Assembly: GCA_016861045.1 (NCBI GenBank)
Contig: BOKP01000002.1
Location: forward strand, 124,001 to 188,000
DNA: 64,000 nucleotides
Direction of reading: 5' to 3'
From: Actinomycetes bacterium
GTDB lineage: Bacteria > Actinomycetota > Thermoleophilia > Solirubrobacterales > 70-9
In this document: one piece after another, positions 1 through 64,000 of the stretch
Position numbering within the stretch: position 1 is the first letter of the stretch
How the letters are laid out: each line of letters starts with the position of its first letter
Position numbers and translations under genes: made by a program
Notes under the pieces: generated by a model
Databases searched by the model: none
What the model was told of the DNA's origin: nothing
The model's input: the letters and a program-made list of their open reading frames with translations, nothing else

Positions 1-419
1 TCGCCGCCGTCGAAGCCGACCAGCTCGTCGCTCGCGACGTCGCCGAGGTAGCGGTCGACGTCCTCGTCGCGCCCGATGCCGACGAACACGGGCTCGTCGC
101 CTTCGACCCGGAACCGGATATCGCCGAGGATCCCGGCGGGGGCCCAGTCGATCTCGTCCGCGCCGAGGTCGATGCTCTCGGTCGTGATCGCGTACGTCCC
201 GCTCTCGAGCCGCTGGCGATCCGTCGTGAAGTAACCGTCGTCGCGATCGATGTAGCCCACCGTCACGGCGATGCCCACGGCCAGCAGCGCCAGGCCGATC
301 AGACCGCCGACGCCGGCGAACAGCAGGCCGATCACGCGCCCCGCCGTCCAGCCCGGTCGCGGCCCGGCCGGGCTCGTCGCCGCGAGGGAGGCCGGAAGCT
401 GCTCGTCGCCGTCCGCCAT
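1..419 (-). CDS. Membrane protein, 3' end cut by window
   Basis: The gene reads leftwards from an ATG at 417-419 and runs off the window, so only about 139 residues are visible. After a roughly 25-residue polar, Pro/Ala-rich start there is one strongly hydrophobic Gly/Leu/Val segment (about residues 26-50), followed by an acidic extracytoplasmic part with short beta-like stretches. The pattern is an N-terminally anchored surface domain. I do not recognise a family and cannot give a function. It lies 13 nt downstream of the TadE/TadG-type operon and may be its last gene. Confidence 0.6.
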   Translation of the reverse strand, partial: MADGDEQLPASLAATSPAGPRPGWTAGRVIGLLFAGVGGLIGLALLAVGIAVTVGYIDRDDGYFTTDRQRLESGTYAITTESIDLGADEIDWAPAGILGDIRFRVEGDEPVFVGIGRDEDVDRYLGDVASDELVGFDGG

Positions 420-432
420 CGGAGGCCCCAGC

Positions 433-1785
433 CTACGCCACGAGCCTGACCTCGAGCGGCGGCGGGCCGCCGGACAGGGCCCCGGCGCCCTCCAGCAGGG
501 CGAGGATGCGGGCGACGTAGGCCCGCGTCTCCGGGTAGGGCGGGATGCATTCGCAGGCGGAGACGGCACCGGGTCCGGCGTTGTAGGCGGCGAGGGCGAG
601 CTCGACCGAGCCGCCGAACCGCGCAAGGAGCTCGCCCATCAGCCTCGCCTGGGCGTCGATCGCGGCGACCGGGTCGAACGGATCGCGAAGGCCGTAGGCG
701 GCCGCGGTCGCCGGCATGAACTGGGCGATCCCCCGGGCGCCGGCGGGCGAGACCGCGTTCGGGTCGAAGCTCGACTCGGCCATGAGCTGGGCCGCGAGCA
801 GGGCCGCGGAGACGTCGTGGCGCGCCGCCGCCGCGAGCAGCGGGGCCCGGAACCGGGCCGGCACGAAGCCGGGCAACCCGGGCCCGCCGGCGGCGCGCCC
901 GTCGGCCGCCGCGCCGGACCCGACCCGATCGCCCTCCGCCGAGCACGGCTCCGGGCCGGCGGTGAAGCCGTAATGCCAGGCCTCCCAGGAGTAGCGCCGG
1001 ATGAAGCCGAAGCGGCCGGCGTTGGCGGCGAGCCAGCCGTAGGCGCCCGCCGGGCCGAGGTCGAGCTCGGTCCCGCAACGATGCAGCGACGTTCCCGGAG
1101 GCGCCACCCAGCGGGGATCGGGATTGGCGCTCCAGAGCCGCCGCTGCTCGGCGTCGGAGCGGTACGCCGAGTTGATGACGAGCGCCACCCCCGCCGCCCG
1201 GGCCGCCGCGGCCATGCGGTCGAAGGCCGCGGCGACGTCGGGACGCATCGGCTTTCCCTGCCGGTAGGCGAGCGCGCCCGAGTAGCCGCCGCCCGTCGCC
1301 ATCGCCGGAGCGCCGTCCGTCCCGGCCGCGACCGCCGGCGTGACCTCGGCCTCGGCCACGACCGCAGTCGTGGCAGCCCCCGGGCCGTCCGGCCCGCCGC
1401 CGAGGCCGATCCGCGCCTCGACCCGCACGCGGACGCGCAGCGGTGCGAAGGAGCTGGCTTCGGGGAAGCTCAGGTCGAGCAGCTCCGGATCGAGGTCGTT
1501 GCGGCCGGCGGCGGCCGCAGCGGCCGCGCGGGCCCGGTCGAGGTAGTCGGCGCGGCCCAGGTGCGCGGGGTTGGGCGCACCGCCCGGCAGGGTCGCGGGG
1601 ACGAAGAGCCGGTCGAGGTCATCGCGCATCGATCGCGCCGCCGAGAGCGCGGCGAGATCCGCGCCGCGCTGCAGCCTGCCCTTCGCCGTCGCCGCCCCTC
1701 CGATCGCGACGCCGATCAGCGCGAGGGCGACGATCAGGATCGCGATCCCGAGCACCGCCGGCAGCGCCTGCGCCCGCTCCGCCAT
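433..1785 (-). CDS. TadG-like anchor fused to M15 D,D-carboxypeptidase and lytic transglycosylase
   Basis: Predicted 450-residue envelope protein with three parts. Residues 1-50 look like a TadE/TadG pseudopilin N-terminus, with a hydrophobic helix at about 8-35. Residues 170-280 are a VanY-type peptidase M15 domain: SAYRSDAEQ at 206-214, zinc ligands H235 and D242 in a HxxGxxxD motif, and H271 in a WHYG motif. Residues 310-440 are an SLT lytic transglycosylase with catalytic E337 (MAESSF), a GIAQFMP motif and AYNAGP. All key residues are present, so it may cut both the peptide and the glycan of peptidoglycan. The ATG overlaps the upstream stop (ATGA), indicating translational coupling in a four-gene operon. 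The fusion of a pilus-assembly anchor to two hydrolases is unusual; a role in opening the wall for a Tad-like apparatus is inference. Confidence 0.8.
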   Translation of the reverse strand: MAERAQALPAVLGIAILIVALALIGVAIGGAATAKGRLQRGADLAALSAARSMRDDLDRLFVPATLPGGAPNPAHLGRADYLDRARAAAAAAAGRNDLDPELLDLSFPEASSFAPLRVRVRVEARIGLGGGPDGPGAATTAVVAEAEVTPAVAAGTDGAPAMATGGGYSGALAYRQGKPMRPDVAAAFDRMAAAARAAGVALVINSAYRSDAEQRRLWSANPDPRWVAPPGTSLHRCGTELDLGPAGAYGWLAANAGRFGFIRRYSWEAWHYGFTAGPEPCSAEGDRVGSGAAADGRAAGGPGLPGFVPARFRAPLLAAAARHDVSAALLAAQLMAESSFDPNAVSPAGARGIAQFMPATAAAYGLRDPFDPVAAIDAQARLMGELLARFGGSVELALAAYNAGPGAVSACECIPPYPETRAYVARILALLEGAGALSGGPPPLEVRLVA

Positions 1786-2420
1786 CAGCCCGCCCGCCCG
1801 GCGGGGCCGACGCCCGGCCTGGGCACGAGCATCGCCGCCAGCCGCCGCGCCCGCCGGCCACTGTCGCCTCCCGGCTCGAGCCCGGCCAGGGCACGGCGGC
1901 CGCCGATCGCGCCGATCGGCGCCACCCACGCCTTGATCGGGATGCCGCGGCCACGCAGCTCGGCCGCGAGCAGCGCGATCAGCGGCCGCCCGGCGCCGCG
2001 CTCCGCCCTGACCAGGACCGCGCGCCGCACCGTGGCACCGGCTTCGAGCAGCGTTCGGAAGTCGGCGCTCTCGCAAACCGCGACGACGAGGTCGGCGCCG
2101 ACCTCCTCCGCCAGCGCCCACCCGAGCGCCTCCTCCGGCCCGGCGTCGGCGGCGACCGCGACGGCGAAGCAGAGGCGGCCGCGGGCGGCGCCGCGCAGCG
2201 GGCCGCCCGCGCGCAGCCCCGCCTCGAGCTCGCGCGCGGCCGCCGATGCGAGGACGGTCCCCCGCGGCCGGCGGGCGTCATCCCGGAGATCGACGACGAG
2301 CGTCCGCGGCGGCGCCCCGTCGACCGGCGTCGCGGCGACGGCGACCGCCGCGGCGGCGTCGGCGAGGCCGCGGGACCCGCCGGCAGGGGCGCAGAGCAGC
2401 AGGCGCGGCCCTCCGTCCAT
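1785..2420 (-). CDS. Hypothetical protein of the TadE/TadG operon
   Basis: A 211-residue Ala/Arg/Gly-rich protein with alternating hydrophobic strands (LVVDLRDD, LCFAVAVAAD, ADLVVAVCES) that suggest an alpha/beta fold, perhaps a degenerate nucleotide-binding or receiver-like fold. No Walker or catalytic motif is visible and I do not recognise the family. It overlaps both neighbours by ATGA (start at 2420, stop at 1785), so it is translated with the two TadE-like genes and the hydrolase. Coding is supported by this tight coupling and the strong third-position GC bias. Confidence 0.6.
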   Translation of the reverse strand: MDGGPRLLLCAPAGGSRGLADAAAAVAVAATPVDGAPPRTLVVDLRDDARRPRGTVLASAAARELEAGLRAGGPLRGAARGRLCFAVAVAADAGPEEALGWALAEEVGADLVVAVCESADFRTLLEAGATVRRAVLVRAERGAGRPLIALLAAELRGRGIPIKAWVAPIGAIGGRRALAGLEPGGDSGRRARRLAAMLVPRPGVGPAGRAG

Positions 2421-2767
2421 CAGGCGCCGTCCGGCCGCGCGTAGGCGTGCGAGCTGACGCCGAGGCGCCCCGCGAGCCCGGGCAGCAGCGCCGGCGGGTC
2501 GAGCTCGACCGCGACCCGGCCACCGTCGACGCCGACCTCGACCCTGCCATCGGCCCAGCCCGGCAGGCCGGCGCGGGCCGCGGCCTCGGGATCACGGCCG
2601 TCCGCGGCGGCGATCGCCCCCGCCTCGGCGGCGCCGTCGGCCAGCGATTGCGCGTAGCCGACGGCGCCCAGCTGCAGGGCAACGGCGGCCGCCAGGGCGA
2701 GCAGCGGCAGGCCGGCGAGCAGCTCGAGCTGCGCCTGCCCCCGCGATCCGGCCCCGGGGTCAACCAC
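2420..2767 (-). CDS. TadE-like protein
   Basis: Predicted 115-residue pseudopilin. The start is taken as the GTG at 2765-2767, which overlaps the end of the upstream gene; longer in-frame versions are only Arg-rich readthrough. After a short polar N-terminus (GQAQLELL) there is one hydrophobic helix of about 22 residues and then a beta-rich periplasmic part, the TadE arrangement. A QAQLEL stretch before the helix matches the prepilin-like boundary of this family. Likely a minor pilin or assembly factor of a Tad-type system; the ATPase and secretin-like genes are not in the window. Confidence 0.7.
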   Translation of the reverse strand: MVDPGAGSRGQAQLELLAGLPLLALAAAVALQLGAVGYAQSLADGAAEAGAIAAADGRDPEAAARAGLPGWADGRVEVGVDGGRVAVELDPPALLPGLAGRLGVSSHAYARPDGA

Positions 2768-3131
2768 CGGGCAACCCGTCCGCCGGCCCGAGCCTGGTCG
2801 AGGCGGAAACCGGGATCGGGCCACCGACCGGCAGCGCCCGCGGGGCCTCGATCTCGACCTCGACGCCCTCCGGGCCGGCCTCGACCTCGATCCCGTCGCG
2901 GAGGCCCGGCGGCAGCGCCCGCCGCGCCGCCCGCCGCGCATCGTCGCCGACGTAGTCGGCGCGGGCCGCGGCCCGGGCGGCCGTGCCGGCGGCGATCGTC
3001 GCGTAGCCGGCCAGCGCGAGCTGGATCAGCGCCAGCGCGACCAGCACGAGCGCCGGGACGACGGCGACGAAGGCGACCGTCGCCTGCCCGTGCTCGCATC
3101 TCGCCGACCCCGGTCCCGGAAGCATCGCCAT
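2760..3131 (-). CDS. TadE-like protein, first gene of operon
   Basis: A 123-residue protein with the classical TadE beginning: a short polar segment ending in GQATVAFVAVVPALV, one transmembrane helix (about residues 17-42), then an Ala/Arg-rich coiled segment and a beta-rich tail. The Glu often found at +5 of the prepilin site is not obvious here. The ATG at 3129-3131 is preceded by TAGCTT (3138-3143) with exactly 6 nt between, so the operon probably starts with a leaderless mRNA. It overlaps the next TadE-like gene by 8 nt. Confidence 0.75.
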   Translation of the reverse strand: MAMLPGPGSARCEHGQATVAFVAVVPALVLVALALIQLALAGYATIAAGTAARAAARADYVGDDARRAARRALPPGLRDGIEVEAGPEGVEVEIEAPRALPVGGPIPVSASTRLGPADGLPGG

Positions 3132-3296
3132 GGGACGAAGCTAGGCCCGGGTGCGATACGCGTGGGAGACGGCGTGCAAGGCTCCGTCACGAAACGGTGC
3201 CGGTTCCGGTACCGGGCGGGTCAACCGAAGGCCGGGGCCCCGCGCGCCGACTCCGGCCCACGATCCCGGTGCGAGGCGTGCCGGTGGGAAGCGCGC

Positions 3297-3647
3297 CTAC
3301 AGGCTCCGAGCTTCGCGCCAGGTGTTGTAGATCAGCCAGCCGGAGCCGGCGACGATGACGATCCAGGCGACCGTGCCGGCCCCGGTCGCGAGCATCTCGT
3401 CGGCGCCCGCGATCATCAGCGCGATCGCCCCGGCCGGGCCGTAGACGAGGATCCGCTGGCGATCGGTGAGGGCGTCGCGCTGCAGGTCCGTCTGCACCCA
3501 GAGACGGACGAGAAGGCCGCCGATCGCCACGGCGAACAGCACCGAGAGCGCCACGAGGACCCCCTCGGCGACGTTGCCGCCGGCCGGGAGCACGGTCAGC
3601 CCGAGCGCGAGCAGGAGGACGATGGCGACGTTGCGGGCGATCCTCAC
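3297..3647 (-). CDS. Small polytopic membrane protein
   Basis: About 116 residues from a GTG at 3645-3647, chosen because the longer reading to 3737 only adds an Arg/Pro-rich stretch. Three to four hydrophobic segments alternate with short charged loops (for example WVQTDLQRDALTDRQR between helices 2 and 3). No family recognised. It stands alone between the TadE operon and the phosphate transporter genes. Neither a Shine-Dalgarno site nor a clear -10 decides the start, so the N-terminus is uncertain. Confidence 0.5.
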   Translation of the reverse strand: MRIARNVAIVLLLALGLTVLPAGGNVAEGVLVALSVLFAVAIGGLLVRLWVQTDLQRDALTDRQRILVYGPAGAIALMIAGADEMLATGAGTVAWIVIVAGSGWLIYNTWREARSL

Positions 3648-3749
3648 ACCGTCGATCGTGACGGATCGCGGCCGCCGGCGCCGGGATGACCGGCGAATCC
3701 GCGGGCGGCCGGAAGCGGATCCGCCCGCGCGCGGCACCGGGGCCGCCGC

Positions 3750-4013
3750 CTAGCCGTTGATCATCACGTAGATCCCGAGCGCGATCGTCGCCGCGAAGAC
3801 GAGCGACGAGGCCGCGGCGAGGACCCCTGCCCCGATCGCCGCGAGGTCGCGATCGGTGCGGCGCATCTCCGCCGCGGTGGCGAACCCGTAGATCGCCAGC
3901 GACGCCGACAGGGTCACGATCACCGCGGCCACGACCGACGCGACGGCGGTGTCGAGCAGGGCCTCGACGTCGACGATCGTCGCATCCGACACGATCGCGG
4001 CGACGGCGCTCAT
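3750..4013 (-). CDS. Small membrane protein coupled to pit
   Basis: An 87-residue protein with two transmembrane helices separated by a short charged loop (EMRRTDRDLAA). Its ATG overlaps the stop of the PiT gene (ATGA at 4010-4013), so it is translated together with the transporter. I do not recognise the family. The genetic coupling suggests an accessory role in phosphate transport, but this is inference. Confidence 0.6.
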   Translation of the reverse strand: MSAVAAIVSDATIVDVEALLDTAVASVVAAVIVTLSASLAIYGFATAAEMRRTDRDLAAIGAGVLAAASSLVFAATIALGIYVMING

Positions 4014-5110
4014 GCCGTCGGCACCGGCTGGCCGCGCCGGATCCGCTGCGCGAACAGGGTCAGGCCGAGCGCGATCGCCAGGGCCGAGAGGACGACCGGG
4101 CCGGCGGCGCCGTCACCGAAGATGTGGGTGAACCCGTAGGAGACGGCGCCGATCGCCGCCGCTCCCGGCAGGGTCAGAAACCAGGCGACGACGATGTTCC
4201 CGGCCACACCCCAGCGGACCGCGGAGACGCGCTTGCCGGCGCCCGCGCCCATCACCCCGCCGGCGATCACCTGGGTCGTCGAGAGCGGGTAGCCGAAGTG
4301 GGAGGAAGCGAGGATCACGGCGGCGCCGGCGCCCTGCGCGGAGAACCCCTGGGCGGAGTCCATCTTGATGATCCGGGTTCCCATCGTGCGGATGATCCGC
4401 CAGCCGCCCGTGTAGGTGCCGAGCGCGATCGCCGTGGCGGCCGACACGACCACCCAGGTCGGGACGTCGAATCCTGTCGCGGGGAGGTTGCCGTTGGCGA
4501 TCAGCGCCAGCGTGATGACCCCCATCGTCTTCTGGGCGTCGTTGGTGCCGTGCGCGAGGGCGAGCATCCCGCCGGAGACGACCTGCCCGAGCCGGAAGCC
4601 GCGCGTCACCGGGCCGGGGCGGAGCCGCCCGCAGACCCGGTAGGCGATGACGATCGCGATCACGCCGATGACGAACGCGACGATCGGCGCCAGCACCGCC
4701 GGCACCAGGACCTTGCCGAGGACGCCCTCGCCGTCGACGGCCGAGGTGCCGACCGCGGCGATCACGGCGCCGACCATGCCGCCGATCAGCGCGTGCGACG
4801 AGCTCGAAGGCAGCCCGAAGTACCAGGTGATCAGGTTCCAGCAGATCGCCCCGACGAGCCCGGCGAAGATCACCGTCGGCGTGATCGCGGTCGCCTCGAC
4901 CACGTCGGAGGCGATCGTCGCCGCGACCTCGATCGAGATGAACGCCCCCGCGAAGTTGAGCAGCGCCGCCATCGCGACCGCCAGCCGCGGCGACATCGCG
5001 TGGGTGGAGATCGAGGTGGCAACCACGTTGGCGGTGTCGTGGAAGCCGTTGGTGAAATCGAAGACGAGCGCCGTGGCGACGACGATCACGAGGACGATCT
5101 CGCCTTCCAC
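4010..5110 (-). CDS. pit: Inorganic phosphate transporter, PiT family
   Basis: A 366-residue polytopic inner-membrane protein, probably a proton- or cation-coupled phosphate symporter. The two signature repeats of the PiT/Pho-4 family are present: FDFTNGFHDTANVVATSIST near the N-terminus and LAHGTNDAQKTMG in the second half, each carrying the GxxDxxN-type conserved core. SSSSHALIGG and LSTTQVIAGG are the usual re-entrant-loop motifs. The GTG start at 5110 has an ideal Shine-Dalgarno sequence (GGGAGGGAGG) directly upstream. It follows the DUF47 gene by 50 nt, the usual low-affinity phosphate uptake pair. Confidence 0.93.
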   Translation of the reverse strand: MEGEIVLVIVVATALVFDFTNGFHDTANVVATSISTHAMSPRLAVAMAALLNFAGAFISIEVAATIASDVVEATAITPTVIFAGLVGAICWNLITWYFGLPSSSSHALIGGMVGAVIAAVGTSAVDGEGVLGKVLVPAVLAPIVAFVIGVIAIVIAYRVCGRLRPGPVTRGFRLGQVVSGGMLALAHGTNDAQKTMGVITLALIANGNLPATGFDVPTWVVVSAATAIALGTYTGGWRIIRTMGTRIIKMDSAQGFSAQGAGAAVILASSHFGYPLSTTQVIAGGVMGAGAGKRVSAVRWGVAGNIVVAWFLTLPGAAAIGAVSYGFTHIFGDGAAGPVVLSALAIALGLTLFAQRIRRGQPVPTA

Positions 5111-5160
5111 CCTCCCTCCCTACCTGAGGCCGCCGGCTCGCTCGATCACTTCCACCCCGA

Positions 5161-5784
5161 TCAGGCGTTCTTGATCGCCACGCCCTCGATGATGTGGGCG
5201 CAGGTCTCGGTCGCGTCGATCGCCCGCTCGAGGACCGCGAAGATGTCCTTCCAGCGGATCACCACCATCGGATCGATCCCGTTCGCGAACAGCGACGCAA
5301 CCGCGTCGCGCGAGATCCGGTCGCCGTCGTTCTCGAGCCGGTGGATCTCGATCAGGTGGCCGTCGAGGTCCTTGAACCCGCGCAGCCCCGAGAGCGCCGC
5401 GGCGAGCTCCTCGCAGCAGCCGACGAGGACGTCGCCGAGCGCCAGCGCCTGCTCCATCGGCGCCTCGATCTGGTAGAGGCCGAGGAAGTCGCCGGCCTCC
5501 TCGATGTAGTCGACGACATCGTCGACCTTGGTTGCGAGGCCGTAGATGTCCTCGCGGTCGAAGGGCGTGACGAAGGTCGAGTTGAGGCGCTTGATGATGT
5601 CGTGCGTGATCCGGTCGCCCTCCTGCTCGGCCTTGAGGATCTCGCGGTTGATCCCCTCGGCCCCGTCGGGCCAGGTCCTCAGCATCTCCTGCAGCAGGAC
5701 CGACGCCCGCAGCGCGTTCTCGCCACCCTCGGAGAGGAGGTCGAAGAACACGCGGTCCTTCGGCGCGAAGCTGAGGCTGACCAC
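5161..5784 (-). CDS. DUF47 family PiT accessory protein (PhoU-like)
   Basis: A 207-residue all-helical protein related to PhoU (YkaA/DUF47). These proteins are encoded next to PiT transporters and are thought to modulate them. The sequence shows the repeated acidic metal-binding helices of the fold: EQEGDRITHDI, EDIYGLATKVDDVVDYIEEAGD and ENDGDRISRDA. The GTG start at 5782-5784 lies exactly 6 nt after GATATT (5791-5796), which suggests a leaderless two- or three-gene operon with pit and the small membrane gene. Confidence 0.88.
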   Translation of the reverse strand: MVSLSFAPKDRVFFDLLSEGGENALRASVLLQEMLRTWPDGAEGINREILKAEQEGDRITHDIIKRLNSTFVTPFDREDIYGLATKVDDVVDYIEEAGDFLGLYQIEAPMEQALALGDVLVGCCEELAAALSGLRGFKDLDGHLIEIHRLENDGDRISRDAVASLFANGIDPMVVIRWKDIFAVLERAIDATETCAHIIEGVAIKNA

Positions 5785-5906
5785 GCTCGAAATATCGCAG
5801 CTTCGGGAGCGGCAACGGCTGCCCGGCCCGACGAAGCCCGCGAACCGCTGATCGACACCGGGGAATGCGCCGTCCCGGAGCGGGCGGGGGCGGGCGGCGC
5901 GGGAGG

Positions 5907-6986
5907 TCAGCCGGCGAGCCGGTCGGCGACGACCCGCGCCAGCCGCTCGGCGGCGTGACCGTCCCAGCCGGGGGGCGGCGCGGCCGGCTCCCGCGGCGTC
6001 GAGATCAGCTCCGGCAGTCCCCTGATCCGCTCCGGGTCGAGCCCGAGCAGCGTGTTGGTGCCGCGCTCGACCGTGATCGGCCGCTCGGTGTTGTCGCGGA
6101 GGGTGAAGCAGGGCACGCCGAGGTAGGTCGACTCCTCCTGGATGCCGCCGGAGTCGGTGAGGACGGCGGCGGCGTCCGCCTCGAGCGAGAGGAAATCGAG
6201 ATAGCCGACGGGGTCGAGCAGGCGCAGGCCGGGTGGCAGGCCGGCGGCGGCTCCGAGCGCCGCGCGGGTCCGCGGGTGGGCGGGGAACAAGACGGGGAGC
6301 GCCGCCGAGACCGACGCCAGCGCCGCCATCGCGTCCCCGAGCAGGAGACCGTCCACGAGGGCCGGGCGATGCAGCGTCACGAGCACGTACGAGCCGGGCT
6401 CGACGCCGTGCCCGACGCAGGCGCGGCGCCCGCGGAAGCGGTCCTCGAGCGCCACGAGGGTGTCGATCATCGTGTTGCCGACCTGGTGGACGCGGTCGGC
6501 CGCGACGCCCTCGGCGGCGAGGTTCGCCGCCGCCTCGGGCGAGTGCGTGAACAGGAGGTCGCAGACCTGGTCGGTGAGGACGCGGTTCACCTCCTCCGGC
6601 ATCGTCCGGTCGAAGCTGCGCAGGCCTGCCTCGACGTGGGCGAGCGGGATCCGCAGGTGCGCGCAGGCGAGCGCCGCCGCGAGCGTCGAGTTGACGTCGC
6701 CGGGCACGATCACCAGCTCCGGCCCCTCGGCCGTCAAGACCGGGGCGATCGCCTCGAGGACCCCGCCGAGCTGGGCCGCGTGCGATCCCGAGCCGACGCC
6801 GAGCAAGTGGTCGGGGGCGGGCACGCCGAGCTCCTCGAGGAAGACCTCCGACATCATCCGGTCGTAGTGCTGGCCGGTGTGGACGAGGACGTGGCGCCCG
6901 CCCGGATCGAGCCGGCGCAGAGCCGCGATGACCGGCGCCATCTTGACGAAGTTCGGGCGCGTCCCGACGACGTGGAGGAGCTTCAT
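5907..6986 (-). CDS. wecB: UDP-N-acetylglucosamine 2-epimerase (non-hydrolysing)
   Basis: A 359-residue cytoplasmic enzyme converting UDP-GlcNAc to UDP-ManNAc for surface polysaccharide or teichoic-type polymers. It has the GT-B epimerase fold with family motifs in order: GTRPNFVKMAP at residues 8-18, HTGQHYD at about 36-42, VPGDVNSTLA near 94, HVEAGLRSFDRTMPEE(V)NR near 117-133 and TDSGGIQEE near 278. Family length is normal (350-380). It starts 18 nt downstream of the carbinolamine dehydratase stop and is probably co-transcribed with it. No other polysaccharide genes are adjacent. Confidence 0.92.
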   Translation of the reverse strand: MKLLHVVGTRPNFVKMAPVIAALRRLDPGGRHVLVHTGQHYDRMMSEVFLEELGVPAPDHLLGVGSGSHAAQLGGVLEAIAPVLTAEGPELVIVPGDVNSTLAAALACAHLRIPLAHVEAGLRSFDRTMPEEVNRVLTDQVCDLLFTHSPEAAANLAAEGVAADRVHQVGNTMIDTLVALEDRFRGRRACVGHGVEPGSYVLVTLHRPALVDGLLLGDAMAALASVSAALPVLFPAHPRTRAALGAAAGLPPGLRLLDPVGYLDFLSLEADAAAVLTDSGGIQEESTYLGVPCFTLRDNTERPITVERGTNTLLGLDPERIRGLPELISTPREPAAPPPGWDGHAAERLARVVADRLAG

Positions 6987-7004
6987 CGGGTGTGCCTCAC
7001 CGAC

Positions 7005-7280
7005 TCAGGCGAGCGCGTCGATCCGCTCCGCCAGCTCGAAGTCGGACGCCGTGATCCCGCCCTCGGAGTGGGTCGAGATCCGCACGGTCACCGCCCCCCA
7101 GGAGATCTCCAGGTCGGGATGGTGACCGAGCTCCTCCGCCGGCTCGACGATCGCGTCGACGAACCGCACCGAGCCCACGAAGTCGCCGCGGTCGAGCTCG
7201 CGAACGATCGCCCCGCCCTCGCGCCGCCAGCCCTTGCGCCCGGCGAGCCGGCGCTCGATCTCCTCGTCGCTGAGCAGCAC
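7005..7280 (-). CDS. 4a-hydroxytetrahydrobiopterin dehydratase (PCD/DCoH)
   Basis: A 91-residue protein that dehydrates pterin-4a-carbinolamine during tetrahydropterin recycling, or acts in a related salvage role. The family motif (E/D)xxxHHPD is clear (EELGHHPDLEISWGAVTV), as is the downstream ITxxDFELAERID helix. The GTG at 7278-7280 is chosen as start because the protein then has the normal length and TAGGAT (7288-7293) lies 7 nt upstream, the leaderless pattern. No aromatic amino acid hydroxylase gene is nearby. Confidence 0.9.
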   Translation of the reverse strand: MLLSDEEIERRLAGRKGWRREGGAIVRELDRGDFVGSVRFVDAIVEPAEELGHHPDLEISWGAVTVRISTHSEGGITASDFELAERIDALA

Positions 7281-7330
7281 CCTGCCGATCCTACAGCGGG
7301 GCCGTGGCGGCACCCCGCGGGCGGGCGGGG

Positions 7331-8209
7331 CTAGATCGTGACGCTGACGCCCTGCTGGGCGATGAGGATCGCGGCGGCGAAGAAGACCACGCCGAGCCCC
7401 GCCATCGCCGTCAGCTCCGCCGCGAGCGTCTCGCGCCGGGCCAGGCTGCGCTCGGCCGCGACGACGATCAGGGCGCCGATGGCGCCGCCGACGATGCCGC
7501 CGAGGTGTCCGCCGACGCTTATGTTGGAGGCCGCGAAGGTGAACACGAGGTTGATCGCGAGCCAGAACGCGAGTTGCTGGACGACCTCCATGTGGCCGCG
7601 CTGGCGGGCGATGAGGATCGTTGCCACGAAGAGGCCGTAGATCGCCCCCGAAGCGCCGACGGTGAAGGTGACCGGATCCGACATCAGCAGCGCCCCGACT
7701 GCGCCCGCGATCAGCGAGACGAGGTAGACGGCAACGAAGCGCACCGTGCCGATCGCCGGCTCGAGCACCTGGCCGAGGATGAACAGGACGAACATGTTCA
7801 GCGCCAGGTGGATGATCCCGCCGTGGAGGAAGCCGGAGGTGACCACGCGCCACCACTCGCCGCCGTCGGAGCGGATCAGCTCGCCGCCGCCGCCGCAGAT
7901 GCCGCCGCCGCCGACCGCGTTGCCGCAGAGGGCGCCGTCGGCAAAGAGCCAGCCGTCGGTCCCCGACGGCCCGCCGCTGAGCAGCTGGAGGAAGAAGACG
8001 GCGACGTTGATCCCGATCAGGACGAACGTCGCCTGCATCCGCCCCGAGCCCATCGAGCGCGCGGTCCGGACCTCGGTCCGATCCCGGGCGCACTCGGGAC
8101 AGCGCATGCCGACCGAGGTGGGGACCATGCAGTCAGGGCAGATCGGCCGGCCGCAGAGCGAGCAGGCGACGCCGGTCTCGCGGTCGGGGTGTCGGTAACA
8201 GGCAGCGAT
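7331..8209 (-). CDS. Rhomboid family serine protease with N-terminal zinc finger; apparent ATC start
   Basis: About 292 residues if read from the ATC at 8207-8209. Residues 4-40 form the Cys-rich zinc finger typical of actinobacterial rhomboids: CYRHPDRETG, then CSLCGRPICPDC and CPEC. Six membrane helices follow, with HGGIIHLALN, the catalytic Ser in VGASGAIYG (S187) and His in GGHLGGI (H235). It should cleave membrane proteins within the bilayer. The first ATG of the frame (8126-8128) lies inside the finger, after five of its Cys. No ATG, GTG or TTG occurs in frame between there and the divergent gene. The ATC would give MAACYRHPDRET, the expected N-terminus, and it lies exactly 6 nt after TACGCT. 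I therefore propose AUC initiation on a leaderless mRNA. Confidence 0.85.
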   Translation of the reverse strand: MAACYRHPDRETGVACSLCGRPICPDCMVPTSVGMRCPECARDRTEVRTARSMGSGRMQATFVLIGINVAVFFLQLLSGGPSGTDGWLFADGALCGNAVGGGGICGGGGELIRSDGGEWWRVVTSGFLHGGIIHLALNMFVLFILGQVLEPAIGTVRFVAVYLVSLIAGAVGALLMSDPVTFTVGASGAIYGLFVATILIARQRGHMEVVQQLAFWLAINLVFTFAASNISVGGHLGGIVGGAIGALIVVAAERSLARRETLAAELTAMAGLGVVFFAAAILIAQQGVSVTI

Positions 8210-8215
8210 CGCGGC

Positions 8216-8221
8216 AGCGTA
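8216..8221 (-). promoter_or_regulatory. Candidate -10 box of the rhomboid gene
   Basis: Read on the minus strand this is TACGCT, separated by 6 nt (GCCGCG) from the proposed ATC start at 8209-8207. The same hexamer class and spacing precedes many ATG and GTG starts in this window, for example at 9744-9749 and 36453-36458. No convincing -35 is visible. Confidence 0.5.
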
Positions 8222-8297
8222 GTGAACGCCCGGGCCGGCCCCGGCGAACGCCGCGCCGGTCCCCGGTCCGGCCCGACCGCCGCGATCGCCGTAGGCT

Positions 8298-8828
8298 GTG
8301 GATCCGATGGCGGATCGATCCGATCGGGGAGCGCCGAAGGATGCCGCGGCGCCCGGGCCGGCGCGGCTCTACGCGCTCTGCGCCGGCGCCTTCCTGGCGC
8401 TGCTCGGGGTCGTCGGGTTCTTCTTCGACGCCGGCTTCGAGACCGGGCGCGACCTTGCCGCCGACGACGTCGCCGGGACCATCGCCGTCAACGGCTGGCG
8501 CAACCTCGTCTACCTGGGCACCGGGCTGCTCTCCCTCGCCCTCGCGCCGCGGCACGCGCGGGCCGCCGCGACGGCGCTCGGCGGCTTCTACCTCCTGCTC
8601 GGGGTCTGGGGGCTTGCGGTCACCGACCACGACATCGGCTCGATCCTCGGGCTGCTGCCGCTGACCGACGAGGACAACGTCCTCCACCTCGTCCTCGGCG
8701 GCCTCGGCGCGGTCGCGGCCGCGGCCGACGGGCCGCTGCCGCGGCGGTCCGGATCGCGCCGCGGCTCCGCGCGACCGCGGCGGGGACGAGCACGGGAGCC
8801 GAAGCGCCCGGCCGCCCTCGACGGCTAG
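8298..8828 (+). CDS. DUF4383-like membrane protein
   Basis: A 176-residue protein (or 173 from the ATG at 8307) with four hydrophobic helices and a basic Arg/Gly-rich cytoplasmic tail. The pattern of a first helix with LCAGAFLALLGVVGF, an NGWRNLVYLGTGLL motif, GFYLLLGVWGL and a DEDNVLHLVLGGLGA segment matches the DUF4383 family, whose function is unknown. TAGGCT at 8292-8297 is the likely -10; 6 nt further lies 8304, so the ATG at 8307 is the more likely start, with a 3-nt leader. The stop TAG shares the palindrome CTAG (8825-8828) with the stop of the convergent gene. Confidence 0.7.
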   Translation: MDPMADRSDRGAPKDAAAPGPARLYALCAGAFLALLGVVGFFFDAGFETGRDLAADDVAGTIAVNGWRNLVYLGTGLLSLALAPRHARAAATALGGFYLLLGVWGLAVTDHDIGSILGLLPLTDEDNVLHLVLGGLGAVAAAADGPLPRRSGSRRGSARPRRGRAREPKRPAALDG

Positions 8829-9160
8829 CCGATGGCGCGCCTGATCCCGTCGGCGAGGCCGCGCAGGCCCTCGCCGCGGCGACGGCGTCGGACCTCGATC
8901 AGGACGAGCGCGGTGCCGGCGACACCGCCGACGGCGGCCGCTGCGACCGGACGGACCCAGTTGCGCGGGTCCTTCAGCGCCTGCAGCTCCGTCTCCGAGA
9001 GCTCGTCCGCCCACCAGGAGAGCTCGTTCGCGGCGGCCCCGGTCAGCTTCGAGAGCGTCTCCTCGAGCCGGCCGCCGAGCCGCTCCGGCGGCTCGATCGG
9101 GCGCAGGGCGTCGGCGAGCAGCCGCTCGAGGTCCTCGGACTCGAGGCGCGGCTCACTCAC
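8825..9160 (-). CDS. Single-span membrane protein coupled to ECF sigma gene
   Basis: A 111-residue protein: an acidic N-terminal helical half (SEPRLESEDLERLLADALRP, then a WWADELSETELQALK segment), one transmembrane helix at about residues 72-88 and a basic tail. The GTG start at 9158-9160 overlaps the sigma factor gene by 8 nt, so the two are translated together. By position and topology it could be an anti-sigma or sigma-modulating protein, but no zinc-binding ZAS motif (HxxxCxxC) is present. Function unproven. Confidence 0.6.
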   Translation of the reverse strand: MSEPRLESEDLERLLADALRPIEPPERLGGRLEETLSKLTGAAANELSWWADELSETELQALKDPRNWVRPVAAAAVGGVAGTALVLIEVRRRRRGEGLRGLADGIRRAIG

Positions 9161-9737
9161 CGGTGGCCCCCGCCGGATCCAACTCCTCCTCGAGCTGCTT
9201 GATCGCGCGATGGATCAGGACCTTGGTGGCGCCGTCGGTGCGGCCCAGCGCCCGGGCGATCTCGCGATTCGACATGCCGAGCGAGAAACGCATGATCAGA
9301 GCCTCGCGGCGGTCCTCCGGCAGCCGGTCGAGGCCGGACATGACCTCGCGCATCCGCTCCCGCCCCTCGACGACGCGCTCGGTCCCGTGCGGGTGCTCGA
9401 CCGGCTCGACGTTGTCGAGCGCGGCGGTCGGCCGGCGCGAGCGGTCGCGGTGGTAGTTGGCGGCGAGGTTGTGCGCGATCCGGATCAGCCACGGGCGCAG
9501 CGGCCGGCCGTCGGATTCCCGCCGCGCCCGCTCGAAGTGCCGGTAGGCCTGCAGGAACGTCTGCTCGGTCAGGTCCTCGGCGTCGTGGTGGTTGCCGATC
9601 CGGTAGTAGCAATAGGAGTAGACGTCGCGCAGGTGGTCGCGGTAGAGCGTCTCGAAGGCGCGGTCGAGCTCGCGCTTGCCGGCGGCGCCGTTGCCGGACG
9701 CAGCCACGGCCGGGTCGATGCGCGGGCTCTCCTCCAC
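9153..9737 (-). CDS. ECF-type RNA polymerase sigma factor
   Basis: A 194-residue sigma-70 family group IV factor. Region 2 is at about residues 28-95 (LYRDHLRDVYSYCYYRIG, DAEDLTEQTFLQAYRHF, RPWLIRIAHNLAANYHRD). Region 4 is at about 130-185, with DRREALIMRFSLGMSNREIA and the helix-turn-helix GRTDGATKVLIHRAIKQL. Region 3 is missing, as expected. The GTG start lies 6 nt after TAGGCT (9744-9749), a leaderless arrangement. Its partner is the overlapping membrane protein gene downstream. The regulon is unknown. Confidence 0.92.
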   Translation of the reverse strand: MEESPRIDPAVAASGNGAAGKRELDRAFETLYRDHLRDVYSYCYYRIGNHHDAEDLTEQTFLQAYRHFERARRESDGRPLRPWLIRIAHNLAANYHRDRSRRPTAALDNVEPVEHPHGTERVVEGRERMREVMSGLDRLPEDRREALIMRFSLGMSNREIARALGRTDGATKVLIHRAIKQLEEELDPAGATGE

Positions 9738-9809
9738 GCGGCAAGCCTAGATGACCGGGCCGGCGAGCCCGCGAGCGGAACCGCGTCGCGGCCGCGTCCG
9801 CCGCCACGC

Positions 9810-11570
9810 TCAAGCCGCCGACCTCGCCCGCTCGGCCCGGCGCAGGCCCTCGACCCATTCGACCGCGCCGATCTCGCCGCCGATCAGCGCCGCGAGCCCG
9901 CTCAGGCCATCCGCCTCGACGCCGGCCGCCGCGACCGCGGCCGCGATCAGCGGCACCGAATCGAGGCCCTCGGAGGCCTGCCCGATCCGCTCCGGGATCC
10001 GCTCGGCGGGAATGCCGCTTCCGAGCAGCTCGCCGGCGCGCCGGTTGCGGCTGCCGGGGGCGAGGACGGTCGCCGTCAGGTCTCCGACCCCCGCCAGGCC
10101 GGCGAACGTCTCGGGCGAGCCGCCGCGCAGGGTCGCGTAGGCCGAGCACTCGCGCCAGATCTCGGCGGCGGCGATCCCGGCCGCGTTGAGCCCGTGCGGC
10201 GCCGCCGCCGCGGCGGCCAGCGAGGCGGCGTTCTTGGCCGCCCCGGCCATCTCGACGCCGATCACGTCGGGCGTCCGCTCGCAGATCAGGCCGGCCCGGT
10301 CGAAGACGTCGCCGAGCTGCGCCCGCAGGTCATCGTCGCGGCTCGCCAGCACCAGCGCCGCGGTCCCCGAGGCCGCCTCCTTCGCGTGCGCGGGCCCGCC
10401 GAGCGCGGCCAGCGCCCGCGAGCGGATCCGCTCGTCGACGTACTCGCTCGGCAGCGTGCCGAGCGGCGGGACGAGGCCCTTGCTGAGCATCAGGACCGCG
10501 GTCCGCGATCCGATCCGGTCGGCGAGCGAGCCGACGGCGGCGGGCAGCGAGGAGGACGGAACGGCGAGGCAGACGAGGTCGATCCCGGCGACCTCGATGT
10601 CGGCCGCGCGCTTGACCGAGATCGAGTCGCTGAGGGTGATCCCCGGCAGGTAGGCGTTCTCGCGGCCGGCGGCCAGACGCTCGGCCTGCTCGGCGGTGCG
10701 GCAGCCGAGCTGGACCTCGACGCCGCCGCGCGCGAGCAGCACGGCGACCGCCGTCCCCCAGCTGCCGGCGCCGATCACCGCCGCCTTGCGCATCGGGGGC
10801 AGCCCGCCCAGCCACTCCCACTGCAGCTCGATGTTCGGCCAGATCCGGCCCGTGACGGTCGCCGCGAGCGATGGCGACGGGTGCTCGGTGCGCGGGAACG
10901 TGAGCGCCTTGCCGGCGCGGAGTCGCACCTTGCGCGGACGGATCCGCCAGCCGTCGCGAACGTGCTCGGAGCCGTGCACGGCGACGGGCAGCACCGCCGC
11001 CCCCGACTCGAGCGCGAGGCGGCCTACGCCCCGGTGCGGCGCCGCCAGCGAGCCGCGCCGGATCCGCGTCCCCTCGGGGAAGATGCAGAGCGCGCCGCCG
11101 CGCTCGAGGATCCGCCGCGATGTCTCGAGCGTCTCCGCATCCGCCTCGCCGCGGCGGACCGGATAGGCGCCGAGGCGGTTCAGGATCCAGCCCTGCCAGC
11201 GCGGCTCGAACAGCTCGACCTTGGCAACGTAGTGCATCGGCCGTCGCCACGGCAGCGTCGCCCCGAGCACGAACGGGTCGAGGAAGCTGCGGTGGTTGGC
11301 GGCGACGATCAGGCCCCCCGCGACGCGCGCGTGCTCGCGTCCGAGCCGCTCGAGCCGGAGCCAGATCAGGAACGCCGGCACGAGGATCGCCCGGCAGACC
11401 ACGTACAGCGGCCAGTTGACCCCCTTCGTGCGCGTGTACTCGTGGTAGCCGGCGATCCGCTCGGCCCCGATCCGCTCCGACGCGCCCGTCCGCGGCGCCT
11501 TGCGCGGCGCCTCAGTGGCCCCGCCGTCTCCGCCGCTGTCTCCCTCGTCGGCCACCGCGAAGCGGTACAC
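9810..11570 (-). CDS. Fused 1-acylglycerol-3-phosphate acyltransferase / glycerol-3-phosphate dehydrogenase (PlsC-GpsA)
   Basis: A 586-residue natural fusion of two enzymes acting on the same precursor in phospholipid synthesis. Residues 50-245 are a PlsC domain with a membrane helix near 55-72, the NHxxxxD motif NHRSFLD at 92-98 and FPEGTR at 164-169. Residues 260-580 are NAD(P)-dependent sn-glycerol-3-phosphate dehydrogenase, with GAGSWG at 267-272, the catalytic-Lys segment AGAAKNAASLAA and the NRRAGELL substrate loop. The GpsA part begins at an internal ATG (10791-10793) without a clear Shine-Dalgarno site and with no stop before it, so the fusion looks real. Separate plsC and gpsA genes are often neighbours in actinobacteria. 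The exact N-terminus before about residue 40 is uncertain (GTG at 11568-11570 or later). Confidence 0.9.
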   Translation of the reverse strand: MYRFAVADEGDSGGDGGATEAPRKAPRTGASERIGAERIAGYHEYTRTKGVNWPLYVVCRAILVPAFLIWLRLERLGREHARVAGGLIVAANHRSFLDPFVLGATLPWRRPMHYVAKVELFEPRWQGWILNRLGAYPVRRGEADAETLETSRRILERGGALCIFPEGTRIRRGSLAAPHRGVGRLALESGAAVLPVAVHGSEHVRDGWRIRPRKVRLRAGKALTFPRTEHPSPSLAATVTGRIWPNIELQWEWLGGLPPMRKAAVIGAGSWGTAVAVLLARGGVEVQLGCRTAEQAERLAAGRENAYLPGITLSDSISVKRAADIEVAGIDLVCLAVPSSSLPAAVGSLADRIGSRTAVLMLSKGLVPPLGTLPSEYVDERIRSRALAALGGPAHAKEAASGTAALVLASRDDDLRAQLGDVFDRAGLICERTPDVIGVEMAGAAKNAASLAAAAAAPHGLNAAGIAAAEIWRECSAYATLRGGSPETFAGLAGVGDLTATVLAPGSRNRRAGELLGSGIPAERIPERIGQASEGLDSVPLIAAAVAAAGVEADGLSGLAALIGGEIGAVEWVEGLRRAERARSAA

Positions 11571-11655
11571 GCTCCACGGCGGCCAGTTACAGCCCCGATC
11601 GCGGCCGATTCCCGGCCGGCGCGGACCGCGGCCGCCCCTATGCTGAGCCCGACCC

Positions 11656-11728
11656 GCCGGAGTAGCTCAGCTGGCAGAGCGCGTGATTTGTAATCACGAG
11701 GTCACGGGTTCGATCCCCGTCTCCGGCT
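11656..11728 (+). tRNA. tRNA-Thr (anticodon TGT)
   Basis: A complete 73-nt cloverleaf without encoded CCA. The acceptor stem GCCGGAG/CTCCGGC pairs perfectly, the D-arm contains GCTCAGCTGGCAGAGC, the anticodon stem CGTGA/TCACG encloses the loop TTTGTAA with anticodon TGT, and the T-arm is CGGGTTCGATCCCCG. It reads ACA codons, which are rare in such GC-rich genes. It stands alone between the plsC-gpsA fusion and the envelope/stress genes. Confidence 0.97.
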
Positions 11729-11739
11729 TCCGGGTCCCG

Positions 11740-11937
11740 CTACCGGCTCCCCCACCGCCATCGCCGCCTGGCCCGCTCGCGTCGGGCGCGCCGGGCGGCA
11801 GCCACGGCGCCGTCCTGGTCCGCGGCACGGGCCGCGTCCCCGCTGCCGGGATTGCGCCCGCCGCCGAGGACTCCAGGATCGGCCGGCCGCTCGATCCGCG
11901 CTTCGATCCTGTCGAGGCGGCGCGAGAGGAAGCCCAT
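11740..11937 (-). CDS. Possible small basic protein
   Basis: A 65-residue reading frame that begins with an ATG 2 nt after the stop of the upstream universal-stress-type gene. It has an amphipathic start (MGFLSRRLDRIEARIE) and a very Arg/Ala-rich tail. The close spacing suggests a coupled small protein, but the composition is also what chance frames look like in this DNA. No family recognised. Confidence 0.3.
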   Translation of the reverse strand: MGFLSRRLDRIEARIERPADPGVLGGGRNPGSGDAARAADQDGAVAAARRARRERARRRWRWGSR

Positions 11938-11939
11938 CG

Positions 11940-12596
11940 CTAGGCGGCCGCCGTCCGCGAGGCCGTGTCGTCGGCCGATACATGGGTCACCGGCACGCCG
12001 ACCTCGGCCCGGATCTGCTCGACGGCGCCGCGCTCGAGCCAGCGCGACCGCTGCGGCGCGTGGGTCGAGACGATCACCTCGTCGGCGCCGAAGAATGCGA
12101 GCGCGTCGACCGCCGCCTCGACCGGGTCGTCGTCGCCGACGACGCCGCTCGCGTCGACGCCGCGGCGGCGCAGGGCCACGAGCGAGCGCTCGAGCCGCCG
12201 CCCCGCCTCGCCGCGAGCCTCGTCGATGTCGGAGGCGAGGTACTGCAGCCGGGTCTGGGCGAGGGCCGGGCAGACGAGCAGGATCTCGGCCCGGTCCCGC
12301 CCCTCGCAGCGGTCGACGATCTCGTCGAGCAGGGCCCGCCGCTCGATCGTCTCGTTGGCGACGACGAGGATCCTGTGGGCACGGTCGTCTGGCCGCGCGA
12401 GCTCGATGTCGCCGGGCAGCGACCCGCGCGCCGCGCGGAGCAGGAGGATGAGCCCGAGCGCGGCGAGGACGACGGCCGTCGCCAGGCCGGCGGCGGCGCT
12501 CGCCACGACCCCGACCGCGATCGCCGCCAGGATCGCCAGGCCGATCATGACGGTACCCCAGAAGACGTCGTTCTCGGAGCGGACGGGACTGTGCAT
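11940..12596 (-). CDS. Membrane-anchored universal stress-like protein
   Basis: A 218-residue protein: two closely spaced membrane helices at about residues 12-55, then a Usp-like alpha/beta domain from about 70 (RILVVANETIERRALLDEIV, AEILLVCPAL, GADEVIVSTHAPQRSRWLERG and a C-terminal VPVTHV strand). The GxxGx9G(S/T) ATP-binding loop of classical UspA proteins is not clear, so nucleotide binding is doubtful. The ATG at 12594-12596 is preferred over the one 30 nt upstream because GAGGAGG sits 5 nt before it. This is one of the few genes here with a strong Shine-Dalgarno site. Confidence 0.75.
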   Translation of the reverse strand: MHSPVRSENDVFWGTVMIGLAILAAIAVGVVASAAAGLATAVVLAALGLILLLRAARGSLPGDIELARPDDRAHRILVVANETIERRALLDEIVDRCEGRDRAEILLVCPALAQTRLQYLASDIDEARGEAGRRLERSLVALRRRGVDASGVVGDDDPVEAAVDALAFFGADEVIVSTHAPQRSRWLERGAVEQIRAEVGVPVTHVSADDTASRTAAA

Positions 12597-12729
12597 CGTG
12601 CCCTCCTCTCGGTGGCTTCGTGGCAAACGAAACTTACCACCACGGGCGCGCCGCCCCCGCGGACGGCGCGGGCGGCGACGCCGGCCCCGGTCGCGGCCGC
12701 CCTCCGGCTCGTCCCGGTTCCGGCGCCGG

Positions 12730-13413
12730 TCAGTTCAGGACTTCGCGCGAGGCGAGATGGGCCGAGACCTTGCGCTTGACCCGCTGGAGCGCGTTGTCGA
12801 CCGTCTTCGTGTCGCAGGCGAGGCGCTCGGCGATCTCCTCGTAGGAGCGGCCGTCGAGGTAGCAGGTGAGGACCTCGCTCTCGAGCTCGGAGAGGACCGA
12901 GGTCAGGCACTCGACGAGGCTGCCCAGCTCCTCGGTCGAGATCACCTTCGTCGCCGGATCCTCGACCCGCGAGCCGGGCAGGACCTCCTCCAGCGTCGAC
13001 TCGCCGTCGCCGGCCGCGGTCGGCGAGGTCGCGAAGCTGATCGACTGGTTCAGCGGCGCGTGCTTGTTGCGGCTCGCGGTCTTGACCGCGGTGATCATCT
13101 GCCTCGTGATGCAGAGCTCGGCGAAGTTGCGGAAGCTCGACTCGCGATCGCTGCGGAAGTCGCGGACGGCCTTGTAGAGGCCGACCAGTCCCTCCTGGAT
13201 CAGGTCGTCGGACTCGCCCCCGAGCAGGAAGTACGACGACGCCTTGAGGCGCACGAACCCCCGGTAGCGGCGGACTATGCGGTCGTAGGCGACGCTGTCG
13301 CCCCGCTTCGCCCGGGCGACGAGGTAAGCGTCGTTGAGCTCCCCGGCGGCTTCGCCTCCGCGCGGCTTCGCCGGCGCGGAGATCCGCGGGAACTCCTGGG
13401 TCATTGCTGCCAC
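12730..13413 (-). CDS. sigH: RNA polymerase sigma factor of the SigH (sigma-30) type
   Basis: A 227-residue sigma-70 family factor resembling the Bacillus transition-phase factor SigH. Region 2 contains GGESDDLIQEGLVGLYKAVRDF and SSFRNFAELCITRQMITAVKTA; region 4 contains LDGRSYEEIAERLACDTKTVDNALQRVKRK. The GTG at 13411-13413 is the start, because GGAGGAG lies 5 nt upstream. Unlike most genes here it has a long leader (about 110 nt) from a consensus-like promoter. Its position at the end of the cysS-rlmB block is the same as in Bacillus. Confidence 0.92.
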   Translation of the reverse strand: MAAMTQEFPRISAPAKPRGGEAAGELNDAYLVARAKRGDSVAYDRIVRRYRGFVRLKASSYFLLGGESDDLIQEGLVGLYKAVRDFRSDRESSFRNFAELCITRQMITAVKTASRNKHAPLNQSISFATSPTAAGDGESTLEEVLPGSRVEDPATKVISTEELGSLVECLTSVLSELESEVLTCYLDGRSYEEIAERLACDTKTVDNALQRVKRKVSAHLASREVLN

Positions 13414-13530
13414 GTGCTCTCCTCCGTTGGGGGGCCGTGGCGCCTTACCTCCCCAGGCGCCTCACTCTTCCGATCACAAGCGAGGCATCTGAACCGTGAA
13501 CCTTTAGTTCAGCCTTACTTGATGGCCCGC

Positions 13531-13558
13531 ACTCTAGCGGCCGACGGAGTTCTGTCAA
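13531..13558 (-). promoter_or_regulatory. sigH promoter
   Basis: On the minus strand TTGACA (13553-13558) and TAGAGT (13531-13536) are separated by 16 nt, close to the housekeeping sigma consensus. It would start transcription near 13524 and give a leader of about 110 nt. It is the best -35/-10 pair I found in the window. Confidence 0.7.
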
Positions 13559-13575
13559 CCCGAATCGGCGGATTT

Positions 13576-13609
13576 CTGCAACTTTCCTTGCAGGACGGCG
13601 ATTCCGTCC
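13576..13609. other. Two small hairpins between rlmB and sigH promoter
   Basis: CTGCAA/TTGCAG (13576-13593, 6-nt loop) and GGACGG/CCGTCC (13593-13609, 5-nt loop) lie between the rlmB stop and the sigH promoter. Neither is followed by a T run, so at best they are weak terminators of rlmB transcription. Confidence 0.3.
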
Positions 13610-13627
13610 GCCGCGGCCGTTAGGGAG

Positions 13628-14305
13628 TCAGCCCCCTGATTCGGCTCGGGAATGGGCTTCCGCGACCGCGAACAGGAGCAGGGTCGCGGCCGCGGCCACG
13701 TTCAGGGAGCCGACCCGGCCCGTGGTCGGGATCGCGACCAGCTCGTCGCAGGCGCCGGCCACCCGGCGCCGCAGCCCCCCTCCCTCGCCGCCGAGGACGA
13801 TCACGACCCTCCCGTCGAAGTCGAGGGTCAGATAGCTCTGGCTCGCGTCGCCGGCAGCCCCGTAGACCCAGGCCCCCGCCTCCTTCGCGGTCCCGATCCA
13901 ATCCGCGAGGTTGCGCACCCGGGCGATCGGCAGGTGCTCGACCGCCCCCGCCGACGCCTTGCAGGCGGCGGCGGTCACGGCGGCGGCGCGGCGGTCGCAG
14001 ATCACCGCCCCGGCGGCGCCCGCGGCCTCGGCGCTGCGGCAGATGGCGCCGAGGTTGCGCGGGTCCTGGACCTGGTCGAGGGCGACGACGAACGCATCCG
14101 ACGCCGCCAGCAGCGAGGTCGGGTCGGCGTAGGGATAGGGATCGACCTCGGCGACGATCCCCTGGTGGTCGGGCGAGCCCGCGAGGCGGGTCAGCTCGTC
14201 GGCGGATGCGTCGGCGCTCGTCCAGATCCTGTGGACGGCGCGGCGGCCCCGCTTCGCCTCGGCGACCGGGTTGCGACCGTAGATCCGATCCCGCGAAGGC
14301 GCCAT
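13628..14305 (-). CDS. rlmB: 23S rRNA 2'-O-methyltransferase of the RlmB/TrmH (SPOUT) family
   Basis: A 225-residue protein with the SPOUT methyltransferase motifs: motif 1 ALDQVQDPRNLGAICRSAEAAG (shown here as split parts), motif 2 VVIVLGGEGGGLRRRV and motif 3 IPTTGRVGSLNVAAAATLLLF. These form the knotted SAM site. The N-terminal part (IYGRNPVAEA, RIWTSADA) is the L30e-like RNA-binding domain, somewhat short for the family. It starts 2 nt after the cysS stop, as in many bacteria, supporting the RlmB assignment over other TrmH-like enzymes. Confidence 0.88.
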   Translation of the reverse strand: MAPSRDRIYGRNPVAEAKRGRRAVHRIWTSADASADELTRLAGSPDHQGIVAEVDPYPYADPTSLLAASDAFVVALDQVQDPRNLGAICRSAEAAGAAGAVICDRRAAAVTAAACKASAGAVEHLPIARVRNLADWIGTAKEAGAWVYGAAGDASQSYLTLDFDGRVVIVLGGEGGGLRRRVAGACDELVAIPTTGRVGSLNVAAAATLLLFAVAEAHSRAESGG

Positions 14306-14307
14306 CG

Positions 14308-15684
14308 TCAGCCGCCGCGGCGGACCAGGCGGGCGCCCTCGGCGGTGTCGCGGACCTCCCAGCCGAGCTCGCCGAGCCGATCGCGGAGCTCGTCCGCGCG
14401 GTCGAAGTCGCGCTCGGCCCGGGCGCGCTCGCGCGCGGCGAGCAGCCGGTCGGCCTCCTCGTCGCGGTCGTCCTCGCCCGCCGCGGCCAACGACTCGAGC
14501 CCGAGCAGGCCGAGGAGCTCGGTCACGACCGCGCGGGCGCCGGGCAGGGGCTCGCGGCGAGCGTCGGCGACGAGGCCGAACAGCTCGGCGAGGGCGCGAG
14601 GGGTGTTGAAGTCGTCGGCGAGCGCGTCCAGGAACGCCTCGCGCCGACGGCGCACCGCCGTGTCCGCCTCGCCCGGCGGATCCGCGCCCTCGCGCAGGAA
14701 CTCGCGGATCCGCCGGTTCCGGGCGGCCGCCTCCTCGAGCGCCGCCTCGCTGAAGGCGAGCGGCTGCCGGTAGTGGCCGGCGACCAGGAAGCCGATGACC
14801 GCGGCGGCGCCGTGCGCGCGGATCGCCTCGCCGAGCAGGAAGACGTTGCCGACCGACTTCGCCATCTTCTCGGCATCGCCGCCCCCGCGACGCGCCTCGA
14901 CCATTCCGTTGTGCATCCAGATCCGGGCCAGCGGCCGCTCCCGCGCCGCCTCGGTCTGGGCCCGCTCGTTCTCGTGATGGGGAAAGACGAGGTCAGCGCC
15001 GCCGCCATGGATCGCGAACCCGAGCCCGAGCAGCTCCTCCGCCATCGCCGAGCACTCGATGTGCCAGCCCGGTCTGCCCTCCCCCCACGGGCTCGGCCAG
15101 GCAGTGTCCTCGCCGGGCTTCCGCGCCTTCCAGAGCGCGAAGTCGAGCCGATCCTCCTTGAGCTCGGCGCTGCCCGCCTCCTCGCCCTGGTCCATGGCGT
15201 CGGGATCGCGGTTCGAGAGCTCGCCGTAGGAAGCGAAGCCGCGAACCCGGAAGTAGACATCGCCGCCCGCCTCGTAGGCGTGGCCGGTGGCGACGAGGTC
15301 CTCGATCAGGCCGACGATCGGACCGATCGTCTCGGTCGCCTTCGGCTCGGCGTCGGGCCGGCCGAGGCCGAGCGCGTCGGTGTCGGCGACGTAGCCGGCG
15401 ACCATCTCCTCCGCGTGCGCGGCGGAGGAGACGCCGCGCTCCCGGGCCGCTTCGTAGATCTTGTCGTTGACGTCGGTGAGGTTGACGACCAGCTTCGGCC
15501 GGTAGCCCTCGTGCGCGAGGAACCGCCGCAGCAGCATGAAGACCACGTAGGGACGGGCGTTGCCGATGTGGATCGGCCCGTAGGTCGTCGGCCCGCAGGC
15601 GTAGATCCCGACCTCGCCGCCGGGCCCGGCCTCGACCGCCCGCTCCTCGCCGCTCAGCGTGTCCCGGATCCTGACCTCTCGCAT
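14308..15684 (-). CDS. cysS: Cysteinyl-tRNA synthetase
   Basis: A 458-residue class I synthetase charging tRNA-Cys. The N-terminus carries the zinc Cys (C30) and the HIGH-type motif HIGN at 39-42 in CGPTTYGPIHIGNARPY. The KMSKS loop is KMAKSVGN near residue 272. The other zinc ligands are visible in GWHIECSAM and GGGADLVFPHHENE. Length is normal. The ATG has TAGAGT (15692-15697) 7 nt upstream, suggesting a leaderless cysS-rlmB operon. Confidence 0.96.
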   Translation of the reverse strand: MREVRIRDTLSGEERAVEAGPGGEVGIYACGPTTYGPIHIGNARPYVVFMLLRRFLAHEGYRPKLVVNLTDVNDKIYEAARERGVSSAAHAEEMVAGYVADTDALGLGRPDAEPKATETIGPIVGLIEDLVATGHAYEAGGDVYFRVRGFASYGELSNRDPDAMDQGEEAGSAELKEDRLDFALWKARKPGEDTAWPSPWGEGRPGWHIECSAMAEELLGLGFAIHGGGADLVFPHHENERAQTEAARERPLARIWMHNGMVEARRGGGDAEKMAKSVGNVFLLGEAIRAHGAAAVIGFLVAGHYRQPLAFSEAALEEAAARNRRIREFLREGADPPGEADTAVRRRREAFLDALADDFNTPRALAELFGLVADARREPLPGARAVVTELLGLLGLESLAAAGEDDRDEEADRLLAARERARAERDFDRADELRDRLGELGWEVRDTAEGARLVRRGG

Positions 15685-15815
15685 CGCCGCGACTCTATTC
15701 GGCGCGGCAGCCCTGCCACGGTGGCGCGGGCCCGCACCGGCGCCGCCCGCCCGGACCGCGGGGGTCGCGGCGAAGGGAGGCGGTGGCGCGAACCTGCCGA
15801 TTCGGCCGTGTGGGC

Positions 15816-15840
15816 GAAACCGGTCGCATGGGACGGTTTC
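15816..15840. other. Intergenic hairpin and repeated motif upstream of cysS
   Basis: GAAACCG and CGGTTTC pair around an 11-nt loop in the gap between the acyl-CoA ligase stop and cysS. Its right arm belongs to a 23-nt motif (15827-15849) that recurs with two mismatches at 23110-23132, in the gap between radA and the DUF998 gene. The role is unknown; the rest of the 226-nt gap holds only the cysS -10 box. Confidence 0.4.
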
Positions 15841-15910
15841 GGCCCGCTCGGCGGCGGGTCTCTCCCGCCATGACCGCTCGCGCCGGACGGAGACCGCCGG
15901 GGCGGCCGGG

Positions 15911-17587
15911 TCATGCCAGCTCGCGCTTCAGCACCTTCCCGGTCGGGTTGCGCGGCAGCTCGTCGAGGAAGGCGACCTCGCGCGGGACCTTGTAGCGCGC
16001 GAGGTTCTCCTTGACGTAGTCCCTGACCGCCGCCTCGTCGATCTCGGCCCCGGCGCTGACGACGACGAAGGCCTTGAGGCGCTGGCCGAACCGCTCGTCG
16101 TCGACCCCGATCACCGCCGCCTCGTCGATCGCGTCGTGGCTGGCGAGCAGGTCCTCGACCTCGCGCGGGAAGACGTTCTCGCCGCCGGAGACGATCATCT
16201 CGTCGTCGCGGCCGTCGATGAACAGCCGCCCCTCCCCGTCGAAGTGCCCGACGTCGCCCGACGACAAGAGGTCGCCGACGACGTCCTTGCCGCCGCCTCC
16301 GGTGTAGCCCTCGAAGGACATCTCGTTGCCGACGAAGATCCGCCCCGACTCGCCCGCCGGCAGCACCCGGCCGTCGTCGTCGAGGATCGCGACGACGGTC
16401 CCGTGCGGCGGCCGGCCGGCGGTCCCCGGGGCGGCGCGCATGTCCTCCGGGGTCGCGATCGTCGCCCAGCCGACCTCGGTCGAGCCGTAGAAGTTGTAGA
16501 GGTTGTCCCCGAAGCGGTCCATCCAGCGGGCCGCGAGGTCGCCGGGCAGCGCCGAGCCGCTCGCCGCCGTCACCCGCAGGCTCGGCAGCTCGTAGCGGTC
16601 GAGCACCTCCGGGTCGAGCTCCATGATCCGCTGCAGCATCACCGGGACGACGACGAGCGCGTCGGCGCCTTCCTCCGCGACCATCTTCAGCGTCGCCTCG
16701 GGATCGAAGCGGCGGCGCAGCACGTAGGTCGAGCCGAGCGCAAGCCCGAAGGCGAAGTTGAGGAAGCCCCAGGAATGGAACAGGGGCGCCGCGATCGCCG
16801 TCGTGCGCTCGGTCCGCAGCGGGATCTTCGAGAGCACGATCGCGAGCGGCCCCAGCGACTCGGGCGAGCCGCGCTGCGCTCCCTTCGGGGTTCCCGTCGT
16901 GCCCGACGTGAGGATCACGAACCGGCTCGGCTCCGCCGGGGGGTCGAGCGGAGCGTCGGAGTTGCGCGCGATCGCCTCCTCGGCCCGGAGCCGGTCGGCG
17001 GCCTCGCCCTCCCCCGCCCAGGAGACGATCCGGGTCAGCTCCGGGTCCTCGCCCTCCGCCCCCTCGAGCAGGCCCTCGAACTCGGCGTCGTAGATCACAG
17101 CCTGGGGCCGCTCGCGCTCGATCACGCCGAGCAGCTGCGGGCGGGCGAAGTCGGTGTTCAGCAGCAGGACCGAGGCACCGAGCTTGGCGCACGCGAATAT
17201 CGCGTCGGCGAAGCCGCGGTGGTTGCGGCACATGATCGCCACCGAGTCGGAGCTCGAGACGCCGGCCCTGATCAGCGCCCGGGCGAGCGCGTTCGAGCGC
17301 CGGTCGAGCTCGGCGAACGTGAGCTCCCCGAGCTCGTCGATCAGCGCGACGTCGTCGGGACGGCGGGCCGCCGTCGAGATCAGCCCCGCCGCCGGCGAGG
17401 CGCCCCAGCGGTGCAGGGTGCGGCCGACGGTGAGCAGCTCCCCCGGACCCATCGGCCGGATGATCCCGGCCTCGGCGAGCACCTTGAGGTTGAAGGGGAG
17501 GTCGGCGGCGCTCCCGAGCTGCCCGAGCCTGACCCCGCGGACCGCTCCGCCGATCGTCCCGGTGATGCCCTTGATCGCTGCCACCAT
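15911..17587 (-). CDS. Long-chain acyl-CoA synthetase (AMP-forming)
   Basis: A 558-residue ANL-superfamily ligase that adenylates a carboxylic acid and transfers it to CoA. Motifs in order: ILTSGTTGTPKGAQRGS (P-loop A3), NFYGSTEVGWATI (A5), SSGDVGHFDGEGRLFIDGR (A7/A8) and the catalytic Lys in PRNPTGKVLKREL at the C-terminus. The first 60 residues (MVAAIKGITGTIGGAVRG) are an amphipathic start typical of actinobacterial FadD2-like ligases. The substrate is probably a fatty acid. It is inserted between ispF and cysS and follows ispF by 14 nt. Confidence 0.92.
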   Translation of the reverse strand: MVAAIKGITGTIGGAVRGVRLGQLGSAADLPFNLKVLAEAGIIRPMGPGELLTVGRTLHRWGASPAAGLISTAARRPDDVALIDELGELTFAELDRRSNALARALIRAGVSSSDSVAIMCRNHRGFADAIFACAKLGASVLLLNTDFARPQLLGVIERERPQAVIYDAEFEGLLEGAEGEDPELTRIVSWAGEGEAADRLRAEEAIARNSDAPLDPPAEPSRFVILTSGTTGTPKGAQRGSPESLGPLAIVLSKIPLRTERTTAIAAPLFHSWGFLNFAFGLALGSTYVLRRRFDPEATLKMVAEEGADALVVVPVMLQRIMELDPEVLDRYELPSLRVTAASGSALPGDLAARWMDRFGDNLYNFYGSTEVGWATIATPEDMRAAPGTAGRPPHGTVVAILDDDGRVLPAGESGRIFVGNEMSFEGYTGGGGKDVVGDLLSSGDVGHFDGEGRLFIDGRDDEMIVSGGENVFPREVEDLLASHDAIDEAAVIGVDDERFGQRLKAFVVVSAGAEIDEAAVRDYVKENLARYKVPREVAFLDELPRNPTGKVLKRELA

Positions 17588-17601
17588 GGCGCCGGCGAAC
17601 C

Positions 17602-18087
17602 CTATTCGCTGTGCCCGGGGATGGAGCCCGCGGGCTCGAACGCGGCGACGGCGATCACCGCGATCCCCTCTCCCCTGCCGATCGCGCCCATGCCCTCGTT
17701 CGTCGTCGCCTTGACCGAGACCGGGGCGTCGACGGCACCGGCGAGCCGCGCCTCGATCGCCTCCCGGTGGGGGCCGATCGCCGGTCGCTCACAGATCACG
17801 GTCGCGTCGACGTTGACGACGCGGCCGTCGAGGCCGGCGACGGCGCGGCGCAACAGCTCGATCGAGTCGGCGTCGCTCCAGCGCTCGTCGTCGGGCGGGA
17901 AGTGGGCCCCGATGTCGCCGGCGCCGGCGGCTCCGAGGATCGCGTCGGTGACGGCGTGGGCGAGGACGTCGGCGTCCGAGTGCCCGGCGAGCCCGCGCTC
18001 GAACTCGATCTCGACGCCGCCGACGATCAGGCGCTCGCCGGCGGCGAGGCGGTGGCTGTCGTAGCCGATCCCGACGCGAACGCTCAT
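17602..18087 (-). CDS. ispF: 2-C-methyl-D-erythritol 2,4-cyclodiphosphate synthase
   Basis: A 161-residue enzyme of the MEP isoprenoid pathway that forms the cyclodiphosphate with loss of CMP. Metal ligands D10, H12 (GYDSHRL) and H44 (AHAVTDAILG) are present, with the GHSDADVLAHA motif and ATTNEGMGAIGRGEG near the C-terminus. Length and motifs are standard. It overlaps the PHP gene by 4 nt (ATGA), so the two are coupled. ispD lies just beyond, separated by the PHP gene and a small divergent gene. Confidence 0.97.
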   Translation of the reverse strand: MSVRVGIGYDSHRLAAGERLIVGGVEIEFERGLAGHSDADVLAHAVTDAILGAAGAGDIGAHFPPDDERWSDADSIELLRRAVAGLDGRVVNVDATVICERPAIGPHREAIEARLAGAVDAPVSVKATTNEGMGAIGRGEGIAVIAVAAFEPAGSIPGHSE

Positions 18088-18911
18088 CCCAGCGGCTCCA
18101 GGGCCCGCTCGCGGCCGGAGAAGGTCGCGATCCGGTCGATCCCGAGCCCCGCCATCAGCTCGATCGCCTCCGGGTAGGCGTAGCCGACCTCCGCGGGAAC
18201 GTGCGCATCGGAGGACAGCGTGAACGGGACGCCGGCCTCGACGCAGAGCGCCGCGAAGCCGGCGGCCGGGTAGATCTCGCCGGCCGGCTTGCGGAGGCCG
18301 GCGGTCGAGACCTCGACGGCGACGCCGGCGGCGGCGATCGCCTCGACCGCCGGCTCCCAGTAGGCGCGGGGATCGCGATCGGGGCCGGGGCGTCCCGGGC
18401 CCCAGACCTTGACCAGGTCGGGATGGGCGAGTACGTCGAACAGCCCCGACGTGGCGGCGGCGGCGAGCTGGGAGAAGTAGCGCTCCCAGACCCGGTCGGG
18501 GTCGTGCCCCTCGGCCTCCCAGACGTCCCAGCGGTCTTGGTCGACGGCGGCGTCGCCGACGAAGTGGACGGCCCCGATCACGTAGTCGAACGGTCGCGCA
18601 GCGAGCACCGCCTCGATGCGCTCCTCGGCCCCGGCCACGTAGTCGGCCTCGATCCCGATCCCGAGCCCCGCGCCGGCGAGGAAGTCGCAGTAGGCGTCGA
18701 GATCGTCGACGGCCTGCTCGACCCAGAACGGGTGGCGCCAGATCTCCAGCGCCTGGGCGAAGCGGTGGATGTGCTCGGAGATGCCTAGCTCGGCGATCCC
18801 GGCGGCGGAAGCGGCGTCGCGGTATCGCTCCACGTTCGCATCGGTGAAGTAGCGCTCCGGGGGCGTGCCGCCCTCGTCGGGACGGAGGTGGACGTGGTAA
18901 TCGGTGAGCAC
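18084..18911 (-). CDS. PHP-domain phosphatase, histidinol-phosphatase type
   Basis: A 275-residue metal-dependent phosphoesterase. The PHP motifs are DYHVHLRP at the N-terminus, ELGISEHIHRF, GIEADYV, YVIGAVHFV, VLAHPDLVKVWG and TLSSDAHVPAEVGY, which supply His and Asp ligands for three metals. The length and the SEHIHRF/AHPDLVK pattern fit HisK-type histidinol-phosphatases, but the neighbours are isoprenoid and tRNA genes, so the substrate is not certain. The GTG start at 18909-18911 faces a divergent small gene; a -10 for this direction (TAGGGT) overlaps the opposite one in the palindrome at 18922-18930. Confidence 0.85.
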   Translation of the reverse strand: MLTDYHVHLRPDEGGTPPERYFTDANVERYRDAASAAGIAELGISEHIHRFAQALEIWRHPFWVEQAVDDLDAYCDFLAGAGLGIGIEADYVAGAEERIEAVLAARPFDYVIGAVHFVGDAAVDQDRWDVWEAEGHDPDRVWERYFSQLAAAATSGLFDVLAHPDLVKVWGPGRPGPDRDPRAYWEPAVEAIAAAGVAVEVSTAGLRKPAGEIYPAAGFAALCVEAGVPFTLSSDAHVPAEVGYAYPEAIELMAGLGIDRIATFSGRERALEPLG

Positions 18912-18922
18912 GGTCCGCCGGC

Positions 18923-18928
18923 TACCCT
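18923..18928 (+). promoter_or_regulatory. Candidate -10 box of the 51-residue membrane protein gene
   Basis: TACCCT followed by 6 nt (AGAGCG) and ATC at 18935. It is embedded in the palindromic stretch CTACCCTAG, which on the other strand reads TAGGGT and could serve the PHP gene. This would be a back-to-back promoter sharing one melted region. Confidence 0.5.
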
Positions 18929-18934
18929 AGAGCG

Positions 18935-19090
18935 ATCGCGACCCTCGCCGACATCGCCATCGCGCTCGGCTCGTTCGCCGTAGCGGCGCTGCTCGCCGCC
19001 GCCCTCGGCGCCGCCAACGCGGGCACCGCCCTCGGGGTCGGCCAGGTCGTCTTCGCCTTCGTGGTCACGGCGCTGCTCGTCCTCCGCTGA
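18935..19090 (+). CDS. 51-residue membrane protein with apparent ATC start
   Basis: The frame runs from an in-frame TGA at 18905 to the stop at 19088-19090 and contains no ATG, GTG or TTG until deep inside the second hydrophobic segment. Read from ATC at 18935 it gives a plausible two-helix protein: MATLADIAIALGSFAVAALL, a short GAANAGTALGVGQ turn and a second helix ending in LLVLR. The ATC lies exactly 6 nt after TACCCT. I do not know a function. It is squeezed between the PHP gene and ispD. Coding is supported by the periodic hydrophobicity and third-position GC, but expression is unproven. Confidence 0.55.
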   Translation: MATLADIAIALGSFAVAALLAAALGAANAGTALGVGQVVFAFVVTALLVLR

Positions 19091-19102
19091 GCCCGGCGCC
19101 GG

Positions 19103-19831
19103 TCAAGCCCGGGCGGCGATCAGCGCCTCGGCGGCGGCGAGGTCGGCACCGGTCGTCACCTTCAGGTTCGTCGCCGCGGACTCCTCCAGCAGGACCCGCC
19201 CGCCGGCGAGCTCGATCAGCGTCGCCTCGTCGGTGGCCGCGTCGAGGCGGCCCGTCGCCGCCGCCCGCTCCTGAGCGGCCCGGAGCGCCGCGGCGCGAAA
19301 GGCCTGCGGCGTCTGCGCCGCCCAGAGCAGGTCGCGGTCGAGCGTCCGCTCGACGACCGTCGCCCCGGGCCCGCCGCCGCGCCGGTCGCGGGCCCGCTTG
19401 ACGGTGTCGGTGAGCGCCGACGCGGCGATCGCCGCGTCCGCCCCGGGCTCGGCCCCGAGGCGGAGGATGACGCGGTCGACGAGATCGGCAGTGACCAGCG
19501 GCCGGGCCGCGTCGTGGATCGCGACGACCTCGCCGTGGACCGCGGCGAGCGCGCGCTCGATCGAGGCGGCGCGGCTGGCGCCACCGGGGACGACCGCGAC
19601 CTCGGCCTCCGGCGCCGCCCGCGCGGCGGCGCTCTCCGCCGCGGCCTCGTGGCCTGGCGGGGCGGCGATCACGATCGGGCCGACCGAGCGAGCGGAGTGC
19701 AGGGCCTGCAGCGACCACTCCAGCAGCGCCCTGCCGCCGAGCTCGACGAACGCCTTCGGGCCGCCGGCGCCGAGCCTCCGCCCGGAGCCGGCGGCCGCGA
19801 CGACGGCCGTTGCGCGGCGCGCGGAGCTCAG
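19103..19831 (-). CDS. ispD: 2-C-methyl-D-erythritol 4-phosphate cytidylyltransferase, apparent CTG start
   Basis: A 242-residue MEP-pathway enzyme that couples MEP with CTP. The nucleotide-binding start is AVVAAAGSGRRLGAGGPKAF, followed by PGGASRAASIERAL, VAIHDAARPLV, AAQTPQAFR and ATDEATLIE; these are all family signatures. The required N-terminus begins at or before 19800, but the first ATG/GTG/TTG in frame is at 19672, inside the domain. The only reasonable start is CTG at 19829-19831, whose last two bases are the start of the carD stop (CTGA overlap). This is analogous to the ATGA and GTGA couplings used elsewhere here. Leu-codon initiation by coupling is inference. Confidence 0.9.
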   Translation of the reverse strand: MSSARRATAVVAAAGSGRRLGAGGPKAFVELGGRALLEWSLQALHSARSVGPIVIAAPPGHEAAAESAAARAAPEAEVAVVPGGASRAASIERALAAVHGEVVAIHDAARPLVTADLVDRVILRLGAEPGADAAIAASALTDTVKRARDRRGGGPGATVVERTLDRDLLWAAQTPQAFRAAALRAAQERAAATGRLDAATDEATLIELAGGRVLLEESAATNLKVTTGADLAAAEALIAARA

Positions 19832-20457
19832 GCGGGAGCACCCGCCTCGGCGACGGTCTCGCCGAAGCGCTCGGTGAGAAGGCCGTCGAGGTACTCCTCG
19901 GCGCCCTCCTCGTCCTTGTCGAGCGCGTACATGAACTCCGAGGCGAGGATCTTCTTCGCCCGCGTGTACATCTGCTTCTCGCCGGTCGACAGGCCCTTCT
20001 CGATCTCGCGGATCGCCAGGTTCCTGACCACCTCGGCGAGCTCGAAGACGTCACCGGTCTTGATCTTCTCGCGGTTGTGCTTGAAGCGCCGGTTCCAGTT
20101 CTTCGGCATGTCCGAGACGTCGTCGGTGAGCACCGCGGTCACCTTCTTGACGTCCTCCGGCCCGATCACGCGCCGCAGCCCGGCGATGCCGGCGTTCTCG
20201 CACGGGACCTGGACGGTCATCTCGTTGTGGAGGATCTTGATCGTCAAGTACTCGCGCTTCTCGCCGAGGAGCTCCCTGCTCTCCCTGCGGAGCACGACAC
20301 CGGCCCCGTGGTGCGGATAGACGACGTTGTCGCCCACGTCGAAGTCCTCACACTGCAGCATGTCGATCTCGAGATCGGCGTCGTTCGCTTCTTCAACTAC
20401 CTCAGGAATCGTTGCCTCCTCTGGTCGCGGCGCCCGCTCCGTGGCGCCTGTTGTCAC
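19828..20457 (-). CDS. carD: CarD family transcription regulator
   Basis: A 209-residue RNA polymerase-interacting protein that stabilises open promoter complexes at rRNA and other housekeeping promoters. The N-terminal TRCF-RID domain begins with FDVGDNVVYPHHGAGVV and continues to LTIKILHNEMTVQVP. The helical DNA-binding domain follows, with PKNWNRRFKHNREKIKTGD and LSTGEKQMYTRAKKILASE, including the conserved Trp. It has about 35 extra acidic residues before the domain if the GTG at 20457 is used; a later start at the Met before LQCEDFDVG is possible. It overlaps disA (GTGA) and ispD (CTGA). Confidence 0.95.
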   Translation of the reverse strand: MTTGATERAPRPEEATIPEVVEEANDADLEIDMLQCEDFDVGDNVVYPHHGAGVVLRRESRELLGEKREYLTIKILHNEMTVQVPCENAGIAGLRRVIGPEDVKKVTAVLTDDVSDMPKNWNRRFKHNREKIKTGDVFELAEVVRNLAIREIEKGLSTGEKQMYTRAKKILASEFMYALDKDEEGAEEYLDGLLTERFGETVAEAGAPA

Positions 20458-21566
20458 ATCAGCGGGTATCGCTCGAAGACATCGGACTCGCGCAAGCGAT
20501 CGAGCCCCTCTCGAATGTCGGCGGCGCGGTCCTCGCCGACGCCGTCGACGGCGGCGAGCTCCTCGCCGCCGGCCGCGAGGATCTCCTCGAGGCTTCCGAA
20601 GTGCTTGATGACCTTCTCGCCGACGAGCCGCGGCAGCCGCGGGATCCGGCCGAGGACCCGGTAGCCGCGGGCTGACACGTGCAGGTCGTGGGGGTTGGCC
20701 TTGCGGTCGTAGCCGAGCAGCTCGGCGAGCCGGCCGAGGTCGAGCAGCTCCTGGTGGCTCAGCTGCGCCAGCTCGGAGAGCGTCGAGTCGAGGGCGTCCT
20801 CGCCCTCGTCCTCGGCGTAGTCGCGGATCAGGGCGATCCGATCGGAGAGGACGCCCACCGCCGTCTCCTCGAGCTGCATCTCGATCATCCGCCCCTCGGC
20901 ACCGAGCTCGATGATGTAGCGCTCGACCTCATTCGACGTGCGCAGCAGCAGCTCGGCGCGCTGCAGCACGGTGAGGACGTCGTGGAGCGTCGCTGCGCCA
21001 GCCATCTCGACTGTCGTGAGCCGGGCGGCGACGCGGTCGAGCCGGAGCCTGTACTTCTCCATCGTCGCCAGGCCCTGGTTGGCCTTGCTGAGCACGGTCG
21101 GGATGTCCTGGAGGATGTACTTGATCCCGTCGAGATAGATCGAGACGACGTCGCGGCGGGCGGAGATCGCGATCACGAGCGCATTCGTCTGCTTCGAGAC
21201 GCGCTCGGCGGTCCGGTGCCGGGTCCCGGTCTCCGCCGAGTGGATCGTCGGGTCGGGCATCAGCTGGACGTTCGCCCAGGAGATCTTCCTCGCCTCCGGG
21301 TCGAGGACGATCGCCCCGTCCATCTTCGCCACCTGGTAGATCAGCCCGGGCGTGTAGTCGACGTCGAGCTTGAGGCCGCCGCTGAAGAGGAACGAGATCT
21401 CCTCCGGCTCGCCGATCACGATCAGGGCGCCGGTCGAGGCATGGATGACGTTGTCGATGCCCTCTCTGAGGGTGGTGCCGGGCGCGACCATGTCGAGCGC
21501 CCGAAGCAGCCTCGGGTCCTCGTGCACCAGCCCCGCGTTCGTCTCGTCCCAGGATGCCAGCGCCAT
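20454..21566 (-). CDS. disA: Diadenylate cyclase / DNA integrity scanning protein
   Basis: A 370-residue enzyme making cyclic di-AMP from two ATP and thought to patrol DNA. The DAC domain (about residues 10-140) has the catalytic DGA (MDGAIVLD) and RHRTAERVSKQT motifs. A helical linker follows to about 290, and a C-terminal helix-hairpin-helix domain contains GVGEDRAADIREGL. All catalytic residues are intact. The ATG at 21564-21566 is preferred; a TTG directly before it is possible. It lies between radA and carD, the classical radA-disA pairing. No c-di-AMP riboswitch consensus was found in the window. Confidence 0.96.
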   Translation of the reverse strand: MALASWDETNAGLVHEDPRLLRALDMVAPGTTLREGIDNVIHASTGALIVIGEPEEISFLFSGGLKLDVDYTPGLIYQVAKMDGAIVLDPEARKISWANVQLMPDPTIHSAETGTRHRTAERVSKQTNALVIAISARRDVVSIYLDGIKYILQDIPTVLSKANQGLATMEKYRLRLDRVAARLTTVEMAGAATLHDVLTVLQRAELLLRTSNEVERYIIELGAEGRMIEMQLEETAVGVLSDRIALIRDYAEDEGEDALDSTLSELAQLSHQELLDLGRLAELLGYDRKANPHDLHVSARGYRVLGRIPRLPRLVGEKVIKHFGSLEEILAAGGEELAAVDGVGEDRAADIREGLDRLRESDVFERYPLM

Positions 21567-21645
21567 CAACGCCCGGAATGATGGCAGACGCAGGTAAAGA
21601 TCAGGACGCCGGCAAATCCGAGTTGAAAGATCGGATTCCCGCCTG

Positions 21646-23025
21646 TCAAGCGGCCTGCAGCGCCGCCGCGCCGCGCTTGCGGGCCGCGCCGACGGCCGCC
21701 CGCAGCGTCGGCGCCTGCTCGAGCCCGGCCGGGGCCTCGCGGATGCGGGGACCGACGACGGGCGCGAGCCCGAACTTCGTCGCCTCGCCGATGCGGCGGT
21801 CGGAATGGGCGACGTGGCGGAGCTCGCCGGTCAGGCCGACCTCGCCGAAGCAGGCGAGCGGGCGCGCGTCGCGGCCGCTGAGCGGCTCGCCGCGGTGGGC
21901 CGAGGCGATCGCCAGGGCGATCGCCAGGTCGGCGCCCGGCTCGTCGACCCGGACGCCGCCGGCGACGTTGACGAAGACGTCGGCGCCGCCGACCGCGACC
22001 CCGGCGTGACGGGAGAGGACTGCGAGGATCATCGCCAGCCGGTTGCGGTCGATGCCGTTGGCGACCCGCCGCGGCGGTACCACGTCGGTCGGGGCGACGA
22101 GCGCCTGCACCTCGACGAGCAGCGGTCGGCTCCCCTCCATCGCGCAGAGCACGACCGAACCCGGCGCCGACGTGGCCTCGCCGACGAAGCGCGCCGAGGG
22201 GTCCTCGACCGCCACCAGCCCCTCCGCGCGCATCTCGAACACGCCGAGCTCGCTGGTCGCGCCGAAGCGGTTCTTCAGCGCCCGCAACGTGCGGTAGGAG
22301 CGCTCCCGCTCGCCTTCGAAGAGCAGCACGCAATCGACGAGGTGCTCGAGGACGCGGGGCCCGGCGACCGCGCCCTCCTTGGTCACGTGGCCGACGAGGA
22401 CGAGCGCGGTCCCGCTGCGCTTGCCCACCTCCATCAGCGCGCTTGCGACCCCGCGCACCTGGGCGACCGACCCCGGCGCGCTCGCGAGCTCGGGCGAATG
22501 CAGCGTCTGAACCGAGTCGACGACGCACGCCTCCGGCCGCTCCGCCTCGATCGCGGCGGCGACGGCGGCGACGGCAGTCTCCGCCAGGGCGGGGACCGCG
22601 AGGGCGCCCTCCCCGAGCCGCTCGGCCCGCATCCGGACCTGCGCCGCCGACTCCTCGCCGGTCACGTAGAGGACCCGGCGGCCGCTCGCCGCGAGGTTGC
22701 CGAGGGCCATCGCCGTGATCGTGCTCTTGCCGATCCCGGGCGCGCCGCCGAGCAGCACGAGCGAGCCGGGGACGAGGCCGCCACCGAGGACCCGGTCGAG
22801 CTCCCCGATGCCGGTCCGAAGCCGGGACTCCCGGGGCTGCTCGACGTCGCGCAGCCGCACCGACCGCGGGATGTCGGCCCGCCCGCCGGGTGCCCGCCGC
22901 GGCGCCGTGGCGACCGCCACCTCGTCGAGCGTGTTCCACTCCGCGCAGCCGGGGCACTGCCCCGACCAGGCCAGGGCCTCGTGGCCGCAGTCGCGGCAGA
23001 CGTAGCGGCTGCGCTGCCTCGCCAT
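21646..23025 (-). CDS. radA: DNA repair protein RadA
   Basis: A 459-residue RecA-like ATPase that helps branch migration in recombination repair. The N-terminal zinc finger is CRDC...CPGC (C10, C13, C24, C27). The Walker A is GGAPGIGKST, the KNRFG motif specific to RadA is in ALKNRFGATSELGVFEM, and the C-terminal Lon-like domain contains ADLAIALAIAS and FGEVGLTGELRHV. The start is the ATG at 23023-23025; an upstream TTG would add six residues. The tail after residue 440 is Ala/Arg-rich. Confidence 0.96.
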   Translation of the reverse strand: MARQRSRYVCRDCGHEALAWSGQCPGCAEWNTLDEVAVATAPRRAPGGRADIPRSVRLRDVEQPRESRLRTGIGELDRVLGGGLVPGSLVLLGGAPGIGKSTITAMALGNLAASGRRVLYVTGEESAAQVRMRAERLGEGALAVPALAETAVAAVAAAIEAERPEACVVDSVQTLHSPELASAPGSVAQVRGVASALMEVGKRSGTALVLVGHVTKEGAVAGPRVLEHLVDCVLLFEGERERSYRTLRALKNRFGATSELGVFEMRAEGLVAVEDPSARFVGEATSAPGSVVLCAMEGSRPLLVEVQALVAPTDVVPPRRVANGIDRNRLAMILAVLSRHAGVAVGGADVFVNVAGGVRVDEPGADLAIALAIASAHRGEPLSGRDARPLACFGEVGLTGELRHVAHSDRRIGEATKFGLAPVVGPRIREAPAGLEQAPTLRAAVGAARKRGAAALQAA

Positions 23026-23109
23026 CACCGTCGATCCTGGCAAGCCCGGGGGACGTCATCGCGCCCGGGCGGATCCACGAGCCGGGCCCGAGCGGGACGG
23101 ATCCGTGCA

Positions 23110-23132
23110 CATGGGCCGGTTTCAGCCCGCTC
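23110..23132 (+). repeat. Second copy of a 23-nt intergenic motif
   Basis: This stretch matches 15827-15849 at 21 of 23 positions and has the same orientation. Both copies lie in gaps beside block genes (radA here, cysS there). It may be a binding site or a remnant of a small dispersed repeat; nothing decides between these. Confidence 0.4.
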
Positions 23133-23180
23133 ACCAGCCACCAACTGCGCGAACGCTCCCCGCCCCGCGAACGGCTTGCC

Positions 23181-23843
23181 TCAGTCCGCCGACCAGGGGG
23201 CGCGAGCATGGGCGCCCGCGCGGGCGAGGCCGAGCAGCCAGAGGCCGAAGACCACCTGCGCGGCGCGCTGGAGCGCCCCCTTGGAGCCGGCAAGGTCGGC
23301 GACCAGGTACTGCGCCCCCATCAGCGCGTTGCACGCGATCCAGGCGACGCCGGCCGCCCCCGTCCAGGCGCCGAAGCGGCTCAGCTCCCGGTCCGGCTCG
23401 GCCCGCAGGCCTGCCACGAGCAGGGCGAACATCGCGATCGTGATCGCGATCGAGAGGAACGTCTCACCTCCGTGGACGAGGTCGACGGCGTCGTAGCGGA
23501 GCTCGCAGGGCTCCGCCAGCGTCTCCGCGCAGCTGAGCGGGAAGGCGCCATCGATCACGGTGCAGGCCCCGACCGCCGCCAGCGCCACGACGCCCCAGCA
23601 GAGGACCCGCGAGCGCCGGCCGAGCGCGGGCACCAGCAGCGCCGCGAAGGCGACCACGAGCATGCCCGATGCCACCTCGAGCAGGTCGAAGAGCAGCCCG
23701 GTGGACTCGGTCCGGGCGCCGAGGTCGCTGATCCACGAGCCGGCCGGATCGGCGCGCTCGGCCAGCACCGTCTCGAGCACCCAGTAGTTGGCCGCCAGGG
23801 CGGCCGGCACGCCGACGACCGTCAACGCGCGGGAGTGGATCAT
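23181..23843 (-). CDS. DUF998 family membrane protein
   Basis: A 220-residue protein with six hydrophobic helices. The DUF998 pattern is visible: GSWISDLGARTESTG after the first helix, a Cys-containing loop (FPLSCAETLAEPCELRYDAVDLVHGGE) and a final FGLWLLGLARAG helix. The two Cys in the external loop may form a disulfide. Function of the family is unknown. It is inserted between clpC and radA, which are adjacent in Bacillus. Confidence 0.75.
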   Translation of the reverse strand: MIHSRALTVVGVPAALAANYWVLETVLAERADPAGSWISDLGARTESTGLLFDLLEVASGMLVVAFAALLVPALGRRSRVLCWGVVALAAVGACTVIDGAFPLSCAETLAEPCELRYDAVDLVHGGETFLSIAITIAMFALLVAGLRAEPDRELSRFGAWTGAAGVAWIACNALMGAQYLVADLAGSKGALQRAAQVVFGLWLLGLARAGAHARAPWSAD

Positions 23844-23891
23844 GGCTGTCGAGGCCGGCGCGCCGGTCCGACTCCGGGCCGGCGCGGGCGG

Positions 23892-26504
23892 CTAATCCGC
23901 CGCCTCGCCCCGGTGGTCGGCGGGCCGGTCGTCGCCCGCCGGCTCCCCGCCGCCGACCTCCTCCTTCTCGGAGCTCTTGGCGCCGACCGCGACCGGCTGC
24001 TTCTCGTCGCTCGCAACCGGCTTGCTCGGTGCGATCAGCTCCAGCTTCAGCGGCTGGTCCTCCTCGTCGCCGGCCTCGTCGCGCGAGACGAGCACCGTCG
24101 TCCCGGTCTCGATCGAGTCCGGGCCCGCCTTCAGCACCTCGTCGGCGAGCGGGTCCTCGATGTAGCGTTGGATCGCCCGCCGCAGCGGCCGCGCCCCCAT
24201 CGACGGGTCCCAGCCCTTCTCGACGAGCAGGTCTTTGGCCTCCTCGGTCAGGTCGAGCTGGAGCTCGTGCTCGGAGATCTGCGTCCGCACGCGGCCGATC
24301 AGCAGGTCGATGATGACCTTGATCTCGTCCCGGGTCAGCTTGTGGAAGACGATGACCTCGTCGATCCGGTTCAGGAACTCGGGCCTGAAGACCTTCTTCA
24401 GGTCGCCCATGATCCGCTTCTTCATGTCGTCGTAGGTCGTGCCCGTCTCGTCGGTGACCGCGAACCCGAGCGGGGTGTTGCGGGCGATGTCCTGGGCGCC
24501 GACGTTCGACGTCATGATCACGATCGCGTTGCGGAAGTCCACGGTCCGGCCCTGAGCGTCGGTCAGGCGGCCGTCCTCGAGGATCTGGAGCAGGATGTTG
24601 AAGACGTCGGGGTGCGCCTTCTCGATCTCGTCGAGCAGCAGCACGCAGTACGGCTTGCGCCGCACGGCCTCGGTGAGCTGCCCGCCCTCGTCGTAGCCGA
24701 CGTAGCCGGGGGGCGAGCCGACGAGGCGGCTGACCGCGTGCTTCTCCATGTACTCGGACATGTCGATCCGGGTCATCGAGTCCTCGTCCCCGAACAGGAA
24801 CTCGGCCAGCGTCCGCGCGAGCTCGGTCTTGCCGACGCCGGACGGGCCGAGGAAGATGAACGATCCCGACGGCCGCTTCGGGTCCTTGATGCCGGCACGG
24901 GCACGCCGGATCGCCTTCGAGACCGCCGTGATCGCGGCCTCCTGCCCGACGACGCGCTTGTGCAACTCCTCCTCCATCCGGACGAGCTTCTTGGTCTCGG
25001 CCTCGGTCAGCTTGAAGACGGGAATCCCGGTCCACATCGACACGATGTCGGCGATCTCCTCCTCGCCGACGACGGGGCGCGTGCCCTCCTCGCCCGAGCT
25101 CCACTCCTCCTCGAGCTCGCGCTTCTTCGCCGTGAGCTGGCGCTCCTTGTCGCGCAGGTTGGCCGCCTTCTCGAACTCCTGGGCCTCGATCGAGGCCTCC
25201 TTGGCGCGCCGGGTCTCGTCGATCTCCTCCTCGAGGTCGCGATAGACCGGCGGCTGCGACATCGACTTGATCCGCAGCCGCGAGGCGGCCTCGTCGATCA
25301 GGTCGATCGCCTTGTCCGGCAGGAAGCGCTCGGAGATGTAGCGGTCGGCGAGGTCGGCGGCGGCCGACAGCGCGTCGTCGCTGATCTTCACCTTGTGGTG
25401 CTGCTCGTAGCGGTCGCGGAGGCCCTCGAGGATCTGCACGCTCTGCTCGATCGACGGCTGGTCGACCTTGATCTGCTGGAAGCGCCGCTCCAGCGCCGAG
25501 TCGCGCTCGAGGTACTTGCGGTACTCGTCGAGCGTCGTCGCGCCGATCGTCTGCAGCTCGCCGCGGGCCAGCGCGGGCTTCAGGATCGAGGCGGCGTCGA
25601 TCGCGCCCTCGGCGGCGCCGGCGCCGACGAGGTTGTGGAGCTCGTCGATGAAGAGGATGATGTCGCCGCGCTGGGTGATCTCCTTCATCACCTTCTTCAG
25701 GCGCTCCTCGAACTCGCCGCGGTACTTCGACCCGGCGACGAGGGCGGCGAGGTCGAGCGTGTAGATCTGCTTGTTGCGGAGCAGCTCCGGCACCTCGCCG
25801 TTGGTGATCCGCGCCGCCAGCCCCTCGACGACGGCGGTCTTGCCGACCCCGGGCTCGCCGAGCAGGACCGGGTTGTTCTTCGTCCGCCGCGAGAGGATCT
25901 GCATGATCCGCTCGATCTCGACCTCGCGGCCGATCACCGGGTCGAGCTTGCCGTCGGCGGCGAGCTTGGTCAGGTTGCGGCCGAACTGGTCGAGCAGCTT
26001 CGACGACTTCTTGCCCTCGCCCGAGGCCGAGGACCCGGAGCCGCCGGAGCCGCCCTGGCGGCGCCCGCCGGGGCCGGAGAGCATCCGGATCACCTCGTTG
26101 CGGATCTTCTCCGAGTCGGCGTCGAAGTCGAGCAGGATGCGCGCCGCGACGCCCTCGTTCTCACGGACGAGCCCGAGCAGGATGTGCTCGGTGCCGATGT
26201 AGTTGTGGCCCAGCGACAGGGCCTCGCGCAGGGCGAGCTCGAGGACCTTCTTGGCACGCGGGGTGAACGGGATCTGGCCCGAGGTGACCTCCTCGCCGGA
26301 GCCGACGATCCGCACGACCTGGGCGCGGACGCGCTCGACGGTGATGTCGAGGGACTCGAGCACGCGGGCCGCGAGGCCCTCCTCCTCGCGCAGCAGCCCG
26401 AGCAGGATGTGCTCGGTGCCGATGTAGTTGTGCTTGAGGGTCCGGGCCTCCTCCTGCGCGAGGACGACGACCTGTCGGGCCCTCTCCGTGAATCGCTCGA
26501 ACAC
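23892..26504 (-). CDS. clpC: ATP-dependent Clp protease ATPase subunit ClpC
   Basis: An 870-residue Hsp100 unfoldase feeding ClpP. Two Clp_N repeats come first (each with [13 protein letters not shown]), then a Gly/Ser linker with [17 protein letters not shown]-1 has Walker [14 protein letters not shown] and [11 protein letters not shown]; the UVR/coiled middle part has [18 protein letters not shown]-2 has [14 protein letters not shown] and LLDEIEKAH. The acidic tail after about residue 815 is unusually long. The start is the GTG at 26502-26504 ([11 protein letters not shown]), the family N-terminus; upstream in-frame codons are leader. The leader is about 165 nt. Confidence 0.95.
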
Positions 26505-26675
26505 TGGCTTACCTGTCCTGTCTTCCTGAAGTACCTGTCGGCTGCACCCGGCCCTGCCGGCTCCCGGCCCGGACGCCCCCCGGGAATGCGCTGCCCCCGG
26601 AGACCTGGATCCATTTGCTCGGCGCCTGCTTGCCGATCGATCAGCCCTCCGGTTTGTGGTTTGCGCGGATGCAGA

Positions 26676-26681
26676 AGTATA
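26676..26681 (-). promoter_or_regulatory. Candidate clpC -10 box
   Basis: TATACT on the minus strand, an excellent -10. There is no matching TTGACA 16-18 nt upstream, which fits an activator-dependent promoter. Transcription would start near 26669. Confidence 0.5.
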
Positions 26682-26706
26682 GACGGGGCCTTCGGCGTCA
26701 GATCGC

Positions 26707-26720
26707 GTTCGCCGCGAGCG
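26707..26720. promoter_or_regulatory. Possible ClgR-type operator upstream of clpC
   Basis: GTTCGC, 5 nt, GCG resembles the GTTCGC-N5-GCG core bound by ClgR, the activator of clp genes in actinobacteria. It lies just upstream of where the clpC -35 should be, a suitable position for an activator. The right half is imperfect and no clgR gene is in the window. Confidence 0.3.
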
Positions 26721-26862
26721 CCCGGAAGCCTTCCCGCGAGATCCGGATCCGCGCCCGTCGCCGGGCGCCCTGCCGGTCGATCGCGACCGCCCGCGCCGTT
26801 CGCCCGCGGCCGCGAGGCGGAGCCGGCGGCGGGCCGGGCCCGAATCGCCACGACGGCTCATC

Positions 26863-26868
26863 TAGCCT
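26863..26868 (+). promoter_or_regulatory. Candidate -10 box of the GNAT gene
   Basis: TAGCCT followed by 6 nt (CCCGGG) and ATC at 26875. The first three bases are also an in-frame TAG, so translation of the GNAT frame cannot begin further upstream. Confidence 0.5.
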
Positions 26869-26874
26869 CCCGGG

Positions 26875-27384
26875 ATCGCCGCCGCGATCGACATCCGGCC
26901 CGCCGAGCGCGCCGACCTGCCCCGGATCTTCGCGATCTACAACCGCGAGGTCGTCGGCGGCACCGCGACCTTCGACATCGACACCCGCGAGCCGGGACGG
27001 GACGACGGCTGGCTCACCGAGCGCGCTCCCTACCACCCGGTGACGGTCGCGGTCGACGGCTCCGGCGGGGTCGTCGGCTGGGCCGCGATCGGCCCCTGGT
27101 CGCCGCGCGGCGCCTACCGCCGGACCGGCGAGACCTCGGTCTACGTCGAGCCGGAGCACCGCGGCGCCGGCATCGGCAAGGCCCTGCTCGCCGACCTCGT
27201 CGAGCGCGCCCGCGGGCTCGACGAGATCCACGTCCTCCTCGCCCGCATCTCGCAGCCGAACCCGGCCAGCGTCGCCGCCCACACCGCCGCCGGCTTCCGC
27301 TCCTTCGGCGTCCAGCGCCGCTGCGGCGAGAAGCTCGGCCGCATCCTCGACGTCGAGCTGTTCGACCTCGATCTCGACGGGTGA
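26875..27384 (+). CDS. GNAT acetyltransferase, phosphinothricin/methionine-sulfoximine type; apparent ATC start
   Basis: About 169 residues from the ATC at 26875. The fold begins AIDIRPAERADLPRIFAIYN, with the GTATFDIDTRE segment of Pat-like enzymes, GWAAIGPWSPRGAYRRTGE, the acetyl-CoA loop EPEHRGAGIGKALL and NPASVAAHTAAGFRSFG. It should acetylate an amino-acid-like amine. The first ATG/GTG/TTG in frame is the GTG at 27040, which would remove a third of the domain. An in-frame TAG at 26863-26865 limits the start to a 12-nt longer window. The ATC lies exactly 6 nt after TAGCCT, as in two other genes here. Confidence 0.88.
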   Translation: MAAAIDIRPAERADLPRIFAIYNREVVGGTATFDIDTREPGRDDGWLTERAPYHPVTVAVDGSGGVVGWAAIGPWSPRGAYRRTGETSVYVEPEHRGAGIGKALLADLVERARGLDEIHVLLARISQPNPASVAAHTAAGFRSFGVQRRCGEKLGRILDVELFDLDLDG

Positions 27385-27426
27385 GCCGAAGCGGCGGCGG
27401 CGCCCCCCGTTGCCGTCCGGATCGGG

Positions 27427-27906
27427 CTACGCCGCTTCGATCTTCGTGATCTTCAGCTTCGTGCTGCCCCCCCGGGGGACCTCGACGTCGACGATCTCGC
27501 CTCGCTTGCGGCCCATCAGCGCCTTGCCGATCGGCGACTCGTGCGAGAACTTCTGCTCGGCCGGGTTCGCCTCGGCCGAGCCGACGAGCTGGAACTTGCG
27601 CGAGCTGCCGGTCTTCTGGTCTTTGACGTGGACCCTGACCCCGACCGAGACGACACCGGTGTCGACCTGGTCCTTGTCGACGACGACCGCGCGCCGGACC
27701 CGCTCCTCCATCTGCGCGATCCGCTGCTCGAGCATGGCCTGCTCGTTCTTGGCGTCGTCGTACTCCGAGTTCTCGGCGATGTCGCCGAACTCGCGCGCCT
27801 CCTTGATCCGCTCGGCGACCTCGCGGCGGCGGACGGTCTGCAGCTCCTCAAGCTCCGCCTTCAGGTTCTCGAGACCTTCGGGAGTGATCAGGGACTCTCT
27901 GGCCAC
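27427..27906 (-). CDS. greA: Transcription elongation factor GreA
   Basis: A 159-residue factor that stimulates RNA polymerase to cleave backtracked transcripts. The N-terminal coiled coil carries the acidic tip motif GDIAENSEYDDAKNEQ; the FKBP-like C-terminal domain has SPIGKALMGRKRGEIVDVEVP. The GTG start at 27904-27906 has GGAAGGTG about 8 nt upstream. The leader is about 110 nt with TATAGT at 28021-28026 as probable -10. Confidence 0.96.
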   Translation of the reverse strand: MARESLITPEGLENLKAELEELQTVRRREVAERIKEAREFGDIAENSEYDDAKNEQAMLEQRIAQMEERVRRAVVVDKDQVDTGVVSVGVRVHVKDQKTGSSRKFQLVGSAEANPAEQKFSHESPIGKALMGRKRGEIVDVEVPRGGSTKLKITKIEAA

Positions 27907-28020
27907 GTCTCTTGCACCTTCCTCGTGATCCTCCCGCGGGCCCTGAAACGCCCCGGGAGACTAGAAACGCCCGATCTGCAAACCCTCTGCGGGTCCGCTC
28001 GTCGGGCACGGCGGCGCGGA

Positions 28021-28026
28021 ACTATA
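28021..28026 (-). promoter_or_regulatory. Candidate greA -10 box
   Basis: TATAGT on the minus strand in the gap between dus and greA. A TTGAAC lies too close upstream (7 nt) to be its -35. It would give greA an untranslated leader of about 110 nt, in contrast to the leaderless genes around it. Confidence 0.4.
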
Positions 28027-28102
28027 GCAACGGGTTCAACCGGCCCAGAAGACGCCCCGAGCGGCCGATGCGCCGCCGTCACGGGGCGTGCGGAGCCCCG
28101 GG

Positions 28103-29098
28103 TCAGGCCGGGCTCAAGGCGACGCCGGCGAGCGCCCGGACCCGGCGCCGGACCTCGTCGAGGCCGGCGATCGCCTGGAACTCCGCCGCCTCGCGCTGCG
28201 TCAGCCCGATCCGGGCCAGGTACCAGGGATAGAACTTGCGCAGGTAGCGCCCGGCGCGATCGCCGCCCAGGTGCTCCTCGGCGGCATCGATCACCCAGAG
28301 CAGCTCGGAAGCGATCTCGGCGCCGTCCGGCGCCGCCGTCCGGCGACCGGTGAGCTCGGCGAAGATCCACGGGTAGCCGAAGGACCCCCGCGCGATCATC
28401 ACGGCGTCGGCGCCCGACTCGCGGTAGGCGCGGCGGGCCCGCTCGGCGCTGCCGAGGCCGCCGGAGACGATCACCGGCACCTCGATCCGGCCCGCCAGCT
28501 CGCGGACCAGCGCATAGTCGGGGCTGCCCTTGTGCTGGACGGCCGCCGACCGGGGGTGGAGCGCGACCGCGGCGACGCCGGCCTCCTCGACCAGGCGCAC
28601 CGCCAACCCGACGCCGGAGCGGTCGCCCGGGCGCAGGCCGGAGCGCAGCTTCACCGTCACCGGCCGCCCGCTCCCCGCCGCTGCCGCAGCCGCGACCGCG
28701 ACCGCGAGATCGGGATCGGAGATCAGCTCCGCCCCGGCCCCCGTCTTCCGCACCTTCTTCACCGGGCAGCCCATGTTCAGGTCGATCAGGTCGGCGCCGG
28801 AGGCGGCGGCGACCGCGGCCGCCTCGCGCATGACGCCGGGGTCGGCGCCGAAGAGCTGGATCGCGGTCGGATGCTCGTCGGGATGGATCCGCAGGAGCTC
28901 GGCCATCGTGCGCTCGTTCCGGTAGTGGATCGCGTGGCTGGAGACCATCTCGGAGACCGCGAGCCCGGCGCCGTGACGACGCGCCTGCAGGCGCACGAAC
29001 CAGTTCCCGATCCCGGCCAGCGGGGCGAGCAGGACGCGGTTGGCGACCTCGACGCCGCCGATCGCGAACGGCTCGGTCAGGGGCGGCTGCGACCTCAC
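28103..29098 (-). CDS. dus: tRNA-dihydrouridine synthase
   Basis: A 331-residue FMN enzyme reducing uridines in tRNA D-loops. The TIM-barrel motifs are VLLAPLAGIGNWFVR, IQLFGADP, the signature DLNMGCPVKKVRKTGAGAEL with the catalytic Cys, VTVKLRSG, LHPRSAAVQHKG and IVSGGLGS/VMIARGSFGYPW. The GTG start at 29096-29098 overlaps the coaX stop (GTGA). It fits the DusB-like group found beside folK/lysS in Bacillus. Confidence 0.94.
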   Translation of the reverse strand: MRSQPPLTEPFAIGGVEVANRVLLAPLAGIGNWFVRLQARRHGAGLAVSEMVSSHAIHYRNERTMAELLRIHPDEHPTAIQLFGADPGVMREAAAVAAASGADLIDLNMGCPVKKVRKTGAGAELISDPDLAVAVAAAAAAGSGRPVTVKLRSGLRPGDRSGVGLAVRLVEEAGVAAVALHPRSAAVQHKGSPDYALVRELAGRIEVPVIVSGGLGSAERARRAYRESGADAVMIARGSFGYPWIFAELTGRRTAAPDGAEIASELLWVIDAAEEHLGGDRAGRYLRKFYPWYLARIGLTQREAAEFQAIAGLDEVRRRVRALAGVALSPA

Positions 29099-29859
29099 CG
29101 GTTCCGCTCCCAGACCAGCCGCAGGCCGGTCAGGGTCAGGTGGGGGTCGACCTCGTCGATCGTCCCGCACAGCGGGGCGATCGTCGCCGCCATCCCGCCG
29201 GTCGCGATGACGCGGACGCCGCTGCCGAGCTCGTCGCTCATCCGGGCGACGACGCCGTCGACGAGGGCGGCGAAGCCGAACGCGAAGCCGGACTGCAGCG
29301 CGGCCTGGGTGTTGCGCCCGATCGCCCGCTCGGGCTCCTGGAGCTGAAACCGCGGCAGCTTCGCCGCCCGGGCCGACAGCGCCTCGATCGAGACATCGAG
29401 CCCGGGCGCGATCGCCCCTCCGACGTACTCGCCCTCGGCGGAGACCGCGTCGACGTTGATCGAAGTGCCGAAATCGACCGACAGGCAGCGCCCCCCGCAC
29501 TTCGCGAACGCCGAGACGGCGTTGACGAGGCGGTCGGAGCCGAGCTCGTGCGGGTTGTCGATCAGGATCGGCATCCCGGTCCGCGCCGCCGGGCCGACGA
29601 GCAGGCAGCGGGCACCGAGATGGGCCGCGCCGAGCCGCTCGTACTCGGGACCGAGCCGGGGAACGACGGTGGAGACGATCAGGCCGTCGACCGCGGCGGG
29701 GTCGAGGTCGCGCAGGCGCAGGGATCCGCCCGTCGCCAGCGCCAGCTCATCGGCGGTCGCGTCGGCGCGAGTCGCCAGGCGCCAGTCGCCGACCAGGTCC
29801 CCGGCGGCGAAGGCGCCGACGTGCGTCTGCGTATTGCCGACGTCGATCGCGAGCAGCAC
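29095..29859 (-). CDS. coaX: Type III pantothenate kinase
   Basis: A 254-residue ASKHA-fold kinase for the first step of CoA synthesis. It has LAIDVGNTQTHVG (phosphate 1 loop), NPHELGSDRLVNA, VDFGTSINVDAVSAEGEYVGGAIAPG (phosphate 2 and catalytic region) and IATGGMA (adenosine loop). Length is normal. It is coupled to dus by GTGA and faces away from the GST-like gene. Confidence 0.95.
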   Translation of the reverse strand: MLLAIDVGNTQTHVGAFAAGDLVGDWRLATRADATADELALATGGSLRLRDLDPAAVDGLIVSTVVPRLGPEYERLGAAHLGARCLLVGPAARTGMPILIDNPHELGSDRLVNAVSAFAKCGGRCLSVDFGTSINVDAVSAEGEYVGGAIAPGLDVSIEALSARAAKLPRFQLQEPERAIGRNTQAALQSGFAFGFAALVDGVVARMSDELGSGVRVIATGGMAATIAPLCGTIDEVDPHLTLTGLRLVWERNR

Positions 29860-29910
29860 CGGGCGATTGTCGCAACCGCCGCCCTTCGGTGGTCATCTAG
29901 GATCGCCGTG

Positions 29911-30648
29911 ATGAAGGCGCGCCTGTTCACGATCCCGGCGTCGCATCCGGGCTGGACGGCACAGCTGATGCTCGAGCGCAAGGGCATCCCCTATTCCCGG
30001 ACCGACCTCGTCGCCGTCGTCTCGAAGCCGATCCTCCGGGCGCTCGGATTCCCCGGCGTCACCGTCCCGGCGCTGATCGTCGACGGTCGGCGCATCCAGG
30101 GATCGCGCGCGATCGCGCGCGAGCTCGAGCTGATCGCCCCCGAGCCGCCGCTGTTCCCCGCCGACCCCGCCGACCGCGTCCGGGTCGAGGAGGCGGAGGC
30201 CTGGGGCGACGAGGTCCTGCAGGGGATCGCGCGCCGGCTCGTCTGGAACCTGCTCCGCAGGGACCGGGCGCCGATCGTGACCTACCTGACCGGCGCCCGC
30301 CTTGGCCTGCCGGTCGCGATCGCCGCGAGGACGGCGGCGCCGATCGCGGCGCTCTCGGCCCACTTCAACCGCGCCGACGACGCCCACGCGATCGCCGACA
30401 TCGCGGCGCTGCCGGAGGCGATCGGGCGAATCGACGGCTACATCGAGGCCGGGGTGATCGGCGGCGAGACGCCGAACGCGGCCGACCTGCAGATCGCGAC
30501 CAGCGTCGCGCTGCTGATGACGCTGGACGATCTCCGCCCGTTCATCGAGGGCCGGCCGGCCGGCGCCCTGGCGCGGCGGCTCGTTCCCGGCTATCCGGGC
30601 CACGCGCCGCCGGGCTTTCCGGCCGCCTGGCTCGAGCCGCTCCGGTAG
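29911..30648 (+). CDS. Glutathione S-transferase-fold protein
   Basis: A 245-residue protein with a thioredoxin-like N-terminal domain (residues 1-80: SHPGWTAQLMLERKGIPY, GVTVPALIVDGRRIQGSRAI with the cis-Pro VP and the S in GSRAIA) and an all-helical C-terminal domain. Actinobacteria usually lack glutathione, so the thiol or the reaction is unknown. The ATG is 7 nt after TAGGAT (29898-29903). It converges on folK with only 3 nt between the stops and interrupts the coaX-folK neighbourhood. Confidence 0.78.
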   Translation: MKARLFTIPASHPGWTAQLMLERKGIPYSRTDLVAVVSKPILRALGFPGVTVPALIVDGRRIQGSRAIARELELIAPEPPLFPADPADRVRVEEAEAWGDEVLQGIARRLVWNLLRRDRAPIVTYLTGARLGLPVAIAARTAAPIAALSAHFNRADDAHAIADIAALPEAIGRIDGYIEAGVIGGETPNAADLQIATSVALLMTLDDLRPFIEGRPAGALARRLVPGYPGHAPPGFPAAWLEPLR

Positions 30649-30651
30649 CGG

Positions 30652-31146
30652 TCAGACGACCGGGCCGGCCGGCTCGACCCGCTGGCCGCCGCCGAGCCGG
30701 TCGAGGCATTCGCGCAGTCGCGTTCCGTCCGGCAACCGGAGTGCGGGGTCGAGCTCGAGCAGCGGGACGAGGACGAACCGCCGCGTCGTCACCTCGCGGT
30801 GGGGCAGCGTCAGCCGCTCGGTCGAGAGCTCGAGATCGCCGAGCAGGAGGAGGTCGACATCAAGGGTTCGCGGGCCATGGCGGGGGCCGCCGAACAGCCG
30901 CCCCTGCTCGGCCTCCACCGCCTTGCAGACGTCGAGCAGCCCAACCGGCTCGAGCGCGGTCCGGATCCGGGCCACCGCGTTGAGGAAGTCGGGCTGGTCG
31001 GCGATCTCGCCGACCGGCTCGGTCTCGTAGCCGCCGGAGACGGCCTCGACAGACACCCCGTGGCGGTCGATCAGGCGGATCGCCGAGCGCAGGTTCGCGG
31101 CGCGGTCGCCGACGTTCGAGCCGAGCCCGAGGTACCCGATCCTCAC
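30652..31146 (-). CDS. folK: 6-hydroxymethyl-7,8-dihydropterin pyrophosphokinase (HPPK)
   Basis: A 164-residue folate enzyme transferring pyrophosphate from ATP to hydroxymethyldihydropterin. Motifs: YLGLGSNVGDR, DQPDFLNAVARI, and the signature GPRHGPRTLDVDLLL with the two metal Asp, then LPHREVTTRRFVLVPL. The GTG start overlaps folB (GTGA at 31143-31146). It is the last gene of folP-folB-folK. Confidence 0.96.
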   Translation of the reverse strand: MRIGYLGLGSNVGDRAANLRSAIRLIDRHGVSVEAVSGGYETEPVGEIADQPDFLNAVARIRTALEPVGLLDVCKAVEAEQGRLFGGPRHGPRTLDVDLLLLGDLELSTERLTLPHREVTTRRFVLVPLLELDPALRLPDGTRLRECLDRLGGGQRVEPAGPVV

Positions 31147-31529
31147 GGCAGCCGCCGCCCCGGCGGAGCCGGACGCCGTAGCGTCACGGCGACCTCGTCG
31201 ATCGCCTCCGGGATCGGCGGCTCGGTCTTGGCGGCGCGCACCTCGACCTCCTCGACGCCGAGATCGGTCGCGAGCCGCTCGGCGACGAGCGCGCAGAGGC
31301 GCTCGAGCGTCCGGCAGCTCGTCCCCGTCACGACCGCGGTCGCGATCCGCGCGGCCGCGCCGTAGTCGACCGTTCCCGCGAGCTCGTCGTCGGCGACCGC
31401 GGCGCAGTCGGGAACGGTCAGGGCGATGTCGAGGACGATCAGGCGCCCGACCTCGCGCTCCGCTTCGCTGACCCCGTGCGGGCCGAACGCCCGCAGCCCG
31501 CTGAGCTCGATGCGGACGGGCTCGCTCAC
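31143..31529 (-). CDS. folB: Dihydroneopterin aldolase
   Basis: A 128-residue enzyme that makes the hydroxymethyldihydropterin used by FolK. It has IELSGLRAFGPHGVSEAEREVG with the conserved GxHGxxxxE pattern, DIALTV, VDYGA and the LERLCALVAERL helix. The GTG start overlaps the folP stop by GTGA. The Lys usually found near the C-terminus is present in AAKTEPPIP. Confidence 0.95.
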   Translation of the reverse strand: MSEPVRIELSGLRAFGPHGVSEAEREVGRLIVLDIALTVPDCAAVADDELAGTVDYGAAARIATAVVTGTSCRTLERLCALVAERLATDLGVEEVEVRAAKTEPPIPEAIDEVAVTLRRPAPPGRRLP

Positions 31530-32341
31530 GGTCCCGCCCCGGCGGCGACCGGCTCGGCCCGCCCGAGGATCGGATCGGCCACCCGAAGCGCCTCGACCGT
31601 GGCGGCGACGTCGTGGACGCGGAGGACGGCGGCCCCGGCGAACGCCGCGACGACCGCGGCGGCGATCGATCCGCCGAGCCGCCGATCGACGGGACGACCG
31701 GTGATCGCACCGATGAAGTTCTTGCGCGAAGCGCCGACCACGACCGGGCGGCCGAGGTCGGCGATCCGGTCGAGGCTGGCGATCAGCTCGAGGTTGTGCG
31801 CGACGGTCTTGCCGAAGCCGATTCCGGGATCGACCCAGATCCGCTCGCGGTCGACGCCGGCGGCGGCCGCCGCCTCGAGCCGCTCGGCGAGGAACGCGCG
31901 GACCTCCCCGACGACGTCGGCGTAGGTCGGGTCGTCCTGCATCGTCCGCGGCGTTCCCTTCATGTGCATCAGCACGACCCCGCACCGGGCCTCAGCGCAG
32001 ACCGCGGCCATCGCCGGGTCGCGAAGCGCGGTGACGTCGTTGACGATCTCCGCGCCCGCCGCCAGCGCGGCGGCCGCGACCTCGGGCTTCGAGGTGTCGA
32101 CCGAGATCCTCGCCCCGTCGGCGGCGAGCGCCTCGATCACGGGCAGGATCCGCGACCTCTCCTCCGGCGCGCCGACCGCCGCCGCGCCGGGCCTGGTCGA
32201 CTCGCCGCCGACGTCGAGGATGCCGGCGCCGGCGGCGCTCAGCTCACGTCCGTGGGCGATCGCGGCGTCGGGGTCGAGGTAGCGGCCGCCATCGGAGAAC
32301 GAGTCCGGCGTCACGTTGACGATGCCCATGACCAGGGTCAT
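31526..32341 (-). CDS. folP: Dihydropteroate synthase
   Basis: A 271-residue TIM-barrel enzyme joining the pterin with p-aminobenzoate, the sulfonamide target. Signatures: GIVNVTPDSFSDGG near the N-terminus, DVGGESTRPGA, SVDTSKPEVA, IVNDVTAL, LMHMKGTPRTMQ, DPGIGFGKT and VVGASRKNFIG. The start ATG is preceded at 6 nt by AGAAAT inside GGTAGAAAT, probably the -10 of the fol operon. No GTP cyclohydrolase gene (folE) lies beside it, although ftsH-folE-folP is a common actinobacterial order. Confidence 0.96.
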   Translation of the reverse strand: MTLVMGIVNVTPDSFSDGGRYLDPDAAIAHGRELSAAGAGILDVGGESTRPGAAAVGAPEERSRILPVIEALAADGARISVDTSKPEVAAAALAAGAEIVNDVTALRDPAMAAVCAEARCGVVLMHMKGTPRTMQDDPTYADVVGEVRAFLAERLEAAAAAGVDRERIWVDPGIGFGKTVAHNLELIASLDRIADLGRPVVVGASRKNFIGAITGRPVDRRLGGSIAAAVVAAFAGAAVLRVHDVAATVEALRVADPILGRAEPVAAGAGP

Positions 32342-32395
32342 TGGCTGATTTCTACCCGGCCCGGGCCGGCGCCGCCGGCCCCGCGAGCCGCCGGC

Positions 32396-34393
<1,998 letters not shown>

Positions 34394-34481
34394 CGCAGTT
34401 GTCCTCGGGGTGAAATCCGCATGGCGGAGGGAGCGGCCCTCGCACGGCCGAACGGTGAGCGTACCAGGGAGTTATCGCCGC

Positions 34482-35075
34482 TCAGCCCGCTTCCGGCCGG
34501 CTGAAAGGCCTTCGCCGGGACCCCTGCCCGCGCTCGAGGACGGCCACGTAGTCGAGGTTGCGGTGCCGCTGGCCGTGGTCGAGGCCGTATCCGATCACGA
34601 ACCGGTTCGGGATCTCGAAGCCGACGTAGCGGATCGGGGTCTCGACCCGGCGCCGCTCCGGCTTCGTCAGCAGCGCGCAGACCTCGATCGTGGCGGGGTC
34701 GCGGGCGCGCAGGTTGCGGAGCAAGTACTGCAGGGTCAGGCCGGAGTCGACGATGTCCTCGACGATCAGGACGTCGCGGCCGTTGATCGAGGTGTCGAGG
34801 TCCTTGAGGATGCGGACGACCCCGGACGAGTCGGTCGCCGAGCCGTAGCTGGAGACCGCCATCAGGTCGATCTCGCACGGGACCGACAGCGAGCGCATCA
34901 GGTCGGCCATGAAGATCAGCGCCCCCTTGAGGACGCCGACGAGGACGAGGTCGCGGCCGGCGTAGTCGCGGCTGATCTCGGCGCCGAGCTCGCTGACGCG
35001 GCCGTGCAGCCGCGACGAGTCGATCAGGGTCTCGCCGATCCGCTCACCACCGCTGCTCCCGGCTGGATCGCCCAT
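34482..35075 (-). CDS. hpt: Hypoxanthine phosphoribosyltransferase
   Basis: A 197-residue purine salvage enzyme. It shows LVGVLKGALIFMADL (PPi loop), the PRPP motif VLIVEDIVDSGLTLQ and KPERRR...VGFEIPNRFVIGYG, the purine-binding hood. The last 15 residues are Arg-rich. TACACT lies 8 nt upstream of the ATG. It follows tilS as in most Gram-positive bacteria, with ftsH downstream. Confidence 0.96.
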   Translation of the reverse strand: MGDPAGSSGGERIGETLIDSSRLHGRVSELGAEISRDYAGRDLVLVGVLKGALIFMADLMRSLSVPCEIDLMAVSSYGSATDSSGVVRILKDLDTSINGRDVLIVEDIVDSGLTLQYLLRNLRARDPATIEVCALLTKPERRRVETPIRYVGFEIPNRFVIGYGLDHGQRHRNLDYVAVLERGQGSRRRPFSRPEAG

Positions 35076-35090
35076 GCGGGGCGAGTGTAT

Positions 35091-36446
35091 TCAGGGCCGG
35101 GGGCCGACCGCGCGGGCGGTGATGACGGCCGTGCCGGCTGAATCGGCGCCGAGCCGGAACTCCTCGCTGACCGCGACCCCGGCGACCCAGGCCACCCTCC
35201 CGCCGGCGGTGACGACCGGGATCCGCGAGCGGATCGACCGGGGTACGCCGTGGTCGGTGAAGAGGTCCTGCAGCGTCTTGCTGCCGCCGAGGCCGAGGGG
35301 CCGGATGCGATCGCCGGCGCGCCAGGCCCGGATCTCAACCTCGCCCCCGAGCGCGGCGGCGTCGAGCGTGGCCAGCCCCGGCCCCGACGGCCGCACCCGG
35401 CCCTCGCGCAGCTCGGCCCGGAGCTCCCACTCGCCGAAGCGGGCGCTTCCCGGCACGCTCATGCGGACGCTCTCGGGCGGCGCCGGGCTTCGCGCCGGCC
35501 CGAAGCGGACCGAGCCGGCCTCGCAATGGGCGCTGAGGCCGCCGCCGACCTCCACCTCGCCCCCCTCGGGGCGGCCGGCGAGGGCGGCGATCCGGGCGGC
35601 GTGGGAGCCGTTGAGCGCCACCCGGCGGCCGGCGGCGCGCTCGGCGAGCTCACGCAGGGCGAGGCGGCGAAGCCCGGCGGGCATCCGCTCGAGCTCGGCG
35701 AGGGCGATCGCCGTCGCACCCTCCCCGACCCCGCCCGCGGCCAACGCCTCGTCTACGACCCCCGCCAGCAGCCCGGCCTCCTCGAGCAGCTCGGCGTGGG
35801 TGACGGCGATGTTGCGCTCCACCTCGGGGCCGATCTCGGCCAGCCGCGGCAGGATCTCGTTGCGGATCCGGTTGCGCGCGTAGCGCGGCGAGCTGTTGCT
35901 CGCGTCCTCGACGAACGGCAGGCCCGCCTCGACCGCGACCGCCCGCGTCTCCTCGCCGGAGATCGAGTGCAGCGGCCGGACCACGGCGCCGCTTCGCGGC
36001 GCGAGCCCGAGCAGGGGCCGGCTTCCCGGCGAGACCGCGAGCCGGTAGATGAAGGTCTCGGCGACGTCGCTTCGCGTGTGCCCGGTCGCGACCCAGTCCC
36101 AACCGAGCTTGCGGCGGAGGCGCTCGGCCGCCGCGTACCGCGCCTCCCGCGCCCGCGCCTGGACGTTGCCGCGGCCGAGCTCGGGGCGCTCGACGTGGAG
36201 GTCGATGCGGAGCCGCGCGCAGAGCGCCCGGGCGGCGCGCTCGTCGGCGTCGGAGTCGGCCCGGAGCCCGTAGTTGAGATGGACGGCGGCCACCGACTCG
36301 GGCCCGCAGAGGGCGACGGCGGCGGCGGCGGCGCAGGCCGAGTCGGGGCCGCCGGAGACGAGCACCAGGCCGCTGCTCCGTCGCGCGACCAGGCCCCCGG
36401 CTTCGACCGCGTCGGCGAGCGCCTCGATCGCCGGCGAGCTCTGCAC
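35091..36446 (-). CDS. tilS: tRNA(Ile)-lysidine synthetase
   Basis: A 451-residue enzyme that puts lysine on C34 of the minor tRNA-Ile so it reads AUA. The PP-loop is LVSGGPDSACA near residue 31. VHLNYGLRADSDAD, VATGHTRSDVAET and the DASN segment FVEDASNSSPRYARNRIRNEILP follow. The C-terminal TilS domain contains GDRIRPLGLGGSKTLQDLFTDHGVP. The GTG at 36444-36446 lies exactly 6 nt after TATCCT (36453-36458), and this decides the start over an Arg-rich longer reading. Confidence 0.95.
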   Translation of the reverse strand: MQSSPAIEALADAVEAGGLVARRSSGLVLVSGGPDSACAAAAAVALCGPESVAAVHLNYGLRADSDADERAARALCARLRIDLHVERPELGRGNVQARAREARYAAAERLRRKLGWDWVATGHTRSDVAETFIYRLAVSPGSRPLLGLAPRSGAVVRPLHSISGEETRAVAVEAGLPFVEDASNSSPRYARNRIRNEILPRLAEIGPEVERNIAVTHAELLEEAGLLAGVVDEALAAGGVGEGATAIALAELERMPAGLRRLALRELAERAAGRRVALNGSHAARIAALAGRPEGGEVEVGGGLSAHCEAGSVRFGPARSPAPPESVRMSVPGSARFGEWELRAELREGRVRPSGPGLATLDAAALGGEVEIRAWRAGDRIRPLGLGGSKTLQDLFTDHGVPRSIRSRIPVVTAGGRVAWVAGVAVSEEFRLGADSAGTAVITARAVGPRP

Positions 36447-36505
36447 GCCGTCAGGATAGGTGCGCTCGCGGCGGCAGCCGGCGCCCTCGTGTCGCCCGTC
36501 GGGTC

Positions 36506-37705
36506 TCATCGCGGCGGCAGGTTGCGGGCGGTCGCGACATAGAGGTCGGTCGGCTCGGGAAGGCCCTTCAACGCGACCTCGCCGATCGGCTCGAGGGTGA
36601 GGTGCGCCGATTCTCCGATCGCCTCGACGACGGCCCGCGTGACTAGGACCTCGCCCGCCAGCGCCCGCGCCGCGACCCGGTGGGCGAGGTTGACGTCGCC
36701 GCCGAAGTAGTCGCCGTCGCGGTAGACCGCGTCGCCCCGGTGGATGGCCACCCGGGGCCGCGGCCGCTCCTCGAACATCGTCAGGAAGCCGACCGCCCAC
36801 TCGGTCAGCGCCCGCGGCTCGGAGGACACGACCATCACCTCGTCGCCGATCGTCTTCACGACGGTCGCGTCGGCGGGGAGCGTCGCCTCGACGGTCTCGA
36901 CGAACCGCTCGACGAGATCGAGCGCCTGCTCGTCGCCCTCCTCCTCGGTGAAGCGGGCGAAGCCGCTGAGGTCGACGAAGCAGAAGGCCATCGAGACGCG
37001 GCTCGGATGGGTCCGCGTGAGCGCGAGGTCGGCCTCCATGTGACCGACGACGTCCTGCTCCATGTAAAAGCGCAGGTAGCGGCCGTGGATGTAGTCGAGC
37101 ACCGGCGCGACCGCGGGCAGCAGCTCCGACGCCATCCGCTCCATCTCGGCCGCCATCTCCAGCGGCGGCACGCCGTCGCGGATCAGCGGCTCGTGCACGA
37201 ACAGGTGGAAGAGCCGGACCTCGGCCTCGGCGATCCTGCGGCCGGCCTGCGCGTAGACCCGCACGAGCTGTAGGAGCGCGACCAGCGGGAAGCCGTTCCG
37301 CAGCGCCCCGGCCATTCGCTCGAGCGCGCCGAGGTCCTCGTCGCCGATCCGGTCGGTGAGCGCCATCGGCGTCCCGAGCAGCGTCATCACCCGCGCGATC
37401 AGGTCCTCCTCGAGGCCGACGATCTCGGCCGCCTCGGCGAGGCTGCGATGGCGACCGGGCGCCGGCAGCAGCTCCTCGACCGAGCCGAACGCGAGCCGGC
37501 CGTCGCGAACCGCGGAGCGGATCTCGGCCAGCGGGTGGCCACGCTCGCGCATCCGCGCGACCACCCGCGCCTGCGAGGCCGCAGCCGCGGTCCAGCCACC
37601 GCCGGCGTCGACGATCCGCTGCGACGCCCAGCGCCTCAACGTCGAGGCCGGCACGCCCGAGCGGCGGGCGGCCTCGCTCAGCGAGATCGGCTCATCGGTC
37701 GCCAT
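36506..37705 (-). CDS. MerR-type HTH fused to class III adenylate cyclase
   Basis: A 399-residue soluble protein. Residues 8-75 form a MerR-like winged helix (LSEAARRSGVPASTLRRWASQ, then ARVVARMRERGHPLAEIRSAV). Residues 85-230 are a helical regulatory region. Residues 236-398 are a class III cyclase domain with both metal Asp (D245 in FVDLSGF, D288 in TIGDEVM), the adenine-selecting Lys and Asp (K284, D337) and the transition-state Asn/Arg (N339, R343 in NLAHR). All catalytic positions are intact, so ATP cyclisation is likely. It may be a DNA-binding protein whose cyclase activity responds to DNA or to a ligand; this is inference. Confidence 0.88.
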   Translation of the reverse strand: MATDEPISLSEAARRSGVPASTLRRWASQRIVDAGGGWTAAAASQARVVARMRERGHPLAEIRSAVRDGRLAFGSVEELLPAPGRHRSLAEAAEIVGLEEDLIARVMTLLGTPMALTDRIGDEDLGALERMAGALRNGFPLVALLQLVRVYAQAGRRIAEAEVRLFHLFVHEPLIRDGVPPLEMAAEMERMASELLPAVAPVLDYIHGRYLRFYMEQDVVGHMEADLALTRTHPSRVSMAFCFVDLSGFARFTEEEGDEQALDLVERFVETVEATLPADATVVKTIGDEVMVVSSEPRALTEWAVGFLTMFEERPRPRVAIHRGDAVYRDGDYFGGDVNLAHRVAARALAGEVLVTRAVVEAIGESAHLTLEPIGEVALKGLPEPTDLYVATARNLPPR

Positions 37706-37749
37706 CGCCTCTCACCTTCTAGCAGGGCCCCACCGCCCGCGGACGGGGC

Positions 37750-38706
37750 TCAGACGAAGGCCGGGCCGCGCTTGACCAGGTTCTCGTAGAGCTTCCGCTG
37801 GATCGTCTCGCGGACCTGCTCGGAGATCTCGAAGACGAGCTGGCGGTCGTCGGCCGCCTCCGGGCCGAGGCCGTCGAGCACGACCGGCTCGCAGAACTCG
37901 ATCCGCCAGCGTGACGGCAGCGGCACCAGCCCCAGCAGCCCGAGCCAGGGGAAGGTCGGGGTGATCGGCACGTACGGGGCCCCGATCGCCCGCGCCAGCA
38001 GCCGGCCGTCGGCGATCTTCGGGTAGATCTCCTCGCCGCCGACGACGGCGATCGGGACGATCGGCGAACCCGTCCGCAGCGCCACCTCGACGAAGCCGCC
38101 GCGGCCGAAGCGCTGGAGCCGGTAGCGCTCGGCGAACGGCTTGCCGGTGCCCTTCACCCCCTCGGGAAAGACCATCATCAAGCCGTCGCCGGCGAGGATC
38201 CGCAGCGCGTTGTGCGGGCTCGCCGGCACGCCGCCGACCTTGCGCATGAACGCCGACAGGAACGGCAGCGAGAAGGCCCAGTCCAGGACCATGAACCGGG
38301 GCCAGCGGGGGAGCGCGTGCTCCTTCATGATCGCTCCGGTGATCATCGAGGCGTCGAACGGGAACAGCGAGCCGGAGTGGTTGCCGACGAGCATCGCCCG
38401 GCCGTGCGCCGGGACGTTCGCGACCCCGGCCGCCTCGACCCGCCACCAGCGGTCGTAGAGGAGCTCGAAGAACGGGTAGGCCCCCTCGGCGAACTCCTCG
38501 TCGAAGCCCCACTCGTCCTCGTGGTAATCGCCGCGGAGACGCCGCGCCATCCGCTCGGCGCCGTCGCGCAGGGGCTTCGGGAGCTCGGCGGAGGCGGCCT
38601 CGGCCGCGCTCAGGGGATCGAGGCCGCCGTCGACGGCGGTGCGAACGCCGCGCAGGAAGCGAACGCCGATCTCGGGAATCGACTGCGCCTCGGCGGCGGA
38701 GCTCAT
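37750..38706 (-). CDS. Lysophospholipid acyltransferase family protein
   Basis: A 318-residue PlsC-superfamily protein. The acyltransferase motifs are GNHSGSLFPFD (NHxxxxxxD-like spacing of the Rv0502 group), a KVGGVPAS helix, VFPEGVKGTGK and PIVPIAVVGGEE. It is cytoplasmic and membrane-associated, with no clear signal peptide. It is coupled by ATGA to the SDR gene upstream. The same pair, an SDR and an acyltransferase, occurs in Mycobacterium (galE2/Rv0501-Rv0502), suggesting a conserved envelope lipid function, substrate unknown. Confidence 0.85.
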   Translation of the reverse strand: MSSAAEAQSIPEIGVRFLRGVRTAVDGGLDPLSAAEAASAELPKPLRDGAERMARRLRGDYHEDEWGFDEEFAEGAYPFFELLYDRWWRVEAAGVANVPAHGRAMLVGNHSGSLFPFDASMITGAIMKEHALPRWPRFMVLDWAFSLPFLSAFMRKVGGVPASPHNALRILAGDGLMMVFPEGVKGTGKPFAERYRLQRFGRGGFVEVALRTGSPIVPIAVVGGEEIYPKIADGRLLARAIGAPYVPITPTFPWLGLLGLVPLPSRWRIEFCEPVVLDGLGPEAADDRQLVFEISEQVRETIQRKLYENLVKRGPAFV

Positions 38707-39722
38707 CGCGCCGACCCCGCCAGGCGCTCGAGCACCGTGGCCACCCGCGGAGCCGCGACCAGCCGCAGGCCGCGGTCAGCCGCGGCGAAGTCGCGGATCG
38801 CAGCGACCGCGTCGAAGCGCGGCTCGTAGCCGAGCTCGTTCCGCAGCCGGGCGTTGTCGACGCCGCGCCCGTAGCGGAGCAGCCGCACCGCGTCGCCGTA
38901 GAGGCTGCCCGCGCCGAGCCGGTCGCCGAGCCGAGCCAGCGCCGGGCCGAAGAGCGGATGCGGGACCGGAAGCTGCGGCCGGCCGATCAGGCGCAGCGCC
39001 CGGGCGAGCGAGATCGAGCCGCTCGGCGCGACGTTGACGGCGCCGCGCACCGGCCGCATCGTCGCCGCCAGCAGCGCCCCGGTGGCGTCCTCGGCGTGCA
39101 GGAGCTGCAGGCGGGGATCGAAGCCGAGCTGGGTCGGAACCGCCGGCAGCGACAGGTAGCGGGCGAGCGGCGCATCGAGGCCGGGCCCGATCTCGGGCTG
39201 GAAGCGCAGCATGCAGCAGGTCAGCCGGCCGTGGCGGCGGGCGAAGTTCTCGAAATAGCCCTCGAGCTCGCCGATGTCGCGCTGGAAGCGCGTCCGCAGC
39301 GGATAGTCGGCCGCCATCGACTCGGTGAAGAACGAGGGGCCGGTCGGCTCGCAGCCGTAGATGGCCGCCGATCCCCGGATCACAACCCGCTCGAGGGTCG
39401 GCATCCGCTCGCAGGCGGCGAGGAGCTGCAGCGTGCCGATCACGTTGATGTCGTGGAGGACTCGCTTCGGCTTGCCGGGCTCCGGATACCAGAGGATCCC
39501 GGCATGGACGAGCGTGTCGGCGCCGGTCGAAGGCAGCAGCCGGGCCAGCAGCGGGTTGCGGATGTCGGCCTCGATCAGCTCCGTTCGCCCGAGCGACGCC
39601 GACGGCGGCGTCGTGTCGATCCCGAGCACCTGCTCGACGGCCGGATCGCGCTCGAGCCGCCGCGCCAGCTCTGTGCCCCAGTGGGTGCCGATGCCGGCGA
39701 TCAGTATCCGCCGACCGGCCAC
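38703..39722 (-). CDS. NAD-dependent epimerase/dehydratase (extended SDR)
   Basis: A 339-residue Rossmann protein. The nucleotide loop is LIAGIGTHWGTELARRL (GxGxxxG variant). It has IEADIRNP, ADTLVHAGI and a conserved-site segment GSAAIYGCEP, but the YxxxK catalytic pair of typical SDRs is hard to place (the nearest is YPLRTRFQRD), so the enzyme may be atypical. It is paired with the acyltransferase gene (ATGA). It is similar in context to the mycobacterial Rv0501 locus. The GTG start overlaps the upstream stop by one base (TAGTG). Confidence 0.82.
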   Translation of the reverse strand: MAGRRILIAGIGTHWGTELARRLERDPAVEQVLGIDTTPPSASLGRTELIEADIRNPLLARLLPSTGADTLVHAGILWYPEPGKPKRVLHDINVIGTLQLLAACERMPTLERVVIRGSAAIYGCEPTGPSFFTESMAADYPLRTRFQRDIGELEGYFENFARRHGRLTCCMLRFQPEIGPGLDAPLARYLSLPAVPTQLGFDPRLQLLHAEDATGALLAATMRPVRGAVNVAPSGSISLARALRLIGRPQLPVPHPLFGPALARLGDRLGAGSLYGDAVRLLRYGRGVDNARLRNELGYEPRFDAVAAIRDFAAADRGLRLVAAPRVATVLERLAGSAR

Positions 39723-40114
39723 TAGTCCCCCGGGCCGGCGCCCTCGTCCGGCCCGGGCGCCACCGGCGCCGCGCCGCTCGGCCCGCGACCGGCCTCGAGC
39801 GCGTCGAGGCGGCGCTCGATCTCGTCGAGCCTCCCGGTCAGCGTCCGCAGCCGCTCCGAGTCGGCGGCGCGGAGATCCCCGATCGCCTCCGCGAGGCGAG
39901 CGGTCGCGGACTCGCTCCGGCGGGCGACCTCCTGGCCGGCGCTCTGGCCGCGGCGGACGACGTCGTCGAGGAGCTCCTGGGCCCGCTCGCGGGTCCCGCT
40001 GGCCGACTCTGCCGTCGCGGCGAGCGTCCGCTCGACCGCGGATCGGAGCGCATCCCCGACCGCCTCCGGCCCCGAGCCTTGGCCAGCGCGTCGCTCTTCG
40101 CCGCCGTCGCTCAC
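39722..40114 (-). CDS. Coiled-coil protein, PHA-granule-regulator-like
   Basis: A 130-residue, almost entirely helical protein with long heptad-like Ala/Arg/Glu stretches (residues 20-105) and a disordered Pro/Gly/Ala tail. It resembles PhaF/phasin-like coiled-coil proteins only in composition. The GTG at 40112-40114 lies 7 nt after TAAGCT (40122-40127), so it should be leaderless and the first gene of an operon with the SDR and acyltransferase. A second similar protein is encoded at 40869-41177. Confidence 0.6.
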   Translation of the reverse strand: MSDGGEERRAGQGSGPEAVGDALRSAVERTLAATAESASGTRERAQELLDDVVRRGQSAGQEVARRSESATARLAEAIGDLRAADSERLRTLTGRLDEIERRLDALEAGRGPSGAAPVAPGPDEGAGPGD

Positions 40115-40188
40115 GGGCCCAAGCTTAGAGCCGATCCCGAGACTCCAAGCCCGCCGGCGGCGCCGCGATCTCCTATCGTCGCCCGGCC

Positions 40189-40854
40189 GTGCCCTTCTAC
40201 CTGCGACCGAGCGCCCCGACCGCACCCGACGCGCTGATCTGCGGTGATCCCGCGCGGGCGCTGGCGATCGCCCAGCGGGTGCTCGTGAAGCCGCGGATGA
40301 GCAACCACAATCGCGGCCTCTGGGGCTACTACGGCGAGACGGCGCGCGGGCGGGCGCTGACCGTGCAGGCGACCGGGATCGGCGCGCCGAGCGCCGTCGC
40401 GGTCCTCACCGATTCGATCCGCCTCGGGGTCGGGCGGATGATCCGGATCGGCACCTGCGCGGCGCTCGGCGGCTCGCCGCCGCTCGGCTCCACGGCCGTG
40501 GTGACGGCGGCCGCGGCCGACGACGGCGCGAGCCGGGCGCTCGGCGCGCGCGGCGAGGTCCGCCCCGACGACGAGCTGACCGCCCGGCTCGCCGCCGCCG
40601 CGGACGGGTCGCCGGCGACCGTGCGCAGCGCCGACCTGGTTCCGGCCGACGACGGACCCGGGCCCGGGGGCGCCCCGGGCCTGCACGACCTGCAGACCGC
40701 TGCGGTGCTCGGACTCGGCCGCCGGCTCGGGGTCCCGACCGCCGCCGCGGTCGTGGTCCGCAGCCTCGACGGCCGGCCGCTCGAGGACGAGCCGCTCGAG
40801 GCGGCGCTGCTCCGCCTCGGCGACGCCGCGGTCGCCGCCCTGGCCGATACTTAA
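40189..40854 (+). CDS. Nucleoside phosphorylase family protein, ribose-site Glu changed
   Basis: A 221-residue member of the PNP/UDP phosphorylase superfamily. It keeps ICGDPARALAIA (phosphate Gly-Asp-Pro and Arg), VQATGIGAPSAV and MIRIGTCAAL. The place where trimeric family members have MExE (ribose-binding Met and Glu) reads HDLQTAAVLGLG, so the usual Glu is Gln, and the base-binding Asp region near the C-terminus is also not obvious. It may be an altered or inactive phosphorylase. TATCGT at 40174-40179 is the likely -10. Confidence 0.8.
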   Translation: MPFYLRPSAPTAPDALICGDPARALAIAQRVLVKPRMSNHNRGLWGYYGETARGRALTVQATGIGAPSAVAVLTDSIRLGVGRMIRIGTCAALGGSPPLGSTAVVTAAAADDGASRALGARGEVRPDDELTARLAAAADGSPATVRSADLVPADDGPGPGGAPGLHDLQTAAVLGLGRRLGVPTAAAVVVRSLDGRPLEDEPLEAALLRLGDAAVAALADT

Positions 40855-40868
40855 CCTGTGGTCGAGGG

Positions 40869-41177
40869 TTAGGGTGGGCTTCCGGCCGTATCTCGATTCG
40901 AGGTCGAGGCTTGACGGCGGAGCCGATCGACCTCCTCCTCGAGCGCGTCGAGCCGGTCGCCGAGGGCGCGGACGCGCCGGGCGAGTCGCTCGACGTCGCC
41001 GGCGGTCGGGATGTCGATCGCCTGCAGCGCCGCCCGCTGCGCGCCGGCGGCGCGCTCGCCCACCCCCAGGGCCTTGCCGAGGGCCTGGCTGAGCAGCGGG
41101 TTCTCGAGCAGGCTCTGGGCGAGCTCGCCGAGCGCCTCCTCGCCGCGCGAGCGGATGCCGCCGGCCTCGTCGCTCAT
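40869..41177 (-). CDS. Small coiled-coil protein
   Basis: A 102-residue helical protein ending in a leucine-zipper-like coiled coil (VERLARRVRALGDRLDALEEE). The N-terminal half has repeated small helices (ALGELAQSLLENPLLSQALGKAL). The ATG at 41175-41177 is preceded by GGAGAGAG. It resembles the coiled-coil protein on the other side of the phosphorylase gene; both may act as oligomeric scaffolds. Function unknown. Confidence 0.6.
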   Translation of the reverse strand: MSDEAGGIRSRGEEALGELAQSLLENPLLSQALGKALGVGERAAGAQRAALQAIDIPTAGDVERLARRVRALGDRLDALEEEVDRLRRQASTSNRDTAGSPP

Positions 41178-41353
41178 CGGCTCTCTCCACGGCGCCCGCG
41201 CATCGACGGCACGGTAGCCGATCATCGGCGCCAAGCGGCTTGCAGACCGGCCTCAGGCCGAGATGGGATACTGCCGATTGGTTCCAGGTGATGGGGCGGA
41301 ACGGAGAGCGGAGCGGCCTTCCGGGGCGTTCGATTGCGGGCTTCGCCTGCCCG

Positions 41354-41382
41354 TTGCATTCCGCTGCGCCTGCGGTTAGCTT
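41354..41382 (+). promoter_or_regulatory. Promoter of the secreted wall hydrolase gene
   Basis: TTGCAT and TAGCTT are separated by 17 nt and face the hydrolase gene, giving a leader of about 65 nt. I searched the whole 41178-41454 gap for a c-di-AMP riboswitch, common before such genes, and saw none of its conserved blocks. The rest of the gap shows nothing I can name. Confidence 0.45.
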
Positions 41383-41454
41383 TTCGCGTGCTCTTGAGGA
41401 GGTCGGCTTCCAGCGGGCAGGGCTGAGCGAGTCTCACGACAAGGGCGCACGGGA

Positions 41455-43962
41455 ATGAGGAACCGACTGATCACAACCCTGGTGCTCGGAGCGCTGCTGG
41501 CGGTCGTCGCCGCCGGCGCGGTCAACGCCCAGTCCAACGACGTCTCGGTCAGCCTCCCGGGCGGCGGCACCGTCGATCCGGGCCAGGCCCTGCCGGCCTG
41601 CTCGAACCTCGGCGACGACGACGGCGACGGCGCCGTCGACCTCGCCGACCCCGGCTGCTCGAGCGCGCTCGACGGCGACGAGGGCGACACGACGCCGCCG
41701 CCGACGACGACGCCGACGACGACCACGACCGAGCCGACGACCACCGAGGACGAGGAGACGACCACGACCGACGACACGGGGAAGCCGCCGCGCGAGGATC
41801 CCGGCGAGCTCCCCGGGGGCCGCGACCCGTTCGGGGACGAGGGCGGCGACGGCGGGCGCTCGTTCTCGGTCCGCGACGAGAGCGGCGGCGAGCGGACCGG
41901 CGGCGAGGACGACTCCGGCTCGATCCCGACGCCGGAGATCCGCCGCCCCGACGGCACGCCGACCAACGACAACCCGACCGTGACGATCGGCGACACCGGC
42001 GCCGCCCCGATCGGCGTTCCGAACTTCGTCATCGACCAGTTCTCGATCCCCCCCTTCCTGCTCCCGATCTACCAGGCCTGCGGGACCCAGTACGGGATCC
42101 CCTGGGAGGTGCTCGCCTCGATCAACCGGATCGAGACCGCCTTCGGCACCAACCTCAACGTCTCGACCGCCGGCGCCCAGGGCTGGATGCAGTTCATGCC
42201 CGCGACCTGGGAGATGTACGGGGTCGATGCAAACAACGACGGGCGGAAGGACCCCTACAACCCGGTCGACGCGATCTGCGCCGCCGCCCGCTACCTGAAG
42301 GCCGCCGGCGGCGAGGCCGAGCTCTACCAGGCGATCTTCGCCTACAACCACGCCGACTGGTACGTCGACGAGGTGCTGCTCTACGCGAAGCAGTACGGCA
42401 ACCTGCCGAGCGGCCTGATCGACTCGCTCACCGGGCTCACCGAGGGCGCCCACTTCCCGGTCGCCGCGAAGTCGCGCTACGCGGACGACATCTCCGAGCG
42501 CCAGGCGCTGAAGCGGGCGACGCCGACCCCGGGCACCTCCGGAAACGCCGCCGACGTGATCGCCGACTCGCCGACCCGGCGTGGAATCGACATCTACTCG
42601 AAGGAGGGCGCCCCGGTCGTCGCCGTCAACGACGGCGTCATCACCAGGATCGGGCGGAACGAGCGGCTCGGCCGCTTCATCGTCCTCCGCGACGCCTACG
42701 GCAACGAGTACACCTACGCGGGGCTCGGCAAGATCGCCAAGGCGATCCCGGTGCCGAAGGAGCAGAAGCTGACCTCCCGCGACTTCGACCTCGTCAAGCC
42801 CGGCGCCGGCGACGAGAAGCCGACGATCTCGGCTTCGGAGACGACCCGCGCGCAGACGATCCACAACGAGGCCGAGGCCGGCGGCGGCGATGACGGCAAG
42901 GCCGGCGGCGGCCGCGAGGGCGACGGCGGGGAGGCGTCCGGCCCGGCCAACACCGAGGACAGCCGCGCCCGCCTGTTCGCGTTGCCGCGGCGCGACAGCA
43001 ACGGCAGCAACGCCGGCCTCGGGGCCGGGATCGACGATCTCCTCGGCAAGGGCATCCCCGGATACGAAACCTTCAAGTCCTACTTCTCCGGCGTGCTCCG
43101 CTTCGACGACGAGACGATGGAAACCGCGCCCCTGCGCAAGGGCTCCATGGTCGTCGGCGGCACAATCATCGGCAAGGTCGGCCAGACCGACCCCGCCGTC
43201 GCCTCCCACCTCCACTTCGAGATCACCCCGGCCGGCCGCGGCGCCCACTCGATCGACCCGAAGCCGATCCTCGACGGCTGGAAGCTGCTCGAGGCGACGG
43301 CGATCTATCGCGCCGCCGGCAAGAACCCGTTCGACGACCAGGCGACCGTCGGGCAGGCCCTGCTCGCGTCGAAGTCGCAGCTCCAGCGACAGGTGATCGC
43401 GGATCCGCGGCTCGAGATCTACTCGTGCGGCCGCGACGACGTCGCCACCGGGCAGATCGACCGCCGCGTGATGGCGATGCTCGAATACCTCGTGGCGCGC
43501 GGCTACCGGCTCACGATCACCTCGCTCAAGTGCGGCCACAGCATCATGACCACGTCGGGCAACGTCAGCGCCCACTCGACCGGTGACGCCGTCGACATCG
43601 CGATGGTGAACGGCATCCCGATCTACGGCAACCAGGGCCAGGGATCGATCACCGAGGCCGTCATCAACGACCTCCTGAAGCTGCAGGGCTCGATGGAGCC
43701 GGCGCAGATCATCTCGCTGATGGAGATGGGCGGGCCGACCTTCGCCATGGGCGACCACGACGACCACATCCACGTCGGCTACACGCCGGACGGCAGCGAC
43801 AACGGGGAGCCGATCAGCGGGCTGCTGAAGCCGGACCAGTGGGACAAGCTCCTCGACCGCATCGCCGAGCTCGACCAGCCGACCGTGCCGATCAAGCCGT
43901 CGGATGCTTCGCTGCCGGTCCGCAAGGGCGACCGGGCGAGCAACGCCCACATCGGCGAGTAG
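41455..43962 (+). CDS. Secreted multi-domain peptidoglycan hydrolase (SLT + degenerate LytM + M15-like)
   Basis: An 835-residue exported protein with a Sec signal peptide (residues 1-25, ending AVNAQ). A Cys-flanked Asp-rich motif at 49-68 (GDDDGDGAVDLADPGC) is probably calcium-binding. A Thr/Pro/Glu linker follows to about 190. The SLT domain at 200-310 has catalytic E227 and GAQGWMQFMPATW. The LytM/M23 domain is split: 375-425, an insertion of about 140 residues, then 560-605 with HLHFE at 585-589. Its first zinc His is replaced by Arg (TRRGIDIY), so this domain is probably inactive. The M15-like domain at 640-780 has SAHSTGDAVDIA and DHIHVGY zinc ligands intact. Likely roles are glycan cleavage and peptide trimming during growth. 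Confidence 0.9.
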   Translation: MRNRLITTLVLGALLAVVAAGAVNAQSNDVSVSLPGGGTVDPGQALPACSNLGDDDGDGAVDLADPGCSSALDGDEGDTTPPPTTTPTTTTTEPTTTEDEETTTTDDTGKPPREDPGELPGGRDPFGDEGGDGGRSFSVRDESGGERTGGEDDSGSIPTPEIRRPDGTPTNDNPTVTIGDTGAAPIGVPNFVIDQFSIPPFLLPIYQACGTQYGIPWEVLASINRIETAFGTNLNVSTAGAQGWMQFMPATWEMYGVDANNDGRKDPYNPVDAICAAARYLKAAGGEAELYQAIFAYNHADWYVDEVLLYAKQYGNLPSGLIDSLTGLTEGAHFPVAAKSRYADDISERQALKRATPTPGTSGNAADVIADSPTRRGIDIYSKEGAPVVAVNDGVITRIGRNERLGRFIVLRDAYGNEYTYAGLGKIAKAIPVPKEQKLTSRDFDLVKPGAGDEKPTISASETTRAQTIHNEAEAGGGDDGKAGGGREGDGGEASGPANTEDSRARLFALPRRDSNGSNAGLGAGIDDLLGKGIPGYETFKSYFSGVLRFDDETMETAPLRKGSMVVGGTIIGKVGQTDPAVASHLHFEITPAGRGAHSIDPKPILDGWKLLEATAIYRAAGKNPFDDQATVGQALLASKSQLQRQVIADPRLEIYSCGRDDVATGQIDRRVMAMLEYLVARGYRLTITSLKCGHSIMTTSGNVSAHSTGDAVDIAMVNGIPIYGNQGQGSITEAVINDLLKLQGSMEPAQIISLMEMGGPTFAMGDHDDHIHVGYTPDGSDNGEPISGLLKPDQWDKLLDRIAELDQPTVPIKPSDASLPVRKGDRASNAHIGE

Positions 43963-43977
43963 GGACGGGGCGCCGCC

Positions 43978-44808
43978 CTGGCCGCTCCCCTGCTCCCCTT
44001 CGCGCAACTGGATCTGGCCGGCAGGCTCGGCCCCGGCGATGGCCGCTACCTCGTGCGGCCCCAGAGCGACCCCGGCGCCGAGCCCGACGTCCTGGTGCTG
44101 ACTACGCTCGGAGCGCCGCGGGCCGCGACCCGCCTCCGGCGCGGCCGTGTTCGACCGCTCGCGGGCCCACCGGAGGCGACGCCGCTGCCGCTCACGCGCG
44201 TCACGCTGATCCGTCCGCGCCCGTTCGACGACGACGCTGCGGCGGCCGCCTGGCTGCGCCGGGTCGGCACCGACCGCGAGCTCCGGAGCAGCCTCGCGCG
44301 CGAGGCCGCGGTCCAAGTCAACCGCCTGCTCCACGCGCACCGGACCGCCGCCGGCGATCCCTGCGTCGCCGACATCGACCCCGCCCGGGCCGCGGCCGTC
44401 CGCTTCGGCTACGGCAGCGGCGATGAGGTTGCCGACGGCCGCTGGCACGCCGCCTTCGAGCTCGCCGACGCAGATCGCGCGAAGCTCTTCCGGCGCGACT
44501 ACGAGGCGCTGCGGCCGCAGGAGCGGGTCGCCGCCGTCCTCGGTGGCCGCGAGTCCGTCGCGCCGCACGAGGAGCTGATCGTCCGCGCTCGCGGCGACTT
44601 CGACGCCGGCCGGATGGCGACCGCGGCGCTCGGCCTCGGCGCCGCGTTCCGGGCGCTACGGGCAAGCGGCGGCGCCGACGCCGGTGCCGCCGGTGCCGCC
44701 GCCGGTGCCGAGGACGCCGTCCTCGCCGGCCGCCACCCCGACGAGGAAGCGCTCGCAACGGCCCTGCGCGCCGCCGAGACCGAGATCAGGCGCCGCGCCA
44801 GGGACTGA
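43978..44808 (+). CDS. Hypothetical helical protein, apparent CTG start
   Basis: A 276-residue protein if read from CTG at 43978, or 251 from the first canonical codon, GTG at 44053. The frame has a stop at 43960-43962 (the hydrolase stop) and no ATG/GTG/TTG before 44053. The extra residues (MAAPLLPFAQLDLAGRL then GRYLVR) join smoothly to a beta-rich N-terminal half, so I prefer CTG; AGGGACGGGG lies about 8 nt before it. The C-terminal half is Ala/Gly/Arg-rich with helical repeats and a low-complexity Gly-Ala-Ala stretch. No family recognised. Confidence 0.6.
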   Translation: MAAPLLPFAQLDLAGRLGPGDGRYLVRPQSDPGAEPDVLVLTTLGAPRAATRLRRGRVRPLAGPPEATPLPLTRVTLIRPRPFDDDAAAAAWLRRVGTDRELRSSLAREAAVQVNRLLHAHRTAAGDPCVADIDPARAAAVRFGYGSGDEVADGRWHAAFELADADRAKLFRRDYEALRPQERVAAVLGGRESVAPHEELIVRARGDFDAGRMATAALGLGAAFRALRASGGADAGAAGAAAGAEDAVLAGRHPDEEALATALRAAETEIRRRARD

Positions 44809-44820
44809 GGCTCGCGAGCC
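44809..44820. terminator. Palindrome at the convergent gene ends
   Basis: GGCTCGCGAGCC is a perfect 12-bp palindrome directly after the stop of the plus-strand gene, followed by a second small inverted repeat (CTTCG/CGAAG). It lies between genes converging from both sides, so it may terminate transcription, though there is no T run. Confidence 0.35.
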
Positions 44821-44926
44821 AAGCCGAGAACCTTCGCCATACCGAAGAACGCCGCCCCGGCTCGCCTCCCCGACGGCGCCCGTGGCATCGACGCCGACCG
44901 GGACCGGCGACGGCGCCGGCCCGGCC

Positions 44927-45691
44927 TCAGCCCAGCGCCGCCAGGACCGCGGTCAGCTCGTCGGCCACGTCGCCCTCGAGCTTCAGCGCCGCGTCGCGGT
45001 CATACGGGGTCGGCCCCTTCGTCACGATTGCGACCCGGCCGCCGGCGGCGAGGGTCAGCTCCGGCAGCCCGGCCGCCGGATAGACCTCCAGGGAGCTGCC
45101 GATGCAGACCATCAGCTCGGCGCCGCCGGCCAGCTCGCGTGCCCGCTCGATCGCCGCGGCCGGCAGCATCTCGCCGAAGAGGACCACGTCGGGCTTGACG
45201 AGGCCCGCGGGGCAGACGTCGCAGACGGCGATCCCGCGCGAGTCGAAGAGCCCGTCGACCTCGGCGAGCCCGTAGGCCTGCCCGCAGGCGACGCAGCTCG
45301 AGGTCGCGATCGACCCGTGGACCTCGATCAGCTCTCGGGTTCCGGCGGCGCGGTGGAGCCGGTCGATGTTCTGGGTGATGACCGCGGCGAGCAGGCCCTC
45401 GGACTCGAGCGCGGCGAGCGCCGCGTGCGCCGGGTTCGGCCGCTTGCCGCCGAGCATCGCGAAGCGCGGCCGGTAGAACTCCCAGAAGCGCTTCGGATCG
45501 CGGCGGAAGGCCTCGATCGAAGCGACCTCGAACGGATCCACATCCGACCAGATCCCCTCGCCGGGCGTCCGGAAGTCGGGGATGCCGGAGGGGACGCTGA
45601 TCCCGGCGCCGGTCAGGGCGACGGTCGAGCGGGAGGAGCGGATCAGCGCGGCCAGCGTGTCGACGCCGGTGGAGCTGGTCGAAGGCCTCAC
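44927..45691 (-). CDS. cobB: NAD-dependent protein deacylase, Sir2 family
   Basis: A 254-residue sirtuin removing acyl groups from lysines. It has ALTGAGIS at 26-32, the IPDFRTPGEGIW loop, TQNIDRLH at 106-113, catalytic H125 (VHG), zinc Cys C133, C136, C157 and C160, and GSSLEVYPAA. All residues for activity are present. The lack of an Arg/Tyr pair pattern of desuccinylases was not checked in structure, so acyl preference is open. It follows the beta-oxidation fusion gene by 49 nt; control of acyl-CoA metabolism by deacetylation is a sensible role. Confidence 0.93.
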   Translation of the reverse strand: MRPSTSSTGVDTLAALIRSSRSTVALTGAGISVPSGIPDFRTPGEGIWSDVDPFEVASIEAFRRDPKRFWEFYRPRFAMLGGKRPNPAHAALAALESEGLLAAVITQNIDRLHRAAGTRELIEVHGSIATSSCVACGQAYGLAEVDGLFDSRGIAVCDVCPAGLVKPDVVLFGEMLPAAAIERARELAGGAELMVCIGSSLEVYPAAGLPELTLAAGGRVAIVTKGPTPYDRDAALKLEGDVADELTAVLAALG

Positions 45692-45740
45692 CGGCGCCGT
45701 GCAAGCGGCGAGCAGCGCTCGGGGACCGCTCGCCGCTCGC

Positions 45741-47744
45741 TCACTCGCCCTTCCACTGCGGCGTCCGCTTGCCGAGGAAGGCGGCGATCCCCTCCTTCGC
45801 GTCGGCGCTCAAGAACGCCGCGGCGAAGCCCGCCTTCTCGGCCTCGATCCCCTCGTCGAGATCCCCCTTGTGGGATACCCGCTTGATCTGGGCGACGGCG
45901 ACCGGGGCCTGTCCCGCGAGCTTGCGGGCGAAGGCGAGCGCGGTGTCGAACATCTCGTGATCGGGGGCGATGTGGTTGACGAGGCCCGTCTCGTAGGCCT
46001 CGGCGGCCGTGATCGCGTCGCCGATCAGGTTCATCTCGAGCGCCTTCTGGGGTCCGACCAGGCGGGGCAGTCGCTGGGTGCCGCCGAAGCCGGGGATGAT
46101 CCCGAGCTTGACCTCGGGCTGGCCGAAGACCGCCGAGTCGGCGGCGATCCGCATGTCGCAGGCCATCGCCAGCTCGCAGCCGCCGCCGAACGCGAGCGAG
46201 TTGACGGCGGCGATCGTGGCCACGTCGGCGCTGCCGAGCTCGCGCAGGAGGGCGTGGCCGTCCTCGATCAGCCCGGCGCCCGAGGACTCGTCCATCTGCG
46301 TGAACGCCTTGATGTCGGCACCGGCCGAGTAGACGAGCGGGATCGAGGAGGCGATCACCAGCGCCCGCAGCGAATCGTCTGCCTTGACCTTCTCCCAGAC
46401 CGCCCGCAGGTCGACTATGACCTGCGGGCTGATCGAGTTCATCGGCAGGTTGGCGAGCCAGGCGATCGCCACGCCACCGTCCCGGGTCTCGAGCTTGACG
46501 GTCTCGGCCTGCTCGCCCTCGTCGGGCCGGGGATACGCGTAGAAGCCCTGTCCGGCGGCGAGCCCGAGGCGTCCCTGGGCGACGAGGCGCTTCAGGATCG
46601 TCGGCACGGCAAAGCGGTCCGGCTGCTCCCCGGCGAGGCGCTCGAGCTTCTCGAGGACGACGTCGAGGCCCTCGATGTCGGCCTTCCAGAACGGCGGGAA
46701 CAGGCCGCGGCGAGGATCGAGCCCGGCGCCCGCCATCATCCCGAGGTCGATCTCGCGGACCGTGCAGACCCCCTCCTCGAGCAGCAGGCAGGCCTCGACC
46801 AGGGCCTTCAGCGAGAACATCTCGACAAGCGCGTCGACGTCGGGGTCGGCTTCGCCCCCGATGTTCGGCTCGCCGCCCTCGTAGGCGCCCGCGCCGCCGC
46901 TCTTGACGCCGAGCTTGCCCTGCTCGACCAGCTCCTGCATGCCCCGGTGGACGTAGAAGCGGTCGCCGTAGGACTCGCGCAGGTGCTCGGCGACGTGAAG
47001 GACGGTGTCGAGGCCGAGGAAGTCGGTGAGGACGAACGGGCCCATCGGGGCGGCGTTCGCGGACGCGATCCCCTCGTCGATCTTCTTGATCGAGAGGCCC
47101 TTCTCCTCCTGCTCGCGCCAGACCTCCGCGACGGCCGAGTTGAGGATCCGGTTGACGACGAAGCCGGGCACCTCCTCGCAGACGATCGGCTGCTTCTTGA
47201 CCGCCTGGGCGAAGTTGAACGCGGTCGCCACGGTCTCGTCGGATGTGTCCTCGCCGCGGACGATCTCGAGCAGCGGCATCACCGACGCCGGGTAGAAGAA
47301 ATGGAAGCCGACGACCTTGTCGGGTCGCAGCGTCGCGTCGCCCATCTCGGTGACCGAGAGCGAAGACGTGTTGCTGCTGATCACGGCGTGACCGGGCGTG
47401 ACGCGATCGAGCTCGGCGAACACGGCCTGCTTGATCTCCATCCGCTCCGGCGCCGCCTCGATCACGAAGTCGACATCGCCGAACGAGGAGTAGTCGGTCG
47501 TGCCCTCGATCCGGCCCATGACCTCGTCGAGGCGCGCGTCGGCCTGCTCCCGGGTGAGCTTCTCCTTGGCGACGAGCTTGTCGAGCTGCCCCTTGGTGAC
47601 CTCGCGGGCCTTGTCGAGCCCGTGGTGGACGAACTTCATGTCGATGTCCTTGAGGACGACGTCGATGTCGGCCGCGGCGATCGCCTGGGCGATCTCACCG
47701 CCCATCGTGCCGGCGCCGACCACTGCTGCCTTGAAGACGAACAT
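45741..47744 (-). CDS. Fused 3-hydroxyacyl-CoA dehydrogenase / enoyl-CoA hydratase (FadN-type order)
   Basis: A 667-residue beta-oxidation enzyme. Residues 1-390 are the NAD-binding dehydrogenase (AAVVGAGTMGGEIAQA at 7-22, SSNTSSLSVTEM with the catalytic region, FHFFYPASVMPLLE with the catalytic His). Residues 400-667 are the hydratase (SAGADIKAF oxyanion loop, FGGGCELAMACD and GQPEVKLGIIPGFGG with both catalytic Glu). The order is reversed compared with proteobacterial FadB and corresponds to Bacillus FadN. Both active sites look complete. No thiolase gene follows directly; the next gene is Sir2. Confidence 0.94.
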   Translation of the reverse strand: MFVFKAAVVGAGTMGGEIAQAIAAADIDVVLKDIDMKFVHHGLDKAREVTKGQLDKLVAKEKLTREQADARLDEVMGRIEGTTDYSSFGDVDFVIEAAPERMEIKQAVFAELDRVTPGHAVISSNTSSLSVTEMGDATLRPDKVVGFHFFYPASVMPLLEIVRGEDTSDETVATAFNFAQAVKKQPIVCEEVPGFVVNRILNSAVAEVWREQEEKGLSIKKIDEGIASANAAPMGPFVLTDFLGLDTVLHVAEHLRESYGDRFYVHRGMQELVEQGKLGVKSGGAGAYEGGEPNIGGEADPDVDALVEMFSLKALVEACLLLEEGVCTVREIDLGMMAGAGLDPRRGLFPPFWKADIEGLDVVLEKLERLAGEQPDRFAVPTILKRLVAQGRLGLAAGQGFYAYPRPDEGEQAETVKLETRDGGVAIAWLANLPMNSISPQVIVDLRAVWEKVKADDSLRALVIASSIPLVYSAGADIKAFTQMDESSGAGLIEDGHALLRELGSADVATIAAVNSLAFGGGCELAMACDMRIAADSAVFGQPEVKLGIIPGFGGTQRLPRLVGPQKALEMNLIGDAITAAEAYETGLVNHIAPDHEMFDTALAFARKLAGQAPVAVAQIKRVSHKGDLDEGIEAEKAGFAAAFLSADAKEGIAAFLGKRTPQWKGE

Positions 47745-47780
47745 TCCGCTCCTAACTTGGGTTCCCGAGGGCCCGCAAGG

Positions 47781-48227
47781 CTACCCGTTCGCCTCGAGCC
47801 GGAGGGCGCCGAGCGAACGCGCGAGCGAGCCCCGCATCTGCGCCCGGATGAAGAGCAGATCGGTCAGGCGGCGGAGCGGCCCGCCGCCCCGGAGCCCGTA
47901 GTCGAGCCGTTGCGCGACCCTGGTGACGGGTTCGGCCGCCGGGGCGATCGCGAAGCGCGTCTCGAGCGTGCCGCACGATTCCGGGTCCTCGTACTCGATC
48001 CGGTGCAGCGTGCGCGGCTCGTGCGCGAGCACGCGCTCACGGACCTCTCCTCGTCCCGCCTCGTTCGAGCGCCAGACGAGCTCGCCACCCGCGTCCGGGT
48101 ACCCGTCGCTGCGCACGACCGCCGCGTAGCCGTCCACCCACGACGGCCAACGATCGCGGTCGAAGTAGAGCTCCCAGACGTCGGCGAGCGGCGCCTCGAT
48201 CTCCACCGCGGCCTCAATCGTCGCCAT
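47781..48227 (-). CDS. SRPBCC (START/Bet v1-like) protein
   Basis: A 148-residue helix-grip protein of the polyketide cyclase/dehydrase-like group: ATIEAAVEIEAPLADVWELYFDRDRWPSW at the start in two parts, a central beta sheet and the C-terminal helix RAQMRGSLARSLGALRLEA. These proteins bind hydrophobic ligands. The gene overlaps padR by 14 nt, so the regulator and the binder are made together. The ligand is unknown. Confidence 0.8.
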   Translation of the reverse strand: MATIEAAVEIEAPLADVWELYFDRDRWPSWVDGYAAVVRSDGYPDAGGELVWRSNEAGRGEVRERVLAHEPRTLHRIEYEDPESCGTLETRFAIAPAAEPVTRVAQRLDYGLRGGGPLRRLTDLLFIRAQMRGSLARSLGALRLEANG

Positions 48228-48663
48228 AGATCTCGCGCTGGATCAGGGTCACGGTTCGGATCATCGAGTCGAGGAACGGCGCCAGGTCGCCGCGCAGCCG
48301 CTCATACTCCTCCCTGCCTTCGCCCGTGATCGAGTAGAAGCGGCGGGTGCGGCGGTCGGGATGCTCCCAGCGGCCCTCGATCAGCCCGCGGCGCTCGAGC
48401 TCGCGCAGCAGCGGGTACATCGTGTTCGGGTTGACGGAGATGACGCCGCCGCTGATCTCCTCGATCTCCTCGATCAGGCGATTGCCGTAGGTGGGCTCGC
48501 GGGCGAGCAGGTGGAGCACCAGCAGCGGGAAGACGTCACGGCGGCGCAGCTCGCCCCCGAAGACGTCGGAGGGACGGCCACGGCGGCCCTTGCGGCTCCG
48601 CCCGCTCGCCCGGGTGGCCTCGGCGACCGCCTCGGCAACGGGCTTCGATCGACGTTCGGCCAT
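48214..48663 (-). CDS. PadR family transcription regulator
   Basis: A 149-residue winged-helix repressor. After a basic N-terminus (residues 1-40) the PadR motif is clear: VFPLLVLHLLAREPTYGNRLIEEIEE, SVNPNTMYPLLRELERRGLIEG and RRFYSITGEGREEYERL. The C-terminal helix for dimerisation is short. The ATG lies 7 nt after TATAGT (48671-48676). A tandem 22-bp repeat covers its -35 region and is a good autoregulation site. Confidence 0.9.
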   Translation of the reverse strand: MAERRSKPVAEAVAEATRASGRSRKGRRGRPSDVFGGELRRRDVFPLLVLHLLAREPTYGNRLIEEIEEISGGVISVNPNTMYPLLRELERRGLIEGRWEHPDRRTRRFYSITGEGREEYERLRGDLAPFLDSMIRTVTLIQREIYGDD

Positions 48664-48670
48664 CGCCGCG

Positions 48671-48698
48671 ACTATATGGCTCGCACGGTTCCGTTCAA
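48671..48698 (-). promoter_or_regulatory. padR promoter
   Basis: On the minus strand TTGAAC (48693-48698) and TATAGT (48671-48676) are separated by 16 nt, and the start codon follows 7 nt after the -10, so the mRNA is probably leaderless. The -35 lies inside the first of two tandem repeats. Confidence 0.6.
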
Positions 48699-48722
48699 CT
48701 GGCTCGCACGGTTCCGTTCAAC
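48678..48722. repeat. Tandem 22-bp repeat over the padR promoter, candidate operator
   Basis: Two perfect 22-bp copies (48678-48699 and 48701-48722) are separated by one base. Each contains the inverted repeat ACGG-TT-CCGT and one TTGAAC -35 hexamer on the minus strand. With a period of 23 bp the copies lie on nearly the same helix face. Cooperative PadR binding is likely but unproven. Confidence 0.6.
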
Positions 48723-48908
48723 GGGTCCAGCGCCGGCCGGCCGCGCTCAAGGACCCGGCCGGGGCTCCCGATAGGGGCGCTGTAGAGGTCGGTGGATCGC
48801 CTGCAGGGCGCGCTCACGGAGGAGCGTGACCAGGGTCACGATGGCCTCGGGTGAGCGGTCCGACAGGGAAGTCGAGCCGGCCCACCAGTCGCATCCGCCG
48901 GCCTCTAC

Positions 48909-49094
48909 GCAGGTCAGCGCGCGACTCGCAGCCCTCTGGGCTGCTCGACTGCGCCGGGCCGCCGGGGCGAGGCCCCGGCGACCCTCCCATGCAGGTCAGC
49001 GCGCGACTCGCAGCCCTCTGGGCTGCTCGACTGCGCCGGGTCGCCGGGTCGAGGCCCCGGCGACCCTCCCATGCAGGTCAGCGCGCGACTCGCG
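48909..49094. repeat. 82-bp non-coding tandem repeat, 2.25 copies
   Basis: Units start at 48909, 48991 and 49073, with the third truncated after about 21 nt. The period is not a multiple of three and no frame suits coding. Each full unit contains two hairpins: GCAGCCC-TCT-GGGCTGC and a 9-bp stem CGCCGGGGC-GAG-GCCCCGGCG, the latter with one mismatch in the second unit. The tract fills most of the 549-nt gap between padR and the acyl-CoA dehydrogenase. The remaining 48723-48908 shows nothing recognisable. Confidence 0.8.
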
Positions 49095-49155
49095 CGGCTC
49101 CGCCGCTCAGAGGACGGAGGACGGCACCAGATCTGTCATCTGTCACCACTCAGAC

Positions 49156-49181
49156 AAAGGGCCGAGCTGAACGCCCGGCCC
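49156..49181 (-). terminator. Terminator of the acyl-CoA dehydrogenase gene
   Basis: On the minus strand GGGCCG and CGGCCC pair around an 11-nt loop and are followed by TTTGT, about 30 nt after the stop codon. It is a weak intrinsic terminator. Confidence 0.45.
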
Positions 49182-49212
49182 CTCGTGGCCGCTCGCTGAT
49201 CAGCGGTCCTAG

Positions 49213-50427
49213 CTAGGCCGCGACGACCTCCTCGACGCCCTTGTCGTCGTCCTTCTCCATCGCCTCGGGGATGCGCTCGTCGACGTTGCGGCCCATCAGC
49301 ACCTCCTTGGCGATCACGAGGCGCTGGATCTGCGAGGTGCCCTCGTAGAGCTGCATGATCTTCGCGTCGCGCATGATCTTCTCGACCGGGTACTCCTTGA
49401 TGAACCCGTAGCCGCCGTAGACCTGGACGGCATCGGTCGCGACCTCCATCGCCGAGTCGGCGGCGAAGCGCTTCGCGTGCGAGGCCTCGAGGGTGTTCCG
49501 CAGGCCGTGGTCGAGCCGCGAGGCCGACTGCCAGGTGAGCAGGCGCGCCGCCTCGATCTTCGTCGCCATGTCGGCGATCATGAACGCGACCGCCTGGTGC
49601 ATCGCGATCGGCACGCCGAACTGCTGCCGCTCCTTCGAGTACGAGCAGGCGAACTCGAACGCCGAGCGGGCGATCCCGACCGCCATCGCGGCGACGCCGG
49701 GACGGGTCCGGTCGAGCGTCATCATCGCCAGCTTGAACCCCTTGTTCTCCTCTCCGAGGAGGTTCGCCTCGGGGATCTCGGTCTCGTTGAACGTGACCGT
49801 GGCGGTGTTCGAGGCCCGCTGCCCGAGCTTGTCCTCCTTCTTGTCGATGACGATCGTGTCGTCACGCGGCACGACGAAGGCGGAGATCCCGCGGTGGCCG
49901 GCGTCCTTGTCGGTCTTCGCGTAGACCGTGTACCAGTCGGCGTACTGGCCGTTGGTGATGAAGCACTTGGAGCCGTTGATGACCCACTTGTCGCCCTTCT
50001 TGGTGGCCGTCGTCTTCATCCCCGAGACGTCGGAGCCGGCGTCGGGCTCGGTCAGGCAGAAGCTCGCGAGCTTCGGCTCCTCGGTCAGCATCCCGAGGAA
50101 CTCCTTCTTGATCTCCTCGCTGCCGCCGAGCGCTACCGGCGCCGAGGCGAGGCCGTTGGCGGCAAGCGAGGTGCCGATGCCGGAGCAGCCCCAGCCGAAC
50201 TCCTCCTCGATCAACGCGCCCGACAGGTAGTCGAGGCCGGGCCCGCCGTACTTCTCCGGCGTGTGGGTGTTGATCAGGCCGATCTCCCAGGCCTTCTCGA
50301 TGACCTCCTGGGGCCAGGTGCCGTCCCTGTCGTACTCCCAGGCGACCTTGCGCATCTCCTTCTCGGCGAAGCTGTGCGCCATCTCCCGCAAGTCCTTCTG
50401 CTCGTCGGTAAGGGTGAAGTCAACCAC
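49213..50427 (-). CDS. Acyl-CoA dehydrogenase
   Basis: A 404-residue FAD enzyme of beta-oxidation or branched-chain catabolism. It shows CLTEPDAGSDVSGMKTTA, ITNGQYADW, DRTRPGVAAMAVGIA, YSKERQQFGVPI, QVYGGYGFIKEYPVEKIMRDA and the catalytic Glu in QLYEGTSQIQRLVIA. The extended charged C-terminus (EAMEKDDDKGVEEV) is species-specific. The GTG has GAAGGAG about 8 nt upstream. It is divergent from the CoA-transferase gene, with a TetR-type palindrome between. Confidence 0.95.
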   Translation of the reverse strand: MVDFTLTDEQKDLREMAHSFAEKEMRKVAWEYDRDGTWPQEVIEKAWEIGLINTHTPEKYGGPGLDYLSGALIEEEFGWGCSGIGTSLAANGLASAPVALGGSEEIKKEFLGMLTEEPKLASFCLTEPDAGSDVSGMKTTATKKGDKWVINGSKCFITNGQYADWYTVYAKTDKDAGHRGISAFVVPRDDTIVIDKKEDKLGQRASNTATVTFNETEIPEANLLGEENKGFKLAMMTLDRTRPGVAAMAVGIARSAFEFACSYSKERQQFGVPIAMHQAVAFMIADMATKIEAARLLTWQSASRLDHGLRNTLEASHAKRFAADSAMEVATDAVQVYGGYGFIKEYPVEKIMRDAKIMQLYEGTSQIQRLVIAKEVLMGRNVDERIPEAMEKDDDKGVEEVVAA

Positions 50428-50567
50428 CGTGGATCGCTCCTTCTAAGTCGCTTTCGGTGCCCGGTCGGGGCGCCCGGCGGCGGCTGGGCCGACAACTCGC
50501 CGCCGCGAGGAGATCACGGCGACCGGGTCGGATCAGCGGCGCGGATGGGGGCCACGTCCGAAACCGA

Positions 50568-50583
50568 TTGACTGGTCAGTCAA
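50568..50583. promoter_or_regulatory. TetR-type operator between acyl-CoA dehydrogenase and CoA-transferase genes
   Basis: TTGACTG-GT-CAGTCAA is a perfect 7-bp inverted repeat with a 2-nt spacer. TTGACT at its edge, on both strands, can act as a -35 for each divergent gene (plus strand: 18 nt to AAGGAT). A TetR-family repressor of fatty acid catabolism is expected to bind here; none is encoded next to it. Confidence 0.7.
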
Positions 50584-50664
50584 CCAAGTCGAAGGATAGC
50601 CGCTGCGGCCGGCGGGCGCAACGCTCGCCGCCTCCGGCCGGGCGCGGCTGCGAGGATGGCGCCG

Positions 50665-51969
50665 ATGGCCTCCGCCGCCGAAGCCGCCGCCCGCGTCCGC
50701 CCCCTGGACACCCTCGGCCTGCCGCTCGGGCCCGGCCAGCCGCCCGAGTTCCTGCGCGCTCTCGGCGAGCGCGACGACTGGACCGACCTCCGCGTCTACG
50801 GCGCCCTGCTCGGTGTCGCGACCGAGCTGTTCTCGCGCTCCGGCGTCCACCTTCTGTCCGGCTTCTACGGGCCCTTCGAGCGCGCCCTCCGCGACGCCGG
50901 CGCCAACATCGGCTTCGCCCCGGCCGACTTCCGGCGCTTCGCTCCGCTCTACGAGCGGCAGCGGCCCCGGGTGATGTGCACGGCCGCCTCCTCCCCCGAC
51001 GCCGACGGCTGGTGCTCGCTGTCGCTGCACGCCGGGGGCTCGATCGGCGAGATCCACCGCGCCGGTGCCGACCCCGACCGGTTGCTCGTGGTCGAGGCCT
51101 CGAGCCGCTACCCGCACACCGTCGGCCTGCCGCCCGAGCATCCCCACCGGGTCCACGTCGACGAGGCCGACATCCTGATCGAGACCGACGCCGAGCCACT
51201 CGAGCTGCCGGCCGCGGAGCCGACCGAGGTCGACCGGGCGATCGCCGCTCACGCCAGCGCCTTCGTCGAGTCCGGCTCGACGATCCAGACAGGGATCGGC
51301 GCCGTCCCGTCGATGATCGCCTCGATCCTCGCCACCGGCGACCGCTCCGATCTCGGGATCCACTCGGAGATGTTCACCGACGGCCTGATGGAGCTTCACC
51401 TGGCCGGCGCCGTCGGCAACCGCAAGGGGATCTTCGACGGGGTGTCGGTGGCGACGTTCGCCTTCGGCTCGAGGCGCCTGTACGACTGGCTCGACGGCAA
51501 CGGGGACGTGGTCTTCCTGCCGGTTGACGTCGTCAACTCGGCGGACGTGATCAGCCGCAACCGTCGCATGGTCTCGATCAGCGCCGCGCTCGCGGTCGAC
51601 GTCCACGGGCAGGTCGTCGCCGACACGATCGCCGGGCGCCAGTACTCGGGTACAGGTGGCCAGGAGGACTTCGCCGCCGGGGCCGGGCTCGAGCTCGAGG
51701 ACCGCTCGCTGCTCTGCCTGCCGTCGACGGTCGAGATCGGTGGCGAGCTCCGATCCCGGATCGTTCCCGCCTTCGAGCGCGGCGCGGTGATCACCACCCC
51801 GCGCCACCAGGTCGATGTGATCGTCACCGAGCACGGCGCGGCGGAGCTGGCCGGCAAGACCGTGCACCAGCGCGGCCTCGAGCTCGCCCGGATCGCCCAC
51901 CCCGACTTCCGCGACGAGCTGATCGCCGCCGCCGAGCGCGCCTCTGGCGGCAACTCCCCCCTCCCCTGA
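50665..51969 (+). CDS. Acetyl-CoA hydrolase/CoA-transferase family (4-hydroxybutyrate CoA-transferase-like)
   Basis: A 434-residue two-domain CoA-transferase. The first half includes VMCTAASSPDADGWCSLSLHAG; the second has QTGIGAVPSMIA, the catalytic Glu in LGIHSEMFTDG, the VGNRKGIFDG loop, GRQYSGTGGQEDFAAGA and VDVIVTEHGAAEL. It moves CoA between short-chain acids and acetyl-CoA. The ATG at 50665 is preferred over that at 50656 because GAGGAT lies 7 nt upstream, as in other leaderless genes here. Confidence 0.92.
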   Translation: MASAAEAAARVRPLDTLGLPLGPGQPPEFLRALGERDDWTDLRVYGALLGVATELFSRSGVHLLSGFYGPFERALRDAGANIGFAPADFRRFAPLYERQRPRVMCTAASSPDADGWCSLSLHAGGSIGEIHRAGADPDRLLVVEASSRYPHTVGLPPEHPHRVHVDEADILIETDAEPLELPAAEPTEVDRAIAAHASAFVESGSTIQTGIGAVPSMIASILATGDRSDLGIHSEMFTDGLMELHLAGAVGNRKGIFDGVSVATFAFGSRRLYDWLDGNGDVVFLPVDVVNSADVISRNRRMVSISAALAVDVHGQVVADTIAGRQYSGTGGQEDFAAGAGLELEDRSLLCLPSTVEIGGELRSRIVPAFERGAVITTPRHQVDVIVTEHGAAELAGKTVHQRGLELARIAHPDFRDELIAAAERASGGNSPLP

Positions 51970-51987
51970 TCCGGGGCCCCCGGAGCC

Positions 51988-52028
51988 TGGGGCATTTCGG
52001 AGCCGCATGCGGTGCTGAGGATGCCCCA
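51988..52028. terminator. Bidirectional cruciform-like terminator
   Basis: TGGGGCAT and ATGCCCCA (8 bp) enclose a 25-nt loop that itself contains the 10-bp palindrome CCGCATGCGG at 52003-52012. It lies between the convergent CoA-transferase and amine oxidase genes. A second 6-bp stem (ACCTCG/CGAGGT) follows. No T run is present. Confidence 0.5.
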
Positions 52029-52091
52029 CCTCGGCCGTGGACGAGGTCGGGAAGGTCACGGCGCCGTCGGGTGCGGGGACGGCAGCGGTGA

Positions 52092-53288
52092 TCAGCCGAG
52101 CAGGCGGGCGGCGGCGGCCTGGCCGCTGCGGATCGCGCCTTCCATGAGCGCGCTCATCTCGCCGCCGAGGTGCTCGCCGGCGAAGGCGATCCTGCCGTGC
52201 CGGCGGCTCAGCTCCGCGACCGCGGCGGCGGGCGGCGCGACCGAATAGGCCGCTCGGGCCCACTCGTCGTCGTCCCAGGTCGAGAGCACCGCCCGACCGG
52301 GGTCGATCTCGAGGTCGGGGCGGAGGGCGGCGAGCCGCTCCGCCCACGGCCCGGGTCCGGAGTCGACCCCGAGCCGCTCGAGCGCCGCCGTCGAGCCCGT
52401 GAAGGCGCTGACGAGCGGCTGCGAGGCGCCCCCGTCCGCGCCGCTCGCCGTCCACGCCCAGTAACGGTCCGGCACCGCGAGCGTGGCGCTTGGCTCGACC
52501 GGCGCCGGCAGCGGCACGAACAGCTTCGCTGCGTGCCCGTAGGCGATCGCGGCGAGCGCGGCGGCGATGGCATCGGGCAGCGCCGGCTCGAACCGGATCG
52601 TCCCGATCACGGTCGCGGGCACGGCGATCAGGCAGCGGTCGGCGACGACCGGGCCGACGTCCGTGCCGACGACCACCCCGTCGCCGCGGGTCGCGATCGC
52701 CCGCACCGGCTCGCCCAGGCGCACGCGCCCGCGGCCGACGGCGTCGGCGAGCGCCTCGGCGAGGAGCTGGTTGCCGCCGGCGATCCCCGGCGCCGGCAGG
52801 TCGCCGACCCGCACGAGCAGCGCGAGCTCGCCGGCCGGGATCAGGTCGGCCGACGCGGCGGCGGAGACCTCGGAGCGGGCGAGGATCGCCTCGCGTGCCC
52901 CTGGCTCGACGTCGAGCGCGGCGAGCAGCTCGCGGACGCTCCTTCCCTCCCACGCCCCGCCCGCGAGCGCGGCGCCGATCGCCTCGACCGCCGCCGCGAG
53001 CGCGCCCGGCGGCACCTCGACCCCGCGCGGTTCGCGCCTGCCGTAGCGCATCCCCTTGTCCCAGAGCCCGAGCCCGAGGCGGTCGGCAAGCGCCCGCAGC
53101 TCGGTGCAGCCGGGAAGGATGAACTCCGCTCCCATCTCGACGACGGCGCCGTTGTCGAGCGTCCGCGAGTGGACGCGCCCGCCGACCCGCCCGCGCGCCT
53201 CGAGCACCACCGGCTCGTGCCCGGCGGCGAGGATCGCGTCCGCCGCGGCGAGCCCGGCGAGCCCGGCGCCGACTACCGCGACGCGCAC
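52092..53288 (-). CDS. Flavin-containing amine oxidase
   Basis: A 398-residue FAD enzyme of the monoamine/polyamine oxidase family. The N-terminal dinucleotide site is VAVVGAGLAGLAAADAIL, followed by LEARGRVGGRVHSRTL (GG motif). The C-terminal FAD segment is RIAFAGEHLGGEMSALMEGAIRSGQAAA. A substrate domain lies between. It starts 4 nt after the potA stop, so it is the last gene of a polyamine uptake operon; putrescine or spermidine oxidation in the cytoplasm is a reasonable inference. No signal peptide is seen. Confidence 0.9.
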   Translation of the reverse strand: MRVAVVGAGLAGLAAADAILAAGHEPVVLEARGRVGGRVHSRTLDNGAVVEMGAEFILPGCTELRALADRLGLGLWDKGMRYGRREPRGVEVPPGALAAAVEAIGAALAGGAWEGRSVRELLAALDVEPGAREAILARSEVSAAASADLIPAGELALLVRVGDLPAPGIAGGNQLLAEALADAVGRGRVRLGEPVRAIATRGDGVVVGTDVGPVVADRCLIAVPATVIGTIRFEPALPDAIAAALAAIAYGHAAKLFVPLPAPVEPSATLAVPDRYWAWTASGADGGASQPLVSAFTGSTAALERLGVDSGPGPWAERLAALRPDLEIDPGRAVLSTWDDDEWARAAYSVAPPAAAVAELSRRHGRIAFAGEHLGGEMSALMEGAIRSGQAAAARLLG

Positions 53289-53292
53289 CCGC

Positions 53293-54420
53293 TCACCGCA
53301 GGACGAGGCAGTTCTCGGGATGCCAGCCCAGCTTGATCTCCATGCCCTCCTCCCAGCGATCGTCGGCGCTGGCGGTGTAGGTCTGCTGCTCGAGCGCCAC
53401 GAGGTGGGCGCCGTGTCCGAGATCGACGGTGATCTGGGTGTTGACCCCGTGGTAGACCCGCGAGACGACGCGACCGCTCATCGAGACCATCCCCGGCTCG
53501 ACGTCCTCGTCGACGGCGATCTTCTCGGGCCGGACCGAGAGCTGGACCGTGTCGCCGGGTCCGCAGCCTTCCGGCAGCGGGGCCGCGATCCGGTCCCCGG
53601 TTGCGACCTTGACCGTTCCCGACCCTTCGACGACCCCTTCGAGCAGGTTCGAGATCCCGATGAAGCCGGCGACGAACTCCTCGGTCGGATGCTCGTAGAC
53701 GTCCTCCGGCGCCCCGCACTGCGCGACCCGGCCCTCGCTCATCACCGCGATCCGGTCCGACATCGACAGCGCCTCCTCCTGGTCGTGGGTCACGTACACG
53801 AACGTGATCCCGACCTCGCGCTGGATCTGCTTGAGCTCGACCTGCATCTGTCGCCGCAGCTTCAGGTCGAGGGCGCCGAGCGGCTCGTCGAGCAGGAGCA
53901 CCGCGGGATGGTTGACGAGGGCCCGCGCCAGGGCGACGCGCTGCCGCTGCCCGCCGGAGAGCTCCGACGGCCGCGACTTCGCGCGGTTGCCGAGGCTGAC
54001 GAGCTCGAGCGCGTCGGCCACCCGGCGCTCGATCTCGTCCTTGGGGACCTTGCGGCGCTTGAGCCCGAAGGCCACGTTGCCGGCAACGTCCAGATGCCCG
54101 AACAGGGCGTAGCTCTGGAAGACCATGTTGACGTTGCGCTCGTACGGCGGCACGTCCTCGACCGGCTCGCCCTCGAGCAGGATCCGCCCCTCGGTCGGCA
54201 CCTCGAAGCCGGCGAGCATCCGCAGCGTCGTCGTCTTGCCGCAGCCGGAGGGACCGAGCAGCGAGAAGAACTCGCCCTTCGCGATCGTCAGGTCGATCGC
54301 GTCGACCGCGGTGAAGTCGCCGAAGCGCTTCGTCACGCTCTCGAGCCGGATCGCCTCGCCGTCGCCGCCGTCGCCGGTTCCGCCGGCAGGCTCGACCGGC
54401 TCCACAGTCGCCCCTTCCAT
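53293..54420 (-). CDS. potA: Spermidine/putrescine ABC transporter ATPase
   Basis: A 375-residue ATPase. It has Walker A GPSGCGKTTT, Q-loop VFQSYALFGH, signature LSGGQRQRVALARAL, Walker B VLLLDEPLGALD and H-loop VTHDQEEALSMSD. The C-terminal 120 residues are a TOBE domain (LSVRPEKIAVD). A 20-residue Gly/Glu-rich N-terminus precedes the domain. The ATG overlaps the potC stop (ATGA). Confidence 0.95.
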   Translation of the reverse strand: MEGATVEPVEPAGGTGDGGDGEAIRLESVTKRFGDFTAVDAIDLTIAKGEFFSLLGPSGCGKTTTLRMLAGFEVPTEGRILLEGEPVEDVPPYERNVNMVFQSYALFGHLDVAGNVAFGLKRRKVPKDEIERRVADALELVSLGNRAKSRPSELSGGQRQRVALARALVNHPAVLLLDEPLGALDLKLRRQMQVELKQIQREVGITFVYVTHDQEEALSMSDRIAVMSEGRVAQCGAPEDVYEHPTEEFVAGFIGISNLLEGVVEGSGTVKVATGDRIAAPLPEGCGPGDTVQLSVRPEKIAVDEDVEPGMVSMSGRVVSRVYHGVNTQITVDLGHGAHLVALEQQTYTASADDRWEEGMEIKLGWHPENCLVLR

Positions 54421-55304
54421 CAGCCGCCCTCCTGTCCTGTCAGCACCTTGATTCCGCTCTCCCTGCGGCCGAAGAGCCTCGGCAGCAGCACCGCCGCGAC
54501 GATCGCCGTCAGCGACACGACCATCATCAGCGTCCCGATCGCGTTGATCGTCGGCGAGACCCCGAACCGGATCGCCGACCAGATCCGCACCGGCAGCGGC
54601 TGCACGTCCTCCCCGGTCGTGAAGAAGGAGAGGACGAAGTCGTCGAACGACAGCGCGAAGGTGAGCAGCCCGGCGGCGACGATCGCCGGCCACAGGCCCG
54701 GCACGAGGACGAGCCGGACCGCCTGCAGGCGGGTCGCGCCGAGGTCCATCGCCGCCTGCTCCACCTCGTCCCCCATCGAGGCGAGGCGGCCGCGCACGAC
54801 CACCGTCACGTACGAGATCGAGAACGTGATGTGGGCGATCACGATCGTCCAGAACGAGAGCTGGATCCCGAGCTGCGAGAACAGCAGCAGCGCCGAGATC
54901 CCGGCGACGATCTCGGGGGTCACGAGCGGAACCAGCATCAGGATGTTGGCGGCGGGGCTCCAGCGCGTCCGCGCGCGGACGAGCCCGATCGCCAGCGCCG
55001 TCCCGATGACGGTCGCGATGACCATCGTGATCGCCGCGATCGACAGCGAGACGAACAGCGACTCGCGCAGGGTCTCGTCGCTGAGGAAGTCGCGGTACCA
55101 CTGCAGCGAGAAGCCCCGAAACGACTGCAGCGACTTGACCGAGTTGAACGAGAAGAGGACGACGACCGCGATCGGGACGAATAGGTACAGGTACACGAGC
55201 CAGCTGTAGACGCGCAGGAAGCGCGGCTTGTCGAAGCCCTCCTCGTCCCGGCGGGCGCGGCGCCGGGAGCCGAGCCGCGGACCGGTTGCGGTCGCGCCGC
55301 TCAC
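54420..55304 (-). CDS. potC: Spermidine/putrescine ABC transporter permease
   Basis: A 294-residue inner-membrane subunit with six helices after a basic N-terminus. The EAA loop that contacts PotA is EQAAMDLGATRLQAVRLVLVP. FSFDDFVLSFFTTG near helix 5 is typical of PotC. The start at 55304 overlaps potB by 4 nt. Confidence 0.93.
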   Translation of the reverse strand: MSGATATGPRLGSRRRARRDEEGFDKPRFLRVYSWLVYLYLFVPIAVVVLFSFNSVKSLQSFRGFSLQWYRDFLSDETLRESLFVSLSIAAITMVIATVIGTALAIGLVRARTRWSPAANILMLVPLVTPEIVAGISALLLFSQLGIQLSFWTIVIAHITFSISYVTVVVRGRLASMGDEVEQAAMDLGATRLQAVRLVLVPGLWPAIVAAGLLTFALSFDDFVLSFFTTGEDVQPLPVRIWSAIRFGVSPTINAIGTLMMVVSLTAIVAAVLLPRLFGRRESGIKVLTGQEGG

Positions 55305-56158
55305 GCGCCCTCCGCCGCGACCGGATCGCGGGCCTCGCGCGCCGCCGAGCGCAGGTAGCCGAACATCCAGATCGACAGGAAGAGCATCATCACGACGGTC
55401 AGCGACGAGCCGAACGGCCAGTTGCTGGCGGTGAAGAACTGCTCCTGGATCAGGTTCCCGACCATGTAGGTGTCGGGCCCGCCGAGGAGCTGGGCGGCGA
55501 CGAAGTCGCCGACGGCGGGCAGGAACACGAGCACGCAGCCGGCGAGGATGCCCTGCTTGGTCTGCGGCAGCGTGACGTGCAGGAAGACCCGAGCCGGCGT
55601 CCCGAACAGGTCCTTGCCGGCCTCGATCAGCGAGCCGTCCATGCGCTCGAGCGAAGCGTAGATGGGCAGGATCATGAACACGAGGTAGCCGTAGACGAGG
55701 CCGCCGATCACCGCGTAGGGCGTGTTCACGAACTGGATCTCGGAGATGCCGACGTCGCCGAGGAGGCTGTTCAGCAGCCCCTCGTCGGCGAGCAGCGCGA
55801 CCCAGGCGTAGGTGCGGACGAGGTAGTTGACGAAGAACGGGATCACGAGCATCGCGATCAGCAGGTGCTTGTGGCGGCCGCCGTAGCGGGCGATGTAGTA
55901 GGCGATCGGATAGCCGAGCAGCAGGCAGATCGCCGCGGTCGCCAGCGCGTACCCGATCGACCGCAGCAGCACCGGGATGTAGAGCGGGTCGAAGGCGTCG
56001 GCGTAGTTGTCGAGCCTGAACGCGTAGACGGCGCGCCCGAGGTCGTCGGTGTAGCCGAACGAGAGCGCCAGGACGAGGCAGATCGGGACGACGAAGAGCA
56101 GGAAAAGCCAGAGCCCGCCGGGGAGCAGGAACCGCGACCAGAAGCCGTGCTCGCTCAT
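55301..56158 (-). CDS. potB: Spermidine/putrescine ABC transporter permease
   Basis: A 285-residue inner-membrane subunit with six helices. The EAA motif is EAGKDLFGTPARVFLHVTLP, and PFFVNYLVRTYAW is the PotB hallmark before it. The ATG at 56158 lies just after the potD stop, with GAGGG as ribosome binding site within the stop region. Confidence 0.94.
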   Translation of the reverse strand: MSEHGFWSRFLLPGGLWLFLLFVVPICLVLALSFGYTDDLGRAVYAFRLDNYADAFDPLYIPVLLRSIGYALATAAICLLLGYPIAYYIARYGGRHKHLLIAMLVIPFFVNYLVRTYAWVALLADEGLLNSLLGDVGISEIQFVNTPYAVIGGLVYGYLVFMILPIYASLERMDGSLIEAGKDLFGTPARVFLHVTLPQTKQGILAGCVLVFLPAVGDFVAAQLLGGPDTYMVGNLIQEQFFTASNWPFGSSLTVVMMLFLSIWMFGYLRSAAREARDPVAAEGA

Positions 56159-56162
56159 GCCC

Positions 56163-57290
56163 TCAGCTCGCCTTGACCTCGGTCCACACCTGGTTCCAGA
56201 GCGCCCGGTCCTCGGCGTTGTCGAGCCGGTACTCCATGCCGCCGTCGCCGAGCTCCTCGATGTCGACGTCGATCGAGGGCTCGTCCTTGACGAGGCCGGC
56301 GAACGCCTGCTTGCCGCCCTCGACGGGCTGCGGGTAGCCGTTCCACGTCACGTTCTGGGCGGCGTTGTCGGGCTCGATGATCCAGTCCATGAACTTGAGG
56401 GCGGTGCCGGGCGAGCGGGCGGTGATCGGGATGCACATCAGGTCGGAGCCGACCGGCACCCCCTCCTTGCAGGTCTCGTAGCTGAAGTCCTCGGGGTTGT
56501 CGACCTGGTTGCGGACGTTGACGATGTCCCCGTTCCAGGCCTGGTGGATGACGGCGCTGCCGTTGACGAGGTTTTGGACCGAGTTCGTCGAGATCCCGCG
56601 CGCGAACTCCTTCTGCTCGAGCAGCGTCTGCTTCGAGACCTCGAGCTGGTTCGGGTCGGCGGTGTTGAGGTCCCAGCCGTTGAGCAGGTTCGCCTCCCCG
56701 ATCGCCTCCTGGAAGTCGTCGAGGATGAACATCTTGCCGGCGCCGTCGGGGTTGGTCAGGTCGTTCCAGGAGCCGGCCATCCCGCTGACGACGTCGTTGC
56801 GCCAGGCGATCCCCGTCGTGTAGTAGGCGTAGGGGATCGTGTACTCGTTGTTCGGGTCCCACCAGCCGCCGTCGTAGAAGGACGAGATGCCGTCGGCGTG
56901 CGCGAGGCTGTCGCGGTGGAAGCGGTGCAGCAGCCCTTCCTGCTGAAGCCGGAACGCGTACTCCGTCGAGGGCCAGATCAGGTCGTAGTGGCCGCCGGCG
57001 CGGAGCTTGGTGACCATCGCCTCGAGGTTGTCGAAGTTGACCTCGTTGACGGCGACCCCGTACTTCTCGCTGAACCGCTTCTTGATGTCGGGGTCCATGT
57101 ACTGCGCCCAGTTGTAGAGCAGGATGTCGCCGTCGATCTCGGGCTTGACCGCGGCCGTGCTCTCCGGCTTCTCGATCGGGCGGGAGACCGTGCAGCCCCC
57201 GAGCGCCCCGAGCCCGTAGAGGCCGAGGGCGCCGCCGGCACCGGCGCGCAGGAGCTGGCGCCGGCTCAGCCGCGGGTCGAGCGCGCTCAT
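56163..57290 (-). CDS. potD: Polyamine-binding lipoprotein
   Basis: A 375-residue solute-binding protein. The N-terminus combines a twin-arginine-like SRRQLLRAG (RR at 10-11) with a lipobox LGGC (C33), so it is probably exported by Tat and lipidated. The mature part has LYNWAQYMDPDI, DLIWPSTEYAFRL, IPYAYYTTGIAW and QAWNGDIVNV, the PotD/PotF ligand-site pattern with conserved Trp and Asp. It is the second gene of the operon and overlaps the tetR stop by ATGA. Confidence 0.94.
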   Translation of the reverse strand: MSALDPRLSRRQLLRAGAGGALGLYGLGALGGCTVSRPIEKPESTAAVKPEIDGDILLYNWAQYMDPDIKKRFSEKYGVAVNEVNFDNLEAMVTKLRAGGHYDLIWPSTEYAFRLQQEGLLHRFHRDSLAHADGISSFYDGGWWDPNNEYTIPYAYYTTGIAWRNDVVSGMAGSWNDLTNPDGAGKMFILDDFQEAIGEANLLNGWDLNTADPNQLEVSKQTLLEQKEFARGISTNSVQNLVNGSAVIHQAWNGDIVNVRNQVDNPEDFSYETCKEGVPVGSDLMCIPITARSPGTALKFMDWIIEPDNAAQNVTWNGYPQPVEGGKQAFAGLVKDEPSIDVDIEELGDGGMEYRLDNAEDRALWNQVWTEVKAS

Positions 57291-57946
57291 GCCGCCCCCG
57301 CCATCGCCGGGCCGATGCGCAGGCTCGAGCCGACCACGGCCTCGGCGTGATCGAGCAGGATCGAGGCCATCGCCTCCTCGGTCAGGCCCGGGTCCTCGAG
57401 CGTCGCCTGGACGCTGAGCCCGTCCATCAGCGCCGCCAGCGAGAGGGCCGCCCGGTCGGGATCGACGCTCGCGTCGAACTCCCCTGCGGCGCGGCCCGCG
57501 CTGATCACCTCGGCAAGGAGCCCCCGCCACTGATCGTCGCGGCGGAGCCGGTCGCGGGCGGCGACGGGATCGTGGAGCGAGCGCGCCCAGAGCTCGACCC
57601 AGAGATCGATCCGGCTCTCGGCCGCGGTCGCCTCGATCAGGAGCCTGAGCTTCTCGGTCGCCGTCGCGGCCCGGTCGAGGCGCTCGCCGACCCGCTCGGC
57701 GAAGTCCTCCTCGTCGGCGATCAGCGCCGCGGTCAGGAGCCGCTCACGGGTCTCGAACCAGTAGAGGACAGCCGCCGGGCTCGTGCCGGCGCGCTCGGCG
57801 ACGTCGCTGATCCGCGTCGCCGTGAGGCCGCGCTCGATGATCACCGCCGCCGCCGCCTCGAGGATCTGCGGCTTGCGCACGTGATCGATCGCCGGTCGCG
57901 GGCTCACCGCCGCCGCGCGCTCCTCGCTCGCTCCATCGGCCCTCAC
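57287..57946 (-). CDS. TetR family regulator of the pot operon
   Basis: A 219-residue regulator. The HTH is at about residues 27-72 (ILEAAAAVIIERGLTATRIS, VAERAGTSPAAVLYWFETRERLL). The C-terminal ligand domain contains LWVELWARSLHDP, frequent in regulators of the betaine/polyamine group such as BetI and PuuR-like TetRs. The GTG has GGAGGAG upstream. A perfect palindrome at 57964-57977 lies just before it. It is the first gene of the operon, so autoregulation by polyamines is likely. Confidence 0.9.
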   Translation of the reverse strand: MRADGASEERAAAVSPRPAIDHVRKPQILEAAAAVIIERGLTATRISDVAERAGTSPAAVLYWFETRERLLTAALIADEEDFAERVGERLDRAATATEKLRLLIEATAAESRIDLWVELWARSLHDPVAARDRLRRDDQWRGLLAEVISAGRAAGEFDASVDPDRAALSLAALMDGLSVQATLEDPGLTEEAMASILLDHAEAVVGSSLRIGPAMAGAA

Positions 57947-57963
57947 CTCTCCTCCACGAAAGC

Positions 57964-57977
57964 TGAACCGCGGTTCA
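57964..57977. promoter_or_regulatory. TetR operator of the pot operon
   Basis: TGAACCGCGGTTCA is a perfect 14-bp palindrome. TAGGTT next to it on the minus strand (57978-57983) may be the -10, so a bound dimer would block the start of transcription. Confidence 0.65.
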
Positions 57978-58017
57978 ACCTACTCGCGGCGGCCGCGCCG
58001 CGCAACCGACAACCGTT

Positions 58018-58677
58018 TCAGCCTTCGAGCCGCCCGGGATCGATCCCGAGCGCTCCCGCGAGCTGCGCCGCAACGAGCCGGCGGGCGTCGTCGACGTCCA
58101 TCCCGGGATCGCCGAGCATCGCCCGCACGCCGGCGCCGTCGAGCAGCGCGACGGCGAGCTCGGCGGCGCCCTCGACGTCGACGTCCGCCCCGAGCTCGCC
58201 GCTTTCGACCCCCGCCGTGATCAGGCCGGTCATCCAGGTCCGGTAGCGCTCGTACATCCGCGCCGCGACCGGGCGCAGGCCGGGCTCGCGCACGGCGCGG
58301 ATCCAGAGCTCGACCCAGAGCACCCATTCGCGCTCCTGGCGACCGGGATAGGGCAGGCTCTCGCGGATCGCCGCGGCGAGCGCGTCGAGGGCGCTCCCGC
58401 CCCGGGCTGCATCGCCACCCCCTGCCCCGTCGCCGTCGCCGAAGCGCTCGTCGCCGGCCTGCTCGAACGAGTGGACCAGGGCCTGCTCGAGGAGATCCTC
58501 GCGGGTCGAGAAGTAGTGGTGGACGAGCGAGGTCGATGCGCCGGCGCGCTGGGCGACCCGGGCGATCCGGACCTCCTCGATCCCCTCGGCGGCGATCAGC
58601 TCGCAGGCCGCCTCGAGGATCCGCGTCGCGGCGGGGGGATCCTGCTCGGCGGCGGGGGTGGGATCATCGGGGCTCAT
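58018..58677 (-). CDS. TetR family regulator
   Basis: A 219-residue regulator with HTH at about residues 18-62 (ILEAACELIAAEGIEEVRIA, VAQRAGASTSLVHHYFSTREDLL) and a ligand domain with WVLWVELWIRAVREPGLRP. It is similar in layout to the neighbouring TetR, perhaps a paralogue. The ATG lies exactly 6 nt after TACCGT (58684-58689), so it should be leaderless. It is divergent from the cupin gene and is the likely regulator of the 58.7-64 kb catabolic genes. Confidence 0.88.
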   Translation of the reverse strand: MSPDDPTPAAEQDPPAATRILEAACELIAAEGIEEVRIARVAQRAGASTSLVHHYFSTREDLLEQALVHSFEQAGDERFGDGDGAGGGDAARGGSALDALAAAIRESLPYPGRQEREWVLWVELWIRAVREPGLRPVAARMYERYRTWMTGLITAGVESGELGADVDVEGAAELAVALLDGAGVRAMLGDPGMDVDDARRLVAAQLAGALGIDPGRLEG

Positions 58678-58733
58678 TCGCCCACGGTATCGGCGCCGCG
58701 GGCCGGATCGGCGTAACCGTAAGAGGAGGGTCG

Positions 58734-59174
58734 ATGGGCTACAGGCTGTTGCGGGCGGAGGAGGCGCACTGGCGCCCCTCGAACCAGATGGGCGTGCTCA
58801 ACACCGACCTCGGCCGCCAGCTCGGCACCGAGACGCTCGGCGCCCGGCTCTGGCGGATCGCGCCCGGGCAGGCGTCAACCAGGCATCGCCACTACGAAAC
58901 GACCGAGATCTACGTCCTGCTCGAGGGCACCGGGCGGATCAGGATCGGCGACGAGGTCCTGACGCTGGGCCCGCTCGACTCCCTGCTCGCCGAGCCCGAC
59001 ACCGTCCGCCAGCCCTTCAACGACACCGACGCCGACCAGCTCTGGCTGGTGATGGGCGCCCCGAACGAGGCGGTCGCGAGCACCCTGGAGATGACGCCGG
59101 AGATGCTCGCCCACATGTACCCCGACGGCCCGAAGGCGCTGCCGCCGGAGCTCGGCGGCGGCACCCTCGACTAG
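58734..59174 (+). CDS. Cupin domain protein
   Basis: A 146-residue single-cupin protein. Motif 1 is HRHYETTEIYVLLEGTGRIRIGD (two His and a Glu as metal ligands) and motif 2 is in DTVRQPFNDTDADQLWLV, where the usual His is not obvious. It could be a sugar isomerase-like or amine-metabolism enzyme; no substrate can be given. The ATG has AGGAGGG 4-5 nt upstream, in contrast to the leaderless neighbour. Its stop shares CTAG with the convergent FAD gene. Confidence 0.85.
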   Translation: MGYRLLRAEEAHWRPSNQMGVLNTDLGRQLGTETLGARLWRIAPGQASTRHRHYETTEIYVLLEGTGRIRIGDEVLTLGPLDSLLAEPDTVRQPFNDTDADQLWLVMGAPNEAVASTLEMTPEMLAHMYPDGPKALPPELGGGTLD

Positions 59175-60760
59175 CCCCCCAGGATCGCGGCGGCAGCGTT
59201 GCGGCCGTTGGTGGCGATGACGCTGCCGCCGGGATGGGTGGCGGCGCCGCAGAGCCAGAACCCGGGGACCGGGGTCCGCGGACTGAGGCGGTTCTCCCAC
59301 ATCTGCTCCGGCAGGACCGAGCCCTGGAAGATCTGCCCGCCGCTGAGCCCGACCCGCGCCTCGATGTCGGGCGTGCCGAGCACCTCGTAGTCGATCAGCC
59401 GGTCGCGGATCCCCGGCGCGAAGCGGTCGATCAGGTCGAGGATCGACTGCCCGACCTCGTCGCGGCGGGCCGCCCAGCCACCGTTCAGCTCGTAGGGGGC
59501 GTACTGGGCGAAGACCGTCATCGAGTGCTTTCCGGCGGGCGCCGGGCTCGGGTCGAAGCCGGTCTGCGTGTAGACCTCGGCGAAGCCGATCCCGGGCTCG
59601 CCCCCGCGGCAGCCCTCGAACGCGGCCTGGGCGGCGTCGATCCCGTCGGTGAGCTCGATCATCGCCCGCGCCGGCCAGGTCTCGCCGGCGGCGGCGCTCC
59701 AGTCGGGGAGCTCCTCGAGCGCGGCGTTGAGCTTGACCACCGGGCTGCGCACGTCCCAGGCCTCGAGCCGCTCGCGGTAGCCGCGGTCGAACGAGTCGAT
59801 CGTGGCCGCGCCGAGCAGCTGGAGGGCGACCTTCGGGTCGGCGTTGCAGACGACGTCGGCGGCGCGGATCACCGTCCCGTCCTCGAGCTCGACGCCCTCG
59901 CCGGGGATGATCCGGGCGACCGGAACGCCGCAGGCGAGCGTCGCCCCGGCCTCGCGCGCCGCGTCGGCGATGGCGAAGCTGACCATTCCCATCCCGCCCT
60001 CGACGTAGGCCCAGTTCGAGCCGCGGCCGTCGAGGTCTCCCTGGTGGTGCATGAGCTTGACCGACGCGGTACCGGGATCGCGCGGTCCCGCCCAGGTCCC
60101 GATCACGCCGCCGCCGAACAGCGCGTCGTGGAGGCGCTGGTCGCGGAAGTGGTCGTCCATCACCTCGGCGACCGAGGCCGCAAAGACCAAGTCGATCAGC
60201 TCGCGACGACCGCCGAGCATGGTCTCGATCGAAGCCCGGTCGGGCGAGTCGCCCTCCCAGGCGTCGCGCCCGCCGGTCCGGAGCAGCCGTCGCGCCTCGT
60301 CATAAAGCCTCTGGTGGCGCCAGTAGCCGTCGATGTCGGCGGCGGAGACGCCGAGCGCCTCGAGGCTCCGCTGCGTCTGCGCGTCGTCGACGAACTGGCC
60401 GAGCGAGCCGCCGTCGGCGAACGGGATCCACAGGTTCGGATCGGCGAGCCACCAGCGGAGGCCGCGCCGCTGCAGGTCGAGCTCGTCGATCACCTTCTGG
60501 TCGAGCAGGCCAAGGACGTAGGCGCAGGGGCTGACCTGGAAGCGCTCGTCGGCGAACGGCCGCTCCAGCGTGCAGGCGCCGCCGAGCCGCTCGCGGCGCT
60601 CGAGCACCAGGGCCGAGCGCCCGGCCCGGGCCAGGTAAGCCGCCGCGGTGAGGCCGTTGTGGCCGCCGCCGACGACAACGGCGTCCCAGTCGCGCGAGGC
60701 CAGCTCGGCGACCGTCATCGGCAGGCCGACCGCACCGAGCCGGGCCGCGATCTCGTTCAT
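59171..60760 (-). CDS. Phytoene-desaturase-like FAD oxidoreductase (PYROXD2 group)
   Basis: A 529-residue enzyme. The FAD site is AVVVGGGHNGLTAAAYLARAG, then RLGGACTLERPF, and at the C-terminus FWLCGAATHPGGSVIATNGRNAA. This G-G-G-H-N-G pattern is that of PYROXD2/CrtI-like proteins in catabolic clusters, not of carotenoid desaturases; no carotenoid genes are near. The reaction is unknown. Start choice is open: ATG at 60760 or the later ATG before TVAELASRDWD, since the first 40 nt after TAGGCT also contain a six-codon upstream frame. Confidence 0.87.
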   Translation of the reverse strand: MNEIAARLGAVGLPMTVAELASRDWDAVVVGGGHNGLTAAAYLARAGRSALVLERRERLGGACTLERPFADERFQVSPCAYVLGLLDQKVIDELDLQRRGLRWWLADPNLWIPFADGGSLGQFVDDAQTQRSLEALGVSAADIDGYWRHQRLYDEARRLLRTGGRDAWEGDSPDRASIETMLGGRRELIDLVFAASVAEVMDDHFRDQRLHDALFGGGVIGTWAGPRDPGTASVKLMHHQGDLDGRGSNWAYVEGGMGMVSFAIADAAREAGATLACGVPVARIIPGEGVELEDGTVIRAADVVCNADPKVALQLLGAATIDSFDRGYRERLEAWDVRSPVVKLNAALEELPDWSAAAGETWPARAMIELTDGIDAAQAAFEGCRGGEPGIGFAEVYTQTGFDPSPAPAGKHSMTVFAQYAPYELNGGWAARRDEVGQSILDLIDRFAPGIRDRLIDYEVLGTPDIEARVGLSGGQIFQGSVLPEQMWENRLSPRTPVPGFWLCGAATHPGGSVIATNGRNAAAAILGG

Positions 60761-60835
60761 GCGGCATCGCCACCCATCGCCGGCGAGCCTAGTGGCGACG
60801 GCCTCGTTCGCCGCGTCCGCACCGGCTCCGGTGCC

Positions 60836-62005
60836 TCAGCCCAGCGCCTCGAGGTAGCGCTCGGCGACGAGCGAGTCGAACCTGTGGACGTCACCCTCGT
60901 GGCTGGAGAAGCGGCCGGCGAGGAACCCCTTCGCCCGAATGCCCATCTGGGCGAGCTCGCAGACGTGCCAGTCCTGGCGGTTGACCATGTCCCAGAAGTC
61001 GATCGCGTCGCTGGGGTCGAAGTCGTCGCGGGCGACCGTCTCCGGCTCGAAGAACCACTCGCAGGTGACCTCGGTGCGGTCGACATCCCGCGGCCAGAGC
61101 GTGTGCAGCATCACGTAGTCGGGGTGGAGCGAGACGAGCGCGTTCGGGAACAGCGTGAAGTAGTAGACGGAGGTGACCTCCCGCTCGTCGAGCCCGGCGA
61201 TCGCCGGGCGGTGGCCGGCGTGGCCGTCGCCGGTTCCCATCGTCTCGGCGCCCTCGTTCAGCGTCATCGAGCCGCCGCACCAGTTGCCGTCGCCGTGCTG
61301 CGTGTCGCCGCTGCGGTAGTCGCTGAGCCGGTTCAGCTCCGGGTGGACCCCGGGGCAGTGCAGGCACTCGTTGTAGTTCTCGGCGATCGCCTTCCAGTTG
61401 GCGGCGACGTCGTAGACGGTCCCGCCGGCGCGCTCGAGCTCGCCGACGCGCCAGTGCTCGAGCCGCCCGAGCAGCTCGCCGACGTGCTCGCCGGGATCGG
61501 GCGCCTCGCCGCCGAGATCGACGAGGACGAGCCCGCCGACGAGGGCCGAGCGGACCCCGATCAGGCCGTTGCAGGCGTGGTCGAAATCCTCGACCCCGTC
61601 CATGTGCGGGGCCGCGACGAGGCTGCCGTCGAGGTCGTAGGACCACGCGTGGTAGGGACACTGGATGCGGCGGCGGACCGCCCCCTCGGTCGACTCGACG
61701 AGGCGGGCGCCGCGGTGACGGCAGGCGTTGAGGAAGGCGCGGACCTCGCCGTCGGCCCCGGTCATCGCGAAGACGCTGGTCGGGCCGATCTCGCGCATCA
61801 GCCAGCTCCCGGGCGCGGCGATCGCCGAGGCGTGGCCGAGGCAGACCCAGCCGCCGAACAGGTGTTCGATCTCCCAGTCGAGGATCGCGGGCTCGGCGTA
61901 GGCGGCGGGCGGCAGCATCGACGCGCGCTCGAGGGGGCGCAGCGTCGCCTCGAGGCCGGCGCGATCGAGCTCGAGCTTTCCGTTCCCGGCAACCGCTTCC
62001 GTCAT
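60836..62005 (-). CDS. Rieske oxygenase alpha subunit, quaternary-amine type
   Basis: A 389-residue oxygenase. The Rieske cluster ligands are C95, H97 (CRHRG) and C116, H119 (CPYH). The mononuclear iron site is in ENYNECLHCPGVH with H216 and H221. The residue that bridges electron transfer is Glu (E213) rather than the usual Asp, as in carnitine monooxygenase CntA and glycine betaine monooxygenase GbcA. Its substrate is therefore probably a betaine or similar amine. The reductase partner is not in the window. GAGAGGAG lies about 7 nt before the ATG. Confidence 0.92.
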   Translation of the reverse strand: MTEAVAGNGKLELDRAGLEATLRPLERASMLPPAAYAEPAILDWEIEHLFGGWVCLGHASAIAAPGSWLMREIGPTSVFAMTGADGEVRAFLNACRHRGARLVESTEGAVRRRIQCPYHAWSYDLDGSLVAAPHMDGVEDFDHACNGLIGVRSALVGGLVLVDLGGEAPDPGEHVGELLGRLEHWRVGELERAGGTVYDVAANWKAIAENYNECLHCPGVHPELNRLSDYRSGDTQHGDGNWCGGSMTLNEGAETMGTGDGHAGHRPAIAGLDEREVTSVYYFTLFPNALVSLHPDYVMLHTLWPRDVDRTEVTCEWFFEPETVARDDFDPSDAIDFWDMVNRQDWHVCELAQMGIRAKGFLAGRFSSHEGDVHRFDSLVAERYLEALG

Positions 62006-62047
62006 CCGTCCGCTCCTCTCTTCCGTGGTCGCTCCACCCGCGCGCCG

Positions 62048-62065
62048 ATTGACCTTGTAGTCAAT
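62048..62065. promoter_or_regulatory. Inverted repeat between Rieske and acyl-CoA dehydrogenase genes
   Basis: ATTGAC-CTTGTA-GTCAAT is a perfect 6-bp inverted repeat with a 6-nt spacer, in the divergent promoter region. TAGAGT at 62081-62086 is the probable -10 of the plus-strand gene. A TetR-family protein, perhaps that at 58018-58677, is the expected ligand. Confidence 0.6.
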
Positions 62066-62132
62066 TGCGCAAGGCCATGTTAGAGTGCCGGTCAAGTTGG
62101 AGGCCGCTACCGACCAGATCGGAGTTCTGGGC

Positions 62133-63311
62133 ATGGACGAGATCCCGTTCGAGCTCGACGACCGTGCCCGCGACATCCAGGCGCGGGCACGCGCGTTCAC
62201 CGAGGATGTCCTGATCCCGCTCGAGGAGGAGGCCGAGCGCCGCAACGGGATCCTCCCCGACGACGTGATCGAGGACGTCAAGCGCGCCGCGACCGATGCC
62301 GACCTGATCGGCGGCCTGCACCGCCCCGAGTACGGCGGGCAGGGCTGGAGCCGGCTCGAGTGGGCGCTGGTCGAGGAGCAGTGGGGGCGGAGCACCAACG
62401 CGATCCACTGGCACGTCCCCAACGCCTACAACGTCTGGCACCACGCCTCCGAGGAGCAGATCCAGCGCTGGCTCGTGCCGGCGCTCCGGGGCGAGGTCCG
62501 CGACGCCTACGCGGTGACCGAGCGCGACGCCGGCTCCGACCCGAGCCGGATCGCGACCGTGGCCGAGCCCGGCGACGGCGGCTACCGGATCAACGGCGAG
62601 AAGTGGTTCGTCACGACCGGCGACGTCGCCGCCGTCTACGTCGTGATGGCGAACGTGATCGAGGGCGGCGAGAAGCTGCCGACCCTGTTCGTCGTCGACC
62701 GCGAGGCCGCCGGGGTCGAGATCGTCGACGACCCCGACTTCACCCACAACTACCCCGACGGTCACCCGACGATCGTCTTCCGCGATGTCGAGGTCACCGC
62801 CGACGACGCGATCGGCGGCATCGGAGGCGGCGACGACCTGCAGCGGGCCTGGTTCATGGAGGAACGGCTCGGGATCGCCGCCCGCTGCGTCGGCGCGATG
62901 TGGCGCCTGCTCGACGAGACCGTCGACTGGGCCGCGAGCCGGGAGCAGGGCGGCAACCGCATCCTCGACTACCAGGGCGTCTCCTTCCCGCTCGCCGACT
63001 CGGCCGCCGACGCCGCCGCCGGGCGCCTGTTGACCCTGACCGTCGCCGAGCTCGCCGACCGCGGCGCCGACCTCAAGCTCGTCCACGGCAAGGCGTCGAT
63101 GGCGAAGCTGTTCACGAGCGAGTCGGCGTGGCGCTGCGCCGATCGCTGCGTGCAGGCCTTCGGCGGGCGCGGCTACCTGCGCTCGAACGTCGCCGAGCGC
63201 TTCCTCCGCGAGCTCCGGGTCGACCGGATCTGGGAGGGGACGAGCGAGATCCAGCGGCTCGTGGTCGCCCGCGGGCTCGAGCGTCGCGGCGTCGAACGGA
63301 TGCTCCATTAG
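62133..63311 (+). CDS. Acyl-CoA dehydrogenase family protein
   Basis: A 392-residue flavoenzyme. It has YAVTERDAGSDPSRIAT, INGEKWFVTTGDVA, a central helical domain with MEERLGIAARCVGAM, QAFGGRGYLRSNVAERFLRELR and the catalytic Glu in IWEGTSEIQRLVVARG. The ATG at 62133 has GGAG 8 nt upstream; a GTG at 62085 overlaps the probable -10 and is less likely. It is followed after 12 nt by an acyl-CoA synthetase gene. Confidence 0.93.
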   Translation: MDEIPFELDDRARDIQARARAFTEDVLIPLEEEAERRNGILPDDVIEDVKRAATDADLIGGLHRPEYGGQGWSRLEWALVEEQWGRSTNAIHWHVPNAYNVWHHASEEQIQRWLVPALRGEVRDAYAVTERDAGSDPSRIATVAEPGDGGYRINGEKWFVTTGDVAAVYVVMANVIEGGEKLPTLFVVDREAAGVEIVDDPDFTHNYPDGHPTIVFRDVEVTADDAIGGIGGGDDLQRAWFMEERLGIAARCVGAMWRLLDETVDWAASREQGGNRILDYQGVSFPLADSAADAAAGRLLTLTVAELADRGADLKLVHGKASMAKLFTSESAWRCADRCVQAFGGRGYLRSNVAERFLRELRVDRIWEGTSEIQRLVVARGLERRGVERMLH

Positions 63312-63323
63312 GGTCAGCCCCTG

Positions 63324-64000
63324 GTGACGGCGAACGGTCTGTCCCGCCTGCTCGCTCCCCGCTCGGTCGCCGTGGTCGGCGCGACCGACCGCGAGGGCGC
63401 CTATGGCGACACGCTGCTGCGCAACCTCGAGCGGCTCGGCTACGACGGCGAGCTCTGGGGCGTCAACCCGGGCCGGGAGCGGATCCGCGACGTGCCCTGC
63501 GTGCCGACGCTGCGGGAGCTGCCGGCGCCGGTCGACGCCGTCGCCGTCGCGGTTCCGGCCCGGGCCGTCCCGGACGCGATCGAGGACGCCGTCGGGATCG
63601 GCTGCGGCGGCGCCGTCGTCGTCTCCGCCGGCTTCGGCGAGGTCGAGAGCGGCCGCGAGCTCGAGCGGCGGCTGGTCAGCACCGCCCGCGCGGCATCGTT
63701 CCCGGTCTGCGGGCCGAACGGCAACGGCATCGTCAACTTCCCGGCCGGGGCGGGGCTCTGGGGCGACTCCGTCCAGCGGCTGCCATCAGGGCCGGTCGCG
63801 ATGATCTCGCAGAGCGGCAACGTCGCCGTCAACGCGCTCGGCTCGCGCCGCGGGATCGGCTTCCACACCGTGATCTCGACCGGCAACCAGGCGGTCTGCG
63901 ACGCCAGCGACTGGCTTGCGGCCCTGAGCGCGAGCGAGGGCGTCCGCTCGATCGCGATGTTCCTCGAGTCCGATGGCGACGGCGAGCGCCTCGCCGGCGC
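63324..64000 (+). CDS. NDP-forming acyl-CoA synthetase, 3' end cut by window
   Basis: Only the first 225 residues are visible. They are the CoA-binding Rossmann domain (SVAVVGATDREGAYGDTLLRNL, LWGVNPGRE, VDAVAVAVPARAVPDAI, CGPNGNGIVNF) and the start of the ligase domain (GPVAMISQSGNVAVNAL, STGNQAVCDASDWLAAL), which would contain the phosphorylated His further on. The family makes acyl-CoA from an acid with ADP or GDP formation. It is probably co-transcribed with the acyl-CoA dehydrogenase upstream. Confidence 0.9.
   Translation, partial: MTANGLSRLLAPRSVAVVGATDREGAYGDTLLRNLERLGYDGELWGVNPGRERIRDVPCVPTLRELPAPVDAVAVAVPARAVPDAIEDAVGIGCGGAVVVSAGFGEVESGRELERRLVSTARAASFPVCGPNGNGIVNFPAGAGLWGDSVQRLPSGPVAMISQSGNVAVNALGSRRGIGFHTVISTGNQAVCDASDWLAALSASEGVRSIAMFLESDGDGERLAG

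What the first reader, a model, noticed from the sequence alone, without database searches (positions are those of the whole stretch)
26863..27384. GNAT acetyltransferase that can only start at AUC
An in-frame TAG at 26863-26865 is followed by CCT CCC GGG ATC, and the next ATG/GTG/TTG is 55 codons later, inside the fold. The N-terminal beta strand (IDIRPAERAD) is required in this family. ATC at 26875 is exactly 6 nt after TAGCCT. This is the tightest of the three cases because the stop leaves almost no alternative.
Basis: partly seen in the sequence, partly recalled or inferred. Interest (0 to 1): 0.8.

Follow-up and report, generated by a model that had tools for sequence, protein, structure and literature searches.

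The report
Leaderless bacterial gene starting at AUC
A bacterial gene here almost certainly begins protein synthesis at AUC, a codon not thought able to start an mRNA that lacks a leader, and other genes in the same bacterial genus, plus one enzyme gene across most of its family, do the same, so current gene-finding rules miss or misplace them.

Summary
The GNAT frame (26875-27384 +) is closed by an in-frame TAG at 26863. It has no ATG/GTG/TTG for 55 codons, and ATC lies exactly 6 nt after TAGCCT. The TAG is the first half of a -10 promoter element (TANNNT). In this genome TANNNT lies 6-9 nt before many ATG/GTG starts, the signature of leaderless mRNAs. Two other species of the genus keep ATC there, although the codons after it have diverged. 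A 58% homologue in another family has ATG.

The case is not alone. All three TANNNT-N6-ATC matches in the window are gene starts. At least seven genes genome-wide fit. A rhomboid gene has ATC in three genus members exactly where relatives have ATG/GTG/TTG. An EgtB-like gene has TANNNT-N6/7-ATC or ATT in 27 of 30 loci, covering nine genera. IF3 and the initiator tRNA look normal.

The best reading is leaderless initiation at a 5'-terminal AUC (rarely AUU/AUA), which conflicts with the 'only AUG or GUG' rule measured in mycobacteria. No RNA, ribosome or peptide data were available, so the transcript start, the use of AUC and the first amino acid remain inferred.

The parts
   Evidence: TANNNT is concentrated 6-9 nt before canonical starts in this genome; TAGCCT is kept in G002, TTTACT in G001
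26875..26877 (+). ATC, proposed leaderless start codon and about the +1 of transcription
   Evidence: Exactly 6 nt after the -10; ATC in three species, ATG in a 58% homologue
26875..27384 (+). GNAT acetyltransferase gene, 169 codons plus stop; ArsN1/phosphinothricin-acetyltransferase-like
   Evidence: Pfam PF00583 2e-14; NCBIfam ArsN1a 1.3e-34 but 119 bits against a cut-off of 170; dN/dS 0.25-0.37
26887..26889 (+). second in-frame ATC (IDIRP), the main alternative start
   Evidence: Conserved in the three species, but as part of the conserved coding sequence
27040..27042 (+). first in-frame canonical codon (GTG), inside the fold
18923..18928 (+). -10 element TACCCT of the second case
18935..19090 (+). 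51-aa membrane protein gene starting at ATC 18935; relatives start at ATG or GTG near the aligned place
   Evidence: no Pfam or NCBIfam match
8216..8221 (-). -10 element TACGCT of the third case
7331..8209 (-). Rhomboid protease gene starting at ATC 8209-8207
   Evidence: ATC in G000, G001 and G002 where 23 of 26 readable relatives have ATG/GTG/TTG 3-4 codons before CYRHP; PF01694 1.3e-30

Best explanation
The GNAT gene is transcribed from a promoter whose -10 element (TAGCCT, 26863-26868) ends 6 nt before the gene, so transcription starts at or within a base of the A of ATC 26875 and the mRNA has no leader. Ribosomes, probably 70S monosomes already carrying initiator fMet-tRNA (anticodon CAU), start on the 5'-terminal AUC despite the mismatch at the third codon position. 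The protein would then begin fMet-Ala-Ala-Ala-Ile-Asp-Ile-Arg, with Met probably removed. The same arrangement (TANNNT, 6 nt, AUC) drives at least six other genes of this genome, and an EgtB-like gene across much of the family. Shown by sequence: the -10/ATC anatomy, the lack of alternatives, the conservation, and a normal-looking IF3 and initiator tRNA. Inferred: the transcript start, actual use of AUC, the 70S route and Met as first residue.
For: No canonical start exists between the in-frame TAG and codon 55. TANNNT peaks 6-9 nt before canonical starts, 30/21/14/13 of 542 against about 1 elsewhere. ATC is kept in G001 and G002 while the next codons diverge with an in-frame indel, and is ATG in G057. 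All three TANNNTN6ATC sites of the window are gene starts. Rhomboid: ATC in three genus members exactly where relatives have ATG/GTG/TTG. EgtB-like: 27 of 30 family loci have TANNNT-N6/7-ATC or ATT; six loci have no canonical codon from 30 codons upstream to about 25 downstream, and in G001 the first is 104 codons in. DivIVA-like: ATC x3, ATA x1, ATG x1 at one position. Purifying selection.
Against: No RNA, ribosome or peptide data. Mycobacterial reporters allowed only ATG/GTG as leaderless starts and used ATC as negative control (PMC4633059). The pattern itself is not enriched genome-wide (27 against 37 for the reversed control), and a broad test near gene starts was not significant (3 seen, 1.55 expected). 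No ATC start at spacing 6 in 400-kb samples of G004, G038 and G040. G001's GNAT has a weaker -10 (TTTACT).
Confidence: 0.85

Rival explanations
1. Translation starts at another non-standard codon a little downstream, such as ATC 26887 (M-D-I-R-P) or CTG 26917, on an mRNA that begins near 26875.
For: ATC 26887 is conserved in the three species and the family profile begins two residues later.
Against: It would need a short leader without SD. The spacing rule and the ATG in G057 point to 26875. In the rhomboid family the aligned codon is the start itself. CTG 26917 is the conserved Leu of DLPRIF inside the domain.
Confidence: 0.08
2. ATC is conserved as part of the promoter (an initiator at +1), not as a start codon; the protein starts elsewhere.
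For: ATC lies where +1 to +3 would be in all cases.
Against: TANNNTN6ATC is not enriched genome-wide. Several of these genes have no other start codon for 38-104 codons. The position alternates only with ATG, GTG, TTG, ATT and ATA in relatives.
Confidence: 0.05
3. The frame is a pseudogene, or a sequencing error hides an upstream canonical start.
For: The frame has no standard start.
Against: Three genomes give the same ATC, two with the same in-frame TAG. dN/dS is 0.25-0.37. Coding signal begins at 26875. Six other genes of the genome show the same arrangement.
Confidence: 0.02

Closest known systems
Leaderless mRNA translation in mycobacteria (PMC4633059)
   Same: -10 element next to the gene, no leader, same phylum; start codon at or near the 5' end
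   Different: There only AUG and GUG initiated leaderless translation and ATC was the negative control; here AUC occupies the start
-10 region adjacent to ORFs in Deinococcus-Thermus (PMC12340547)
   Same: -10 motif about 6-7 bp upstream of the ORF, leaderless expression, mis-annotated starts
   Different: A search of that paper's text found no mention of ATC or AUC
Leadered AUU/AUC/AUA starts (infC-type; PMC4611024 and PMC9094748)
   Same: Near-cognate AUN start codons, discriminated against by IF3
   Different: Those are rare starts on leadered mRNAs; here the codon is predicted at the 5' end and there is no SD
Non-canonical initiation codons in Deinococcus deserti (Baudet et al. 2010, not held; title only)
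   Same: Non-canonical starts found by proteomics in a bacterium that, from memory, is rich in leaderless mRNA
   Different: Which codons, and whether those genes were leaderless, could not be read here

Membership tests
leaderless gene | -10 element 6-9 nt upstream of the start codon | tested here: met
   TAGCCT then 6 nt then ATC; genome-wide spacing peak
leaderless gene | no Shine-Dalgarno sequence upstream | tested here: met
   TCATCTAGCCTCCCGGG precedes the ATC; no GGAG/GAGG/AGGA
leaderless gene | mRNA 5' end at the start codon | not testable with these tools
   needs 5'-end RNA mapping
leaderless gene as defined in mycobacteria (RTG rule) | start codon AUG or GUG | tested here: not met
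   ATC; no ATG/GTG available (rule in PMC4633059)
GNAT acetyltransferase (PF00583) | score above Pfam gathering cut-off | tested here: met
   54.3 bits against 20.7
ArsN1a arsinothricin N-acetyltransferase (NF040503) | score above the equivalog cut-off | tested here: not met
   119.3 bits against 170
altered initiation machinery (rival cause) | initiator tRNA with an anticodon for AUC, or missing or degenerate IF3 | tested here: not met
   39 tRNAs found; the one with initiator features has anticodon CAU, and the only GAU tRNA found is an ordinary tRNA-Ile; IF3 is full-length and aligns closely with relatives

The most novel reading that the evidence does not exclude
In one family of Thermoleophilia (Actinomycetota) the leaderless start repertoire includes AUC, and occasionally AUU/AUA, as a regular class. 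At an EgtB-like gene the weak start has been kept across about nine genera, which suggests it is selected, for instance to set low or initiation-factor-responsive expression.
Probability: 0.6. Interest if true: 0.85.

Novelty: new variant of a known kind. Interest (0 to 1): 0.75.

Why it matters
Leaderless initiation is held to need AUG (E. coli) or AUG/GUG (mycobacteria), and ATC has served as the negative control. A lineage that regularly starts leaderless mRNAs at AUC, with normal-looking initiator tRNA and IF3, makes the question of what the ribosome reads at a 5' end directly testable. It also means that gene callers limited to ATG/GTG/TTG truncate or lose such genes; the -10 plus 6 nt rule gives a simple way to find them.

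Tried and rejected
Simple genome-wide enrichment of ATC at TANNNT+6 over all positions near gene starts was not significant (3 seen, 1.55 expected), nor is the raw pattern in excess (27 vs 37 control). The signal appears only at coding starts without a canonical codon and in orthologue alignments. The lipoprotein gene had no genus orthologue and the 214-aa gene none covering its N-terminus, so those two lack comparative support. Of the 27 sites, about 20 were rejected as internal, canonical-start or non-coding. A special initiator tRNA and a degenerate IF3 were looked for and not found. 400-kb samples of G004, G038 and G040 gave no further ATC starts at spacing 6. The paper searches aimed at AUC starts or leaderless genes in this class found no report of natural leaderless AUC starts in the held library.

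Full report
OBSERVATION. The bases are as reported: TAG 26863-26865, then CCT CCC GGG, then ATC 26875, with the frame open to TGA 27384 and no ATG/GTG/TTG before GTG 27040, codon 55. A codon-usage model trained on the window independently put the start of coding at 26875. The product is a GNAT acetyltransferase; Pfam's Acetyltransf_4 model aligns from its first position at residue 7, so a start at the GTG would remove the first third of the domain. It resembles ArsN1 and phosphinothricin acetyltransferases but scores below their assignment cut-offs. By my reading of the flanking translations it lies between clpC (divergent) and greA (convergent).

WHAT THE TAG IS. In 864 kb of this genome (73% GC), TANNNT occurs 6, 7, 8 and 9 nt before 30, 21, 14 and 13 of 542 canonical starts, and about once at distant spacings; an SD-like sequence precedes only 156 of 542. 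This is the pattern of leaderless mRNAs. With a 6-nt spacer the -10 element is in frame with the gene, so a -10 of TAGNNT or TAANNT is automatically an in-frame stop.

ORTHOLOGUES OF THE GNAT. Two other genus members keep the anatomy: G002 has TAGCCT-GCAGGG-ATC with the same closed frame, and G001 has TTTACT-GCAGGG-ATC. Between the ATC and the conserved IDIRP the codons differ and one in-frame codon is gained or lost, while ATC is unchanged. A 58% homologue in another family has ATG at the aligned place. dN/dS values of 0.25-0.37 argue against a pseudogene.

THE OTHER CASES. TANNNTN6ATC occurs three times in the window and all three are gene starts. (a) Rhomboid protease, 8209 on the minus strand: in 23 of 26 readable relatives from other genera ATG/GTG/TTG lies 3-4 codons before CYRHP (two more have an ATG a little further up); in G000, G001 and G002 the codon is ATC, after TACGCT or TACCCT plus 6 nt. 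(b) A 51-aa membrane protein at 18935: G002 has TAGCCT-ATTCCG-ATC in a frame closed by that TAG; several other genera have ATG or GTG near the aligned place. (c) The GNAT. Genome-wide there are 27 such sites and seven are convincing starts; the other four are an EgtB-like enzyme, a DivIVA-like coiled-coil protein (my reading of the sequence; no Pfam match), a 214-aa protein and a lipoprotein. Among 127 gene models without a canonical start near the coding start, the only codon found after TANNNT+6 was ATC, three times, against about 0.003 expected from the background rates in that output.

FAMILY-WIDE CONSERVATION. The EgtB-like gene (EgtB 333 bits against a cut-off of 360, SenA 317 against 420) gave the strongest result: of 30 loci in the family, 27 show TANNNT followed by 6 (25 loci) or 7 (2 loci) nt and then ATC (25) or ATT (2), covering nine genera. 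Six of these, from five genera, have no canonical codon from 30 codons upstream to about 25 downstream; in G001 the first is 104 codons in. In several g3, g8 and g11 genomes, and in G002, a GTG four codons on is a possible alternative, and in G071 an ATG lies directly before the ATC, so not every locus is unambiguous. The DivIVA-like gene has ATC in the three genus members, ATA in G005 and ATG in G004. A position that moves only among AUN, GUG and UUG codons behaves like a start codon, not like an isoleucine.

MACHINERY. 39 tRNAs were found. The one with initiator features has anticodon CAU, and the single GAU tRNA found is an ordinary isoleucine tRNA. IF3 is present, full-length and closely similar to that of relatives. 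I see no altered component that explains AUC use; the leaderless route itself, in which 70S ribosomes carrying fMet-tRNA bind the 5' end, is my inferred explanation.

LIMITS. There are no RNA, ribosome or peptide data. Samples of 400 kb from one other genus and two other families showed no ATC start at spacing 6, so outside the EgtB-like gene the habit may be strongest in this genus. The raw pattern is not enriched, and a broad enrichment test was not significant. Gene models came from a simple codon-usage score, not an established gene caller.

KNOWN WORK. In mycobacteria AUG and GUG were the only codons that initiated leaderless translation, and ATC was the negative control (PMC4633059). A review states that GUG, UUG and CUG cannot replace AUG on leaderless mRNA (PMC4611024). 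AUC, AUU and AUA are known as rare starts (PMC9094748 and PMC4611024). The searches aimed at AUC starts or leaderless genes in this class found no report of natural leaderless AUC starts in the held library; the Deinococcus deserti study of non-canonical starts could not be read. I therefore rate this a new variant of leaderless initiation.

Noticed in passing
window 19829-19831 (-), gene 19103-19831 (-): An IspD-like gene (named from its sequence) has no ATG/GTG/TTG near its start; a CTG overlapping the upstream gene's stop (CTGA) is kept in G001 and G002, which suggests a CTG start by coupled re-initiation.
   Followed up: partly
window 18935-19090 (+): The 51-aa membrane protein belongs to a family conserved across genera of the order, with no Pfam or NCBIfam match.
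   Followed up: partly
L319-L342 (infC loci): infC in this genome and its relatives has its GTG start directly overlapping a TAG (TAGTG), a strikingly constant arrangement.
   Followed up: no
L131 (G000:C1:590244 -): A 214-aa gene starting at ATC after TAGACT+6 has no canonical codon for 95 codons and lies next to a second, related coding region (C1:590934-591212 -), with a similar neighbouring pair in G002 and G007.
   Followed up: no
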